A DNA stretch of 37,199 bases from Candidatus Andersenbacteria bacterium RIFCSPHIGHO2_02_FULL_46_16. GTDB taxonomy: Bacteria; Patescibacteriota; Andersenbacteria; UBA10190. The DNA lies in NCBI GenBank assembly GCA_001817065.1, contig MHHQ01000001.1, positions 1 to 37,199 on the forward strand, written 5' to 3'. The position numbers were made by a program, and so were the translations under genes. This document shows, piece by piece, positions 1 through 37,199 of the stretch. The notes below the pieces were generated by a model. The model made no database searches and had not been told where the DNA came from. It was given only the letters and a program-made list of their open reading frames with translations. Every line of letters begins with the position of its first letter. Positions within the stretch are counted from its first letter, which is position 1.

Positions 1-1
1 C

Positions 2-745
2 TCCGCTTACGACCTCGGCTCTCCGTTGCTTCGTTGGGATGGGTTATATGTCGGTAGCATCAACGCCGAAGGCCACATTGTCCCAACTATTACCGGTAAC
101 TACGACCTGGGCTCTACCGCTCTTCATTGGAACTCCCTCTACGTCGACTCCATCACCGCTTACGGTGACATCACTCCTAGTACCGACAGCTCCTACGACC
201 TTGGCTCCGATGCCACTCGATGGCTCAATGTCTTCTCTGATAGCGTAGAAACCACTACTTTAGTCATTGCCACCACCGGCTCCGCCCAAATCCCCGTCGG
301 TACTGGCCCCACAGTTGATCTTTCAGGTGAAGTCGCTATCGACACCACAGCCGACCAGTTTGTTTTCTTTGGCGCCACCGCCAAACAAGTAATCACACCT
401 AAAGAGTACAAGAGCGTAACTCTCGAAAGCCCGACCGATGCTGATAACTTTAACCTATTTAAAGCACCATATCCTCTGACCATCACAGATATCGAATGCG
501 TCGTTGACCCCGCCGGTGCCGGAGAGTCCGCAGTCGTTGACGTCCAGGAGCGCGACGGGACAGGGGACAATCCCGCGACTGTTGATGCCACCATCACTTG
601 CGATAACGACGGTGCCGCCGATGATGGCGCCCTCTCCAACGGCCCTATCGACTCCGGCGACTGGGTGTCATTAGATATCGGGACCGTAACCGGCACAGTC
701 ACACAATTGACTGTAACGGTGACTTATACGGCGGATGCACAATAA
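2..745 (+). CDS. C-terminal part of a repeat-rich surface protein (5' end outside window)
   Basis: The reading frame is open from the left edge, so this is the C-terminal ~247 residues of a longer protein. It begins with about 2.5 copies of a 31-residue repeat whose signature is YDLGS...RW..LY. Such repeats occur in phage tail-fibre-like and cell-surface proteins. A beta-rich, acidic, Gly/Asp/Thr-rich tail follows, ending VTQLTVTVTYTADAQ. Codon third positions are C-rich, like parts of the giant surface gene at 5330. No catalytic motif or membrane anchor is visible in the part present. Inferred role: exported or structural surface protein. The name is a description of repeats, not a family assignment. 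Confidence 0.7.
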   Translation, partial: SAYDLGSPLLRWDGLYVGSINAEGHIVPTITGNYDLGSTALHWNSLYVDSITAYGDITPSTDSSYDLGSDATRWLNVFSDSVETTTLVIATTGSAQIPVGTGPTVDLSGEVAIDTTADQFVFFGATAKQVITPKEYKSVTLESPTDADNFNLFKAPYPLTITDIECVVDPAGAGESAVVDVQERDGTGDNPATVDATITCDNDGAADDGALSNGPIDSGDWVSLDIGTVTGTVTQLTVTVTYTADAQ

Positions 746-746
746 A

Positions 747-1197
747 CCCGCACACCTATTTTTCTTTATGTATTACTTAAATATGTCAATAGACACAAAA
801 GATTATCATTACCTCTTTAGTATTACTAATTACCTAAAACAGAGGTTTTTCGACGAAAAACCTCCTAAGAAAATTAGGTGTGCGGGTAAACCCAAAACAC
901 TACTTCTCTTTATAAAATAATTTCTTATGTATTACGTATATCTAATAAAAAGTGACAAGGATAAGGAACTATATACAGGTTCGACAAATAACCTGCGACG
1001 AAGGCTTTGGGAACACAACCATGGAAAAAATTTATCTACTAAGTATAGAGCTCCATTCAGCTTAGTCTATTATGAAGCCTACCTTGACGAAAGTGACGCT
1101 CGGCATCGTGAAAGTAGCTTAAAACTCCGTGGAAATGCTTTGTCTCAATTAAAACGCCGCATCGCCCAAAGCCTTCTAAGAAAAATAGGTGTGCGGG
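747..1197. repeat. Inverted/direct repeat set around the GIY-YIG gene
   Basis: The 17-nt segment CCCGCACACCTATTTTT (747-763) is exactly complementary to 1181-1197, at the 3' end of the GIY-YIG gene. Its 12-nt core is also complementary to 875-886. The 875 and 1186 copies are direct repeats of each other (TAGGTGTGCGGG with similar flanks CTAAGAAAA). The gene at 927 is therefore bracketed by related ends, and its last ~9 codons are made of repeat sequence. This may be a remnant of an insertion or of a duplicated gene end. Confidence 0.7.
842..864. terminator. Perfect palindrome, possible bidirectional terminator
   Basis: GAGGTTTTTCG (842-852) and CGAAAAACCTC (854-864) are exact complements around a single A, giving an 11-bp hairpin ~100 nt after the stop codon of the surface-protein gene. 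There is no long T tract, so termination is only one reading. Confidence 0.4.
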
Positions 1198-1205
1198 TAA
1201 AGTAA
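927..1205 (+). CDS. GIY-YIG endonuclease superfamily protein (UPF0213-like)
   Basis: This is a 92-residue single-domain GIY-YIG protein. It has the N-terminal strand YYVYLIKS, the second half of the motif in LYTGSTNNLRRRLWEHN, and later Arg/Glu residues (RHRESSLK) where the family keeps its catalytic Arg and metal-binding Glu. Length fits the small stand-alone YhbQ/UPF0213 group, whose cellular role is poorly defined (structure-specific DNA cleavage is proposed for some members). The final residues LRKIGVRVK are encoded by the repeat described for 747-1197 and look like an extension read into repeat DNA. The start ATG is the only one that preserves the first strand. Confidence 0.85.
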   Translation: MYYVYLIKSDKDKELYTGSTNNLRRRLWEHNHGKNLSTKYRAPFSLVYYEAYLDESDARHRESSLKLRGNALSQLKRRIAQSLLRKIGVRVK

Positions 1206-1244
1206 TTTTCAATTTACAAATACCAATTTTCAAATAAACCTCCA

Positions 1245-1799
1245 ATGACTCAATTTTCAAAAAAGCAGCCACAAAAACAATTTCGCTTCGAAGTGGATCA
1301 GTCTGGCAGAGTAGAGGAATTAAGACGTCCCACTATAATTGCCATCGCTAATAACGAATGTGCCTATGCTTTACTAATGCCGGCAAAAATGAAGCGGACA
1401 CTTTACGAAATATACAGAACATATGGCAAGCCAAAAAGATTCGGAGTTGAGATTTTTTCCAAAGCCTTAATCTATACCATATCTCAATCATCATTGAATA
1501 TGCATGAGTTAATTATTGATTTGGAATATCCAGGATACAACGAGTTTATCTCCCAATCCGTTTCTAGGCATTTCAGAAAAATATATATTTCATTTGCGTC
1601 AATCGGTAAAAGCTCTCCCGCTCACAAAAAAGCGTATTTCACCTATAAGACGCGTCTTGTACCGAACAGTGTCATTAATAAAAGCAATATAAGGCATATT
1701 TTAGCCATAAAAGACGGCCGGAGAACTGTTACACCGAGAGTTTACACGGATTCGCAGTCCAACCGGCCTGTCAAAAGAAAACATAACAGAAGAAAATAG
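1245..1799 (+). CDS. Hypothetical 184-aa protein, first gene of the DUF3800 island
   Basis: No family is recognised with confidence. Visible features are a VDQSGRVEE stretch at residues ~17-25, IIDLEYPGYNEFI around 92, and SIGKSSPAHKKAY near 120. Short acidic strand motifs of the type VD.SG and IIDLE recall RNase H-like folds, and the VDQSG position resembles the (F/Y)xDESG start of DUF3800, but this is only an inference. The C-terminal tail (KDGRRTVTP onwards, very basic) matches the repeat seen at 1996-2105 and 3318-3420 (KNGPRTVTPP), so the tail may derive from repeat DNA. A minus-strand promoter-like pair overlaps its 3' end (1780-1808). Confidence 0.55.
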   Translation: MTQFSKKQPQKQFRFEVDQSGRVEELRRPTIIAIANNECAYALLMPAKMKRTLYEIYRTYGKPKRFGVEIFSKALIYTISQSSLNMHELIIDLEYPGYNEFISQSVSRHFRKIYISFASIGKSSPAHKKAYFTYKTRLVPNSVINKSNIRHILAIKDGRRTVTPRVYTDSQSNRPVKRKHNRRK

Positions 1800-1808
1800 C
1801 TATGTCAA
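1780..1808 (-). promoter_or_regulatory. Minus-strand promoter reading antisense into the 184-aa gene
   Basis: On the minus strand: TTGACA (1803-1808), 17-nt spacer, TATGTT (1780-1785). Transcription would run antisense into the 3' end of the gene at 1245-1799. Equivalent TTGACAT sites sit just after the two DUF3800 genes. Confidence 0.4.
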
Positions 1809-1873
1809 GAAAACTTACAAGCCATAAAAACAACAAACCTGACGTTTCTCCCCTATGATTAGCTATCTTAAAC

Positions 1874-1956
1874 AAAAAAACCCCCCGCTAACTGAGGTAT
1901 ATAAACCTCGGGCCGGGGATTTAATCTCATTATGCCAGCGCCGATTCATCTGTCAA
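1874..1956 (-). ncRNA. Hairpin RNA unit, copy A
   Basis: On the minus strand: -35 TTGACA (1951-1956), 16-nt spacer, -10 CATAAT (1929-1934). A predicted start near 1922 lies directly at the base of a hairpin (1881-1920), followed by seven T residues (complement of 1874-1880). Outer stem arms are AUCCCC and GGGGGGU, the inner stem is GAGGU/ACCUC and the loop is UUAUAU. Compared with copies B-D the outer arm has changed on both sides, preserving pairing. The GCC/GGC middle pairing is partly lost here. If transcribed, the product is ~45-50 nt and is almost entirely the hairpin plus U tract. Confidence 0.5.
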
Positions 1957-1995
1957 GGTATTATTTGCATCAAAAAAAGGAAATCAGACTTTTCT

Positions 1996-2105
1996 GCTTC
2001 AATCAAAGAGCTATTAGAGGCAACTAAGAATGGCCCCAGAACTGTTACACCCCCGGACAGAGCCGGACGATTCGCAGCCCACATTGGACCATCTACTCGC
2101 CATCG
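1996..2105. repeat. DUF3800-island repeat, copy 1
   Basis: About 100 bp that recurs at 3318-3420 with roughly 85-90% identity and, more distantly, in the 3' end of the gene at 1245. In the plus frame it reads KELLEATKNGPRTVTPP, but it is short, has no convincing start, and lies just upstream (in minus orientation) of a hairpin RNA unit. Many of the differences between copies 1 and 2 are silent in that frame, so decay of a coding module cannot be excluded. I do not call a gene. Confidence 0.6.
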
Positions 2106-2265
2106 AACCACCAAATAAAGTTATGTCAATCGCATTTTTCAACCTAAATTACTCACAAATCGCCAACAGGCTAAGTTCCAGCGTCTTAACCCTAAAGGGT
2201 AAGAAGAAATTTTGAACTTTTAGTTGTTATTTTTCATTTTTCTCTTAGCAATTTTCGTTAATCCT

Positions 2266-2985
2266 ATGCCAAATCCTAAACAAATTCAAAACAATAAAAC
2301 CGCAGCACCTGTCAATGTATTTATCGACGAGTCAGGCACATTGCCAGATCCAAAAGATAGATTGATAGTCATCAGCGCTGTAGGCATAAGAAACCTGAAG
2401 GAGGCTAATAATATCATTAGCCGGATTAAGTCTTCATTAAGGAAAACAAAGAAAAAAGAAATTAAAGAAATCAAGTTTTATTACGCTGGTCATAACACCA
2501 AAAGGCAATTTCTTTCTGGAATAGTTTCGGCCAACTTTGATATATTTTGCTTAATTGTAGATAAAAAGGGCAGAAAAATTGCAGACAGTCCCGTCAATTA
2601 TGCCATTTTACTTACAGAAATAGTTAATGAAGCCGTTGCTTGGTATAAACCAATACCAATTAAAGTAACTTCTGATAGGCATTTTCAAAGTCTCTACCAC
2701 CAAAAGGAGCTTAATAATTATCTAGGCAATAGCGTAGATAAAAAGACATCACAGACGATCAAACACGTTGATAGCCAGCAAAATAAGGTAGTCAACATAG
2801 CCGATATGGCGGCTGGAGCAATTCACTGGCAATACTCGGGTAAAAATTCTCAATATTATCGCTTAATTAAGGATAATATCATTTCCGAGAAGATTGTTAG
2901 CTGGCCAAGCTTAAAACAGAAATATATGACAAATAAAAAACTCACTCGAACCGATGCAAGCATCCATCCAAGTGAGATTACTTAA
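2266..2985 (+). CDS. DUF3800 family protein (copy 1)
   Basis: This 239-residue protein has the family's N-terminal strand VNVFIDESGT (residues ~14-23) and the C-terminal HVDSQQNKVVNIADMAAGAIHW element, in which Asp residues recur after a Q..iAD.. helix. These are the hallmark positions of DUF3800, a family generally predicted to have an RNase H-like fold; its biochemical role is not settled. The start MPNPKQIQN is shared with the genes at 3884 and 4647, so this ATG is preferred over the upstream TTG at 2224, which would add a spurious hydrophobic stretch. It lies between hairpin RNA copies A and B. A minus-strand promoter-like site lies just past its stop (2987-3014). Confidence 0.8.
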   Translation: MPNPKQIQNNKTAAPVNVFIDESGTLPDPKDRLIVISAVGIRNLKEANNIISRIKSSLRKTKKKEIKEIKFYYAGHNTKRQFLSGIVSANFDIFCLIVDKKGRKIADSPVNYAILLTEIVNEAVAWYKPIPIKVTSDRHFQSLYHQKELNNYLGNSVDKKTSQTIKHVDSQQNKVVNIADMAAGAIHWQYSGKNSQYYRLIKDNIISEKIVSWPSLKQKYMTNKKLTRTDASIHPSEIT

Positions 2986-2986
2986 T

Positions 2987-3014
2987 ATGATAACGCTGCA
3001 GCACATTATGTCAA
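2987..3014 (-). promoter_or_regulatory. Minus-strand promoter reading antisense into DUF3800 copy 1
   Basis: On the minus strand: TTGACA (3009-3014), 16-nt spacer, TATCAT (2987-2992). Transcription would start at the stop codon of the DUF3800 gene and run antisense through it. Confidence 0.4.
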
Positions 3015-3040
3015 GAGTCATGATTACAACAGAAAAAACT

Positions 3041-3120
3041 AAAAATCTCCCGCCATGTGAGGTATATAAACCTCGGCCGGAGATCCATGACCAGTATAGC
3101 GCTTCAAACAGCTTTGCCAA
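3041..3120 (-). ncRNA. Hairpin RNA unit, copy B
   Basis: On the minus strand: -35 TTGGCA (3115-3120), 16-nt spacer, -10 TATACT (3093-3098), with a predicted start near 3086. The hairpin occupies 3045-3084: outer stem AUCUCC/GGAGAU, a conserved G.G mismatch, middle stem GCC/GGC, a 3' internal loop ACAU, inner stem GAGGU/ACCUC and loop UUAUAU. A short U tract follows (five A on the plus strand at 3041-3045, then more A/T). The hairpin is identical to copy C, and the ~45 bp upstream of the promoter is also shared with copy C, so B and C are a tandem duplication of a ~155-bp unit. Confidence 0.5.
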
Positions 3121-3194
3121 CACTTATCGGATAGGGGGTACAAATGGGGTTTTAAAGCCATTCTCTTTTTCTTCTAATTGTCTTAGGACCTCAC

Positions 3195-3276
3195 AAAAAA
3201 ATCTCCCGCCATGTGAGGTATATAAACCTCGGCCGGAGATCCATTACCAGTATAGTGCTTCAAACAGTTTTGTCAA
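3195..3276 (-). ncRNA. Hairpin RNA unit, copy C
   Basis: On the minus strand: consensus -35 TTGACA (3271-3276), 16-nt spacer, -10 TATACT (3249-3254), then the hairpin at 3201-3240 with the same stems as copy B and a seven-U tract (plus-strand A at 3195-3201). This is the best-formed of the four units: near-consensus promoter, immediate stem-loop and U tract. As a transcript it would be ~45 nt with a terminator-like end. No protein-coding reading on the minus strand is evident. Confidence 0.55.
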
Positions 3277-3317
3277 TACCTATCGGATAAGGGATACAAA
3301 TAAGGGTTTAAAGCCAT

Positions 3318-3420
3318 TTTCTATCAAGGAGCTATTAGAGGCAACTAAAAATGGCCCCAGAACTGTTACACCTCCGGACAAAGCCGGACGATTCGCAGAC
3401 CACGCAGGCCATCTAATAAG
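3318..3420. repeat. DUF3800-island repeat, copy 2
   Basis: Second copy of the ~100-bp repeat at 1996-2105, again placed just beyond a hairpin RNA unit in the same orientation. Hairpin unit plus this repeat therefore make a larger duplicated block (about 1875-2105 and 3195-3420). Confidence 0.6.
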
Positions 3421-3548
3421 AAGATTAGCTATGTTTAAAGAATTGTCGAGATTTATTTGGGTAAGCGCTCACCGGTTAAGGAAGGTTGTGTATGTCCCCC
3501 TGGCCAGAGGAGGCAAGGAGGGTTTTTCAACACTCAAAAATGATAACC

Positions 3549-3571
3549 AAAAACCCGCTTTCGCGGGCTTT
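3549..3571 (-). terminator. Intrinsic terminator of the structured RNA
   Basis: On the minus strand: CCCGC-GAAA-GCGGG followed by five T. The T tract is on the minus side, fixing the direction. Confidence 0.7.
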
Positions 3572-3752
3572 GGGGCTGGTTCTCAACCAGTGCAGGTTTC
3601 GGGCTTGTCAGCCAATGTTGCTAGTCTAGCGTCAACTACATTACCTGTCAAGTCTAATTTTTCGTCACCACTAAGAAGTGGACGTGCGGGGATTTGCACC
3701 CAGGGAACCATGGCTGACAAACCCGATCCCACACTAAGTCACGCCCACTTCA
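3549..3752 (-). ncRNA. Structured ~200-nt RNA candidate with its own promoter and terminator
   Basis: On the minus strand an extended -10 box (3759-3767) predicts a start at ~3752, exactly at a 12-bp stem: GAAGUGGGCGUG (complement of 3740-3751) pairs with CACGUCCACUUC (complement of 3675-3686). One G.U wobble there exists only in the minus-strand RNA; the plus strand would have an A.C mismatch. A GGGUGCAAAUCCC loop inside resembles a tRNA T-arm. Downstream come a CAGGU/ACCUG stem enclosing two hairpins, one being GGCU-GACA-AGCC, then CUGGUU-GAG-AACCAG, then a terminator with a GAAA tetraloop. I do not recognise it as tmRNA, 6S, SRP or RNase P RNA. No ORF of note lies on this strand. Confidence 0.55.
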
Positions 3753-3758
3753 AGGGTC

Positions 3759-3767
3759 AGTATAGCA
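3759..3767 (-). promoter_or_regulatory. Extended -10 promoter of the structured RNA
   Basis: TGCTATACT on the minus strand (TGn extended -10) sits 7-8 nt before the first paired base of the 12-bp stem. There is no good -35, as expected for an extended -10. Confidence 0.5.
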
Positions 3768-3780
3768 TGTCCTTATACAC

Positions 3781-3860
3781 AAAATCCTCCGCCAAAGTGG
3801 AGTGTATAAACTCCTGGCCGAGGATGTACTCCAACATAACCAAACCAGTAAACGTGTCAG
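3781..3860 (-). ncRNA. Hairpin RNA unit, copy D
   Basis: On the minus strand: -35 CTGACA (3855-3860), 16-nt spacer, -10 TATGTT (3833-3838), then the hairpin at 3784-3825. Outer stem AUCCUC/GAGGAU and inner stem GGAGU/ACUCC differ from copies B/C on both strands of each stem (compensatory changes), while the G.G mismatch, GCC/GGC and the UUAUA loop are kept. The U tract is only four long, so read-through into the structured RNA at 3752 is possible. Its promoter lies 24 nt upstream of, and divergent from, the second DUF3800 gene. Confidence 0.5.
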
Positions 3861-3883
3861 TGACAAAATTCTAAATCCTAACT

Positions 3884-4570
3884 ATGCCAAATCCTAAACA
3901 AATCCTCAAGGCGAAACAACCCCCATTGTTTGCTTTTGTCGACGAAACGGGTATCACCAAAGACCCAAAACAACCCAAACTTGGCCTTGGTTTGTTAGTT
4001 ATAGATCGTCAGCCTCTCGTTATTAATCAAGTCTTGCGAGAAGTATTTCTTTGTGCCGTTCATGACATGAAAGCCGTGGAGGAAAGATTTAAATTCAAAT
4101 TTACATATATTACCCATAGCAGTCTGCCTTACTATAGAGCAATTATTGACATCCTTTCCCAATATAAAGATCACTGGCACTTCACTTCCATTCAAGCAAA
4201 GCGCAATCGTCAGCCCTTCTGGTCTCAATATCTGTTATTACTGACTAAATTACTTGGTTCCGCCGATCAACCATTAATTGTCCTCGCGGATCACTTGAAT
4301 AAACCAAAAAGGTCAAAAGCAGGCCTTTCAAGCCTCCTCAACAACACTCCTAATTTAATCAATATTTTACAAATTGAAAGCCAAGGAAGCATTTTGCTTC
4401 AAGTTGCTGATGTTCTCTTAGGAGCCACTGCTTATATAAAAACTGCTGGTAAAGACCAACTGAAAAGAGAAATATCTCAACGAGCTGCGGAATTACTAAG
4501 AATAAAAACGGGAGCCGGTATAGATCCAATCTATGCGACTCCCAACATTTATAAGGATAACAATAAGTGA
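3884..4570 (+). CDS. DUF3800 family protein (copy 2)
   Basis: This 228-residue protein has FAFVDETG at residues ~16-23 and IESQGSILLQVADVLLGATAY near the C-terminus, the paired acidic elements of DUF3800. The predicted fold is RNase H-like; the substrate is unknown. It shares the start MPNPKQI with the genes at 2266 and 4647, but the rest is quite diverged from copy 1, so these are not recent duplicates of the whole gene; only the leader was spread. Upstream are hairpin RNA copy D and the structured RNA, both on the other strand. A minus-strand promoter-like pair overlaps its 3' end. Confidence 0.8.
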   Translation: MPNPKQILKAKQPPLFAFVDETGITKDPKQPKLGLGLLVIDRQPLVINQVLREVFLCAVHDMKAVEERFKFKFTYITHSSLPYYRAIIDILSQYKDHWHFTSIQAKRNRQPFWSQYLLLLTKLLGSADQPLIVLADHLNKPKRSKAGLSSLLNNTPNLINILQIESQGSILLQVADVLLGATAYIKTAGKDQLKREISQRAAELLRIKTGAGIDPIYATPNIYKDNNK

Positions 4571-4581
4571 AGATATGTCAA
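4554..4581 (-). promoter_or_regulatory. Minus-strand promoter reading antisense into DUF3800 copy 2
   Basis: On the minus strand: TTGACA (4576-4581), 16-nt spacer, TATCCT (4554-4559), overlapping the end of the gene and pointing into it. Confidence 0.35.
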
Positions 4582-4646
4582 GTCTTTATTTGCATAAAAA
4601 AACGAGGGATATTACCGAGGGACGAAACCCCATATAAATCCTAAAT

Positions 4647-5087
4647 ATGCCAAATCCTAAACAAATCCAAAATACTCGAACACTAAGTCTAAAAAACCCT
4701 AATGTCAAAATCCAAATGACAAATCAAATCCCAAATCCAAATGCCAAATTCGACTTGGAGGAGCGCACATCAAGGTTTGGTGAGGCTGTTATAGATTTTT
4801 CCCATTCCATCCCTTATTCGCCCATTAACAAGCCCCTCATCAGCCAAATAGTCCGCTCTGGCACAAGTATCGGCGCTAACTACATGGAAGCAGATTGCGC
4901 AGAATCCAAAAAGGATTTCCGTCACAAGATTGCCATCTGTAAGAAAGAGTCAAAAGAAACTTGCCATTGGTTACGTATGATCGCTAAGGCCAACCCAGCG
5001 CAAACCAAGGAATGTCGCATCCTCTGGCAGGAAGCCCGTGAATTCACCCTGATATTCTCCTCGATTATTAATTCACCCAAGAAATGA
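4647..5087 (+). CDS. Four-helix-bundle (S23/IVP-type) protein with repeat-derived N-terminus
   Basis: Residues ~30-146 match the four-helix-bundle family first described from 23S rRNA intervening sequences: FGEAVIDFSHSIP, ISQIVRSGTSIGANYMEADCAESKKDFRHKI is split by me as ISQIVRSGTSIGANYMEA then a KKDFRHKIAICKKE helix, KETCHWLRMI and a final EAREFTLIFSSII helix. These proteins are small and common in CPR; a binding role is suspected but unproven. The first ~30 residues (MPNPKQIQN and then NVKIQMTNQIPNPNAKF) are encoded by the island leader plus the CPR low-complexity repeat, so the true domain start may be near residue 30. It is the last small gene before the giant surface gene. Confidence 0.8.
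   Translation: MPNPKQIQNTRTLSLKNPNVKIQMTNQIPNPNAKFDLEERTSRFGEAVIDFSHSIPYSPINKPLISQIVRSGTSIGANYMEADCAESKKDFRHKIAICKKESKETCHWLRMIAKANPAQTKECRILWQEAREFTLIFSSIINSPKK
4701..4750. repeat. CPR low-complexity repeat inside a coding region
   Basis: Tandem-like AATCCAAATGACAAATC units, the reverse complement of the ATTTGGATTTTGACATTTGG repeat found at several other places in the window. Here it is translated as part of the four-helix-bundle protein. Confidence 0.75.
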
Positions 5088-5275
5088 TTTTTAATATGAC
5101 AGCGGCAGGACTCATTCTAAACGTGCAAACCATACCTACTCTGCCGTCATTGGAGGCTTTGTCATTTGGCATTGAATTGCCTGCCGGCCGACTTATCCGT
5201 CATTTTATCTATCGTACCTTCAGTAAAGATGACGGCTTCAACGAACGTGGAAGCATAAGTACAGGCTATGCTATT

Positions 5276-5329
5276 TGGATTTTGGCATTTGTCATTGAAT
5301 TGACATTTGGATTTTGACATTTGGATTTT
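5276..5329. repeat. CPR low-complexity repeat upstream of the giant gene
   Basis: Units of TTTGGATTTTGACATTTGG run right up to the ATG at 5330. The 242-bp gap 5088-5329 otherwise holds no convincing gene; a 77-aa frame there has no support. Confidence 0.8.
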
Positions 5330-8300
5330 ATGAGCATTCTTCCCTTCAAAATAGATAAACGTGAATTGCTTAAGGTAGCGATATCATCGTTCTTAGCCTT
5401 CATCCTGACTTTCAGTCCCATTCTCCCTTCCTTCAAGCTCGAGCACTTCAAACTTCTCGGCGCCCTCACCTCCGAAGCCTCTTACATCACCTGGACCGGC
5501 GCCGGCAGCGATAACCGTTGGAGCAACCAGGAGAACTGGAACGAACATATCGTCCCGGGGGCTGACGACGTAGCTACATTTAATGGAACATCCATCAAGG
5601 ACGTCCTCATAGAAAATGATATCAGTGTCGCCGGCATTCAAATTGACGAAGATTACAATGGTACGGTTACCCTTACCTCTACCCAGCGCATAACAGTCGG
5701 CACTGATGGTATCACCCAAAAAGGTGGTACCTTCGACGGTGGCCAAACACCTATGATAGTATATGGCTCTGTAAAGGTGATGGCAGGACACTTCATCGCC
5801 CCAAAACAAGACCTTGAAATAAAACAGCACCTGGCCGTCTTCACCGATCAATTTGACCACAACACCGGCACCATCTATTTCACCGGCGGCGACCAAGTTA
5901 TCGTTGGCTCTGTCTCGCTTAATAATTTCATCAAACAAGTCACTGCTTACCATAATCTTCAACTGCAATCCGGCAGCCTCATAAACATTCAAGGTAAACT
6001 AACTCTTTCCGGCACTATCCTAGCTCCTCTCGACTTGCGCTCATCAATCGACGGCCAGCCCGCCTCAATTAACGCGCAAGGCGGTGCAGATGTATCATTC
6101 GTCGACGTCAAAGACATCATCAATATCGGTAATATAATCTCCTGCCCAGACACCTGCATCAATTCCGGCAACAATAACGGCTGGACGCTTCCGTCTCTGC
6201 CCGCTTCCATCGCTCCGTCTATAGACCAAGGCCTAGTGAGCGGCGTGATCGACAATGTGAAAAAAGTTGTCCCTGTAACCAACCTCCTACCCCCCATTAA
6301 CGCTAAACCAAGCCAAGACCAGCCCTCTATCAGCCCGTCAATTAGCCCAGAACCAGGCTCTGAGCCATTACCTGAAACACCAGCCACAGAAGAACCTGTC
6401 ACCGGTCCGCCTGCCCTCGGCAACCCTCCCCAGCTTTCCCCCTTGTCCGGTCTTTTCCCGGCCAAGCCTCTCGTAGTCGAAACAATCACCACCCCGGGCG
6501 AAGAAGGCGTCGTCTCGTTCGATGCCGATCAGGACCCAGCCTTCACCCTGGAATTCAAACCCGTGGACAAAGCCGTCATTTTCCAGCCTATCGATGCCGA
6601 AATAGTCTCCAAAGAGGACAATATAGAAGGTCGTACGATTCTCCCTTCAACCACCCCCGCTGCCTCACCCGACGCCGTAGAAACACCGAGCACCGGGAAA
6701 ACACCTGGTGTTGACGGAGAAACACCAGGTGTTGAGGAGGTGCCAGCCTCACCCGGGAGCACTCCAGGAGGGTACGTCAGTACCTCTCCTGGAGTGAAGG
6801 AGGGTGAGGAGCCGTCCAGAGTGCCGGTTATTTCTCCCACTCCCGCTGTCGCCGGTAGCATCACAACAACGGCCGGGAACACACCTGGTGTTGACGGAGA
6901 AACACCGGGTGTGAAGGAGGCCGTCACCCCCTCCGCCTCTCCTTTCTCCTTCCTCCGCAACTTCTTCTTCGCCTCAGCTGATGCCGAAGAAACAACCCCT
7001 ACCCCTTCACCGTCCGCTAGCCCCGCTACCGAACCCGTTGCCCAAACAATCGTTACAACCGCTGCACTTCTCGATCCCGATGGCGCCCTCACTTCCATCA
7101 AACCGATTATCCAAGAGGTAGACGGCACGACAACCATCAGTTTAGCCAAACCCGCCAGCAACTTCCGCCCTGGCAAATACACTCTCCAGGTCACTGTCAC
7201 CCAAGACGGGTACATCTCTGAAGCGAAGCAAGACTTCACTTGGGGTGTCCTTGCCATGAATATTAACCAATCCACCTACCAAGTAGGGGAAACCGCCCAG
7301 CTAGGCTTTGGTGTTCTAGATAACTATGGCCGCACCATCTGCGACGCAGTGTTATCCCTGGATATAACCTCACCGAGTGGTCAGACCACTACCCTCCACA
7401 CCCCCCAGGATATTCAAATATCTCCTGACTGCGGCGGTACCACCCACACCGTCCTCCCGGATTACCAGACCGCCTACATCCCGGACACAACCGGCACATA
7501 TAACCTGCTCCTCACTGCCCAAACCAAGAACGGCACCCGTCGTATGCGTCAGCAGCTTGAAGCTACCTCTGACGCCCCCTTTGTTACCAAGCGTGAGTCC
7601 GCCACCCGTCTCTATCCTCCCACAGAGTATTCCATGTCCGTCACCCTCACTGCTAACCAACCTTTCACCGGCTCCATCGTCGAACCCGTTCCTCCCGACT
7701 TTGCTATCACGAACATCTCTAACAATGGTGAGCTAATTACTGAATATAAAGAAACACCGAGCACCGAGGATACCGCCGTCGTTGACACACCGGGCACCGG
7801 GAAAACACCTGGTGTTGACGGAGAAACACCGGGTGTGGAGGAGGCCGCCACTGCAGCCACACCGGGTGTGTCTGCCGGGCCGGACTCACCCGGTGTGGAA
7901 GTCGGGCCTACACCCGCCGTGGAGGTCAGGAATTCAAGCACCGGGAAAACACCTGGTGTTGACGGAGAAACACCAGGTGTTGAGGAGGTGCTCTCACCCG
8001 GTGTGGGGGATGAAGCCGCCCCCCAAGTTGCCCGCCAATACATCATCTGGCACGACATCACCCTCCAAGCCAACGACTCTCTTACCCTCACCTACACCTA
8101 TGACGCCCCCGACATCAGCCCAGAATTTTACCTTCTCGGACCGCTACAGTTGATAGCAGCGAATGATAAATTAAGCGCGGCGGGCAACCAAAAAACCGCG
8201 CAGAGCGCAGTTTTTGGTGAGTCTAACTTGACGCACAACTCAGGCTTGTCAACCTATCAACAGTATAGCAGAGCAAATAAAAGTGAAACAGCAGTTTCTA

Positions 8301-11300
8301 CTCCTGGGGTTACTGATTACTTTTCAAGCTTATCACTTGCGCTTGTGGGGATCTTGCCGACGATAGGTAGCGTGAAAGAAGATAGCCAAGCCCAAAAACA
8401 TAGCTCCTACAGCCAGGTAAAGCAAGATGAGAACATTGTCGGGATTGATAGTTATCATAACTATGCTGGTAATATTACCAAACTTGCTACCCATAGCACA
8501 AGAGAAATCAGCAGACCGGTGGTACCTAGCCAAAGCGGGATCTCGCCCAGTAAGGCTTGCAGCACAGTCGCGCCAAATACTATCTGTCCAAGACCGATGA
8601 ACACGTCGGCCAGTTTATCCAGTCTCTTTAATGTCCACTTCCAGTTCATGGCTAATTCCATTGTGTCACTATATCACAAAATTATTCCCACCGCTTGGGC
8701 GCAGGAAGGCGCGCCCAGTAACACACCGGATGTGTCCGGCACAATTTCTCCCTCTTACGAAAGGGGAGACCAAGAGGGGGTTTCGGAAGCGTCCCCGTCA
8801 TCAGTCATTGAAAATTCAAATATTGAAAATTCTTTGGGCATTGGGCATTGGTCATTGGGCATTCCCGAGGACCAGGTCCTCTGGTCCGAGCCTCATGCCT
8901 GGCAGCTCGCCGCTGACGCTTCCCTTTACTGGATTGGCGCCTCCGGCGGCAGCAACAATACCGCCTCTAACTGGAGCACCACCAACCCCACCGACTGCAC
9001 TGGCACCCCATCGGGCGCCGCTCCCGGCACCTCCGACATCATTATTTTTGACCCTGATTGCGACAACAACATGGCGCTGGACGTATCGGAAAGTGTCGCC
9101 GGCGTCAGTTTCGTCATTGACTATATCGGCACGGTTACTCAGGCTGCCAGCGTTACTCTTACCGTGGGCACAAGCGACTATATCCAGGCTGGCGGCACTT
9201 TCGTGGGCGGAGATTCTGCCATTACTTTTAACGACGCTTTTACGCAAAGTAATGGTGCTTTTACCGTTTCTTCGGGTACTACTACTTTTATTGGAAGCGT
9301 TACTATTTCCGGCGGCACCTTTAATCATAATAGCGGGACTATCGCGGTTACTGGTAGCAGCACCACCTGGAATGTTTCCACCTCTCTTACTGTCAATAAC
9401 TTTACGATAAATAAAACAAGCTCCCTTTCTATCGCCACCGGCGACACTATTGTTGTTAATGGCACCACTACCCTAACAAATGGCATATTCGGCTCTATCG
9501 GCGGAAACGGCACCCTCAACGCTAAAGGCCCTATATCTGTCGCTGCTACCTTTGATGGATTTACTTACGGCACCAGCGTTTTTCTCATAGACGGCACGGG
9601 TGACCAAAGTTTTGTTATTCCTAATGGCGCCCAGCTTCCCATTATCACTTTAAACAACAGTCTAACCACCATTAGCTTTGCCGCTGGTGCCACCGCCACC
9701 ATGGAAGGCTCTTTCACTCTCCAAGCAGGCACATTCACCGCCTCCTCCGGCACGACGCAGTTCGCAAGCAATGTCACCATAACCGGCGGCACCTTTAATC
9801 ATAATAGCGGGACTATCGCGGTTACTGGTAGCAGCACCACCTGGGATGTTTCCACCTCTCTTACTGTCAATGATTTTACGGTGAGTAAGGGCAGTAGCGA
9901 TACTTTAACTATTGCCGATAACGACACCATAGTTGTTAATGGCACCACTACTTTAACTGACGGTCTTATCAGTCAAACCACCATTCCCGCCGCAGGTTCT
10001 GTAGCAGCGCAGGGAGATGTTACGGTAGGTTCATTATTTGATGGCGGCACCGCCACTCTTACTTTCGCTGGCTCCGCCGCCCAAACCTACACCGACTCCG
10101 GCGGCAACGAACCCGACGGCGACATCACTATAAACAAACCATCCGGCACAGTCACCCTCGCCTCTGCCGCCGACTGGAACGTCGCTGGTCAAGACATCAC
10201 CATCACCCAAGGCGTCCTAAACCTGGCCGGAAATGCGCTAAACATGGCCGCTGCAAGTCTCTTTACTATCGAGGCAGAAGGTACCCTGGCTCTGAACGGC
10301 ACCGAAACCATCCCCACCATCGACACCAACAACGGTACCGTCATGTACAACGGAACAGGAGAGTACAACGGTCTTAAAGCCGGGGACTCTTACAACAACC
10401 TCATCATCAATAACGGCCTAACCGGTTATTGGAAGCTGGATGACGGTACCGGCACTACTACCGTCTCTGACTCCTCCGGTTACCGCTACGGTCTCACCAC
10501 CACCAACGGCACCGCCTGGGAATCTGCCGCCAAACCATCTCTCCAATACTCTAACCCCTACACTTTAAGCTTTGACGGCTCTGATGACTACGCCATTGGC
10601 TCAGACTTCCTAGACGCATCAGACACCGCTGACCTCTCCATCTCCGGCTGGTTTAAGCGCTCTTCCTCGGATACCGACGACACTATCATCGCCAAGAAGA
10701 ACAGCGACGAAGCCTCTGACCTCGGCTGGCTCCTCAAACTCAATGACACCTCTGACACCGTCAACTTCACCATCTCCGACGGTGCTAACCAGTACAATCT
10801 GGAATCTACCACCGCCTACACCTCCACCGGCTGGCACCACTTCACTGCCGTCTGGGATCAGGACTCTGCCGCTAATAGCGAGATCTTCCTGGACGGTCTG
10901 GATGACAACGCTACTGACACCGGCACCATCGCCAACATCGGTGATGCCAGCAATGCCGTTAACTTCACCCTCGGTGCCGAATCTGATGCCGGTGAGCCTT
11001 TCCACGGTTATCTGGATGACCTTAAGATATATAACCACGTCTTATCTGAACAAGAAATCAACTCCCTAGCCGCCGGCAGCATCAGCCCCACTGGCACTGG
11101 TCTCCAAATGCTCGACGCCAACCTCGACGTCAACGGTGATCTCACTCTCAACTCCGGTGAACTAGACGTCTCCAGTAGCAACTACACCATCAACGTTGCT
11201 GGAGCCTTCGAAAACAACGGCGCTCTCTTTAACCCCAGAACTAGTACCGTCACCCTCGACGGCACCACCGGTTCCCATGAACTCCAAAGCGGGGGACAGT

Positions 11301-14300
11301 CGTTCAATAACTTAACTGTCTCCGGCAATGGCGGTACCTGGACTCTCCAAGACGACCTCGACGTCAACGGCACCTATGCTCAATCCAACGGCACTCTAAA
11401 CACTAACTCCACCGACAACTGGACCATCCATGCCAATGACTTTGATCAAACCGCTGGCACCTTCACTCCTAACACCTCTACCGTCGTCATCGACTCCGCT
11501 TCTAACCAAACCATCCAGGCTGCTAGTAGCCTCTACAATCTCCAAACCGAAGATCCCACTGAAACGAGTCTCGTCGGCTACTGGAAGTTCGACGAAGGCC
11601 AGGGCACCACTGCCGCCGACTCTAGTGGTAGTGGCAACACCGGTACTCTCACCAACGCTCCTAAGTGGACTACCACCGTAACGAGTACCATCTCCTACGA
11701 CAACCCGTATTCCCTCGACTTTGATGGGACAAATGATTATCTGCAATCAGACTACAGGCTCTCGTCGCCATTTACACTGTCAGCGATGGTCTATTCACGT
11801 GACGTGACGAATATTAATACATGGTTTTATGATCATGGGACGTTTCTCAATTTTTACAATGAATCATCCCGCTTTAAAATTTGGGCTGGTTCAGAAATCT
11901 CCGGAACAATTCCCATTGCTAACAATACGTGGTATCACGTCGCAGTGACCTACGATGGCACAACGATTTCGCAGTACGTAGACGGAAGCCTTGACGTCGC
12001 AGCCGATAGGTCGCTAACTCTGGGGGCGGACTTTCGTCTCGGATACCATAGCATGGGAGGTAGATCGTGGGACGGCCACCTCGACGACGTCCGCATCTAC
12101 TCCGCCGCCCTCTCTGCCCCTGAAATAGCTAATCTCTCCGACGGCCACTACGCCAACGGTGACTCCGGTACTGCCACCTTCACCCTCAATGCTAACCTGG
12201 ACATTAATAACTCACTCACTCTCCAATCCGGTATCCTCGACGTCTCCGCCACCCCTTACAACATCACTCTCGCCCAAGACTGGAACAACTACTCTGGCGC
12301 CTCCGGCTTCACCGACCAGACCGGCACCGTCACCCTCGATGGCACCAACCAAACCATCCGTGGCACCACCACTTTCTACAACCTAACCGACCAGGAAACC
12401 TCCACCGACACCCTTACTTTCGAAACTGGTAAGACTCAAACCATCGCCGGTACTCTTAACTTTGACGGTGCTTCTTCTAATCTCCTCTCCCTCCGTTCTA
12501 GCGTCCCCACTACCCGTTACACCCTCGACGTCACCTCTCCCCAAACCCTCACCTACGTTAACGCTCAAGACTCCAACGCCTCTACCAGCGATATCACTTG
12601 CTTAACCGATACTTGCGTCAATGGCGGGAATAACGACAATGCGGAAGCCTCCCCCCATTGGGCCTTCTTCGCCTCCTTCCAGGCCGCCGTCTCCGGCTTC
12701 TGGAACATCGGCACCACCTGGGGCGGGGCTTGCAGTGGTTCCTGCACCGAAGGCACTGACTATCCCAGTTCTGTTAACACCGCCACTATTCCTACCTACA
12801 AAGTCACTCTCAATGGCACTGCCGCCGCCAGTAATCTAAGCGTCTCTTCCGGTGGCAGCTTAAACCTATCTGGTTACGACTTAACCGTCGCTAACGACTT
12901 CGTCCTTAACCCCGAAGGCACCCTCATCGCTCAAGGTAGCGAAACCATCCCCACCATCGACACCAACAATGGTACCGTCATGTACAACGGAACCGGAGAA
13001 TACAACGGTCTTAAAGCCGGGGACTCTTACAACAACCTCATCATCAATAATGGTCTAGTTAGTTACTGGAAGTTTGATGATGGGACGGGGACTACCGTCT
13101 GGTCCGACTCCTCCGGTTACGGCAACCACGGCACCGGCGCTGGTGCCACTGGCGCTAACAACACTCCCCAGGCGAACGCTAACAACGCCGCCTCCCTGAA
13201 CTTCTCCAATCCCTATGCCCTGGACTTTGATGGGACGGATGATTATATTACCGTTCCCGACAGTGATTCTCTAGACATCGGCACCAATGATATTACGGTG
13301 ACTGCCTGGCTTAAAACATCCCAAACGTATGGTGGAGTCTTCCACAGCCTCGCTACTAGTAGTTGTTCAGCAAATCCTGGATTCAATGTCAGGCTTGTTT
13401 CAGGGAAGCTCGCGGGTTGTATTGCTAATTCAGGATCCAGTACTGATCAGGTTGTCTCCGGCTCTCTCGTCAATGATGGCAACTGGCACCACGCTGTCTG
13501 GGTGTTTGATCGCGACGATAAACTGTATGCCTTTAAAGATGGTGTAAAATACTCTGGACTAACTATCTCCTCAATAAATGGCACAGTGTCTAATAACGAA
13601 ACTAAATATCTTGGCAGTCTCTCCGGACCAAGTACGTACTTCAACGGTCTCCTCGACGACGTCCGCATCTACAACCACGCTCTCACCGAACAAGAAATCA
13701 ATACTCTAGCCGCAGGCAGCATCTCTCCCACTGGCACTGGTCTCCAAATGCTCGACGCTAACCTCGACGTCAACGGTGATCTCACTCTAAACTCCGGTGA
13801 ACTCGACGTCTCCTCCGCCAACTACACCATCACTGTAGCAGGTAGCTTCGACAACAACGGCGCCCTCTTTAATCCCCGAACCAGCACCGTCACCCTCGAC
13901 GGCACTTCCGGCTCCCACGAACTCCAAAGCGGGGGACAGTCCTTCAATAACCTCACTGTCTCCGGCAGTGGCGGTACCTGGACCCTCCAAGATGACCTCG
14001 ACGTCAACGGCACCCTCGCCCAATCTAGCGGCACCTTAAACACTAACTCCACTGACAACTGGACCATCCATGCCAATGACTTTGATCAAACCGCTGGCAC
14101 CTTCACTCCTAACACTTCTACCGTCGTCATCGACTCCGCCTCCAACCAAACCATCCAAGCCGCCTCCTCTCTCTACAACCTCCAAACCGAAGACCCCACC
14201 GAATCCAACCTCGTCGGTTACTGGAAGTTCGATGAAGGTCAGGGCACCACTGCCGCAGACTCTAGTGGTAGTGGCAACACCGGCACCCTCACTAACGCTC

Positions 14301-15442
14301 CCAAGTGGTCTACCACCGTCACCTCTACTATCTCCTACGACAATCCGTACTCCCTGGACTTTGATGGGACGGATGATTATGTGAATGTGGGAAGCATAGC
14401 TCCACAAAATGCGTTTACTATTTCCGTTTGGGCTAAAAGGGACACGGTTTCCAGCACCTACGACGTAATTTACTCAACTAATGCCAATTACGCAGGTTTG
14501 ATAGTTTATGACAACGGCAGTATAGCTCTTTTGAATACAGACGGTTATGTCATTAAAACTTGGGTTAATGTCTGGACAGATAAGACAGAATGGCATCATA
14601 TTACTTATACCCAGAGCGCTACGGGTGCTAGTTCTCCTGTTGAGTTATTTTTTGATGGAGTAAGTGTTGGTTCAGATACTGTTACTACTGAAACATTAGA
14701 CAGTTTTACAATTGGTGAGTTTGTAACGTTATTTTCGGAAAGATACTTTGGTGGCACCCTCGACGACGTCCGCATCTACTCCGCCGCCCTCTCTGCCCCT
14801 GAAATAGCTAATCTCTCCGACGGCCACTACGCCAACGGTGACTCCGGTACTGCCACCTTCACCCTCAATGCTAACCTGGACATTAATAACTCACTCACTC
14901 TCCAATCCGGTATCCTCGACGTCTCCGCCACTCCTTACAACATCACTCTCGCCAAAGACTGGAACAATTATGGAGGAGCATCAAGCTTCACCGACCAGAC
15001 CGGCACCGTCACCTTAGACGGAACCAGCCAAACCATCCGTGGCACCACCACCTTCAATAACTTAACTGACCAGGAAACCACTTCAGACACTCTGACCTTC
15101 GAAACAGGCAAAACTCAAACCATCGCCGGCACCCTCAACTTCGATGGCGCCATCTCCAACCTCCTCTCCCTCCGTTCTAGCGTCCCCACCACCCGCTACA
15201 CCCTCGACGTCACCTCTCCCCAAACTCTTACCTACATTAACACTCAAGACTCTAACGCCTCCACCAGTGATATCACCTGTCTGGATACTACCTGTGTTAA
15301 CGGGGGAAACAACGACAACGCCGAAAGCACTCCCCATTGGGTCTTCACCGCAGTCGCTGCTAGAAGTCGTATCATGATCATCTCCCTCCTCAACAACCTC
15401 AACCTTTCCCCCCTGTCCACCTCGGAGGTAGACAATGGGTAG
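5330..15442 (+). CDS. Giant surface protein (~3,370 aa) with LamG modules and beta-repeats
   Basis: The N-terminus (KRELLKVAISSFLAFILTFSPILP) is a signal/anchor segment. Next comes a beta-rich opening domain (ITWTGAGSDNRW...PGADDVATF), a Pro/Thr-rich linker with repeated TPGVDGETPGVEE (residues ~450-890), an unusual segment at ~940-1180 (see the nested genes), a second opening-type domain (YWIGASGGSNNTASNWS, ~1200), and beta-helix-like repeats to ~1690. Four Concanavalin A-like LamG_3 modules follow, each starting GYWKFDEG or similar and ending DDVRIYSAAL or DDLKIYNHVL (about 1697-1911, 2081-2267, 2576-2790, 2961-3160). LamG folds usually bind sugars or proteins, so an adhesin or cell-contact role is inferred. 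No C-terminal anchor is seen; the last ~35 residues look like an out-of-register tail. ATG 5330 is chosen over TTG 5321. Confidence 0.85.
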   Translation: MSILPFKIDKRELLKVAISSFLAFILTFSPILPSFKLEHFKLLGALTSEASYITWTGAGSDNRWSNQENWNEHIVPGADDVATFNGTSIKDVLIENDISVAGIQIDEDYNGTVTLTSTQRITVGTDGITQKGGTFDGGQTPMIVYGSVKVMAGHFIAPKQDLEIKQHLAVFTDQFDHNTGTIYFTGGDQVIVGSVSLNNFIKQVTAYHNLQLQSGSLINIQGKLTLSGTILAPLDLRSSIDGQPASINAQGGADVSFVDVKDIINIGNIISCPDTCINSGNNNGWTLPSLPASIAPSIDQGLVSGVIDNVKKVVPVTNLLPPINAKPSQDQPSISPSISPEPGSEPLPETPATEEPVTGPPALGNPPQLSPLSGLFPAKPLVVETITTPGEEGVVSFDADQDPAFTLEFKPVDKAVIFQPIDAEIVSKEDNIEGRTILPSTTPAASPDAVETPSTGKTPGVDGETPGVEEVPASPGSTPGGYVSTSPGVKEGEEPSRVPVISPTPAVAGSITTTAGNTPGVDGETPGVKEAVTPSASPFSFLRNFFFASADAEETTPTPSPSASPATEPVAQTIVTTAALLDPDGALTSIKPIIQEVDGTTTISLAKPASNFRPGKYTLQVTVTQDGYISEAKQDFTWGVLAMNINQSTYQVGETAQLGFGVLDNYGRTICDAVLSLDITSPSGQTTTLHTPQDIQISPDCGGTTHTVLPDYQTAYIPDTTGTYNLLLTAQTKNGTRRMRQQLEATSDAPFVTKRESATRLYPPTEYSMSVTLTANQPFTGSIVEPVPPDFAITNISNNGELITEYKETPSTEDTAVVDTPGTGKTPGVDGETPGVEEAATAATPGVSAGPDSPGVEVGPTPAVEVRNSSTGKTPGVDGETPGVEEVLSPGVGDEAAPQVARQYIIWHDITLQANDSLTLTYTYDAPDISPEFYLLGPLQLIAANDKLSAAGNQKTAQSAVFGESNLTHNSGLSTYQQYSRANKSETAVSTPGVTDYFSSLSLALVGILPTIGSVKEDSQAQKHSSYSQVKQDENIVGIDSYHNYAGNITKLATHSTREISRPVVPSQSGISPSKACSTVAPNTICPRPMNTSASLSSLFNVHFQFMANSIVSLYHKIIPTAWAQEGAPSNTPDVSGTISPSYERGDQEGVSEASPSSVIENSNIENSLGIGHWSLGIPEDQVLWSEPHAWQLAADASLYWIGASGGSNNTASNWSTTNPTDCTGTPSGAAPGTSDIIIFDPDCDNNMALDVSESVAGVSFVIDYIGTVTQAASVTLTVGTSDYIQAGGTFVGGDSAITFNDAFTQSNGAFTVSSGTTTFIGSVTISGGTFNHNSGTIAVTGSSTTWNVSTSLTVNNFTINKTSSLSIATGDTIVVNGTTTLTNGIFGSIGGNGTLNAKGPISVAATFDGFTYGTSVFLIDGTGDQSFVIPNGAQLPIITLNNSLTTISFAAGATATMEGSFTLQAGTFTASSGTTQFASNVTITGGTFNHNSGTIAVTGSSTTWDVSTSLTVNDFTVSKGSSDTLTIADNDTIVVNGTTTLTDGLISQTTIPAAGSVAAQGDVTVGSLFDGGTATLTFAGSAAQTYTDSGGNEPDGDITINKPSGTVTLASAADWNVAGQDITITQGVLNLAGNALNMAAASLFTIEAEGTLALNGTETIPTIDTNNGTVMYNGTGEYNGLKAGDSYNNLIINNGLTGYWKLDDGTGTTTVSDSSGYRYGLTTTNGTAWESAAKPSLQYSNPYTLSFDGSDDYAIGSDFLDASDTADLSISGWFKRSSSDTDDTIIAKKNSDEASDLGWLLKLNDTSDTVNFTISDGANQYNLESTTAYTSTGWHHFTAVWDQDSAANSEIFLDGLDDNATDTGTIANIGDASNAVNFTLGAESDAGEPFHGYLDDLKIYNHVLSEQEINSLAAGSISPTGTGLQMLDANLDVNGDLTLNSGELDVSSSNYTINVAGAFENNGALFNPRTSTVTLDGTTGSHELQSGGQSFNNLTVSGNGGTWTLQDDLDVNGTYAQSNGTLNTNSTDNWTIHANDFDQTAGTFTPNTSTVVIDSASNQTIQAASSLYNLQTEDPTETSLVGYWKFDEGQGTTAADSSGSGNTGTLTNAPKWTTTVTSTISYDNPYSLDFDGTNDYLQSDYRLSSPFTLSAMVYSRDVTNINTWFYDHGTFLNFYNESSRFKIWAGSEISGTIPIANNTWYHVAVTYDGTTISQYVDGSLDVAADRSLTLGADFRLGYHSMGGRSWDGHLDDVRIYSAALSAPEIANLSDGHYANGDSGTATFTLNANLDINNSLTLQSGILDVSATPYNITLAQDWNNYSGASGFTDQTGTVTLDGTNQTIRGTTTFYNLTDQETSTDTLTFETGKTQTIAGTLNFDGASSNLLSLRSSVPTTRYTLDVTSPQTLTYVNAQDSNASTSDITCLTDTCVNGGNNDNAEASPHWAFFASFQAAVSGFWNIGTTWGGACSGSCTEGTDYPSSVNTATIPTYKVTLNGTAAASNLSVSSGGSLNLSGYDLTVANDFVLNPEGTLIAQGSETIPTIDTNNGTVMYNGTGEYNGLKAGDSYNNLIINNGLVSYWKFDDGTGTTVWSDSSGYGNHGTGAGATGANNTPQANANNAASLNFSNPYALDFDGTDDYITVPDSDSLDIGTNDITVTAWLKTSQTYGGVFHSLATSSCSANPGFNVRLVSGKLAGCIANSGSSTDQVVSGSLVNDGNWHHAVWVFDRDDKLYAFKDGVKYSGLTISSINGTVSNNETKYLGSLSGPSTYFNGLLDDVRIYNHALTEQEINTLAAGSISPTGTGLQMLDANLDVNGDLTLNSGELDVSSANYTITVAGSFDNNGALFNPRTSTVTLDGTSGSHELQSGGQSFNNLTVSGSGGTWTLQDDLDVNGTLAQSSGTLNTNSTDNWTIHANDFDQTAGTFTPNTSTVVIDSASNQTIQAASSLYNLQTEDPTESNLVGYWKFDEGQGTTAADSSGSGNTGTLTNAPKWSTTVTSTISYDNPYSLDFDGTDDYVNVGSIAPQNAFTISVWAKRDTVSSTYDVIYSTNANYAGLIVYDNGSIALLNTDGYVIKTWVNVWTDKTEWHHITYTQSATGASSPVELFFDGVSVGSDTVTTETLDSFTIGEFVTLFSERYFGGTLDDVRIYSAALSAPEIANLSDGHYANGDSGTATFTLNANLDINNSLTLQSGILDVSATPYNITLAKDWNNYGGASSFTDQTGTVTLDGTSQTIRGTTTFNNLTDQETTSDTLTFETGKTQTIAGTLNFDGAISNLLSLRSSVPTTRYTLDVTSPQTLTYINTQDSNASTSDITCLDTTCVNGGNNDNAESTPHWVFTAVAARSRIMIISLLNNLNLSPLSTSEVDNG
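6683..7990. repeat. In-frame palindromic micro-repeats in the surface-protein linker
   Basis: Short palindromes such as ACACCTGGTGT, ACACCAGGTGT, ACACCGGGTGT and CTCCTGGAG recur in clusters at 6697-6800, 6880-6912, 7795-7880 and 7945-8005. They mostly occur in a pair that reads TPGVDGETPGVEE. They keep the frame and sit only in the Pro/Thr-rich linker. Confidence 0.7.
8188..8217 (-). terminator. Intrinsic terminator of the antisense unit inside the giant gene
   Basis: On the minus strand: ACTGCGC-TCT-GCGCGGT followed by six T (plus-strand A at 8190-8195). A T tract also exists on the plus side (TTTTT), so it could act in both directions, which is odd inside a coding region. Confidence 0.65.
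8188..8256 (-). ncRNA. Short antisense RNA candidate inside the giant gene
   Basis: On the minus strand an extended -10 TGCTATACT (8262-8270) would give a ~65-70-nt RNA ending at the terminator. It contains AGGUU-GACA-AGCCU, a hairpin with the same GACA loop as one in the structured RNA at 3549. It may simply be the 3' untranslated tail of the two-gene antisense operon instead. Confidence 0.35.
8333..8458 (-). CDS. Small membrane protein (41 aa), antisense operon gene 2
   Basis: The ATG at 8458 follows the TAG of the upstream small gene by 2 nt, a typical coupled arrangement. The peptide begins MITINPDNV, has one strong transmembrane helix (VLILLYLAVGAMFLGLAIFF) and ends with a basic tail HATYRRQDPHKRK, obeying the positive-inside rule. 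No family is recognised. It lies entirely antisense to the giant surface gene, in the segment that looks inserted. The longer frame starting at 8533 overlaps gene 1 and is not preferred. Confidence 0.5.
   Translation of the reverse strand: MITINPDNVLILLYLAVGAMFLGLAIFFHATYRRQDPHKRK
8461..8661 (-). CDS. Small membrane protein (66 aa), antisense operon gene 1
   Basis: It begins MELAMNWKWTLKRLDKLADV (basic amphipathic start). Two hydrophobic segments follow: FIGLGQIVFGATVLQALLG and PLWLGTTGLLISLVLWVASL. Its ATG is exactly 6 nt after an extended -10 TGATATAGT, the same spacing as at 17634/17649, which supports a leaderless transcript. Gene 2 follows after 2 nt, and an intrinsic terminator closes the unit ~120 nt later. 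It is wholly antisense to the giant gene. Two-helix proteins of this size are common in CPR, but function is unknown. Confidence 0.6.
   Translation of the reverse strand: MELAMNWKWTLKRLDKLADVFIGLGQIVFGATVLQALLGEIPLWLGTTGLLISLVLWVASLVILPA
8668..8676 (-). promoter_or_regulatory. Extended -10 promoter of the antisense membrane operon
   Basis: TGATATAGT on the minus strand; GACACA and then the ATG of the 66-aa gene follow immediately, so the transcript would be leaderless. Confidence 0.55.
8819..8869. repeat. Low-complexity ATTGGGCATTGG repeat, in frame in the giant gene
   Basis: Tandem ATTGGGCATTGGTCATTGGG units, an intergenic-type CPR repeat, are translated here as SLGIGHWSLGIP. They mark the right border of the ~720-bp segment that looks inserted (about 8145-8870). 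Confidence 0.65.
10297..12665 (+). repeat. Internal duplication of the giant gene, unit 1
   Basis: Contains LamG modules 1 and 2 with beta-repeat spacers, from ETIPTIDTNNGTVMYNG to DSNASTSDITC and HWAFF. Spacers match unit 2 closely; the LamG cores do not. Confidence 0.85.
12937..15345 (+). repeat. Internal duplication of the giant gene, unit 2
   Basis: Same order as unit 1, with LamG modules 3 and 4. The stretch after module 4 (14759-14930) is identical to 12080-12251 in unit 1, about 172 nt, while the LamG core just before it is unrelated at nucleotide level. Confidence 0.85.
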
Positions 15443-15461
15443 GTAAACCCCCTTTACCCCT

Positions 15462-15482
15462 TGTACGTTCCTGGAACGTACA
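15462..15482. repeat. RAYT-type palindrome, copy 1
   Basis: Arms TGTACGTTCC and GGAACGTACA around one T. Confidence 0.85.
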
Positions 15483-15509
15483 TTGCCCCCACAACCCAAA
15501 TTAACCACA

Positions 15510-15530
15510 TGTACGTTCCTGGAACGTACA
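15510..15530. repeat. RAYT-type palindrome, copy 2
   Basis: Same palindrome, 28 nt after copy 1; the pair has the layout of a BIME (two REPs with a linker). Confidence 0.85.
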
Positions 15531-15574
15531 AAGGTAACATAGGTAATAAGATGCTGGTATAATTACATCAATAT

Positions 15575-15667
15575 ATGTATCGCAAATATCCAATTGAGTC
15601 CGGAGAGGTATATCATGTCATGAATAAAAGCAAAAGAAATGTTACTATTCAATCATGGTCGCTCTGA
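15575..15667 (+). pseudogene. Truncated 5' end of the RAYT transposase gene
   Basis: Reads MYRKYPIESGEVYHVMNKS, identical to the start of the gene at 16884 except for D8E, then runs out of homology and stops after 30 codons. Its promoter is intact, so it could now drive the downstream small ORF and HATPase gene. Confidence 0.8.
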
Positions 15668-15828
15668 ATGAAAAACCAATCAATGAGTGGATTAACAGGA
15701 ATGTCATTACTCAACCTCAAGCAGATACTATACTGACTGACTTAAAAGAGAATAAAAAAGAAAACACCTCAAATAAGCTTAGCCTTTCCCTTTTGCCGAA
15801 AATGTATCTTCCGTGGGTGTATGCCTAA
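15655..15828 (+). CDS. Small ORF (57 aa) upstream of the HATPase gene
   Basis: The ATG at 15655 gives MVALNEKPINEWINRNVI, then TQPQADTILTDLKENKKE, and ends in TAA 3 nt before the next start. The motif NEWI...ITQPQADTIL resembles the N-terminal helix of DUF2157-type membrane proteins, but the membrane part is absent, so it may be a remnant. Tight spacing to the HATPase gene argues for co-translation. Confidence 0.4.
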   Translation: MVALNEKPINEWINRNVITQPQADTILTDLKENKKENTSNKLSLSLLPKMYLPWVYA

Positions 15829-15831
15829 GAT

Positions 15832-16431
15832 ATGACAGACAATGCTTTATCATGGACTACCGTTGACATTGGCAGTGAACCACCCGCTGATTACTATTGT
15901 CCTACTCGCGATGTAGCCGATGGCCGATTACCAAAATTATTTGCCTTAGCTGTTCAAAATAGCCTTAGTGAGAATAAAGCCTCTCTTCTTACGGCTCTGG
16001 CTGCCGAGCTAACTGCCAACTGTTTCGATCATAATCTCGGTTCCTGGCGTGATATATTCGGCTGCTGGCTGTCGTTTCAATATGTAAATCAATCCCTTGC
16101 CATCGTCGTAGCCGATCGGGGGCAGGGGATACTTCAATCGTTGAAACATGTCGATGCTAATCTAAACTCGGACCATGATGCCTTAATTGTAGCTCTAACT
16201 AAACAAATAAGTGGTCGTTATCCCGAGCGTAGAGGTCGTGGGCTAAAATTCATCATGGCTTCACTCAACCAAGAATTTCCTCGGGCACGATTTATTATTC
16301 ATACTGGAGAGACAAGATTTGATGCCGTATTTCCCCTTGGAAATACTGACCTAGCCTCACTTTTAACCAACCCAAATAAAACAGTGTTAGGCACTTATGC
16401 AAAACTTGTAATAGTCAGTAATGTCAAGTAA
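15832..16431 (+). CDS. GHKL/HATPase_c ATP-binding protein (anti-sigma-factor/kinase-like)
   Basis: A 199-residue protein with an N-box ELTANCFDHN (residues ~63-72), G1 box DRGQGI (~98-103) and G2 box GRGLKF (~134-139): the Bergerat ATP-binding fold used by histidine kinases and RsbW/SpoIIAB-type anti-sigma kinases. There is no His-containing dimerisation domain and no transmembrane segment, so it is cytoplasmic and more like a stand-alone ATPase/switch protein. The next gene, 9 nt downstream, encodes a STAS-like protein. Together they resemble the partner-switching pairing of an HATPase with a STAS antagonist; that function is inferred from context only. The pair lies between the two copies of the 172-bp repeat. 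Confidence 0.75.
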   Translation: MTDNALSWTTVDIGSEPPADYYCPTRDVADGRLPKLFALAVQNSLSENKASLLTALAAELTANCFDHNLGSWRDIFGCWLSFQYVNQSLAIVVADRGQGILQSLKHVDANLNSDHDALIVALTKQISGRYPERRGRGLKFIMASLNQEFPRARFIIHTGETRFDAVFPLGNTDLASLLTNPNKTVLGTYAKLVIVSNVK

Positions 16432-16440
16432 GGTACCCGT

Positions 16441-16707
16441 ATGCGTATTGATATGAATCAATTTGGCCGATTTCTAATCTCTCGACCAGCCGGCCGCGAA
16501 GCCTTTCTGGCTGCCCGCGCCTATTCACTGCCCAAAAATACTAATGCAAAAATTGAGCTGGATTTCAGTCACGTAACTGTTCTCACCCCTTCCTGGATTG
16601 ATGAGTTTATGCACGGCTTAGAGCAGGAGTACAAGCCTGATCAAATAAAAGTCTTACCCACCAATAACTCCAGCGTCACTTTAGCGTTAAAGGCTATCCG
16701 CAACTAA
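16441..16707 (+). CDS. STAS-like protein (DUF4325 type)
   Basis: An 88-residue protein with IELDFSHVTVLTPSWIDEFM (residues ~39-58) and a terminal SVTLALKAIRN helix. This is the pattern of the STAS-like DUF4325 family, in which a hydrophobic strand ends in a turn carrying Ser/Thr-Pro-Ser followed by a helix. In partner switching the Ser at such a turn is phosphorylated by an HATPase kinase; whether that happens here is untested. It is a neighbour of the HATPase gene with a 9-nt gap and the same direction. The start at 16441 keeps the short N-terminal strand MRIDMNQFGRFLISRP. Confidence 0.75.
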   Translation: MRIDMNQFGRFLISRPAGREAFLAARAYSLPKNTNAKIELDFSHVTVLTPSWIDEFMHGLEQEYKPDQIKVLPTNNSSVTLALKAIRN

Positions 16708-16735
16708 CCAAACCACCGCAGGTTGACCCCCTATT

Positions 16736-16759
16736 ATGTACACCCCCCGTAGTGTACAT
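16736..16759. terminator. Hairpin after the HATPase/STAS-like pair
   Basis: ATGTACAC (16736-16743) and GTGTACAT (16752-16759) are exact complements around an 8-nt loop. There is no T tract; it partly resembles the TGTAC palindromes and may be a decayed relative. Confidence 0.4.
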
Positions 16760-16770
16760 GTTCTACCCTT

Positions 16771-16791
16771 TGTACGTTCCTGGAACGTACA
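16771..16791. repeat. RAYT-type palindrome, copy 3
   Basis: Arms TGTACGTTCC and GGAACGTACA around one T. Confidence 0.85.
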
Positions 16792-16818
16792 TTGCCCCCA
16801 CAACCCAAATTAACCACA

Positions 16819-16839
16819 TGTACGTTCCTGGAACGTACA
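16819..16839. repeat. RAYT-type palindrome, copy 4
   Basis: Second member of the pair upstream of the transposase gene. Confidence 0.85.
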
Positions 16840-16863
16840 AAGGTAACATAGGTAATAAGATGC

Positions 16864-16872
16864 TGGTATAAT
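16864..16872 (+). promoter_or_regulatory. Extended -10 promoter of the RAYT gene
   Basis: TGGTATAAT ends 11 nt before the ATG at 16884, so the transcript has almost no leader. Confidence 0.6.
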
Positions 16873-16883
16873 TACATCAATAT

Positions 16884-17558
16884 ATGTATCGCAAATATCC
16901 AATTGATTCCGGAGAGGTATATCATGTCATGAATAAAAGCATCGCTGGCTTCAAGATTTTCAATAGTGTGCAGGATTACAACCGCATGATGCAGCTCATT
17001 AGATTTTTTTCTCTTCCAAAACCACCCGCCAAATTTTCCTTATTTATTAATCGGGATATCCGAGTGCGACAAATTGGTTTTGAATCCACCGTAGTAGAGA
17101 TTTCTCAAACACAAAACAGTTCCATAAGACTTTTATCTTACTGTCTGATGCCCACGCACTTTCACCTTCTGGTTCAACAGTTGACTCCTAGTGGACTAAC
17201 CAATCTTTTACGTAAGACACTGGATGGTTATAGCCACTATTTTAATACTAAGTATAAGCGCCTTGGTCCGCTTTGGACCGGACCATTCAAGAACGTTTTA
17301 ATTGAAGACGATGAGCAGCTACTACACGTCACCAGGTATATTCATCTTAATCCCACCACCGCTGGTCTCGTTAAAAAACCGGAAGACTGGCCATACTCTT
17401 CTTACCGGGAATACATAACGCCGGATGAAGTTGAGCATCCTCTGACCAATCGAGCGGGGATTATCGACATGAAAGCCAGTGAGTATAAAGCATTCGTCAA
17501 TAACCAAAAAACTTACCAGCGCGAACTTGCCGTCATAAAAAAACAAATTCTGGAATAA
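16884..17558 (+). CDS. REP-associated tyrosine transposase (Y1/HUH, RAYT)
   Basis: A 224-residue Y1 transposase with HUH motif PTHFHLLVQ (His at ~92 and 94), the tyrosine-bearing helix YSHYFNTKYKRLGPLW, and the conserved tail RYIHLNPTTAGLVKKPEDWPYSSYREY (written as two parts: RYIHLNPTTAGL and WPYSSYREY). These enzymes cut single-stranded DNA at palindromes. The TGTACGTTCC palindromes on both sides of the gene (two before, one after) are the expected substrates, giving a complete RAYT-REP unit. The N-terminal YPIDSGEVYHVMNKS is the family's typical start. Such proteins are usually domesticated and do not move as full IS200 elements, but the duplicated 5' end here suggests activity. Confidence 0.88.
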   Translation: MYRKYPIDSGEVYHVMNKSIAGFKIFNSVQDYNRMMQLIRFFSLPKPPAKFSLFINRDIRVRQIGFESTVVEISQTQNSSIRLLSYCLMPTHFHLLVQQLTPSGLTNLLRKTLDGYSHYFNTKYKRLGPLWTGPFKNVLIEDDEQLLHVTRYIHLNPTTAGLVKKPEDWPYSSYREYITPDEVEHPLTNRAGIIDMKASEYKAFVNNQKTYQRELAVIKKQILE

Positions 17559-17566
17559 TCATCTCT

Positions 17567-17607
17567 ACTAACCCTTTGTACGTTCCTGGAACGTACAAAG
17601 GGTTAGT
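17567..17607. terminator. 41-nt perfect palindrome after the RAYT gene
   Basis: Two exact 20-nt arms around T 17587, with the TGTACGTTCC core and outer arms ACTAACCCTT and AAGGGTTAGT. It can be both the right-end REP and a terminator; there is no T tract beyond the stem. Confidence 0.75.
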
Positions 17608-17633
17608 GAGGTGGGAACTCTCTGCTCTGCTTG

Positions 17634-17642
17634 TGATATAAT
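17634..17642 (+). promoter_or_regulatory. Extended -10 promoter, leaderless start
   Basis: TGATATAAT, then TTTGTT, then the ATG of the 98-aa gene, so transcription should begin at or within a base or two of the start codon. Confidence 0.6.
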
Positions 17643-17648
17643 TTTGTT

Positions 17649-17945
17649 ATGCTCGCTGATTGGATCTTAAAGATATTAGGTACTGATCCCTCTGAATTTC
17701 CTCGACCAGAAAATAAATGGCCAGTAATTTTCGCCGACCTGACAGACCTGCTCGTGCCAGTCGTCATTACAGGGCTTTTTATATTACCTTTACTAATTAT
17801 CAAATTCCGGAAAAACCCCTTCACAGCCTTGAATGTTATTCTTGCTGTAATTATCGGCGCCCTACTGGCTTACGGCGCGTGGTGGCTCAACGAATGGTCG
17901 TACGGTTATGGTCAGGCCGTTATTTTCCGCGCCATCTATGAGTAA
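17649..17945 (+). CDS. Small membrane protein (98 aa)
   Basis: Two transmembrane segments: DLLVPVVITGLFILPLLII (~31-50) and ALNVILAVIIGALLAYGAWW (~60-79). An amphipathic start MLADWILKILG precedes them. No family is recognised; proteins of this shape (two helices plus aromatic tail) are frequent in CPR next to secreted enzymes. Its last codons overlap the next gene (ATGAGTAA contains the start of one and the stop of the other), so the two are translationally coupled. Expression appears to come from the extended -10 just upstream. Confidence 0.7.
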   Translation: MLADWILKILGTDPSEFPRPENKWPVIFADLTDLLVPVVITGLFILPLLIIKFRKNPFTALNVILAVIIGALLAYGAWWLNEWSYGYGQAVIFRAIYE

Positions 17946-19785
17946 CTTAATCAAGCAGCTAAACCGCCTCGCCGTCTATATCTTTGTTGTAGCAGGGCTA
18001 CTGTTAGCCGCCTCTTCCCATGCCGAAATAGTCATCGGTCCGGGTGATCCGCCTTGTTTCGTTGATCCAACTCAACCGCAATGCCGTAAGCCGGTGCTTA
18101 TCGTTCCTGGACTTGGCGCCTCCTACAATAAAAAACTGATGCTTAAAGACCAAGCCAGCGATAACTGGAAATTTGCGCCCAGCGTGGACTGGTTTGATTC
18201 CTTAATAACCAGATTGGAAAATGAAGGCTACGAAGAGGGCAAAGACTTGTTTATTGTTCACTACGACTGGCGCCAGCCTAACTTGTACTCCGCTATCCAA
18301 TACCTTGTGCCCGCCATCAATCAAGCCAAACAGATATCAGGCGGCGATAAAGTGGACATTATCGCGCACAGCATGGGTGGGCTGGTCGCTCGAGCCTACG
18401 CCCAGAGTGAAAATCTGTATAACGAGGACGTAGACCAATTGATTTTTTTGGGGACACCAAATGCCGGTGCCGCGGGTGCATACATTGCCTGGGAGGGTGG
18501 AGATTTTCCTCCCACATGGGATTTTTGGACAAGACAATGGATTAGAAGAATAGAAGAGGCACTCAAAAAAACTCGATATCAACCAGACCTTAAACGCCCC
18601 CTCTCCTTCCGCGCCTTCTTCCCTTCGCTCAAAGATCTACTGCCAATCGAAGACTACCTCACCCAAGATGGTAATCCAATCGCGGTCGGGGACGTAACCG
18701 AGCAAAATGACTTCATGCAAAATCTGTCGGCCACCGAGTATCGCTTAGCCGAACGTGGAATAGAAGTCCACACTATCGCCGGTAACCAGCTTCAAACCAT
18801 CGCCTCAATTCCGCTCAATCAAACTCGCACACCAGAAGACATTAACCTCCAACGCTGGCGCGACGGGCACGCCAATCCTGACCCTCCACAACCGAACTCC
18901 AGCCAAGGCGATCAAACCGTGCTCACGGAAAGCGTTCAAAGCATTTCCGCGAACAGTAATATTGTTCTCGACAATATCAGACACGAAGAGCTTCCCGGTG
19001 AAGCTCAAAATCATCTGGCCCAACTTCTCACGCAAAATCCTCAGGCTGATTTCATCCCCGCCATCTTGGCGCAGGCTGCCGTCGGCATCGACATTCTCTC
19101 GCCAGCCGTTCCCACAGTAACCGGACCGAACGGTGAAATACTCTCGCCTGATCAGAACACCTTCCCCAACGCTGACTACGACTGGGATCAAACGGATCCT
19201 GACGATACGATCAAATCCCTGACCATTACCGACCCACCTGATGGGGAATACACCGTCCAAGTTACCGGCACCGATGCCAGCCAGCCCTTCATGTCACGAT
19301 TATTACCTTTCATTCCGTTCGCCTTAGCCGCGGACAGCGAATACACCATTGTTATTTCCTACGCTGACCAGGACGACACTGAATTTTTTGAGCAAACTCA
19401 ACCCACGGAACCAGATCAAATTGACACCTACTACTTCACTATCGGCGCAGGCCAGTTTCAAATGGAAAAAATAGACATCAAAGAACTTCTCCAACAGCTC
19501 ATCGCCCAAGCCAAACAAACCAAAAAAGATTGCCCGTTGAAAGGTTACCAACGCGCTAACATCACCCGGCCAGCCACGCACGCCCTAAGCGACCTAACCA
19601 ACTATGAACAACGCTTAGCCAATAATCGCCAATCATCAGCCAGCCGGCAATTACGCTCCTTCTATCAGCACTTGGACGAAATCAACCGGGCGCTGCACTT
19701 CCTACCACAGCAGTCCAACTGCCAAAACTTAATTAACAACCTGATAGCTTTGCTGGATAAAATACGCGCCAATGCTCCGCGTTAA
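17938..19785 (+). CDS. Secreted alpha/beta-hydrolase, LCAT/lipase-like
   Basis: This 615-residue protein has a signal peptide (residues ~8-28, LNRLAVYIFVVAGLLLAASS, A-rich cleavage region). The fold signatures are PVLIVPGLGAS (~52-62, oxyanion region), DWRQ (~110) and AHSMGGLV with nucleophile Ser145, then FLGTPNAGAAG. This is the lecithin:cholesterol acyltransferase/esterase lipase pattern; a lipid or ester substrate is inferred. Catalytic Asp/His are not assignable by eye. The C-terminal third has a beta-sandwich-like part (DPPDGEYTVQVTG) and a helical tail, so it is longer than typical LCAT enzymes. The ATG at 17938, overlapping the upstream stop, is chosen over 17908 because it places the signal peptide at the N-terminus. 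Confidence 0.82.
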   Translation: MSNLIKQLNRLAVYIFVVAGLLLAASSHAEIVIGPGDPPCFVDPTQPQCRKPVLIVPGLGASYNKKLMLKDQASDNWKFAPSVDWFDSLITRLENEGYEEGKDLFIVHYDWRQPNLYSAIQYLVPAINQAKQISGGDKVDIIAHSMGGLVARAYAQSENLYNEDVDQLIFLGTPNAGAAGAYIAWEGGDFPPTWDFWTRQWIRRIEEALKKTRYQPDLKRPLSFRAFFPSLKDLLPIEDYLTQDGNPIAVGDVTEQNDFMQNLSATEYRLAERGIEVHTIAGNQLQTIASIPLNQTRTPEDINLQRWRDGHANPDPPQPNSSQGDQTVLTESVQSISANSNIVLDNIRHEELPGEAQNHLAQLLTQNPQADFIPAILAQAAVGIDILSPAVPTVTGPNGEILSPDQNTFPNADYDWDQTDPDDTIKSLTITDPPDGEYTVQVTGTDASQPFMSRLLPFIPFALAADSEYTIVISYADQDDTEFFEQTQPTEPDQIDTYYFTIGAGQFQMEKIDIKELLQQLIAQAKQTKKDCPLKGYQRANITRPATHALSDLTNYEQRLANNRQSSASRQLRSFYQHLDEINRALHFLPQQSNCQNLINNLIALLDKIRANAPR

Positions 19786-19940
19786 CCATCCATACACACC
19801 AATACGTATATTTAATTAAGGTGAAATAGCATTGGTATATAAAGGTCAGCTTCTTTCTGTGTGTATAACTACCCTTCACCAAAAAAATGCGAAGTGCTAC
19901 TTTCAGTACACGCATATCAACTTTTAAATTACTAAATATT

Positions 19941-20576
19941 ATGTCACAAGAGCCATCGACTTCTTCAACTAAACCACAAAGTCCCACCACAGGAAAAATA
20001 AAACCGCACCGCCGCCGTCGTGGTGGAATCCTCAATTTTCTGCTTTTTGTTGGCATCATTGGTGCTGTCGCCTTATTCTTCTGGGCGGAACAGCAACGAC
20101 GTGACGCTTTGAGCAAGTTGGAACAAACCGAACAGCAATTACAGGAAATTAAAGAATCAACCGAACGCAGTGGTCAGCAAGTAGCTGACGAGGTGTTAGG
20201 CAAAGTTCGGCAGCATATCAATTTACCCGAGGAACTTCAACCTACAGTAGCCACCATCATTGACGTTGATCGGCTCCGCGAAACCAGTGATTTCTATAAA
20301 GAAGCCAAAAACGGTGATCATCTTATCCTCACGGAAACTAGGGCTATCCTCTATAATCCTGACACAGACCGCATTGTTGACGTTGTGCCTGTGATGCTAA
20401 ATCCCGAGGATGCAGCCGCACCAGCTGACGATACAGAAGGTGATACCACTGGCGCTGGTACCGATACGGGAACGAATACTGGTGCTAACACCACAGGCGG
20501 AGGAACGGGCCAGCAAGCTACTCCAGCCGCTGCCACTGCTAGCCCAGACGCACAAAACGCCCCCGCAAATCCCTAA
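19941..20576 (+). CDS. Membrane-anchored coiled-coil protein, CPR-type hypothetical
   Basis: A 211-residue protein: Pro/Ser/Thr-rich, basic N-terminus (KPHRRRRGG), one transmembrane helix ILNFLLFVGIIGAVALFFW (~33-51), a coiled coil RDALSKLEQTEQQLQEIKE (~58-76), then a conserved globular part (EVLGKVRQHINLPEE, DFYKEAKNGDHLILTETRAILYN split as DFYKEAKNGDHLIL and TETRAILYNPDTDRIVDVVPV). A low-complexity Thr/Gly/Ala tail follows. From memory, the RAILYDP-type segment is widespread in CPR membrane proteins of unknown role. ATG 19941 is preferred to 19887 because the earlier 18 residues are not part of the usual start. Confidence 0.72.
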   Translation: MSQEPSTSSTKPQSPTTGKIKPHRRRRGGILNFLLFVGIIGAVALFFWAEQQRRDALSKLEQTEQQLQEIKESTERSGQQVADEVLGKVRQHINLPEELQPTVATIIDVDRLRETSDFYKEAKNGDHLILTETRAILYNPDTDRIVDVVPVMLNPEDAAAPADDTEGDTTGAGTDTGTNTGANTTGGGTGQQATPAAATASPDAQNAPANP

Positions 20577-20613
20577 TTAAGACTACGTGTCAGGCGCACC
20601 TAGGCAACTAGCA

Positions 20614-20736
20614 TCAGCTAAATAGAGTCAATAATAACATAGGCACTGCATACGCAATGCCTATGTTATTATATGATATTGGCTTAATTAACCAGAACAA
20701 CAGGAAAAACCAAAAGTAGGCCACAAGCATGCTCAT
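20614..20736 (-). CDS. Possible 40-aa membrane peptide
   Basis: On the minus strand from ATG 20736: MSMLVAYFWFFLLFWLIKP, then a second hydrophobic half AYAVPMLLLTLFS. There is no Shine-Dalgarno or clear -10. Part of the frame is the strong inverted repeat at 20631-20672, so it may be noncoding. It is the only coding option in the 344-bp gap 20577-20920. Confidence 0.2.
   Translation of the reverse strand: MSMLVAYFWFFLLFWLIKPISYNNIGIAYAVPMLLLTLFS
20631..20672. terminator. 15-bp inverted repeat after the coiled-coil gene
   Basis: ATAATAACATAGGCA and TGCCTATGTTATTAT pair exactly around a 12-nt loop, 55 nt past the stop codon at 20576. AT-rich ends make it terminator-like in both directions. 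A second GC hairpin, CCCCGCC-GCA-GGCGGGG, lies at 20777-20793 with T residues on the minus side. Confidence 0.6.
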
Positions 20737-20920
20737 TATGGGTCTCAAGCGGCTTTTCCCACTGCGCAGAAAACCACCCCGCCGCAGGCGGGGCGGGGCT
20801 CCATAGACCATAAATGGGAAACACTAAATGAATGCCGTTTACATGCCAGATTTATCAGGTTACAGTGTTTATTCTGGTTCTTTTTAACGCACCTAGATAG
20901 TAAGAGATTAGGTATTGCTC

Positions 20921-21160
20921 ATGACAAAATGTCAGGATGAAAGCTGCTCAGGACACATCGACTATTGGACATCTCACCAGATTGAAGTTAACTTCTTCTC
21001 ACACAGGAAAGCCGTCATCTGTAACGTCTGCGGCATGGTCTATTGGCCCAATGGACGCGCCCTCTATTGTCCTAATCGCCCAGGAGCTGTCTACAAATCC
21101 AGCCTCGCTGGTCAACCCTTACGGCTAACGAAACTGCCAGGCCAACCAGTGTTAGGATAA
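20921..21160 (+). CDS. Small zinc-ribbon-like protein (79 aa)
   Basis: Reads MTKCQDESCSGHIDYW. Cys pairs lie at CQDESC, CNVCGMVYW and YCPN, with spacing of a small zinc-binding ribbon (C-x4-C ... C-x2-C ... C). No family name can be given. The start ATG at 20921 follows a weak GATTAGG; the TTG at 20915 is less likely. A clear intrinsic terminator closes it 28 nt after the stop, so it is a single-gene unit. Confidence 0.6.
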   Translation: MTKCQDESCSGHIDYWTSHQIEVNFFSHRKAVICNVCGMVYWPNGRALYCPNRPGAVYKSSLAGQPLRLTKLPGQPVLG

Positions 21161-21187
21161 AGCCTGTCGCTATTAACCTTGCGCCCC

Positions 21188-21214
21188 CCACCTATCTGTA
21201 TAGGTGGTTTTTTT
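21188..21214 (+). terminator. Intrinsic terminator after the zinc-ribbon gene
   Basis: CCACCTAT-CTGT-ATAGGTGG followed by seven T: a textbook structure. Confidence 0.9.
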
Positions 21215-21574
21215 CGTCTCCGTACCTTATTAGACCCTCATTCCGCAACGTGTATTACTCATTGGTTTCATCCTATGGTTGCGACTGGAAAGTCAGTTAT
21301 ATCCTTCAACATGTATAACTTATGCGAAAAGTAAATATTCACCGGTTATTATCAAGCCAGGTATCCTCCCCCCGACTGCGTCCTCCCGAAGCCTTGTCCC
21401 AAAAGGATCCCTTTAGGAGCGAAGGCTGGGATAAAGAGGATTTAAGCGGGTTAGCGTTACAGTTACCCCTTGCTCCCTTTGTTCAGTGTAGTAATCGTTC
21501 ACCGGTTAAGGGTGGATTACTAGGTTAAGCCATATTTAGAGCCAGAAAAAGAAGGTTTTCTTAAAAGTGAAAAA
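21215..21574. other. Gap without a supported gene
   Basis: A 68-aa frame at 21322 has no start signal or recognisable fold. The stretch around 21380-21440 (GCCTTGTCCC...AAAGGATCCCTTT...GCGAAGGC) has the look of the GC-rich, foldable intergenic palindromes scattered through the window. Confidence 0.5.
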
Positions 21575-21706
21575 TTATAACGTCTTATCTTAGCCAATAG
21601 TCTTTCTCGACCAGTGGGCAGTTACTCAGTCTGGTCGTAGAGTTGACTCCGAATCTATGAGCAGTTATTACAGAAACTGTTGTCTTTAGTACCGCCCACG
21701 TTATAA
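21575..21706 (+). other. Foldable leader upstream of the Excalibur gene
   Basis: TTATAACGT (21575-21583) complements 21698-21706. CGACCAG/CTGGTCG (21608-21614, 21631-21637) forms a hairpin whose loop GTGGGC (21614-21619) complements GCCCAC (21694-21699), a possible pseudoknot. CAGTT/AACTG forms another hairpin. The last two long-range pairings share two bases, so they may be alternatives. This is a hint of a regulatory leader, not an identified riboswitch. Confidence 0.3.
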
Positions 21707-21715
21707 CGTTAATGT

Positions 21716-22285
21716 ATGCCAGGTAAGAGCATGATAATCAGCTTAGTTTTAACGGCGACCATATTTTTAGCGTTTATCAGTGCTTACCCCATTGATCGTG
21801 GCAGCGCGCTTCGCCCCCAAGCCATTCAGATGTTGCAAGAGAAAATAGGAGAGACCAGCCCGGATTCAAATCAAGCAGTTGAGGAGAGTGATAGCAATGC
21901 CACTGCCAGTGAGCCTGCACCTTCTCTTGATAACCCGCCTTCTGTCGCCGGTACCAGTAACAAGGCTGACTCCAACGTCAAGCAAGTCATCGAGAAGGAT
22001 ATAACCAGCGACTCAGTCAAAGTTAAAATTGAGCAAAAGGTCGACAGTAACCAGCCCGTTCGTAACAAAGTAAACGTCAAAATAGATACCGGACAGGATC
22101 CGCCCCTGGTCCAGATTAGCACCCAGCCAACCATAGTTAATTGCTCCGTTGATTCCTATGACTGTGCTGACTTTACCACCTGCCCTGCAGCTACTAATGT
22201 CTATAACGCCTGCTCCACCGATATTCACGAGCTCGATCCAGACAACAATGGCACCCCATGCGACGGCCTCTGTACCTCGAATTAA
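21716..22285 (+). CDS. Secreted protein with C-terminal Excalibur domain
   Basis: This 189-residue protein has an N-terminal signal/anchor (MIISLVLTATIFLAFISAY), a long Ser/Asp/Pro-rich linker with Lys/Val repeats (VKVKIEQKVDSNQPV), and a C-terminal Excalibur-type module. The module is YDCADFTTCPAATNVYNAC and then HELDPDNNGTPCDGLC, with the acidic DPDNNG loop of this calcium-binding family and extra Cys pairs. Excalibur domains are extracellular and often attached to nucleases or surface proteins; here it is the only domain. It is preceded by a long foldable leader and followed directly by a TGTAC palindrome. Confidence 0.82.
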   Translation: MPGKSMIISLVLTATIFLAFISAYPIDRGSALRPQAIQMLQEKIGETSPDSNQAVEESDSNATASEPAPSLDNPPSVAGTSNKADSNVKQVIEKDITSDSVKVKIEQKVDSNQPVRNKVNVKIDTGQDPPLVQISTQPTIVNCSVDSYDCADFTTCPAATNVYNACSTDIHELDPDNNGTPCDGLCTSN

Positions 22286-22316
22286 CCCTTTGTACGTTCC
22301 AGGAACGTACAAAGGG
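22286..22316. terminator. RAYT-type palindrome, copy 6, abutting the Excalibur stop codon
   Basis: CCCTTTGTACGTTCC and its exact complement around one A, starting 1 nt after the stop codon. It has the same core as the palindromes at the RAYT gene ~5 kb away. No transposase is adjacent, so it behaves like a dispersed REP used as a 3' hairpin. Confidence 0.75.
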
Positions 22317-22408
22317 TAACAAAGGGTAAAATCTGCTTTACCAATTAGTCCTATTTAGCCATGCCTTTGCTAAAAATTCGTCCCCGTCGTACCATCTGAA
22401 ATATAATT

Positions 22409-22666
22409 ATGGAATTAAATGAACCATGTCGTTAGCTTGCCCAAGCCACCTTACCTGCGATTATCGCGGTAACAATCGGTGGTCTGTTTTTCATCGCCGG
22501 GCAAAATATGCAAACGATCATCACTGCCAAACCAGACCGCGAGATTACGATGAGCGGCACTGGCACTGTTAAGATCGAACCTACCATCGCTCGCTTCACC
22601 ATCAGCGTGGAAACTATTAAACCGCACCAGACTCCGAGGGAGCGCTTAGGCACCATCCAAAAATAA
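22409..22666 (+). pseudogene. SIMPL (DUF541) domain protein, N-terminal remnant
   Basis: From ATG 22409 the frame reads MELNEPCR, an in-frame TAG (22433-22435), then LAQATLPAIIAVTIGGLFFI (membrane anchor). The start of a SIMPL domain follows, REITMSGTGTVKIEPTIARF, and the frame ends in TAA after LGTIQK. Full SIMPL proteins are ~200+ residues, so more than half is missing. Nonsense plus truncation mark it as decayed. Standard stops elsewhere argue against TAG recoding. Confidence 0.75.
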
Positions 22667-22711
22667 CTTGGCTAGATCTCGTTCAATATGCGTCGAGATA
22701 CGGCTTTTCCA

Positions 22712-22838
22712 ATTGCCTGCCGGCCATAGCTTTCCTTGACCACCATAGCTTTAGCGAAGGTGGTAGCGACGGCTGGAGCGAACCAGGAGCCGTAGCCAAG
22801 CTACGGTGAGTGATTCGTGATTGCCTGCCGGCCGTAGC
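22712..22838. repeat. GC-rich CPR-type repeat element
   Basis: ATTGCCTGCCGGCC followed by RTAGC occurs at 22712 and again at 22820, 108 bp apart, with GCGAAGG/CCTTCGC-like foldable sequence between. It lies in the gap 22667-22948, which holds no supported gene on either strand. Confidence 0.6.
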
Positions 22839-22948
22839 CTTGGCGAAGGCTGGAGGAAAAATCGTAGATTGGCGCATAGTGGGCGAGAAATGGTTAAGTT
22901 ATTTACGGATGGTGACTTAGACAGTGCATAATCTAAGGGAGTGGCCAA

Positions 22949-23212
22949 ATGCTAAGATCAGTTGAATGGATAGAAAAAAGAGATTTTTTGGAAAGTGTTG
23001 AACCAGTTCGCGTAACGGCCAACTTCATCAATGACGAGTGGCACTTTTACGAAAAGGAAATTTGGGACGTTCGCACGTTTCCTGTCCCGACCACGCCAAG
23101 CTTGCTTAACAACCTCGCTATTGTTCAGTCCTGCATCAAACAGTGTGAACAGCCACTAACCAAGCCCATATTGCTTATACCTTTACACTCAACCGGAAAA
23201 ACATTAATTTAA
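22949..23212 (+). CDS. Hypothetical protein (87 aa)
   Basis: Reads MLRSVEWIEKRDFLESVEPV; a central WHFYEKEIWDVRTFPVP stretch is rich in aromatic and charged residues. Start support: AAGGGAGTGGCCAA, with GGGAG 8-9 nt upstream of the ATG, is a good Shine-Dalgarno. No domain is recognised; a compact soluble protein is likely. An intrinsic terminator lies 34 nt after the stop. Confidence 0.5.
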   Translation: MLRSVEWIEKRDFLESVEPVRVTANFINDEWHFYEKEIWDVRTFPVPTTPSLLNNLAIVQSCIKQCEQPLTKPILLIPLHSTGKTLI

Positions 23213-23246
23213 GCAATGCACTACCTGCAGCCAGCTTTTCTCTCCT

Positions 23247-23268
23247 AAGCTCTATCCGGAGCTTTTTT
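23247..23268 (+). terminator. Intrinsic terminator
   Basis: AAGCTC-TATCCG-GAGCTT running into a T tract to 23268. Confidence 0.75.
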
Positions 23269-23272
23269 CTTT

Positions 23273-23280
23273 GCTATAAT
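23273..23280 (+). promoter_or_regulatory. Likely -10 box upstream of comM
   Basis: GCTATAAT lies in the gap before the comM gene. An ATG 7 nt later opens only a 15-codon frame, so the product is probably the ~115-nt comM leader. Confidence 0.4.
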
Positions 23281-23396
23281 AATCGCATGTCTTCTCTCGT
23301 CAGCCTTAATACCTTTGAATCGCTCCCAGAGTAGACCTTTAGACTGATAAATTTGTTATTTTACGCTTTTCGTTTTAATCCTTACGCTTTTTTAAC

Positions 23397-24950
23397 GTGC
23401 CATCCCGCGTACAATCCGCTGCTCTCTCCGGCATTGAAGCCATTCCCGTTGATATCGAGGTGAATGTCTTACCCGGTTTACCGTCTTTTACTGTCGTCGG
23501 CATGACCGACAAGGCTATTCAGGAATCAAAAGAGCGTCTCACCAGCGCTCTGGTCAGTCTCAACTACACGCCGCCCCGGCGAAAAACTATTGTGTCTCTT
23601 GCTCCGGCCAGTCTAAAAAAGGAAGGATCACTATACGACCTGCCCATTACGCTGGCTTACTTAATCGCCAGTCAGCAAATAAAACCAACCACCCTTCTCT
23701 CTGTTATTCATTACCCATGGTTTGTTGGTGAGCTGGGTCTCGACGGTACCATACGTCCTGTCCGCGGTGTCCTACCTATCGTTCTCGCTGCTATTAAAAA
23801 AGGGGTACAAAATGTGTACATACCCTCTGCTAATGCCAGCGAGGTAGCTGCCGTGGCCGACCGTCTAAATATCTATCCGTTGGATTCTCTGCAACAACTC
23901 TTGTCTCATTTAACCGCTACCCTCGATCATCCATCAACACTTACCCCCCTTGCCCCTACGCCCTTTTTCCACCAGATCAATGAGCTGGATATAGACTTCG
24001 CGGATATAAAAGGGCAGGATCATGCCAAGCGCGCCTTATTGATTGCTGCCGCCAGCGGCCATAACGTTCTCATGATCGGCCCTCCCGGTACCGGCAAGAC
24101 TATCCTAGCTCGGGCATTGGCAGGCATTCTGCCACCGCTATCTTTTGACGAATCTCTGACCGTTACCTCTCTTTACTCCGTGGCTGGTCTGCTGCCGTCT
24201 AATCATGGATTAATTAATAGACGACCTTTTCGCAGTCCTCATCATGGGGCCAGCAGTGTGGCCTTAGTGGGCGGGGGAGTCTACCCTAGACCCGGCGAAG
24301 TTAGTTTGGCCCATACCGGCGTGCTCTTTCTCGATGAATTACCCGAATTCTCTTCCCACGTTCTGGATCAACTGCGTCAGCCCATCGAGGACGGCACGAT
24401 TACTGTCTCCCGCGCTGCTCACACCATTACTTTTCCTTCTCGTTCCCAATTAGTGGGTGCCATGAATCCGTGTAAATGTGGCTATGTTGGCAGTGATAAA
24501 AAGGCTTGCCAATGCACACCCGGTGACATCCTGCGCTACCAGCGCCGTGTATCCGGCCCGCTGCTTGATCGCTTTGACTTACATGTCTTGGTCTCCGATA
24601 TTTCCGTGGATGAAATACTTGATACCAGGCCCACTGGCGCTACCTCCGCCGAATTGTCCCAACTTGCCCAAGCCGCCCGCCACTTTGCTTTGTCCCGTCA
24701 GCACAAAACCAATTCCGACCTGAATCTCAAAGAAGTAAGACAAATTTGTATTATCGATGAACAAAGCAGGAAATTACTGCGTCAGGCTGAAGATAAATTC
24801 CACCTCTCGCCTCGCGGTATTCACCGGTTGCTCAAGGTTTCCCGCACCATCGCTGATCTGGCCGGCGAAGAACACATCGAACCTAAACACATCGCCGAAG
24901 CTCTCCAATACCGCGAGCAATTACAGGTAGTCTTGCCAGACTTCGTTTGA
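23397..24950 (+). CDS. comM: ComM/YifB-family Mg-chelatase-like AAA+ ATPase
   Basis: A full-length 517-residue protein. The N-terminal domain PSRVQSAALSGIEAIPVDIEV is given here as SAALSGIEAIPVDIEV, followed by LPSFTVVGMTDKAIQESKER (lon-like domain). Then come Walker A GPPGTGKT (~228-235), Walker B GVLFLDELPEF, the sensor region MNPCKCGYVG with a second pair KACQC (a possible zinc site), and the C-terminal Mg_chelatase part SPRGIHRLLKVSRTIADL. In naturally competent bacteria ComM is a hexameric branch-migration helicase that promotes recombination of incoming DNA in the cytoplasm. CPR cells commonly carry DNA-uptake genes, so the role fits. It starts at GTG; no ATG lies at the conserved position. 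Confidence 0.95.
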   Translation: MPSRVQSAALSGIEAIPVDIEVNVLPGLPSFTVVGMTDKAIQESKERLTSALVSLNYTPPRRKTIVSLAPASLKKEGSLYDLPITLAYLIASQQIKPTTLLSVIHYPWFVGELGLDGTIRPVRGVLPIVLAAIKKGVQNVYIPSANASEVAAVADRLNIYPLDSLQQLLSHLTATLDHPSTLTPLAPTPFFHQINELDIDFADIKGQDHAKRALLIAAASGHNVLMIGPPGTGKTILARALAGILPPLSFDESLTVTSLYSVAGLLPSNHGLINRRPFRSPHHGASSVALVGGGVYPRPGEVSLAHTGVLFLDELPEFSSHVLDQLRQPIEDGTITVSRAAHTITFPSRSQLVGAMNPCKCGYVGSDKKACQCTPGDILRYQRRVSGPLLDRFDLHVLVSDISVDEILDTRPTGATSAELSQLAQAARHFALSRQHKTNSDLNLKEVRQICIIDEQSRKLLRQAEDKFHLSPRGIHRLLKVSRTIADLAGEEHIEPKHIAEALQYREQLQVVLPDFV

Positions 24951-25294
24951 ACTGCCGGTCTGAGTCTGGTAAAAAATATACCCCCTTCCGGCCGCGCCCA
25001 GTAAAGCCCTTAGGCGAAGTTGGGACAAGGCCGCCCGCAGACGAACCTCGCCCATTATAAACTATATAAGTAACCTATTAATCACCGGTGGGGCGGGCCG
25101 CCTAACAGGGCGAGCTTCGCCTCGTGGCGAGAGGAGAGGTTGGGGTGGGTTTTGTAACGGTCTTCTTTATCCGGCGAAAATGTCTATTTTTACCAAACTC
25201 TCGTTAGCTAGAAGATGTTTGTATGATTTCACTCAAGACTTTGAACTTTGACTCTTGGATTTGATTTGGCATTTGAGTTTTGTCATTTGGATTT
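24951..25294. other. Intergenic stretch with foldable GC-rich repeats
   Basis: No gene is supported. Segments such as GCGAGCTTCGCCTCGTGGCG (around 25110) can fold. The part 25231-25294 is the CPR low-complexity repeat TTTGGCATTTGAGTTTTGTC. Confidence 0.6.
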
Positions 25295-25468
25295 CTATAG
25301 ATGTCACATTATGAAATGCCACTCTTAAATAAACGGGTGGCGGCGCGGGGGACCCCCACCGAGCGCCTGCAGGCTGCCCGCCTGGCAGGCCGAAGCCGTC
25401 GGGTGGGGGTGCAGCGCCGACAGGGCCCGTCACTATATTTGTGGCATTTCATAATGTGACTTCCATAG
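25295..25468. mobile_element. 174-bp inverted-repeat element with a GC-rich structured core
   Basis: GTCACATTATGAAATGCCAC (25303-25322) and 25441-25460 are exact 20-bp inverted repeats; with two mismatches the pairing extends to 28 bp (25295-25468). The inside is very GC-rich, unlike its AT-rich flanks, and folds further: ACGGG/CCCGT, CGGCGC/GCGCCG, ACCCCCACC/GGTGGGGGT, CTGCC/GGCAG, all nested. There is no ORF. It could be a MITE-like non-autonomous element or a structured RNA gene. Confidence 0.65.
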
Positions 25469-25546
25469 TTTCTATTTTCTTCTCTATATATCTCTTTTAC
25501 CAATTACTTTTTCCTTTCCGTATTTCAACCCAATTTCTTGTGAATC

Positions 25547-25555
25547 TGCTACAAT
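25547..25555 (+). promoter_or_regulatory. Extended -10 promoter of the histidine kinase
   Basis: TGCTACAAT ends 12 nt before the ATG at 25568; there is almost no leader. Confidence 0.5.
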
Positions 25556-25567
25556 ATATTTAATCCT

Positions 25568-26464
25568 ATGTCGTATGTCCCCCCGGATCGTCTCCTTCGT
25601 GCTGTTCTTTACGGTGGCGGTGCCACCTTGCTTTTGCTAGATCTTTATTTTTTGATCGAAGCTGCTCTTACCCGCAACTACGTACCGCTCGTTCCGGTCA
25701 TGGCTGGCATCTTTACCGCTGGCGGCTTGCTTCTAATTGTCTATGCCGAACAGCGCGCCCGTGAGGATGACAAAATAGCCCATCATCGCATTGCGCGCGT
25801 CTCTCATCAATTAACCGCTCCGCTCCAGTTACTGCAAGAAGACCTGTCTAATTTGCTGGTTAATTCCGATAATCTGCCATCAGATCAGCGTCTGCGGGTT
25901 AAGCAAATGGCTACTCGGTCTAAAGTAGTGCTGGACAACATTCGCGACGTCTTTTTAACTCTGCAAGCCCAGGAAGGAAAGATCTCTCAAGCTATCGAGG
26001 CCCAGGACATCTGTCCGCTCGTTGATCAACTGCGTCAGCAGATCGCGCCGCTTGCTTCTGCTCATAACGTCAATCTTCAATATAAGCCATTCTGTCCCAG
26101 CGCCACTGTTCGTGTGGATAAAAAACTCTTTCTCATTGCCTTAACGCACGTTATAGAAAACGCCGTTTATTACAGTCGCACCCCTGGTCATGTGACTGTC
26201 CATATAGTTCGCGGCAAAAAACATGTGCGCATTATCATCCAGGACAGGGGAATTGGTATCGCCCCCTCAGACGCAGACGCTGTCTTTAGACCCTGGGCTA
26301 GGGGAGAGCAATCCGCCCAATATGATCCGGATGGCATTGGTATCGGTTTGGCGTTAACCCGTCTCATCCTCAGGGAATTTGGCGGCTATATCTCCTGGAC
26401 CAAAAAATCACCCGGCCTCGGCACAATTTTCACCATCCGTCTGCCGCTCTCACAAATCAAATAA
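25568..26464 (+). CDS. Membrane sensor histidine kinase
   Basis: This 298-residue protein has two transmembrane helices (~12-31 and 40-60) with a tiny external loop, so it has no obvious sensing domain. Next are a HisKA-like dimerisation helix RIARVSHQLTAPLQLL with phospho-acceptor His80, and a HATPase_c domain: N-box ALTHVIENAVYY, G1 DRGIGIAPSD, F-box VFRPWARGE and G2 DGIGIGLALTRLI. It phosphorylates itself and would pass the phosphate to a response regulator; none is encoded nearby, so it is an orphan. The C-terminal 80 residues are duplicated at 29408-29646. Leaderless-type promoter directly upstream. Confidence 0.88.
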   Translation: MSYVPPDRLLRAVLYGGGATLLLLDLYFLIEAALTRNYVPLVPVMAGIFTAGGLLLIVYAEQRAREDDKIAHHRIARVSHQLTAPLQLLQEDLSNLLVNSDNLPSDQRLRVKQMATRSKVVLDNIRDVFLTLQAQEGKISQAIEAQDICPLVDQLRQQIAPLASAHNVNLQYKPFCPSATVRVDKKLFLIALTHVIENAVYYSRTPGHVTVHIVRGKKHVRIIIQDRGIGIAPSDADAVFRPWARGEQSAQYDPDGIGIGLALTRLILREFGGYISWTKKSPGLGTIFTIRLPLSQIK

Positions 26465-26535
26465 ACTTCAAAGCGCTGTTAAATCTTTCCCGCCGGCCTT
26501 GCCGTCAGACAGCAGACAAACTGCTTTCGTACCAT

Positions 26536-26588
26536 TATATCAAATCACTCAAAGTCGCGAACCCAAGCACCGTCAGCATTTCCTCGCG
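26536..26588. repeat. 53-bp direct repeat, left copy
   Basis: Matches 27711-27763 with a few mismatches. In the minus frame it still encodes REEMLTVLGFATLSDLI-stop, the end of the gene fragment at 27710. Confidence 0.85.
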
Positions 26589-26620
26589 ATCCTCTACCTC
26601 GGTTGTTTGGCGTTAATAAC

Positions 26621-27646
26621 CTATTTGACCTTTTCTACCACCCAATACATCTTACCTCCACGATGGGCCCCATATCCGATGTACTTTCCATCAGCGCTGA
26701 ATTTGATTGAACTGTCAGCTATTTCATCATATGATTCGCCGCGTGTCGTATCACTTCCATCAGGATTTGCCACTACCACCACGGAACCATAAGATCCGTT
26801 TGGATCTGCACCTGGCGTCTTGCCCGTAATGTAGGCAACCTTATTACCGTCTGGGGAAAAATTAACATTACTTATCTTCGCGTTGTTTTGCGATGATTCG
26901 GTGATCGATTCATGATTATAAACCCGCCCTTGCGGATCAGTAATAATTAGTTGTCTTTCATTTTTGCGCAAACAGGGTTCGGTATGGCAGGCGTATACTG
27001 TTTTAATACTCGCCGTCTCCCCGCGCGATGATGTGACCGGCTGGTAAAATGGACGCGGATTTTCAGAGCTTTCCAGCGTAAAATCGTCAATTGAGTAATT
27101 TGTATTGCCATAAGTATTTACACCCTCAGGCAGAGGCGGCGACTTTATCAATGAATTACTCGTATCACCTCGAAGTTTTACATAATTGATTGATCCCGTC
27201 GCCATAATATCGCCCGATTTGCCCTTTTGTTCTTTTCCTGCCACAAATGCCAATTGTGAGCTGTCATTAGAAAACTTTAGGTTTGAAACTGCGGAAAAAG
27301 GTCCCACGGTCATGTTGTCTACATACACATAGCCACCTTTTGTGGTATACACCAGAAAAGCGACCCGGGTTCCGTCCGGGCTAAAAGCCAATCTTGTAAC
27401 ATCTCTCAATACAGGATGGTCTAAATAAGCGAAACCACCTTCTATACGGGCGTACTCGGTTTTATAAGCTATCTCCGTTGTTTTTAATAGGAAGGGCGCA
27501 GAACTATCGCTAATCTCTGTATTTACGGTATCACGAACGGTACCTGGCAAATTATTGGATACCGACCTTGAAGACAAAAAAACCGATAAAACAATCAGCA
27601 CCCCTAGCAGCCCCAGTATCATTAAAATAATCTTTTTCATCGTCAT
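26621..27646 (-). CDS. Membrane-anchored PD40/TolB-like beta-propeller protein
   Basis: This 341-residue protein has an N-terminal membrane anchor (MKKIILMILGLLGVLIVLSV). PD40-type blades then recur: RLAFSPDGTRVAFLVY, NLKFSNDSSQLAFVAG, NVNFSPDGNKVAYITG and SIKFSADGKYIGYGAH, the pattern of TolB/DPP-IV-like propellers. It is probably anchored outside the membrane as a binding scaffold; no peptidase domain follows. It lies between two copies of a 53-bp repeat, as if inserted next to the gene fragment at 27710. Confidence 0.8.
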   Translation of the reverse strand: MTMKKIILMILGLLGVLIVLSVFLSSRSVSNNLPGTVRDTVNTEISDSSAPFLLKTTEIAYKTEYARIEGGFAYLDHPVLRDVTRLAFSPDGTRVAFLVYTTKGGYVYVDNMTVGPFSAVSNLKFSNDSSQLAFVAGKEQKGKSGDIMATGSINYVKLRGDTSNSLIKSPPLPEGVNTYGNTNYSIDDFTLESSENPRPFYQPVTSSRGETASIKTVYACHTEPCLRKNERQLIITDPQGRVYNHESITESSQNNAKISNVNFSPDGNKVAYITGKTPGADPNGSYGSVVVVANPDGSDTTRGESYDEIADSSIKFSADGKYIGYGAHRGGKMYWVVEKVK

Positions 27647-27709
27647 TATTAGGAATTATGTCACAAATAGCCCCATATATAAACCGCTTCAGTATGCTCA
27701 AAATTCATA

Positions 27710-27925
27710 CTATATCAAATCACTCAAAGTCGCGAAACCAAGCACCGTCAGCATTTCCTCCCGGCTCATGCCGCCATGCATACCGCGGTGCTTATTCTTT
27801 TCATGTCCAGGATATTGGTACCAAACAGAGTACCCCTCGTAGGGCAGCACTAATATATTGCCAATTCGCTTTCTGAATTGTGGGTGTTCGATGTTCGTCG
27901 CCCAGACGAGATTCAATGTCTTCAA
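27710..27925 (-). pseudogene. C-terminal fragment of an alkaline phosphatase/phosphodiesterase-like gene
   Basis: Reads NILVLPYEGYSVWYQYPGHE, then HRGMHGGMSREEMLTVLGF and SDLI-stop. The HGGMSREEM segment is the usual end of type I phosphodiesterase/nucleotide pyrophosphatase (alkaline phosphatase superfamily) proteins, where the His binds metal. The catalytic N-terminal part is absent upstream, so this is a remnant. Identification rests on one short motif. Confidence 0.5.
27711..27763. repeat. 53-bp direct repeat, right copy
   Basis: Partner of 26536-26588; here it is part of the longer gene fragment. Confidence 0.85.
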
Positions 27926-28008
27926 GATGATTATTAATAATCATGGCGTTTCTGTCGTTGGGGCGCCATCGTATAGGATGTTAGAACTGTTTTTGAACAG
28001 TTATAATG

Positions 28009-28042
28009 ATGCGACTATCTATATACCAGACCTTAAAACGGC
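28009..28042. repeat. 34-bp direct repeat left of the NYN gene
   Basis: Identical to 28869-28902 (core GCGACTATCTATATACCAGA). Weaker similarity extends ~40 bp to the left in both copies, from about 27967 and 28829. Confidence 0.85.
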
Positions 28043-28097
28043 GCATTTTAACGTGAACGTACTTGGAGCAACGGGAAAGACCGAGTAGCATAATGAT

Positions 28098-28598
28098 ATG
28101 GCTCAAGAGGAAACTATTTACGCTTTCATTGATAGCCAGAATCTCAATCTCGGAATACGAGACGCGGGCTGGCATTTGGACTTTACCCGCCTTCTAGTTT
28201 ATTTACGGGACAAATACAAAGTGAAGAAAGCGTTTCTGTTTATTGGGTACGTAGCTGGTAATGAGGCGTTATATACTACTTTGCAAAAAGCTGGGTACAT
28301 TGTTATCTTCAAGCCAACACTGGAATATAAGAAAGGCAAAGAAAGATTTACTAAAGGGAATGTAGATGCTGAATTGGTCCTCCACTCAATGATTGAATAC
28401 CCGAACTATGACAAAGCTATAATCGTATCAGGTGATGGGGACTTTCACTGTTTGATTGAGTATTTGGATAATCAGAAAAAGCTAAAATACCTTCTTATTC
28501 CTAACCCCTTTAAGTATTCAGCATTACTAAGAAAGTTCCGTCCCTGCTTTATTTACGTTAATAAACTACAAAAGAAGCTGGAAAAACGGCTTAAATAA
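28098..28598 (+). CDS. NYN-domain (LabA/DUF88-like) PIN-fold nuclease
   Basis: A 166-residue protein with the three acidic motifs of NYN domains: FIDSQNLNLGI (Asp ~12), KGNVDAELVLHSM (Asp ~91) and IVSGDGDFHCLIEY (Asp pair ~114-116). The fold is PIN-like and probably metal-dependent RNA cleavage. Many family members act in RNA processing or in toxin-like and defence settings; nothing here fixes the target. The gene sits between two 34-bp identical repeats (with longer diverged flanks), suggesting it arrived as cargo. Basic C-terminus KLQKKLEKRLK. Confidence 0.85.
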   Translation: MAQEETIYAFIDSQNLNLGIRDAGWHLDFTRLLVYLRDKYKVKKAFLFIGYVAGNEALYTTLQKAGYIVIFKPTLEYKKGKERFTKGNVDAELVLHSMIEYPNYDKAIIVSGDGDFHCLIEYLDNQKKLKYLLIPNPFKYSALLRKFRPCFIYVNKLQKKLEKRLK

Positions 28599-28977
28599 AA
28601 GCGAGCGGGAGTAACCTTCGGACGAACCTTAGGTGTGCCCACTCATCGTGATAGAGTCATTATGGGGCAAAAGAGGCTCTAAAGTCAATAGCATAGCATT
28701 GCCCATTTCTTTCTCCTTGTTGTTAAAGGACGACCCGTTCTTTTTAACGCCTTTACTCTCTACTAACTATGGCTTTGTCAATTTAAAAACCACCTCAAGT
28801 AAAAAGTGTGTTCTGAAAAAGTGCGCGCTATCATAGAGGACGTTAGAACTATTTTTAGCGGCTAAATAATGCGACTATCTATATACCAGACCTTAAAACG
28901 GCAAAATTTCACTATACTACCCCACCTGCCATCGCACTATTTCTGTATGTTTACCGTTGAGAATAGGACAGAATCCC
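28599..28977. other. Gap between the NYN gene and the riboswitch promoter
   Basis: Holds the right 34-bp repeat (28869-28902). A 67-aa frame at 28633 lacks start signals and similarity and is not called. Confidence 0.5.
28869..28902. repeat. 34-bp direct repeat right of the NYN gene
   Basis: Identical to 28009-28042. Confidence 0.85.
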
Positions 28978-29005
28978 TTGACGCTCACACAAGGAGAGCT
29001 ATGCT
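28978..29005 (+). promoter_or_regulatory. Promoter of the SAM-I riboswitch
   Basis: TTGACG (28978-28983), 16-nt spacer, TATGCT (29000-29005). Predicted start ~29012, 10 nt before the aptamer. Confidence 0.6.
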
Positions 29006-29021
29006 TGCTGTACAACTGAAT

Positions 29022-29133
29022 ATCGTATCCAGAGTACGAGGATGCTAAGAGAACTGGCTCGACGCCTCGCCCGCAACCCTTAAGGAAACTTAGAATGGGT
29101 GCGAACTCCAGCCCTTATTGGGGTAGATACTTT
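29022..29133 (+). ncRNA. SAM-I (S-box) riboswitch aptamer
   Basis: Conserved core of the S-adenosylmethionine aptamer in order: P1 GTATC (29025-29029) with GATAC (29126-29130); CAGAG; P2 CGAGG/CCTCG; AACTGGCTCGACG (the ACTGGCyCGACG segment also recalled from the Bacillus yitJ S-box); CGCAACC; P4 ACCC...GGGT capped by TAAG-GAAA-CTTA; then GGGTGCGAACTCCAGC (the GGTGC-AA-TCCAGC signature). A promoter precedes it and an intrinsic terminator follows 13 nt after it, so it is built as a transcription-off switch. Known S-boxes control methionine and SAM genes; the gene downstream is not one. Confidence 0.85.
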
Positions 29134-29145
29134 GCAAACGTATAT

Positions 29146-29177
29146 ACCGCCTCAATGGGCGGTTGTTTTGTTCTTTT
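29146..29177 (+). terminator. Expression-platform terminator of the riboswitch
   Basis: ACCGCC/GGCGGT stem (29146-29151, 29158-29163) followed by TGTTTTGTTCTTTT. Confidence 0.75.
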
Positions 29178-29197
29178 CAAAATCCAGGGAGTTTACT

Positions 29198-29662
29198 ATG
29201 CTCTACCGCAAAGTGTGCCAATTAAATGCCGTTAAGAAGACTCGACACTCTTATTGTTCAGCATTTATCTGCCATCTAGCTGAACCAACAACTTTGTATA
29301 ACTGGCTCGACTACGTTATCGCCGAGATACTCGACGATCTTAAACTCGACAAACCAGACAGGTTTGATCTTGCGATTAATGAGCAGCAGCCAAGCCAGTA
29401 CACGAGTAAAAAGCATGCTCGCATCATCGTCCAAGACCGGGGGATTGGCATCGCCCCCTCAGACACGGATGCTGTTTTTCGGCCATGGGCTAGGGGAGAG
29501 CAATCCGCCCAATATGATCCGGATGGCATTGGAATCGGTTTGGCTCTAACCCGTCTCATTCTCAGGGAATTTGGCGGCTATATCTTCTGGACCAAAAAAT
29601 CTCCGGGACTTGGCACTATCTTCACCATTCGCCTGCCGCTATTTCGCTCAACTGGCTCTTGA
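29198..29662 (+). CDS. Chimeric truncated kinase: novel N-terminus plus HATPase_c C-terminus
   Basis: A 154-residue protein. Residues ~71-154 (ARIIVQDRGIGIAPSD, FRPWARGEQSAQYD, DGIGIGLALTRLI, GTIFTIRLPL) duplicate the end of the kinase at 25568. The preceding ~70 residues (MLYRKVCQLNAVKKTRHSYC, then NWLDYVIAEILDDLKLD) are unrelated to it and not recognised. The N-box is missing, so ATP binding would be incomplete unless supplied by a partner. Most nucleotide differences from the kinase copy are silent, which suggests selection on the protein. The start at 29198 has a good GGGAG 7 nt upstream; an earlier GTG at 29099 overlaps the riboswitch. It is the only gene downstream of the SAM-I riboswitch. 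Confidence 0.65.
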   Translation: MLYRKVCQLNAVKKTRHSYCSAFICHLAEPTTLYNWLDYVIAEILDDLKLDKPDRFDLAINEQQPSQYTSKKHARIIVQDRGIGIAPSDTDAVFRPWARGEQSAQYDPDGIGIGLALTRLILREFGGYIFWTKKSPGLGTIFTIRLPLFRSTGS

Positions 29663-29705
29663 GTAGAGAACGGAGAACTGAGACGCTCAATAATCTCTAC
29701 TAATA

Positions 29706-30587
29706 CTATTCTCTCTTTTCTGTATTAACTAAAAGAATCGCGGCACCCATACTAGAGGCAGCCTGTTTCGAAACATAGGCCCGCAATCCGATTGTCGGCA
29801 TATCAACAACGTATGCTAAAGAAGCGGGTACAAAACGGTCATTTTCTTGAGTTTCCCATTTTTGTAAACTTTCTTTATTCTTCTGCTTAAAGTTGTTTCT
29901 AAAATCAGTGTACTCAGGTACTTGAGCCAATATTGAATTAATAAACCCTTCATCGGTAAAGATAAATCCATTTTTTGGGGTCACTCTTTTTAGCTCAGAA
30001 AGAAGTGCGAAACCCCAGTGATTATAATTCTGAATAACATTATCACTTTCTATTCCAGTCATCCAGGCATTTGAATAGTTATCAGGCAAGGAATGTATCG
30101 CACTTAGAAACTCGGCTTGAATATATTTACATTTTAACTTTTCAGCTCCTTCTGCCGATTTTCGGTCTAAAGGGTGCTCAAACCAATCAATACCTTCAAC
30201 ACCAAGATCAATGCCGACATACTCCTTGATGCCCGCCCCTTTTAGGAGCCTCAGTTCGTGCTCAGTCGCCCTCAGCATAGTTGTGGAAGAACCAAGATCT
30301 ATCACCCTTACTGTTCCACTTTGTCGGACAAGTTGCTGAAATACCCCATCAGGATCACGACCTTCCCCATCGTGAAATAAGTTAAATTTACCAGGAGTTG
30401 AAAAGGGTGTATTAGCTCTGGTGTTAACCTTAACCTCGCGACTTAAACGAGATATTTCCCCACCTGAGTATTTATGTATTATTAACCGCTCAGCTTCAGT
30501 AGGTTGCCTTCTTTCTGAAGAGCCTAATTCATTGGAACTCCCCGACTGTTCCCAAAATTTTGGTTCTTGCTCACCCATCATTATCAT
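29706..30587 (-). CDS. Class I SAM-dependent methyltransferase-like protein
   Basis: A 293-residue protein. The glycine motif I is VRVIDLGSSTTMLRATE (~95-111), motif II-like EYVGIDLGVEGIDW follows at the expected distance, and NYNHWGFALLSELKRVTPKNG resembles the post-motif region of Rossmann methyltransferases (shown as FALLSELKRVTPKNG). Substrate unknown. The N-terminal ~50 residues are polar and probably flexible. The frame stays open upstream into the tRNA-His gene, giving a false extension MWSRRRGFDSHQSP; the start at 30587 (MIMMGEQEP) avoids it. It is convergent with the truncated kinase gene. Confidence 0.65.
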   Translation of the reverse strand: MIMMGEQEPKFWEQSGSSNELGSSERRQPTEAERLIIHKYSGGEISRLSREVKVNTRANTPFSTPGKFNLFHDGEGRDPDGVFQQLVRQSGTVRVIDLGSSTTMLRATEHELRLLKGAGIKEYVGIDLGVEGIDWFEHPLDRKSAEGAEKLKCKYIQAEFLSAIHSLPDNYSNAWMTGIESDNVIQNYNHWGFALLSELKRVTPKNGFIFTDEGFINSILAQVPEYTDFRNNFKQKNKESLQKWETQENDRFVPASLAYVVDMPTIGLRAYVSKQAASSMGAAILLVNTEKRE

Positions 30588-30615
30588 ACTGACATTCTGC
30601 CTATTTATTACTAAG

Positions 30616-30687
30616 GGCGATTGATGGGAATCGAACCCACGTCGGCGGGACCACAACCCGCTGCTTTACCATTAAGCTACAATCGCC
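30616..30687 (-). tRNA. tRNA-His (GTG)
   Basis: Full cloverleaf on the minus strand. The 8-bp acceptor stem GGCGATTG/CAATCGCC includes the extra G(-1) typical of tRNA-His. The anticodon loop is TTGTGGT (anticodon GTG) and the T-arm is GGGTTCGATTCCC. CCA is not encoded. Confidence 0.95.
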
Positions 30688-30693
30688 GTACCC

Positions 30694-30801
30694 GCTCTGT
30701 TTCCTGACAGAGCTTCGTCGAACAAACAATGCTATCTAAACGCAATATTTGTCCCGCAAAGCTCGCTCAGCCGACGAGCATGGTGTGAAGTTACAATCGC
30801 C
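30694..30801 (-). repeat. Hairpin element upstream of tRNA-His with a copy of the tRNA 5' end
   Basis: 114 nt upstream of the tRNA (minus strand), GGCGATTGTAACTT at 30788-30801 repeats the tRNA's first 14 nt with one change. Between the two copies lie foldable segments, ending with GCTCTGT-CAGGAA-ACAGAGC just before the tRNA. The same design precedes tRNA-Arg(TCT). Confidence 0.55.
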
Positions 30802-30990
30802 ATATATTCCCATTCTCCAATCCCAATTTTTAAATAATAACCAATATCTCCACTTTCAAAAAGTGCACCTTCTGCTCATTAGCTGAATATAATTTGCACT
30901 AATTATTGCTAAAAATCAATTATTCTCGTATGGTATGCTCAATATTAAGCCTTCCAATCGCTTAATAAGTTGAACATTAACCAGTCATTT

Positions 30991-31018
30991 GTAATTTGGA
31001 TTTTGACATTTGATATTC
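30991..31018. repeat. CPR low-complexity repeat
   Basis: GTAATTTGGATTTTGACATT unit in the gap between the two tRNA genes, which holds no protein gene. Confidence 0.75.
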
Positions 31019-31025
31019 AGCACCT

Positions 31026-31142
31026 GCCCCTGTAGCTTCCCCCTTCGCCTAATCACAGATTAGGCTTCGGAGGACAAGTAGCGCGTGAAAATACCTCTGC
31101 TTGCCCTGCGAAGCTTTGTCTGTAAGGCAAAGCGAAGTACGG
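31026..31142 (+). repeat. Hairpin element upstream of tRNA-Arg with a copy of the tRNA 5' end
   Basis: GCCCCTGTAGCT (31026-31037) repeats the first 12 nt of tRNA-Arg(TCT), 117 nt upstream. Hairpins GCCTAATC-ACA-GATTAGGC and GCTTTG...CAAAGC (31113-31133) lie between, the latter in the same place as the GCTCTGT hairpin before tRNA-His. Confidence 0.55.
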
Positions 31143-31216
31143 GCCCCTGTAGCTCAACTGGATAGAGCGGCGGCGTTCTAAGCCGAAGGTTGCAAGTTCG
31201 AGTCTTGCCGGGGGCA
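31143..31216 (+). tRNA. tRNA-Arg (TCT)
   Basis: Acceptor GCCCCTG/CGGGGGC, D-arm GCTCAACTGGATAGAGC, anticodon loop GTTCTAA (anticodon TCT) and T-arm GCAAGTTCGAGTCTTGC. CCA is encoded (31217-31219) and is also part of the 100-bp inverted repeat that starts here. Confidence 0.93.
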
Positions 31217-32674
31217 CCAGTAAGGAAAAGTCAAATTCCGTTGGCTCGCCTCGCTTTGCTCGGCGACCAAATTGTAAGGGATTTTGGGCGAAAAAATCAA
31301 TTGGCGGTTTTGTAAAATGTGGTTCGAGCCGATATTTTTTAGAAATGTTGTTATTTCTTTTTTGTTTTCCGTTTCCACCAATTTTGCGGCTTGATTAAGG
31401 GATAAAACAAATTCACAAGCCGGTTCGAGCCAAGACAACCCTTTTTGTTCAAAGTCGCTAATTTTCTCTTGCAAACTAACTTTTTGCGATAACAATTCCT
31501 GCTTTTTGGCGGCGTATTCTTCTGTGGATAAAGCGTCTGCCAAATAGACATCGAGCAGTTTTGCCAACTTTATCTCCACTTGTTTTAACTGCTCTTTTAA
31601 ACTTTCCACTTTTGAATGAGCTTGTTGTTCTGCTTGTTCCTGTTCGCTATCCAACGCCGCCAAAACTTTCTCGGTGTCTTGGCTCGACAAAGAAACTTTT
31701 TGAAGAAAAGATTTAATTTGCTCACTTAAAACTTCCTCTCGCAAATAATGCTTTTCTTGGCAAACTCCTTTTTTCTTGGTGCACCGATAATAATTGTGTC
31801 CTTTCTGGATTTCGGCGGTGATACTCGCCCCGCAGGAAGCGCATTTTAACAAGCCAAGAAAAGCAAAATTGTGTTTTCTGACTTCTTGCACTTTTCCTCG
31901 TTTATTCATTACTTCCTGGCACTTATCAAAAAGTTTCTTTGAAATTAATGGCTCGTGTTGTCCCTCAAAAATTTCCACACGATATTTCATAAGGCCAATA
32001 TAGAAAATATTTTGTAGAATACTTTGCACATTACTCAACGCTATCTCTTTGCCGAGATTGCCGCGTAAACCATTTTCCTTGCACCAATTTGCGAGAGATT
32101 TCAAGGTATATTCGCCAGTGGCGTAAAGTTCAAAAAGTTTTTTCACTTTCGGGGCTTTACTTTTATCAATATCAATCATTCTCGTTTTGGAATTATTCAA
32201 ATAACCCACTGGCGCCCAGCCGGGCCAAACGCCATTTCGTATTTTCTGCCGCAAACCTCGCTTCACATTCTCTCGCAAATTATCTACAAAATATTTTGAT
32301 TGACCAAAAGCGATGCTCAGCATAAACAAACCCTGTGGCGTTGGCTCAAACCAAAAGGTGGGAAATTTGAGGGACTTAATCAAGCCGCGATCAACGAAAT
32401 GGATTATCTTTCCGCCGTCTACAGAATTGCGTGCAAGGCGATCTGGGTGCCAAGAAATAATTCCATCTGCTTTTCCTCTCTCAATTAATGACAACATTTC
32501 TGCGAATTTCATTCGCCCGGGTTCTTTGGCAGTTTTTGCCTCGCACAGCGAGGCGACAATTTCAAGTTTTTCTTTGGCGGCAAATTCTTTTAGCTCAACT
32601 TGTTGAGCTTCAATTGAAAGAACTTGTCGGTCATCTTCTTCGGTGCTCTTGCGAGCATAGATAATATATTTCAT
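31178..32674 (-). CDS. Large serine recombinase (site-specific integrase/invertase)
   Basis: This 498-residue protein has a resolvase domain with YARKSTEEDDRQVLSIEAQ (catalytic Ser10) and DRLARNSVDGGKI. The Recombinase domain comprises FVDNLRENVKRGLRQKIRNG and GWAPVGYLNN. A zinc ribbon (Cys278/281 and Cys298/305) is followed by a long coiled coil (EQEQAEQQAHSKVESLKEQL), the layout of phage-type large serine integrases. The final ~30 residues are read from the inverted repeat and then from the antisense of tRNA-Arg (YWCPRQDSNLQPSA), so the natural protein probably ended near SPKIPYNL and the C-terminus is a by-product of integration. Good RBS AAAGGAG upstream of the ATG. Confidence 0.88.
   Translation of the reverse strand: MKYIIYARKSTEEDDRQVLSIEAQQVELKEFAAKEKLEIVASLCEAKTAKEPGRMKFAEMLSLIERGKADGIISWHPDRLARNSVDGGKIIHFVDRGLIKSLKFPTFWFEPTPQGLFMLSIAFGQSKYFVDNLRENVKRGLRQKIRNGVWPGWAPVGYLNNSKTRMIDIDKSKAPKVKKLFELYATGEYTLKSLANWCKENGLRGNLGKEIALSNVQSILQNIFYIGLMKYRVEIFEGQHEPLISKKLFDKCQEVMNKRGKVQEVRKHNFAFLGLLKCASCGASITAEIQKGHNYYRCTKKKGVCQEKHYLREEVLSEQIKSFLQKVSLSSQDTEKVLAALDSEQEQAEQQAHSKVESLKEQLKQVEIKLAKLLDVYLADALSTEEYAAKKQELLSQKVSLQEKISDFEQKGLSWLEPACEFVLSLNQAAKLVETENKKEITTFLKNIGSNHILQNRQLIFSPKIPYNLVAEQSEASQRNLTFPYWCPRQDSNLQPSA
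31214..31313. repeat. 100-bp inverted repeat 1, left arm
   Basis: Exact inverted copy of 32738-32837. Begins with GCACCAG at the tRNA 3' end and covers the recombinase's 3' end. Confidence 0.92.
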
Positions 32675-32737
32675 ATTTTCTCCTTTATTTAGTTAATAAT
32701 TATTTGAAAATTTTTTTTACTTTGAATTAAATTCAAG

Positions 32738-32837
32738 ACAAAACCGCCAATTGATTTTTTCGCCCAAAATCCCTTACAATTTGGTCGCCGAGCAAAGCGA
32801 GGCGAGCCAACGGAATTTGACTTTTCCTTACTGGTGC
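32738..32837. repeat. 100-bp inverted repeat 1, right arm
   Basis: Ends CTTACTGGTGC. The recombinase gene and its promoter region lie between the two arms. Confidence 0.92.
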
Positions 32838-32898
32838 TCTATTCTTCTGAAAATAGTTCGAACGCATTTCGCCGCCTGCGGCGGCGACGGCAAGCCCC
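32833..32898. repeat. ~65-bp inverted repeat 2, left arm
   Basis: GGTGCTCTATTCTTCTGAAA, then TTCGAACGCATTTCGCCGCC and so on, inverted at 33862-33925 with small gaps. It overlaps the last 5 bp (GGTGC) of inverted repeat 1. Confidence 0.88.
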
Positions 32899-33047
32899 AA
32901 AAAATTTAAGCGGCTTCGCCGCAATCTTAAAAACTGCCAAAGAACCCGATAAAAATATCGAATCGAACCACATTTTGTAAAAGAAAATTTTGATTATTCA
33001 TAATTAGCCCAAAGGTCGAAGTCGAAATATTAAGAAAAAAATAAATC

Positions 33048-33803
33048 ATGATAAAAAATAAAATTATATTTAGCGCACTGCCTGTATTATTGGGCCTGCT
33101 TTTGACAAGTATGACTAAGGCGCAACTTAGCGAATATCCACAGATTACTGATCAATGGTGCGATGCTATGAACCGTTGTCCCTCCGGATTAGAATGTTAT
33201 AGTTTTCCGGGCATCGGTTTAAGATGTGCCCAACCAAATCCTTGTAGTTATTTTAATTGTCTCCAAGGAACTCAATGTGGCATTGCGGAAAGTTACCCCG
33301 GTCAAATAATGTGTCAGTGTGTTGGTCCAGAATGTCCAGCTGTAAGTAATGCTGAAGAACCAGTATCGTATGATTTACAAACCCAAACTGTGATTTATAC
33401 GGTAGGCCAAAGCGAACAACCGGTTTCGCACGATATATCTTTATGGAAAACTACTCCCGGCAATAAAGGCATATTAGAAACGATTTTTGCATCTGTCGAA
33501 TATTCCAATGAATTGACCGTTAAAGAATCCAAATTATTCATGAAGACCCCTGTTGGTGAAAAACCAATTAATGTTATGCCCGAAGATGCAATTGCAGTTT
33601 CTGAAACACCCAACACCGAATTGATTAAAAAGATAGAACTAAAAGAAGAAGCACAAAAACCAATATATTCTGTTGAAGGAATCAAACGGGCCAAATTATT
33701 TTTCATAATCTCCGTATCAATGCAAATCGAAACCAAAATAAGTGCTGAATTTGGCAGTATCGTCTCAATAAAGAAACCTTGGTGGAGTTTTCTGACCCGA
33801 TAG
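33048..33803 (+). CDS. Secreted Cys-rich protein (251 aa)
   Basis: Signal peptide MIKNKIIFSALPVLLGLLLT with cleavage after KAQ. Cys-rich, EGF-like spacing follows in residues ~35-100 (CDAMNRCPSGLECYS, CAQPNPCSYFNCLQGTQCG, CQCVGPEC). A beta-rich region and a C-terminal hydrophobic stretch KLFFIISVSM come last. Disulfide-stabilised exported protein; no family is named. The gene lies alone between the arms of inverted repeat 2, beside the recombinase module, so it may be cargo or a switchable surface protein. No Shine-Dalgarno precedes the ATG. Confidence 0.65.
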   Translation: MIKNKIIFSALPVLLGLLLTSMTKAQLSEYPQITDQWCDAMNRCPSGLECYSFPGIGLRCAQPNPCSYFNCLQGTQCGIAESYPGQIMCQCVGPECPAVSNAEEPVSYDLQTQTVIYTVGQSEQPVSHDISLWKTTPGNKGILETIFASVEYSNELTVKESKLFMKTPVGEKPINVMPEDAIAVSETPNTELIKKIELKEEAQKPIYSVEGIKRAKLFFIISVSMQIETKISAEFGSIVSIKKPWWSFLTR

Positions 33804-33861
33804 AATTTGCCGTCATAGAAAAACTTGGAATTGTCAAAGAACGTGGCGAGCCGCAAATTAC

Positions 33862-33925
33862 GGGGGCTTGTTTTCGCCGCCGCAGGCGGCGAAATGCGTT
33901 CGAACTATTTTCAGAATAGAGCACC
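33862..33925. repeat. ~65-bp inverted repeat 2, right arm
   Basis: Inverted copy of 32833-32898, ending AATAGAGCACC. Immediately after, CCAATGGC...GCCATTGG (33924-33948) forms a hairpin. Confidence 0.88.
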
Positions 33926-33973
33926 AATGGCGCATTACTAGCCATTGGTAAAGCAGCAATAAAACTGTATAAA

Positions 33974-34002
33974 TTGACACTAGGCACGCGTAGGCTTAGT
34001 GT
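33974..34002 (+). promoter_or_regulatory. Promoter for the 34-kb cluster
   Basis: TTGACA (33974-33979), 17-nt spacer, TAGTGT (33997-34002); ATG at 34051. Confidence 0.45.
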
Positions 34003-34050
34003 GAGATGTTGTTCATTTCACAACTAAGTTCGTGTTTAGGAGATAGGTTG

Positions 34051-34575
34051 ATGGCAAAAAGCGAAGACCGCACGTGGGAAAATTTAGAGGATTTGTTGCG
34101 ACATATTGCCCAAGACCACACAGTGAGCACAATCGGTCCCGGTAGTGTAACCGATGCTGATTCGCACCCAGACGACGTCGCATCTTTCTGGTCCATTGAT
34201 GATCCTGGGGCTATAAATGGCCTCATCTATATGACAGTATTAGCTCAGAGAGAAGCTTTGCAAACAAAGAACCACCACCTTTTGCACGACGCTCGCCGAC
34301 TATTTGTTGGCTTAGTACAACTCCAAGAGCTAATGCAAGTGTTCCATCAGCACCCCAGATCAAGCATTACTCGCATCGGAGAAGCACTTGGTGGTCTCAG
34401 CCGCAATGGCGTCTACTGCCGCATTTCTATGGTTGGACTCCGTCCAGAGGATATTTGTGATCCCGCCATGACCATGATGCCTTTAGTTCATAAAAGTAAG
34501 GCACTCGGTCCGATCGCGCAAAAAATCCTTTCCCTTTCTGTCCACCCTGAAGTTATACAGCGGGAACAGAATTAG
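34051..34575 (+). CDS. Hypothetical soluble protein (174 aa)
   Basis: Start ATG 34051 with TAGGAG 8 nt upstream. The protein is helical and soluble: ENLEDLLRHIAQDH, DARRLFVGLVQLQELMQVF, ITRIGEALGGLSRNG. There are no transmembrane segments and no recognised motif. It is the first of four genes that all have a strong GGAGA-type Shine-Dalgarno. Confidence 0.6.
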   Translation: MAKSEDRTWENLEDLLRHIAQDHTVSTIGPGSVTDADSHPDDVASFWSIDDPGAINGLIYMTVLAQREALQTKNHHLLHDARRLFVGLVQLQELMQVFHQHPRSSITRIGEALGGLSRNGVYCRISMVGLRPEDICDPAMTMMPLVHKSKALGPIAQKILSLSVHPEVIQREQN

Positions 34576-34607
34576 CATTACCGCGCTTCCTCGCAAAGGA
34601 GACAAGC

Positions 34608-34883
34608 ATGTTGATCACAAGCCTTAAGATTGGTGTCGGGACCATGTTCCTGTCAATAATTACGTTACTTTTGTTTGACCGTTTCGCCAGCCCTAAATTC
34701 CAGCCAAGAGAACGTGCCCAACTTGACTATATGAAAGGTGAGTTTGCCTTCGGTGCAACAGCCCTGTGTTTATGCCTGGCAGTACTCGTAGAGGGTTGGG
34801 TGCCCTACCTGACTATTGGTCTTATCCTTTTCTTCTACGGGTCACTAATCTTTCTTACGCACACACTGACAAGCAAACCTTAA
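34608..34883 (+). CDS. Small membrane protein (91 aa)
   Basis: Three hydrophobic segments: KIGVGTMFLSIITLLLFD, FGATALCLCLAVLVEG and YLTIGLILFFYGSLIFL. RBS AAAGGAGACAAGC before the ATG. No family is recognised. A terminator lies 18 nt downstream. Confidence 0.65.
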   Translation: MLITSLKIGVGTMFLSIITLLLFDRFASPKFQPRERAQLDYMKGEFAFGATALCLCLAVLVEGWVPYLTIGLILFFYGSLIFLTHTLTSKP

Positions 34884-34901
34884 TCATTGACTATTAATTC
34901 A

Positions 34902-34936
34902 CCCCTCGCAGACCGCCTCTCTGCCCGGGGTTTTTT
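34902..34936 (+). terminator. Intrinsic terminator
   Basis: CCCC, TC, GCAGA, 7-nt loop, TCTGC, CC, GGGG, then six T. Same layout as the terminator at 35831. Confidence 0.8.
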
Positions 34937-35139
34937 ATACAGCAGGTGTAGCAAAAGCTAAAAATCAAAGAAAGTAAGATTGACTGCAGTAGCTCCCTGG
35001 CCTACTGTAAAGGCTTGTTCATTTTACAAATTATTTGGAGGATACCGTTAGTCGCGTAGAGTAAGCAGACGATCATTCCGTGTACCCGCTGCGTTCACTT
35101 TTCACCACCGTGTTTTACCAGCGAAAAGGGGAGACAAAA

Positions 35140-35400
35140 GTGCTAGAAGAGATCTTAAAATTGGCTGCCATTGTTGTCGTCACTGCAATGTCCGTATTTC
35201 TGTATGTCTACCCAGACACAACACCTCTTACCATCTTCGGCTATTTCTATGGGATATTCTATCTTCTGTTTGGCCTTGCTTGCTTATACGGCACGTTCTC
35301 TATGACCACAGATTCATTATTCTTTTTCTGGGTTGCGATAGTGATGTTATTCAACAGCTGTCTGACTTTTTACCGCCTGCTATTGCGTCCACCGGATTAA
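35140..35400 (+). CDS. Small membrane protein (86 aa)
   Basis: Start GTG 35140 after GGGGAGACAAAA; an in-frame GTG at 35080 would add 20 residues and has no RBS. Three hydrophobic segments: LAAIVVVTAMSVFLYVY, IFGYFYGIFYLLFGLACLYG and SLFFFWVAIVMLFNSCL. Shape and RBS are like its neighbours at 34608 and 35541. Confidence 0.6.
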   Translation: MLEEILKLAAIVVVTAMSVFLYVYPDTTPLTIFGYFYGIFYLLFGLACLYGTFSMTTDSLFFFWVAIVMLFNSCLTFYRLLLRPPD

Positions 35401-35540
35401 CCAATATGTCATGCAATAACCACACGCCAGCCGCTTACTGACCAAAATTTTACGCAAGTGGATGTCCATACCTGGCGTGGACGTAAGGGAATGATAGGAA
35501 TAGTGTAAACAACCCTTCCTAACCACTAGGAGACAAAGAA

Positions 35541-35825
35541 ATGGTCTATTACGTAATGAGTGTTGTGCTGTTATTATACGGACTGGCTTTGATTTGCAAC
35601 CTGTTCGCCATGCTGGTTCTAAGACGTCAGAACTTCTTCACGAAGGTTAAGGAATTTATTAGAGGACCATCATACATTGTATGGGCTACGTGCTTTTTCT
35701 ATTCAATGTACGTAACACCTACACAGAAGTACTGTTATTTTTCATCAGGCCTGATATTTCTTCTAATTGGTATCAGTTACCTCAAACGCGTTGCCCGTAC
35801 TCACTATTATTCCCCACACCCCTAA
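35541..35825 (+). CDS. Small membrane protein (94 aa)
   Basis: Begins MVYYVMSVVLLLYGLALICN (first helix). Two further hydrophobic stretches follow: YIVWATCFFYSMYV and YFSSGLIFLLIGISYL. It ends in a basic tail LKRVARTHYYSPHP. RBS AGGAGACAAAGAA. No family is recognised. Confidence 0.62.
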   Translation: MVYYVMSVVLLLYGLALICNLFAMLVLRRQNFFTKVKEFIRGPSYIVWATCFFYSMYVTPTQKYCYFSSGLIFLLIGISYLKRVARTHYYSPHP

Positions 35826-35830
35826 ACAAA

Positions 35831-35864
35831 CCCCCCTCAGCTTTCTTTCCTGCCGGGGTTTTTT
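35831..35864 (+). terminator. Intrinsic terminator
   Basis: CCCC-T-CAG, 9-nt loop, CTG-CC-GGGG, then six T. Confidence 0.82.
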
Positions 35865-36106
35865 CTTATCGTTAACGGCTCATTGACAGTGTTATCTGCA
35901 ATTACATATATCTATCTACAACGCTTGGATTTTATCCTTATCTTTGAGGGCTGGTCATCTTGTAATGTATTGTTTTAAACTTTGCGTTGTTATTTTACGT
36001 TTTTCGATTTACATTTTACTTTAGTATTTGTCTAGCCTGTCTGCCGTAGGTAGGGATTTCTTAAGTTTCTAATTTCTTATTTGTTGTAGGATAAATGCTT
36101 TAGGTC
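35865..36106. other. Intergenic leader region upstream of the methyltransferase
   Basis: No gene. TGTTATTTTACG followed by TTTTCG (about 35988-36007) also occurs upstream of comM (about 23350), so it may be a shared promoter-region motif. Confidence 0.4.
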
Positions 36107-36165
36107 TTGATTATTTGATATTTGGATTTGATTTGGCATTTGGATTTTGTAATTTGGATTTATTA
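36107..36165. repeat. CPR low-complexity repeat
   Basis: Units of ATTTGGATTTGATTTGGCAT ending 8 nt before the ATG at 36174. Confidence 0.8.
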
Positions 36166-36173
36166 TTACTCTT

Positions 36174-36761
36174 ATGTCTCTCAAGAAAACCACCCAAGAC
36201 CTGGTAGGGGAGCGCCCTACCCCAGAAGAGCTTAAAAAGCTTCCCCGCACGTCTCTCAACGTTGTCGTAGACAATGTCCGCAGTCTCGACAATGTCGGCA
36301 TGATCTTTCGCCTGTGCGAGTTAGCCCGCGTTGATCATCTCTATTTAGCCGGCTACACCGGCTATCCGCAGGAAAAAAGGGACAGTCGCCCTCCTCAAAT
36401 TATCGAGCGTCATAACCATCGCATTACTAAAACGGCCGTCTATGCCGTGCCGCATCAGCCCTGGACCCACATTGCTGACCCGGTCCCGACAGTCACGCAG
36501 CTCAAAGAAGAAAGCCACCAAATCATCTGCCTTGAGCAAACTAAGGAGAGCGTCCCTTACCATCAGGTACCGGCGTCAGATTACCGCCTGCCCATTACGT
36601 TAATTATCGGCCATGAACGGCTTGGCATCCGCGAAGAACTGATTAATTTAGCCGATCTAACTATAGAAATCCCTATTTTAGGTTTGGGTAACTCACATAA
36701 CGTCGCTACTGCCTGCGGCATTGTCCTTTATCACATCCTAGCCAAAACAGGTAATATTTGA
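36174..36761 (+). CDS. SpoU/TrmH-family RNA 2'-O-methyltransferase
   Basis: This 195-residue protein has the three motifs of the SPOUT trefoil-knot family: motif 1 NVVVDNVRSLDNVGMIFR (catalytic Arg within DNVGMIFR), motif 2 LPITLIIGHERLGI and motif 3 IEIPILGLGNSHNVATACGI. It transfers a methyl group from SAM to a ribose 2'-OH in tRNA or rRNA; the exact site is not assignable. It acts as a dimer in the cytoplasm. The N-terminal ~25 residues are charged. It stands alone, 71 nt before a tRNA-Arg gene. Confidence 0.9.
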   Translation: MSLKKTTQDLVGERPTPEELKKLPRTSLNVVVDNVRSLDNVGMIFRLCELARVDHLYLAGYTGYPQEKRDSRPPQIIERHNHRITKTAVYAVPHQPWTHIADPVPTVTQLKEESHQIICLEQTKESVPYHQVPASDYRLPITLIIGHERLGIREELINLADLTIEIPILGLGNSHNVATACGIVLYHILAKTGNI

Positions 36762-36799
36762 TATAACTCAATCACATTTGAACGTTAAATCGTTTTTGT

Positions 36800-36828
36800 T
36801 ATTTGGATTTTGACATTTGAAATTTAAT
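36800..36828. repeat. CPR low-complexity repeat
   Basis: ATTTGGATTTTGACATTTG directly upstream of tRNA-Arg(TCG). Confidence 0.75.
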
Positions 36829-36832
36829 GCAT

Positions 36833-36906
36833 GCACCCGTAGCTCAATCGGATAGAGCGCCAGACTTCGGATCTGGAGGTTGCAAGTTCGAGTCTTGCCG
36901 GGTGCA
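36833..36906 (+). tRNA. tRNA-Arg (TCG)
   Basis: Acceptor GCACCCG/CGGGTGC, D-arm GCTCAATCGGATAGAGC, anticodon stem-loop CCAGA-CTTCGGA-TCTGG (anticodon TCG) and T-arm GCAAGTTCGAGTCTTGC, shared with tRNA-Arg(TCT). CCA is not encoded. Confidence 0.95.
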
Positions 36907-36976
36907 CAAAAAAACAAGCCAGATCAGCGCTAACAGTTGATTATTATCAAACTAACCGTTTTTGAGCCATCAGGCG

Positions 36977-36997
36977 AAAACCCGCCGTATTGGCGGG
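36977..36997 (-). terminator. Hairpin between tRNA-Arg and its duplicated 3' end
   Basis: CCCGCC-GTATT-GGCGGG with four T on the minus side. Confidence 0.45.
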
Positions 36998-37018
36998 CGA
37001 GTCTTGCCGGGTGCACAA
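36998..37018 (+). repeat. Duplicated 3' end of tRNA-Arg(TCG)
   Basis: The 21 bp here are identical to the tRNA 3' end and its first downstream bases at 36889-36909, 109 bp away (core GTCTTGCCGGGTGCACAA). Such a copy is what an att site looks like. Confidence 0.75.
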
Positions 37019-37162
37019 TCAGGACAACTCGTCAGACAGATTAAACGCATCAAGCAATCCTGCCCTCTCACGCCCAGAACCGGGAATGGCTTAATGAGGA
37101 GGTATAAATTTTTAGAAATAAAGGCATATAGCCAGCCTCACTTTTTGGTGTACGATAAAACC

Positions 37163-37199
37163 ATGCCACACTCCTTCGAAAACCCCTTCATACCAAAGC
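37163..37199 (+). CDS. Start of a gene running off the window
   Basis: ATG 37163 reads MPHSFENPFIPK to the edge. TACGAT lies 6 nt upstream, the same leaderless spacing seen at 17634 and 8668. Too short to identify. Confidence 0.4.
   Translation, partial: MPHSFENPFIPK

Follow-up and report, generated by a model that had tools for sequence, protein, structure and literature searches.

Short hairpin RNAs convergent with genes for a predicted BECR-fold protein in Patescibacteria: a candidate type III-like toxin-antitoxin module

We analyzed a 37,199-nucleotide stretch of contig MHHQ01000001.1 (here called the window) from the genome of Candidatus Andersenbacteria bacterium RIFCSPHIGHO2_02_FULL_46_16 (GCA_001817065.1; G000 in our set), which comprises 1.36 Mb in 32 contigs and has five DUF3800 domains/genes. 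The initial annotation had described four minus-strand units, each a promoter followed by a hairpin, interleaved with two DUF3800 genes. All four units were found by reading the sequence, and the domains of both genes were verified by PF12686 matches (Table 1). Each unit has a sigma70-like promoter with a 16-nt spacer, matching the consensus at 11/12 (A), 10/12 (B), 11/12 (C), or 9/12 (D) positions, and then a hairpin and a U-tract. Folding energies of the hairpins range from -19 to -21.7 kcal/mol, with z-scores of -2.5 (A), -5.3 (B), -5.2 (C), and -4.9 (D). The G.G mismatch and UUAUA loop reported for the four copies are present in every one, and the GCC/GGC helix is indeed weakened in A. Unit D lies just upstream of DUF3800 gene 2 and is not arranged tail-to-tail with it. 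Units B and C form a 126-nt tandem duplication (90% identity), and an 85-nt flanking repeat (93%) is common to A and C (1998-2082 and 3319-3403); hence, four copies are present as claimed, but only about three are independent. A partial third copy of the 85-nt repeat is found at 1710-1735, at the end of an open reading frame of unknown function (1245-1799). Elsewhere on the minus strand, at 3541-3780, there is further promoter-like sequence, an element that recurs in inverted form (3599-3619/3706-3726), and a hairpin resembling a strong terminator, possibly a second small RNA.

Table 1. Hairpin RNA units and DUF3800 genes of the window
Feature	Coordinates	Strand	Elements	Remarks
Unit A	1874..1956	minus	-35 TTGACA 1951-1956; -10 CATAAT 1929-1934; hairpin 1880-1920; U-tract ~1874-1880	orphan RNA
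Unit B	3041..3120	minus	-35 TTGGCA 3115-3120; -10 TATACT 3093-3098; hairpin 3045-3084	orphan RNA; tandem duplicate of C
Unit C	3195..3276	minus	-35 TTGACA 3271-3276; -10 TATACT 3249-3254; hairpin 3201-3240; U-tract 3195-3201	orphan RNA
Unit D	3781..3860	minus	-35 CTGACA 3855-3860; -10 TATGTT 3833-3838; hairpin 3784-3825	
DUF3800 gene 1	2266..2985	plus	PF12686, E 1.8e-11	convergent with units B/C
DUF3800 gene 2	3884..4570	plus	PF12686, E 1.1e-6	divergent from unit D

A covariance model built from units A to C (R1) recovered unit A at an E value of 1.8e-17 and found unit D, which had no part in building it. Besides D, R1 matched sequences in the genomes G004, G016 (two copies), and G023 and, weakly, G008. 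In all four genomes, the hairpin lies on the opposite strand, directly past the stop codon of the same ~135-amino-acid protein. An exact-pattern search gave one match to the inner stem-loop of D: the hairpin core of D is identical in the G004 copy, which is paired with an intact gene for the ~135-amino-acid protein, while the promoter spacers of the two are unrelated. Since the A-to-C model finds D as well as copies in other genera and families (E values down to 1e-10), and since the D core recurs in G004, we conclude that the units go beyond chance resemblance. The search of candidate phyla radiation genomes that the initial annotation had proposed thus uncovered the same RNA across Patescibacteria. 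Weak model matches in G248, G287, G163, and G027, which read as ordinary terminators, and one at G124:C4 were left uncounted. Rfam gave no relevant match, either for the window or for nine RNA loci elsewhere.

The RNA gene is ~50 nt long and has a near-consensus promoter, a hairpin with a G.G mismatch, an asymmetric internal loop, a UUAUA loop, and a U-tract. Over 104 aligned copies, 95.6% of cells pair. This figure is biased towards the structure, which guided the alignment; neither the slid control nor the inspection of single copies depends on the figure alone. The covariation score was 0.457, compared with 0.07-0.18 in the slid controls, and both sides had changed in 13 of 14 pairs. With one often-C.A pair set aside, 151 cells were G-U and 5 were A-C, which indicates that the structure under selection is that of the minus-strand RNA. 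The earlier suggestion that compensatory change marks a selected RNA is supported by the larger alignment, with double changes, failing slid controls, and a retained promoter all on its side. About 90% or more of the copies retain A78, both G bases of the mismatch, and the UUAUA loop, as might be expected if loop and mismatch were recognized in trans. Some contigs carry tandem arrays, either two RNAs per gene or repeated gene-RNA pairs together with solitary RNAs (L036 [G157:C2], L128, L131, and L054).

Using five members of the ~135-amino-acid protein family as queries, we searched 380 genomes of the phylum and detected the family in 26, with 33 full-length occurrences, of which 31 are uninterrupted. 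A scan of GTDB contigs gave 130 relatives, from which 79 distinct loci were kept; these overlap the 380-genome set. Their titles name Peregrinibacteria, Peribacteria, Magasanikbacteria, Moranbacteria, Uhrbacteria, Saccharibacteria, Woesebacteria, and other Patescibacteria. One family gene with its RNA (L063) lies in a metagenome-assembled genome labelled Nitrospirae, through either a binning error or transfer outside Patescibacteria. The protein has no family-level match in Pfam, NCBIfam, PADLOC, or PHROGs, no relative by sequence in the PDB, and no relatives in phages, plasmids, or IMG/VR. A profile search at maximum sensitivity detected no remnant of the gene inside the window.

The pairing of gene and RNA is strict. 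With a second model (R2, built from 35 sequences), every GTDB locus (79/79) gave an RNA match that immediately follows the protein gene's stop codon on the other strand, at -18 to +25 nt from the stop codon and mostly at -5 to +14, with the U-tract usually within 15 nt of it. By eye, the hairpin was seen at the same place in 31/31 intact genes of the 380 genomes, two of the hairpins being enlarged or divergent (L039 and L056); only one of these genes, in G157:C2, has a tandem RNA pair behind it. The RNA promoters scored a mean of 9.9/12, compared with 7.15 in random windows, and 91% of them reached at least 9, compared with 7.6% of random windows. The regions upstream of the protein genes gave a weaker signal than the RNA promoter (42% at 9 or more, against a null of 11%).

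An AlphaFold2 model from 77 members of the protein family (pLDDT, 95.5; pTM, 0.87) has helices followed by strands at 90-93, 100-108, 114-122, and 128-135. The best Foldseek matches, which give moderate support, were phage polyvalent proteins (TMq, 0.51-0.58; E values, 2e-3 to 4e-3, none at or below 0.001); structural matches in the PDB were weak, with HigB2 second and an archaeal RelE lower in the list. Two residues are invariant in 77/77 members: His58, in the helix at 53-62, and Ser132, in the last strand (128-135). They fit the published signature of BECR/PBECR RNases, a His in a helix and a Ser/Thr in strand 4. The protein is strongly basic, with ~30 K+R and 12 D+E. Across the 77 members, no PBECR or RelE/ParE profile in Pfam matched at an E value of 0.1 or below. 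Nor did the protein match the ToxN, CptN, or TenpN families in Pfam or NCBIfam; the fold search favors a BECR-type protein. The model suggests a BECR-like, metal-independent RNase, as a prediction rather than a proven membership.

RNAs occur without the protein, but the converse was not seen. In the 380 genomes, no family gene runs into 19 of the RNAs: the 4 of the window, 13 solitary copies elsewhere, and 2 additional ones located immediately upstream of a family gene. Broken family genes also retain the RNA, whether interrupted by stop codons (G155, G175, L135, and L137), truncated (G269 and contig C22 of G000), or deleted to ~32 codons (G309:C21); those with in-frame stops are probably pseudogenes. 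No intact family gene without the RNA was seen among the 79 GTDB loci and the 31 genes of the 380 genomes. Judged from sequence, the linkage of the two genes, the structure and promoter of the RNA, and this asymmetry are established. An RNA alone but never an intact gene alone is the pattern expected of a toxin that a cell can keep only together with the antidote, although this is not proof. Such asymmetry is typical of toxin-antitoxin modules, and a second role of the RNA would produce it too. Solitary RNAs adjoin HepT/BrnT/CopG and DUF433/DUF5615 modules, and some RNAs adjoin integrases.

The reading that we prefer, with a probability of roughly 65%, is a type III-like toxin-antitoxin module in which a convergent, single-hairpin RNA is the antitoxin and the protein, an RNase of predicted BECR fold, is the toxin; the window would then hold orphan antitoxins. 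The ~135-amino-acid protein would act as a toxin, and the RNA, transcribed from a promoter stronger than that of the protein gene, would fold and bind it directly, occluding the active site as a pseudo-substrate. Loss of the RNA would free the RNase. We infer the direct neutralization from the conserved sequence and structure of the RNA. In the window, the protein gene would be gone, and the four RNA genes that are left would be either relics or a safeguard should a toxin of this family come in. The fuller statement, that this is an undescribed type of toxin-antitoxin system of Patescibacteria in which one convergent ~50-nt hairpin RNA neutralizes a BECR-fold RNase and solitary RNAs are kept as immunity against incoming family toxins, we hold to be a little better than an even bet.

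Two other readings also take the protein as the partner. The RNA might be a cofactor or substrate of the protein outside any toxin-antitoxin system, for example a hairpin that the protein processes or that activates it. The strict pairing of the protein with a structured RNA and the basic character of the protein would fit such a role; yet a patchy distribution (26/380 genomes), repeated decay of the protein with the RNA kept, and RNAs without the protein are odd for an enzyme-cofactor pair, and no variable guide segment was seen in the RNA. We therefore consider this reading unlikely. About equally unlikely is type I-like antisense action, in which the RNA would pair with the 3' end of the mRNA and block or destabilize it rather than bind the protein. 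The convergent, abutting layout does provide perfect complementarity to any mRNA that reads past the stop codon, so the preferred module might itself include an antisense component. Moreover, many copies have an A-rich 5' leader, with which the hairpin resembles a terminator on either strand, and weak plus-strand model matches occur at the same places. However, pairing in cis needs no conserved sequence or structure, whereas loop, mismatch, and stem are preserved from family to family, and the G-U usage reflects selection on the RNA's own fold. RNAs also persist without any mRNA partner, and type I toxins are usually small hydrophobic proteins (PMC6563280), in contrast to the basic globular protein here.

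The initial annotation had instead raised DUF3800 as a partner of the RNA, or a selfish repeat. The former can draw on the existence of DUF3800-named RNA motifs in Rfam and on proximity: an RNA lies within ~2 kb of DUF3800 at three loci (the window, G323:C16, and G247:C36), whereas ~0.05 would be expected by chance. At G323:C16, the RNA is 155 nt downstream of and opposite to the DUF3800 gene, with a 23S_rRNA_IVP gene beyond, as in the window. The anticipated enrichment is thus real, but it concerns only 3 of ~40 RNA loci, and at G247:C36 the RNA also adjoins a gene of the ~135-amino-acid family. Among the ~110 DUF3800 genes, found in 81/380 Patescibacteria genomes, ~106 have no such RNA nearby, against the 79/79 association with the ~135-amino-acid protein; we therefore rejected DUF3800 as the regular partner. 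Spacing and orientation vary, as with D upstream of gene 2. Even at an E value of 5 or below, 700-5400 contained no match to an Rfam DUF3800 model. Enrichment is expected if both occupy the same variable islands, which DUF3800 genes and RNAs probably share. We judge a DUF3800 partnership of the window RNAs improbable. No relatives of the window's DUF3800 protein were found in GTDB contigs. Least credible of all is a mobile or selfish hairpin repeat (REP/MITE-like) or a set of plain terminators. Genomes do carry several copies, some in tandem, and a Y1_Tnp transposase is present elsewhere in the window. But flanks are unshared apart from small tandem duplications, the promoter is kept and the hairpin with it while spacers diverge, and covariation comes with strand-specific G-U pairs; the fixed position at the stop codon of one gene refutes the repeat in this form.

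The toxin-antitoxin module favored here resembles type III modules (ToxIN, CptIN, and TenpIN) in combining a predicted endoribonuclease with a small structured RNA, its probable binding partner, and in the stable linkage of the two genes (79/79 and 31/31). In type III modules, the RNA lies upstream of the toxin gene in one operon, and the toxins have a fold other than BECR. Type III antitoxin RNAs are repeats that form pseudoknots (PMC8860590 and PMC5772629). The module here has instead a single plain hairpin with its own promoter, downstream of and convergent with the gene, and a protein of predicted BECR fold. With BECR-fold RNases (PBECR domains of phage polyvalent proteins; RelE/ParE, HigB, and BrnT), the protein shares the predicted fold and the helix-His/strand-Ser/Thr signature. 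Known free-standing BECR toxins of toxin-antitoxin modules have protein antitoxins and are type II (PMC11980606); here the partner is an RNA, and the protein has no detectable sequence similarity to Pfam models. The Rfam motifs named for DUF3800, such as DUF3800-I (RF02969) and DUF3800-IX (RF02968) (PMC11701678), are likewise short structured RNAs tied by name to DUF3800 genes. The window RNA matches none of them, is not consistently adjacent to DUF3800, and is regularly paired with another protein. The protein and RNA families of AbiF also differ from those of the module. AbiF of C. difficile is comparable as a protein controlled by a structured noncoding RNA in a type III-like manner (PMC12373285), but the convergent stop-codon arrangement seen here is not AbiF's. 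We found no description of the RNA-protein module in the open-access literature. In Patescibacteria, genomes are very small and few regulatory RNAs are known. This module, reached from four orphan copies in one window, is phylum-wide and has no entry in any of the RNA and protein family libraries that we consulted. If the toxin-antitoxin reading is true, a convergent single-hairpin RNA with a BECR-fold protein would be a new architecture among RNA-controlled toxins.

Several other features of the window were observed. The two DUF3800 genes and the adjacent 23S_rRNA_IVP gene start (2254-2287, 3872-3905, and 4635-4668) with an almost identical stretch of 20-30 bases (ATGCCAAATCCTAAACAAAT, MPNPKQI), as though different genes had been exchanged behind one shared start. 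A 21-nt sequence occurs in inverted and direct copies (746-766, 867-887, and 1178-1198; 95-100% matching) around a GIY-YIG gene (927-1205). A shorter open reading frame repeats the C-terminal portion of a histidine kinase-like gene (25568-26464 and 29099-29662), probably through partial duplication. Finally, the 3' end of a serine recombinase gene (31143-32674) overlaps a tRNA gene on the opposite strand, and the region looks like an integrated element.
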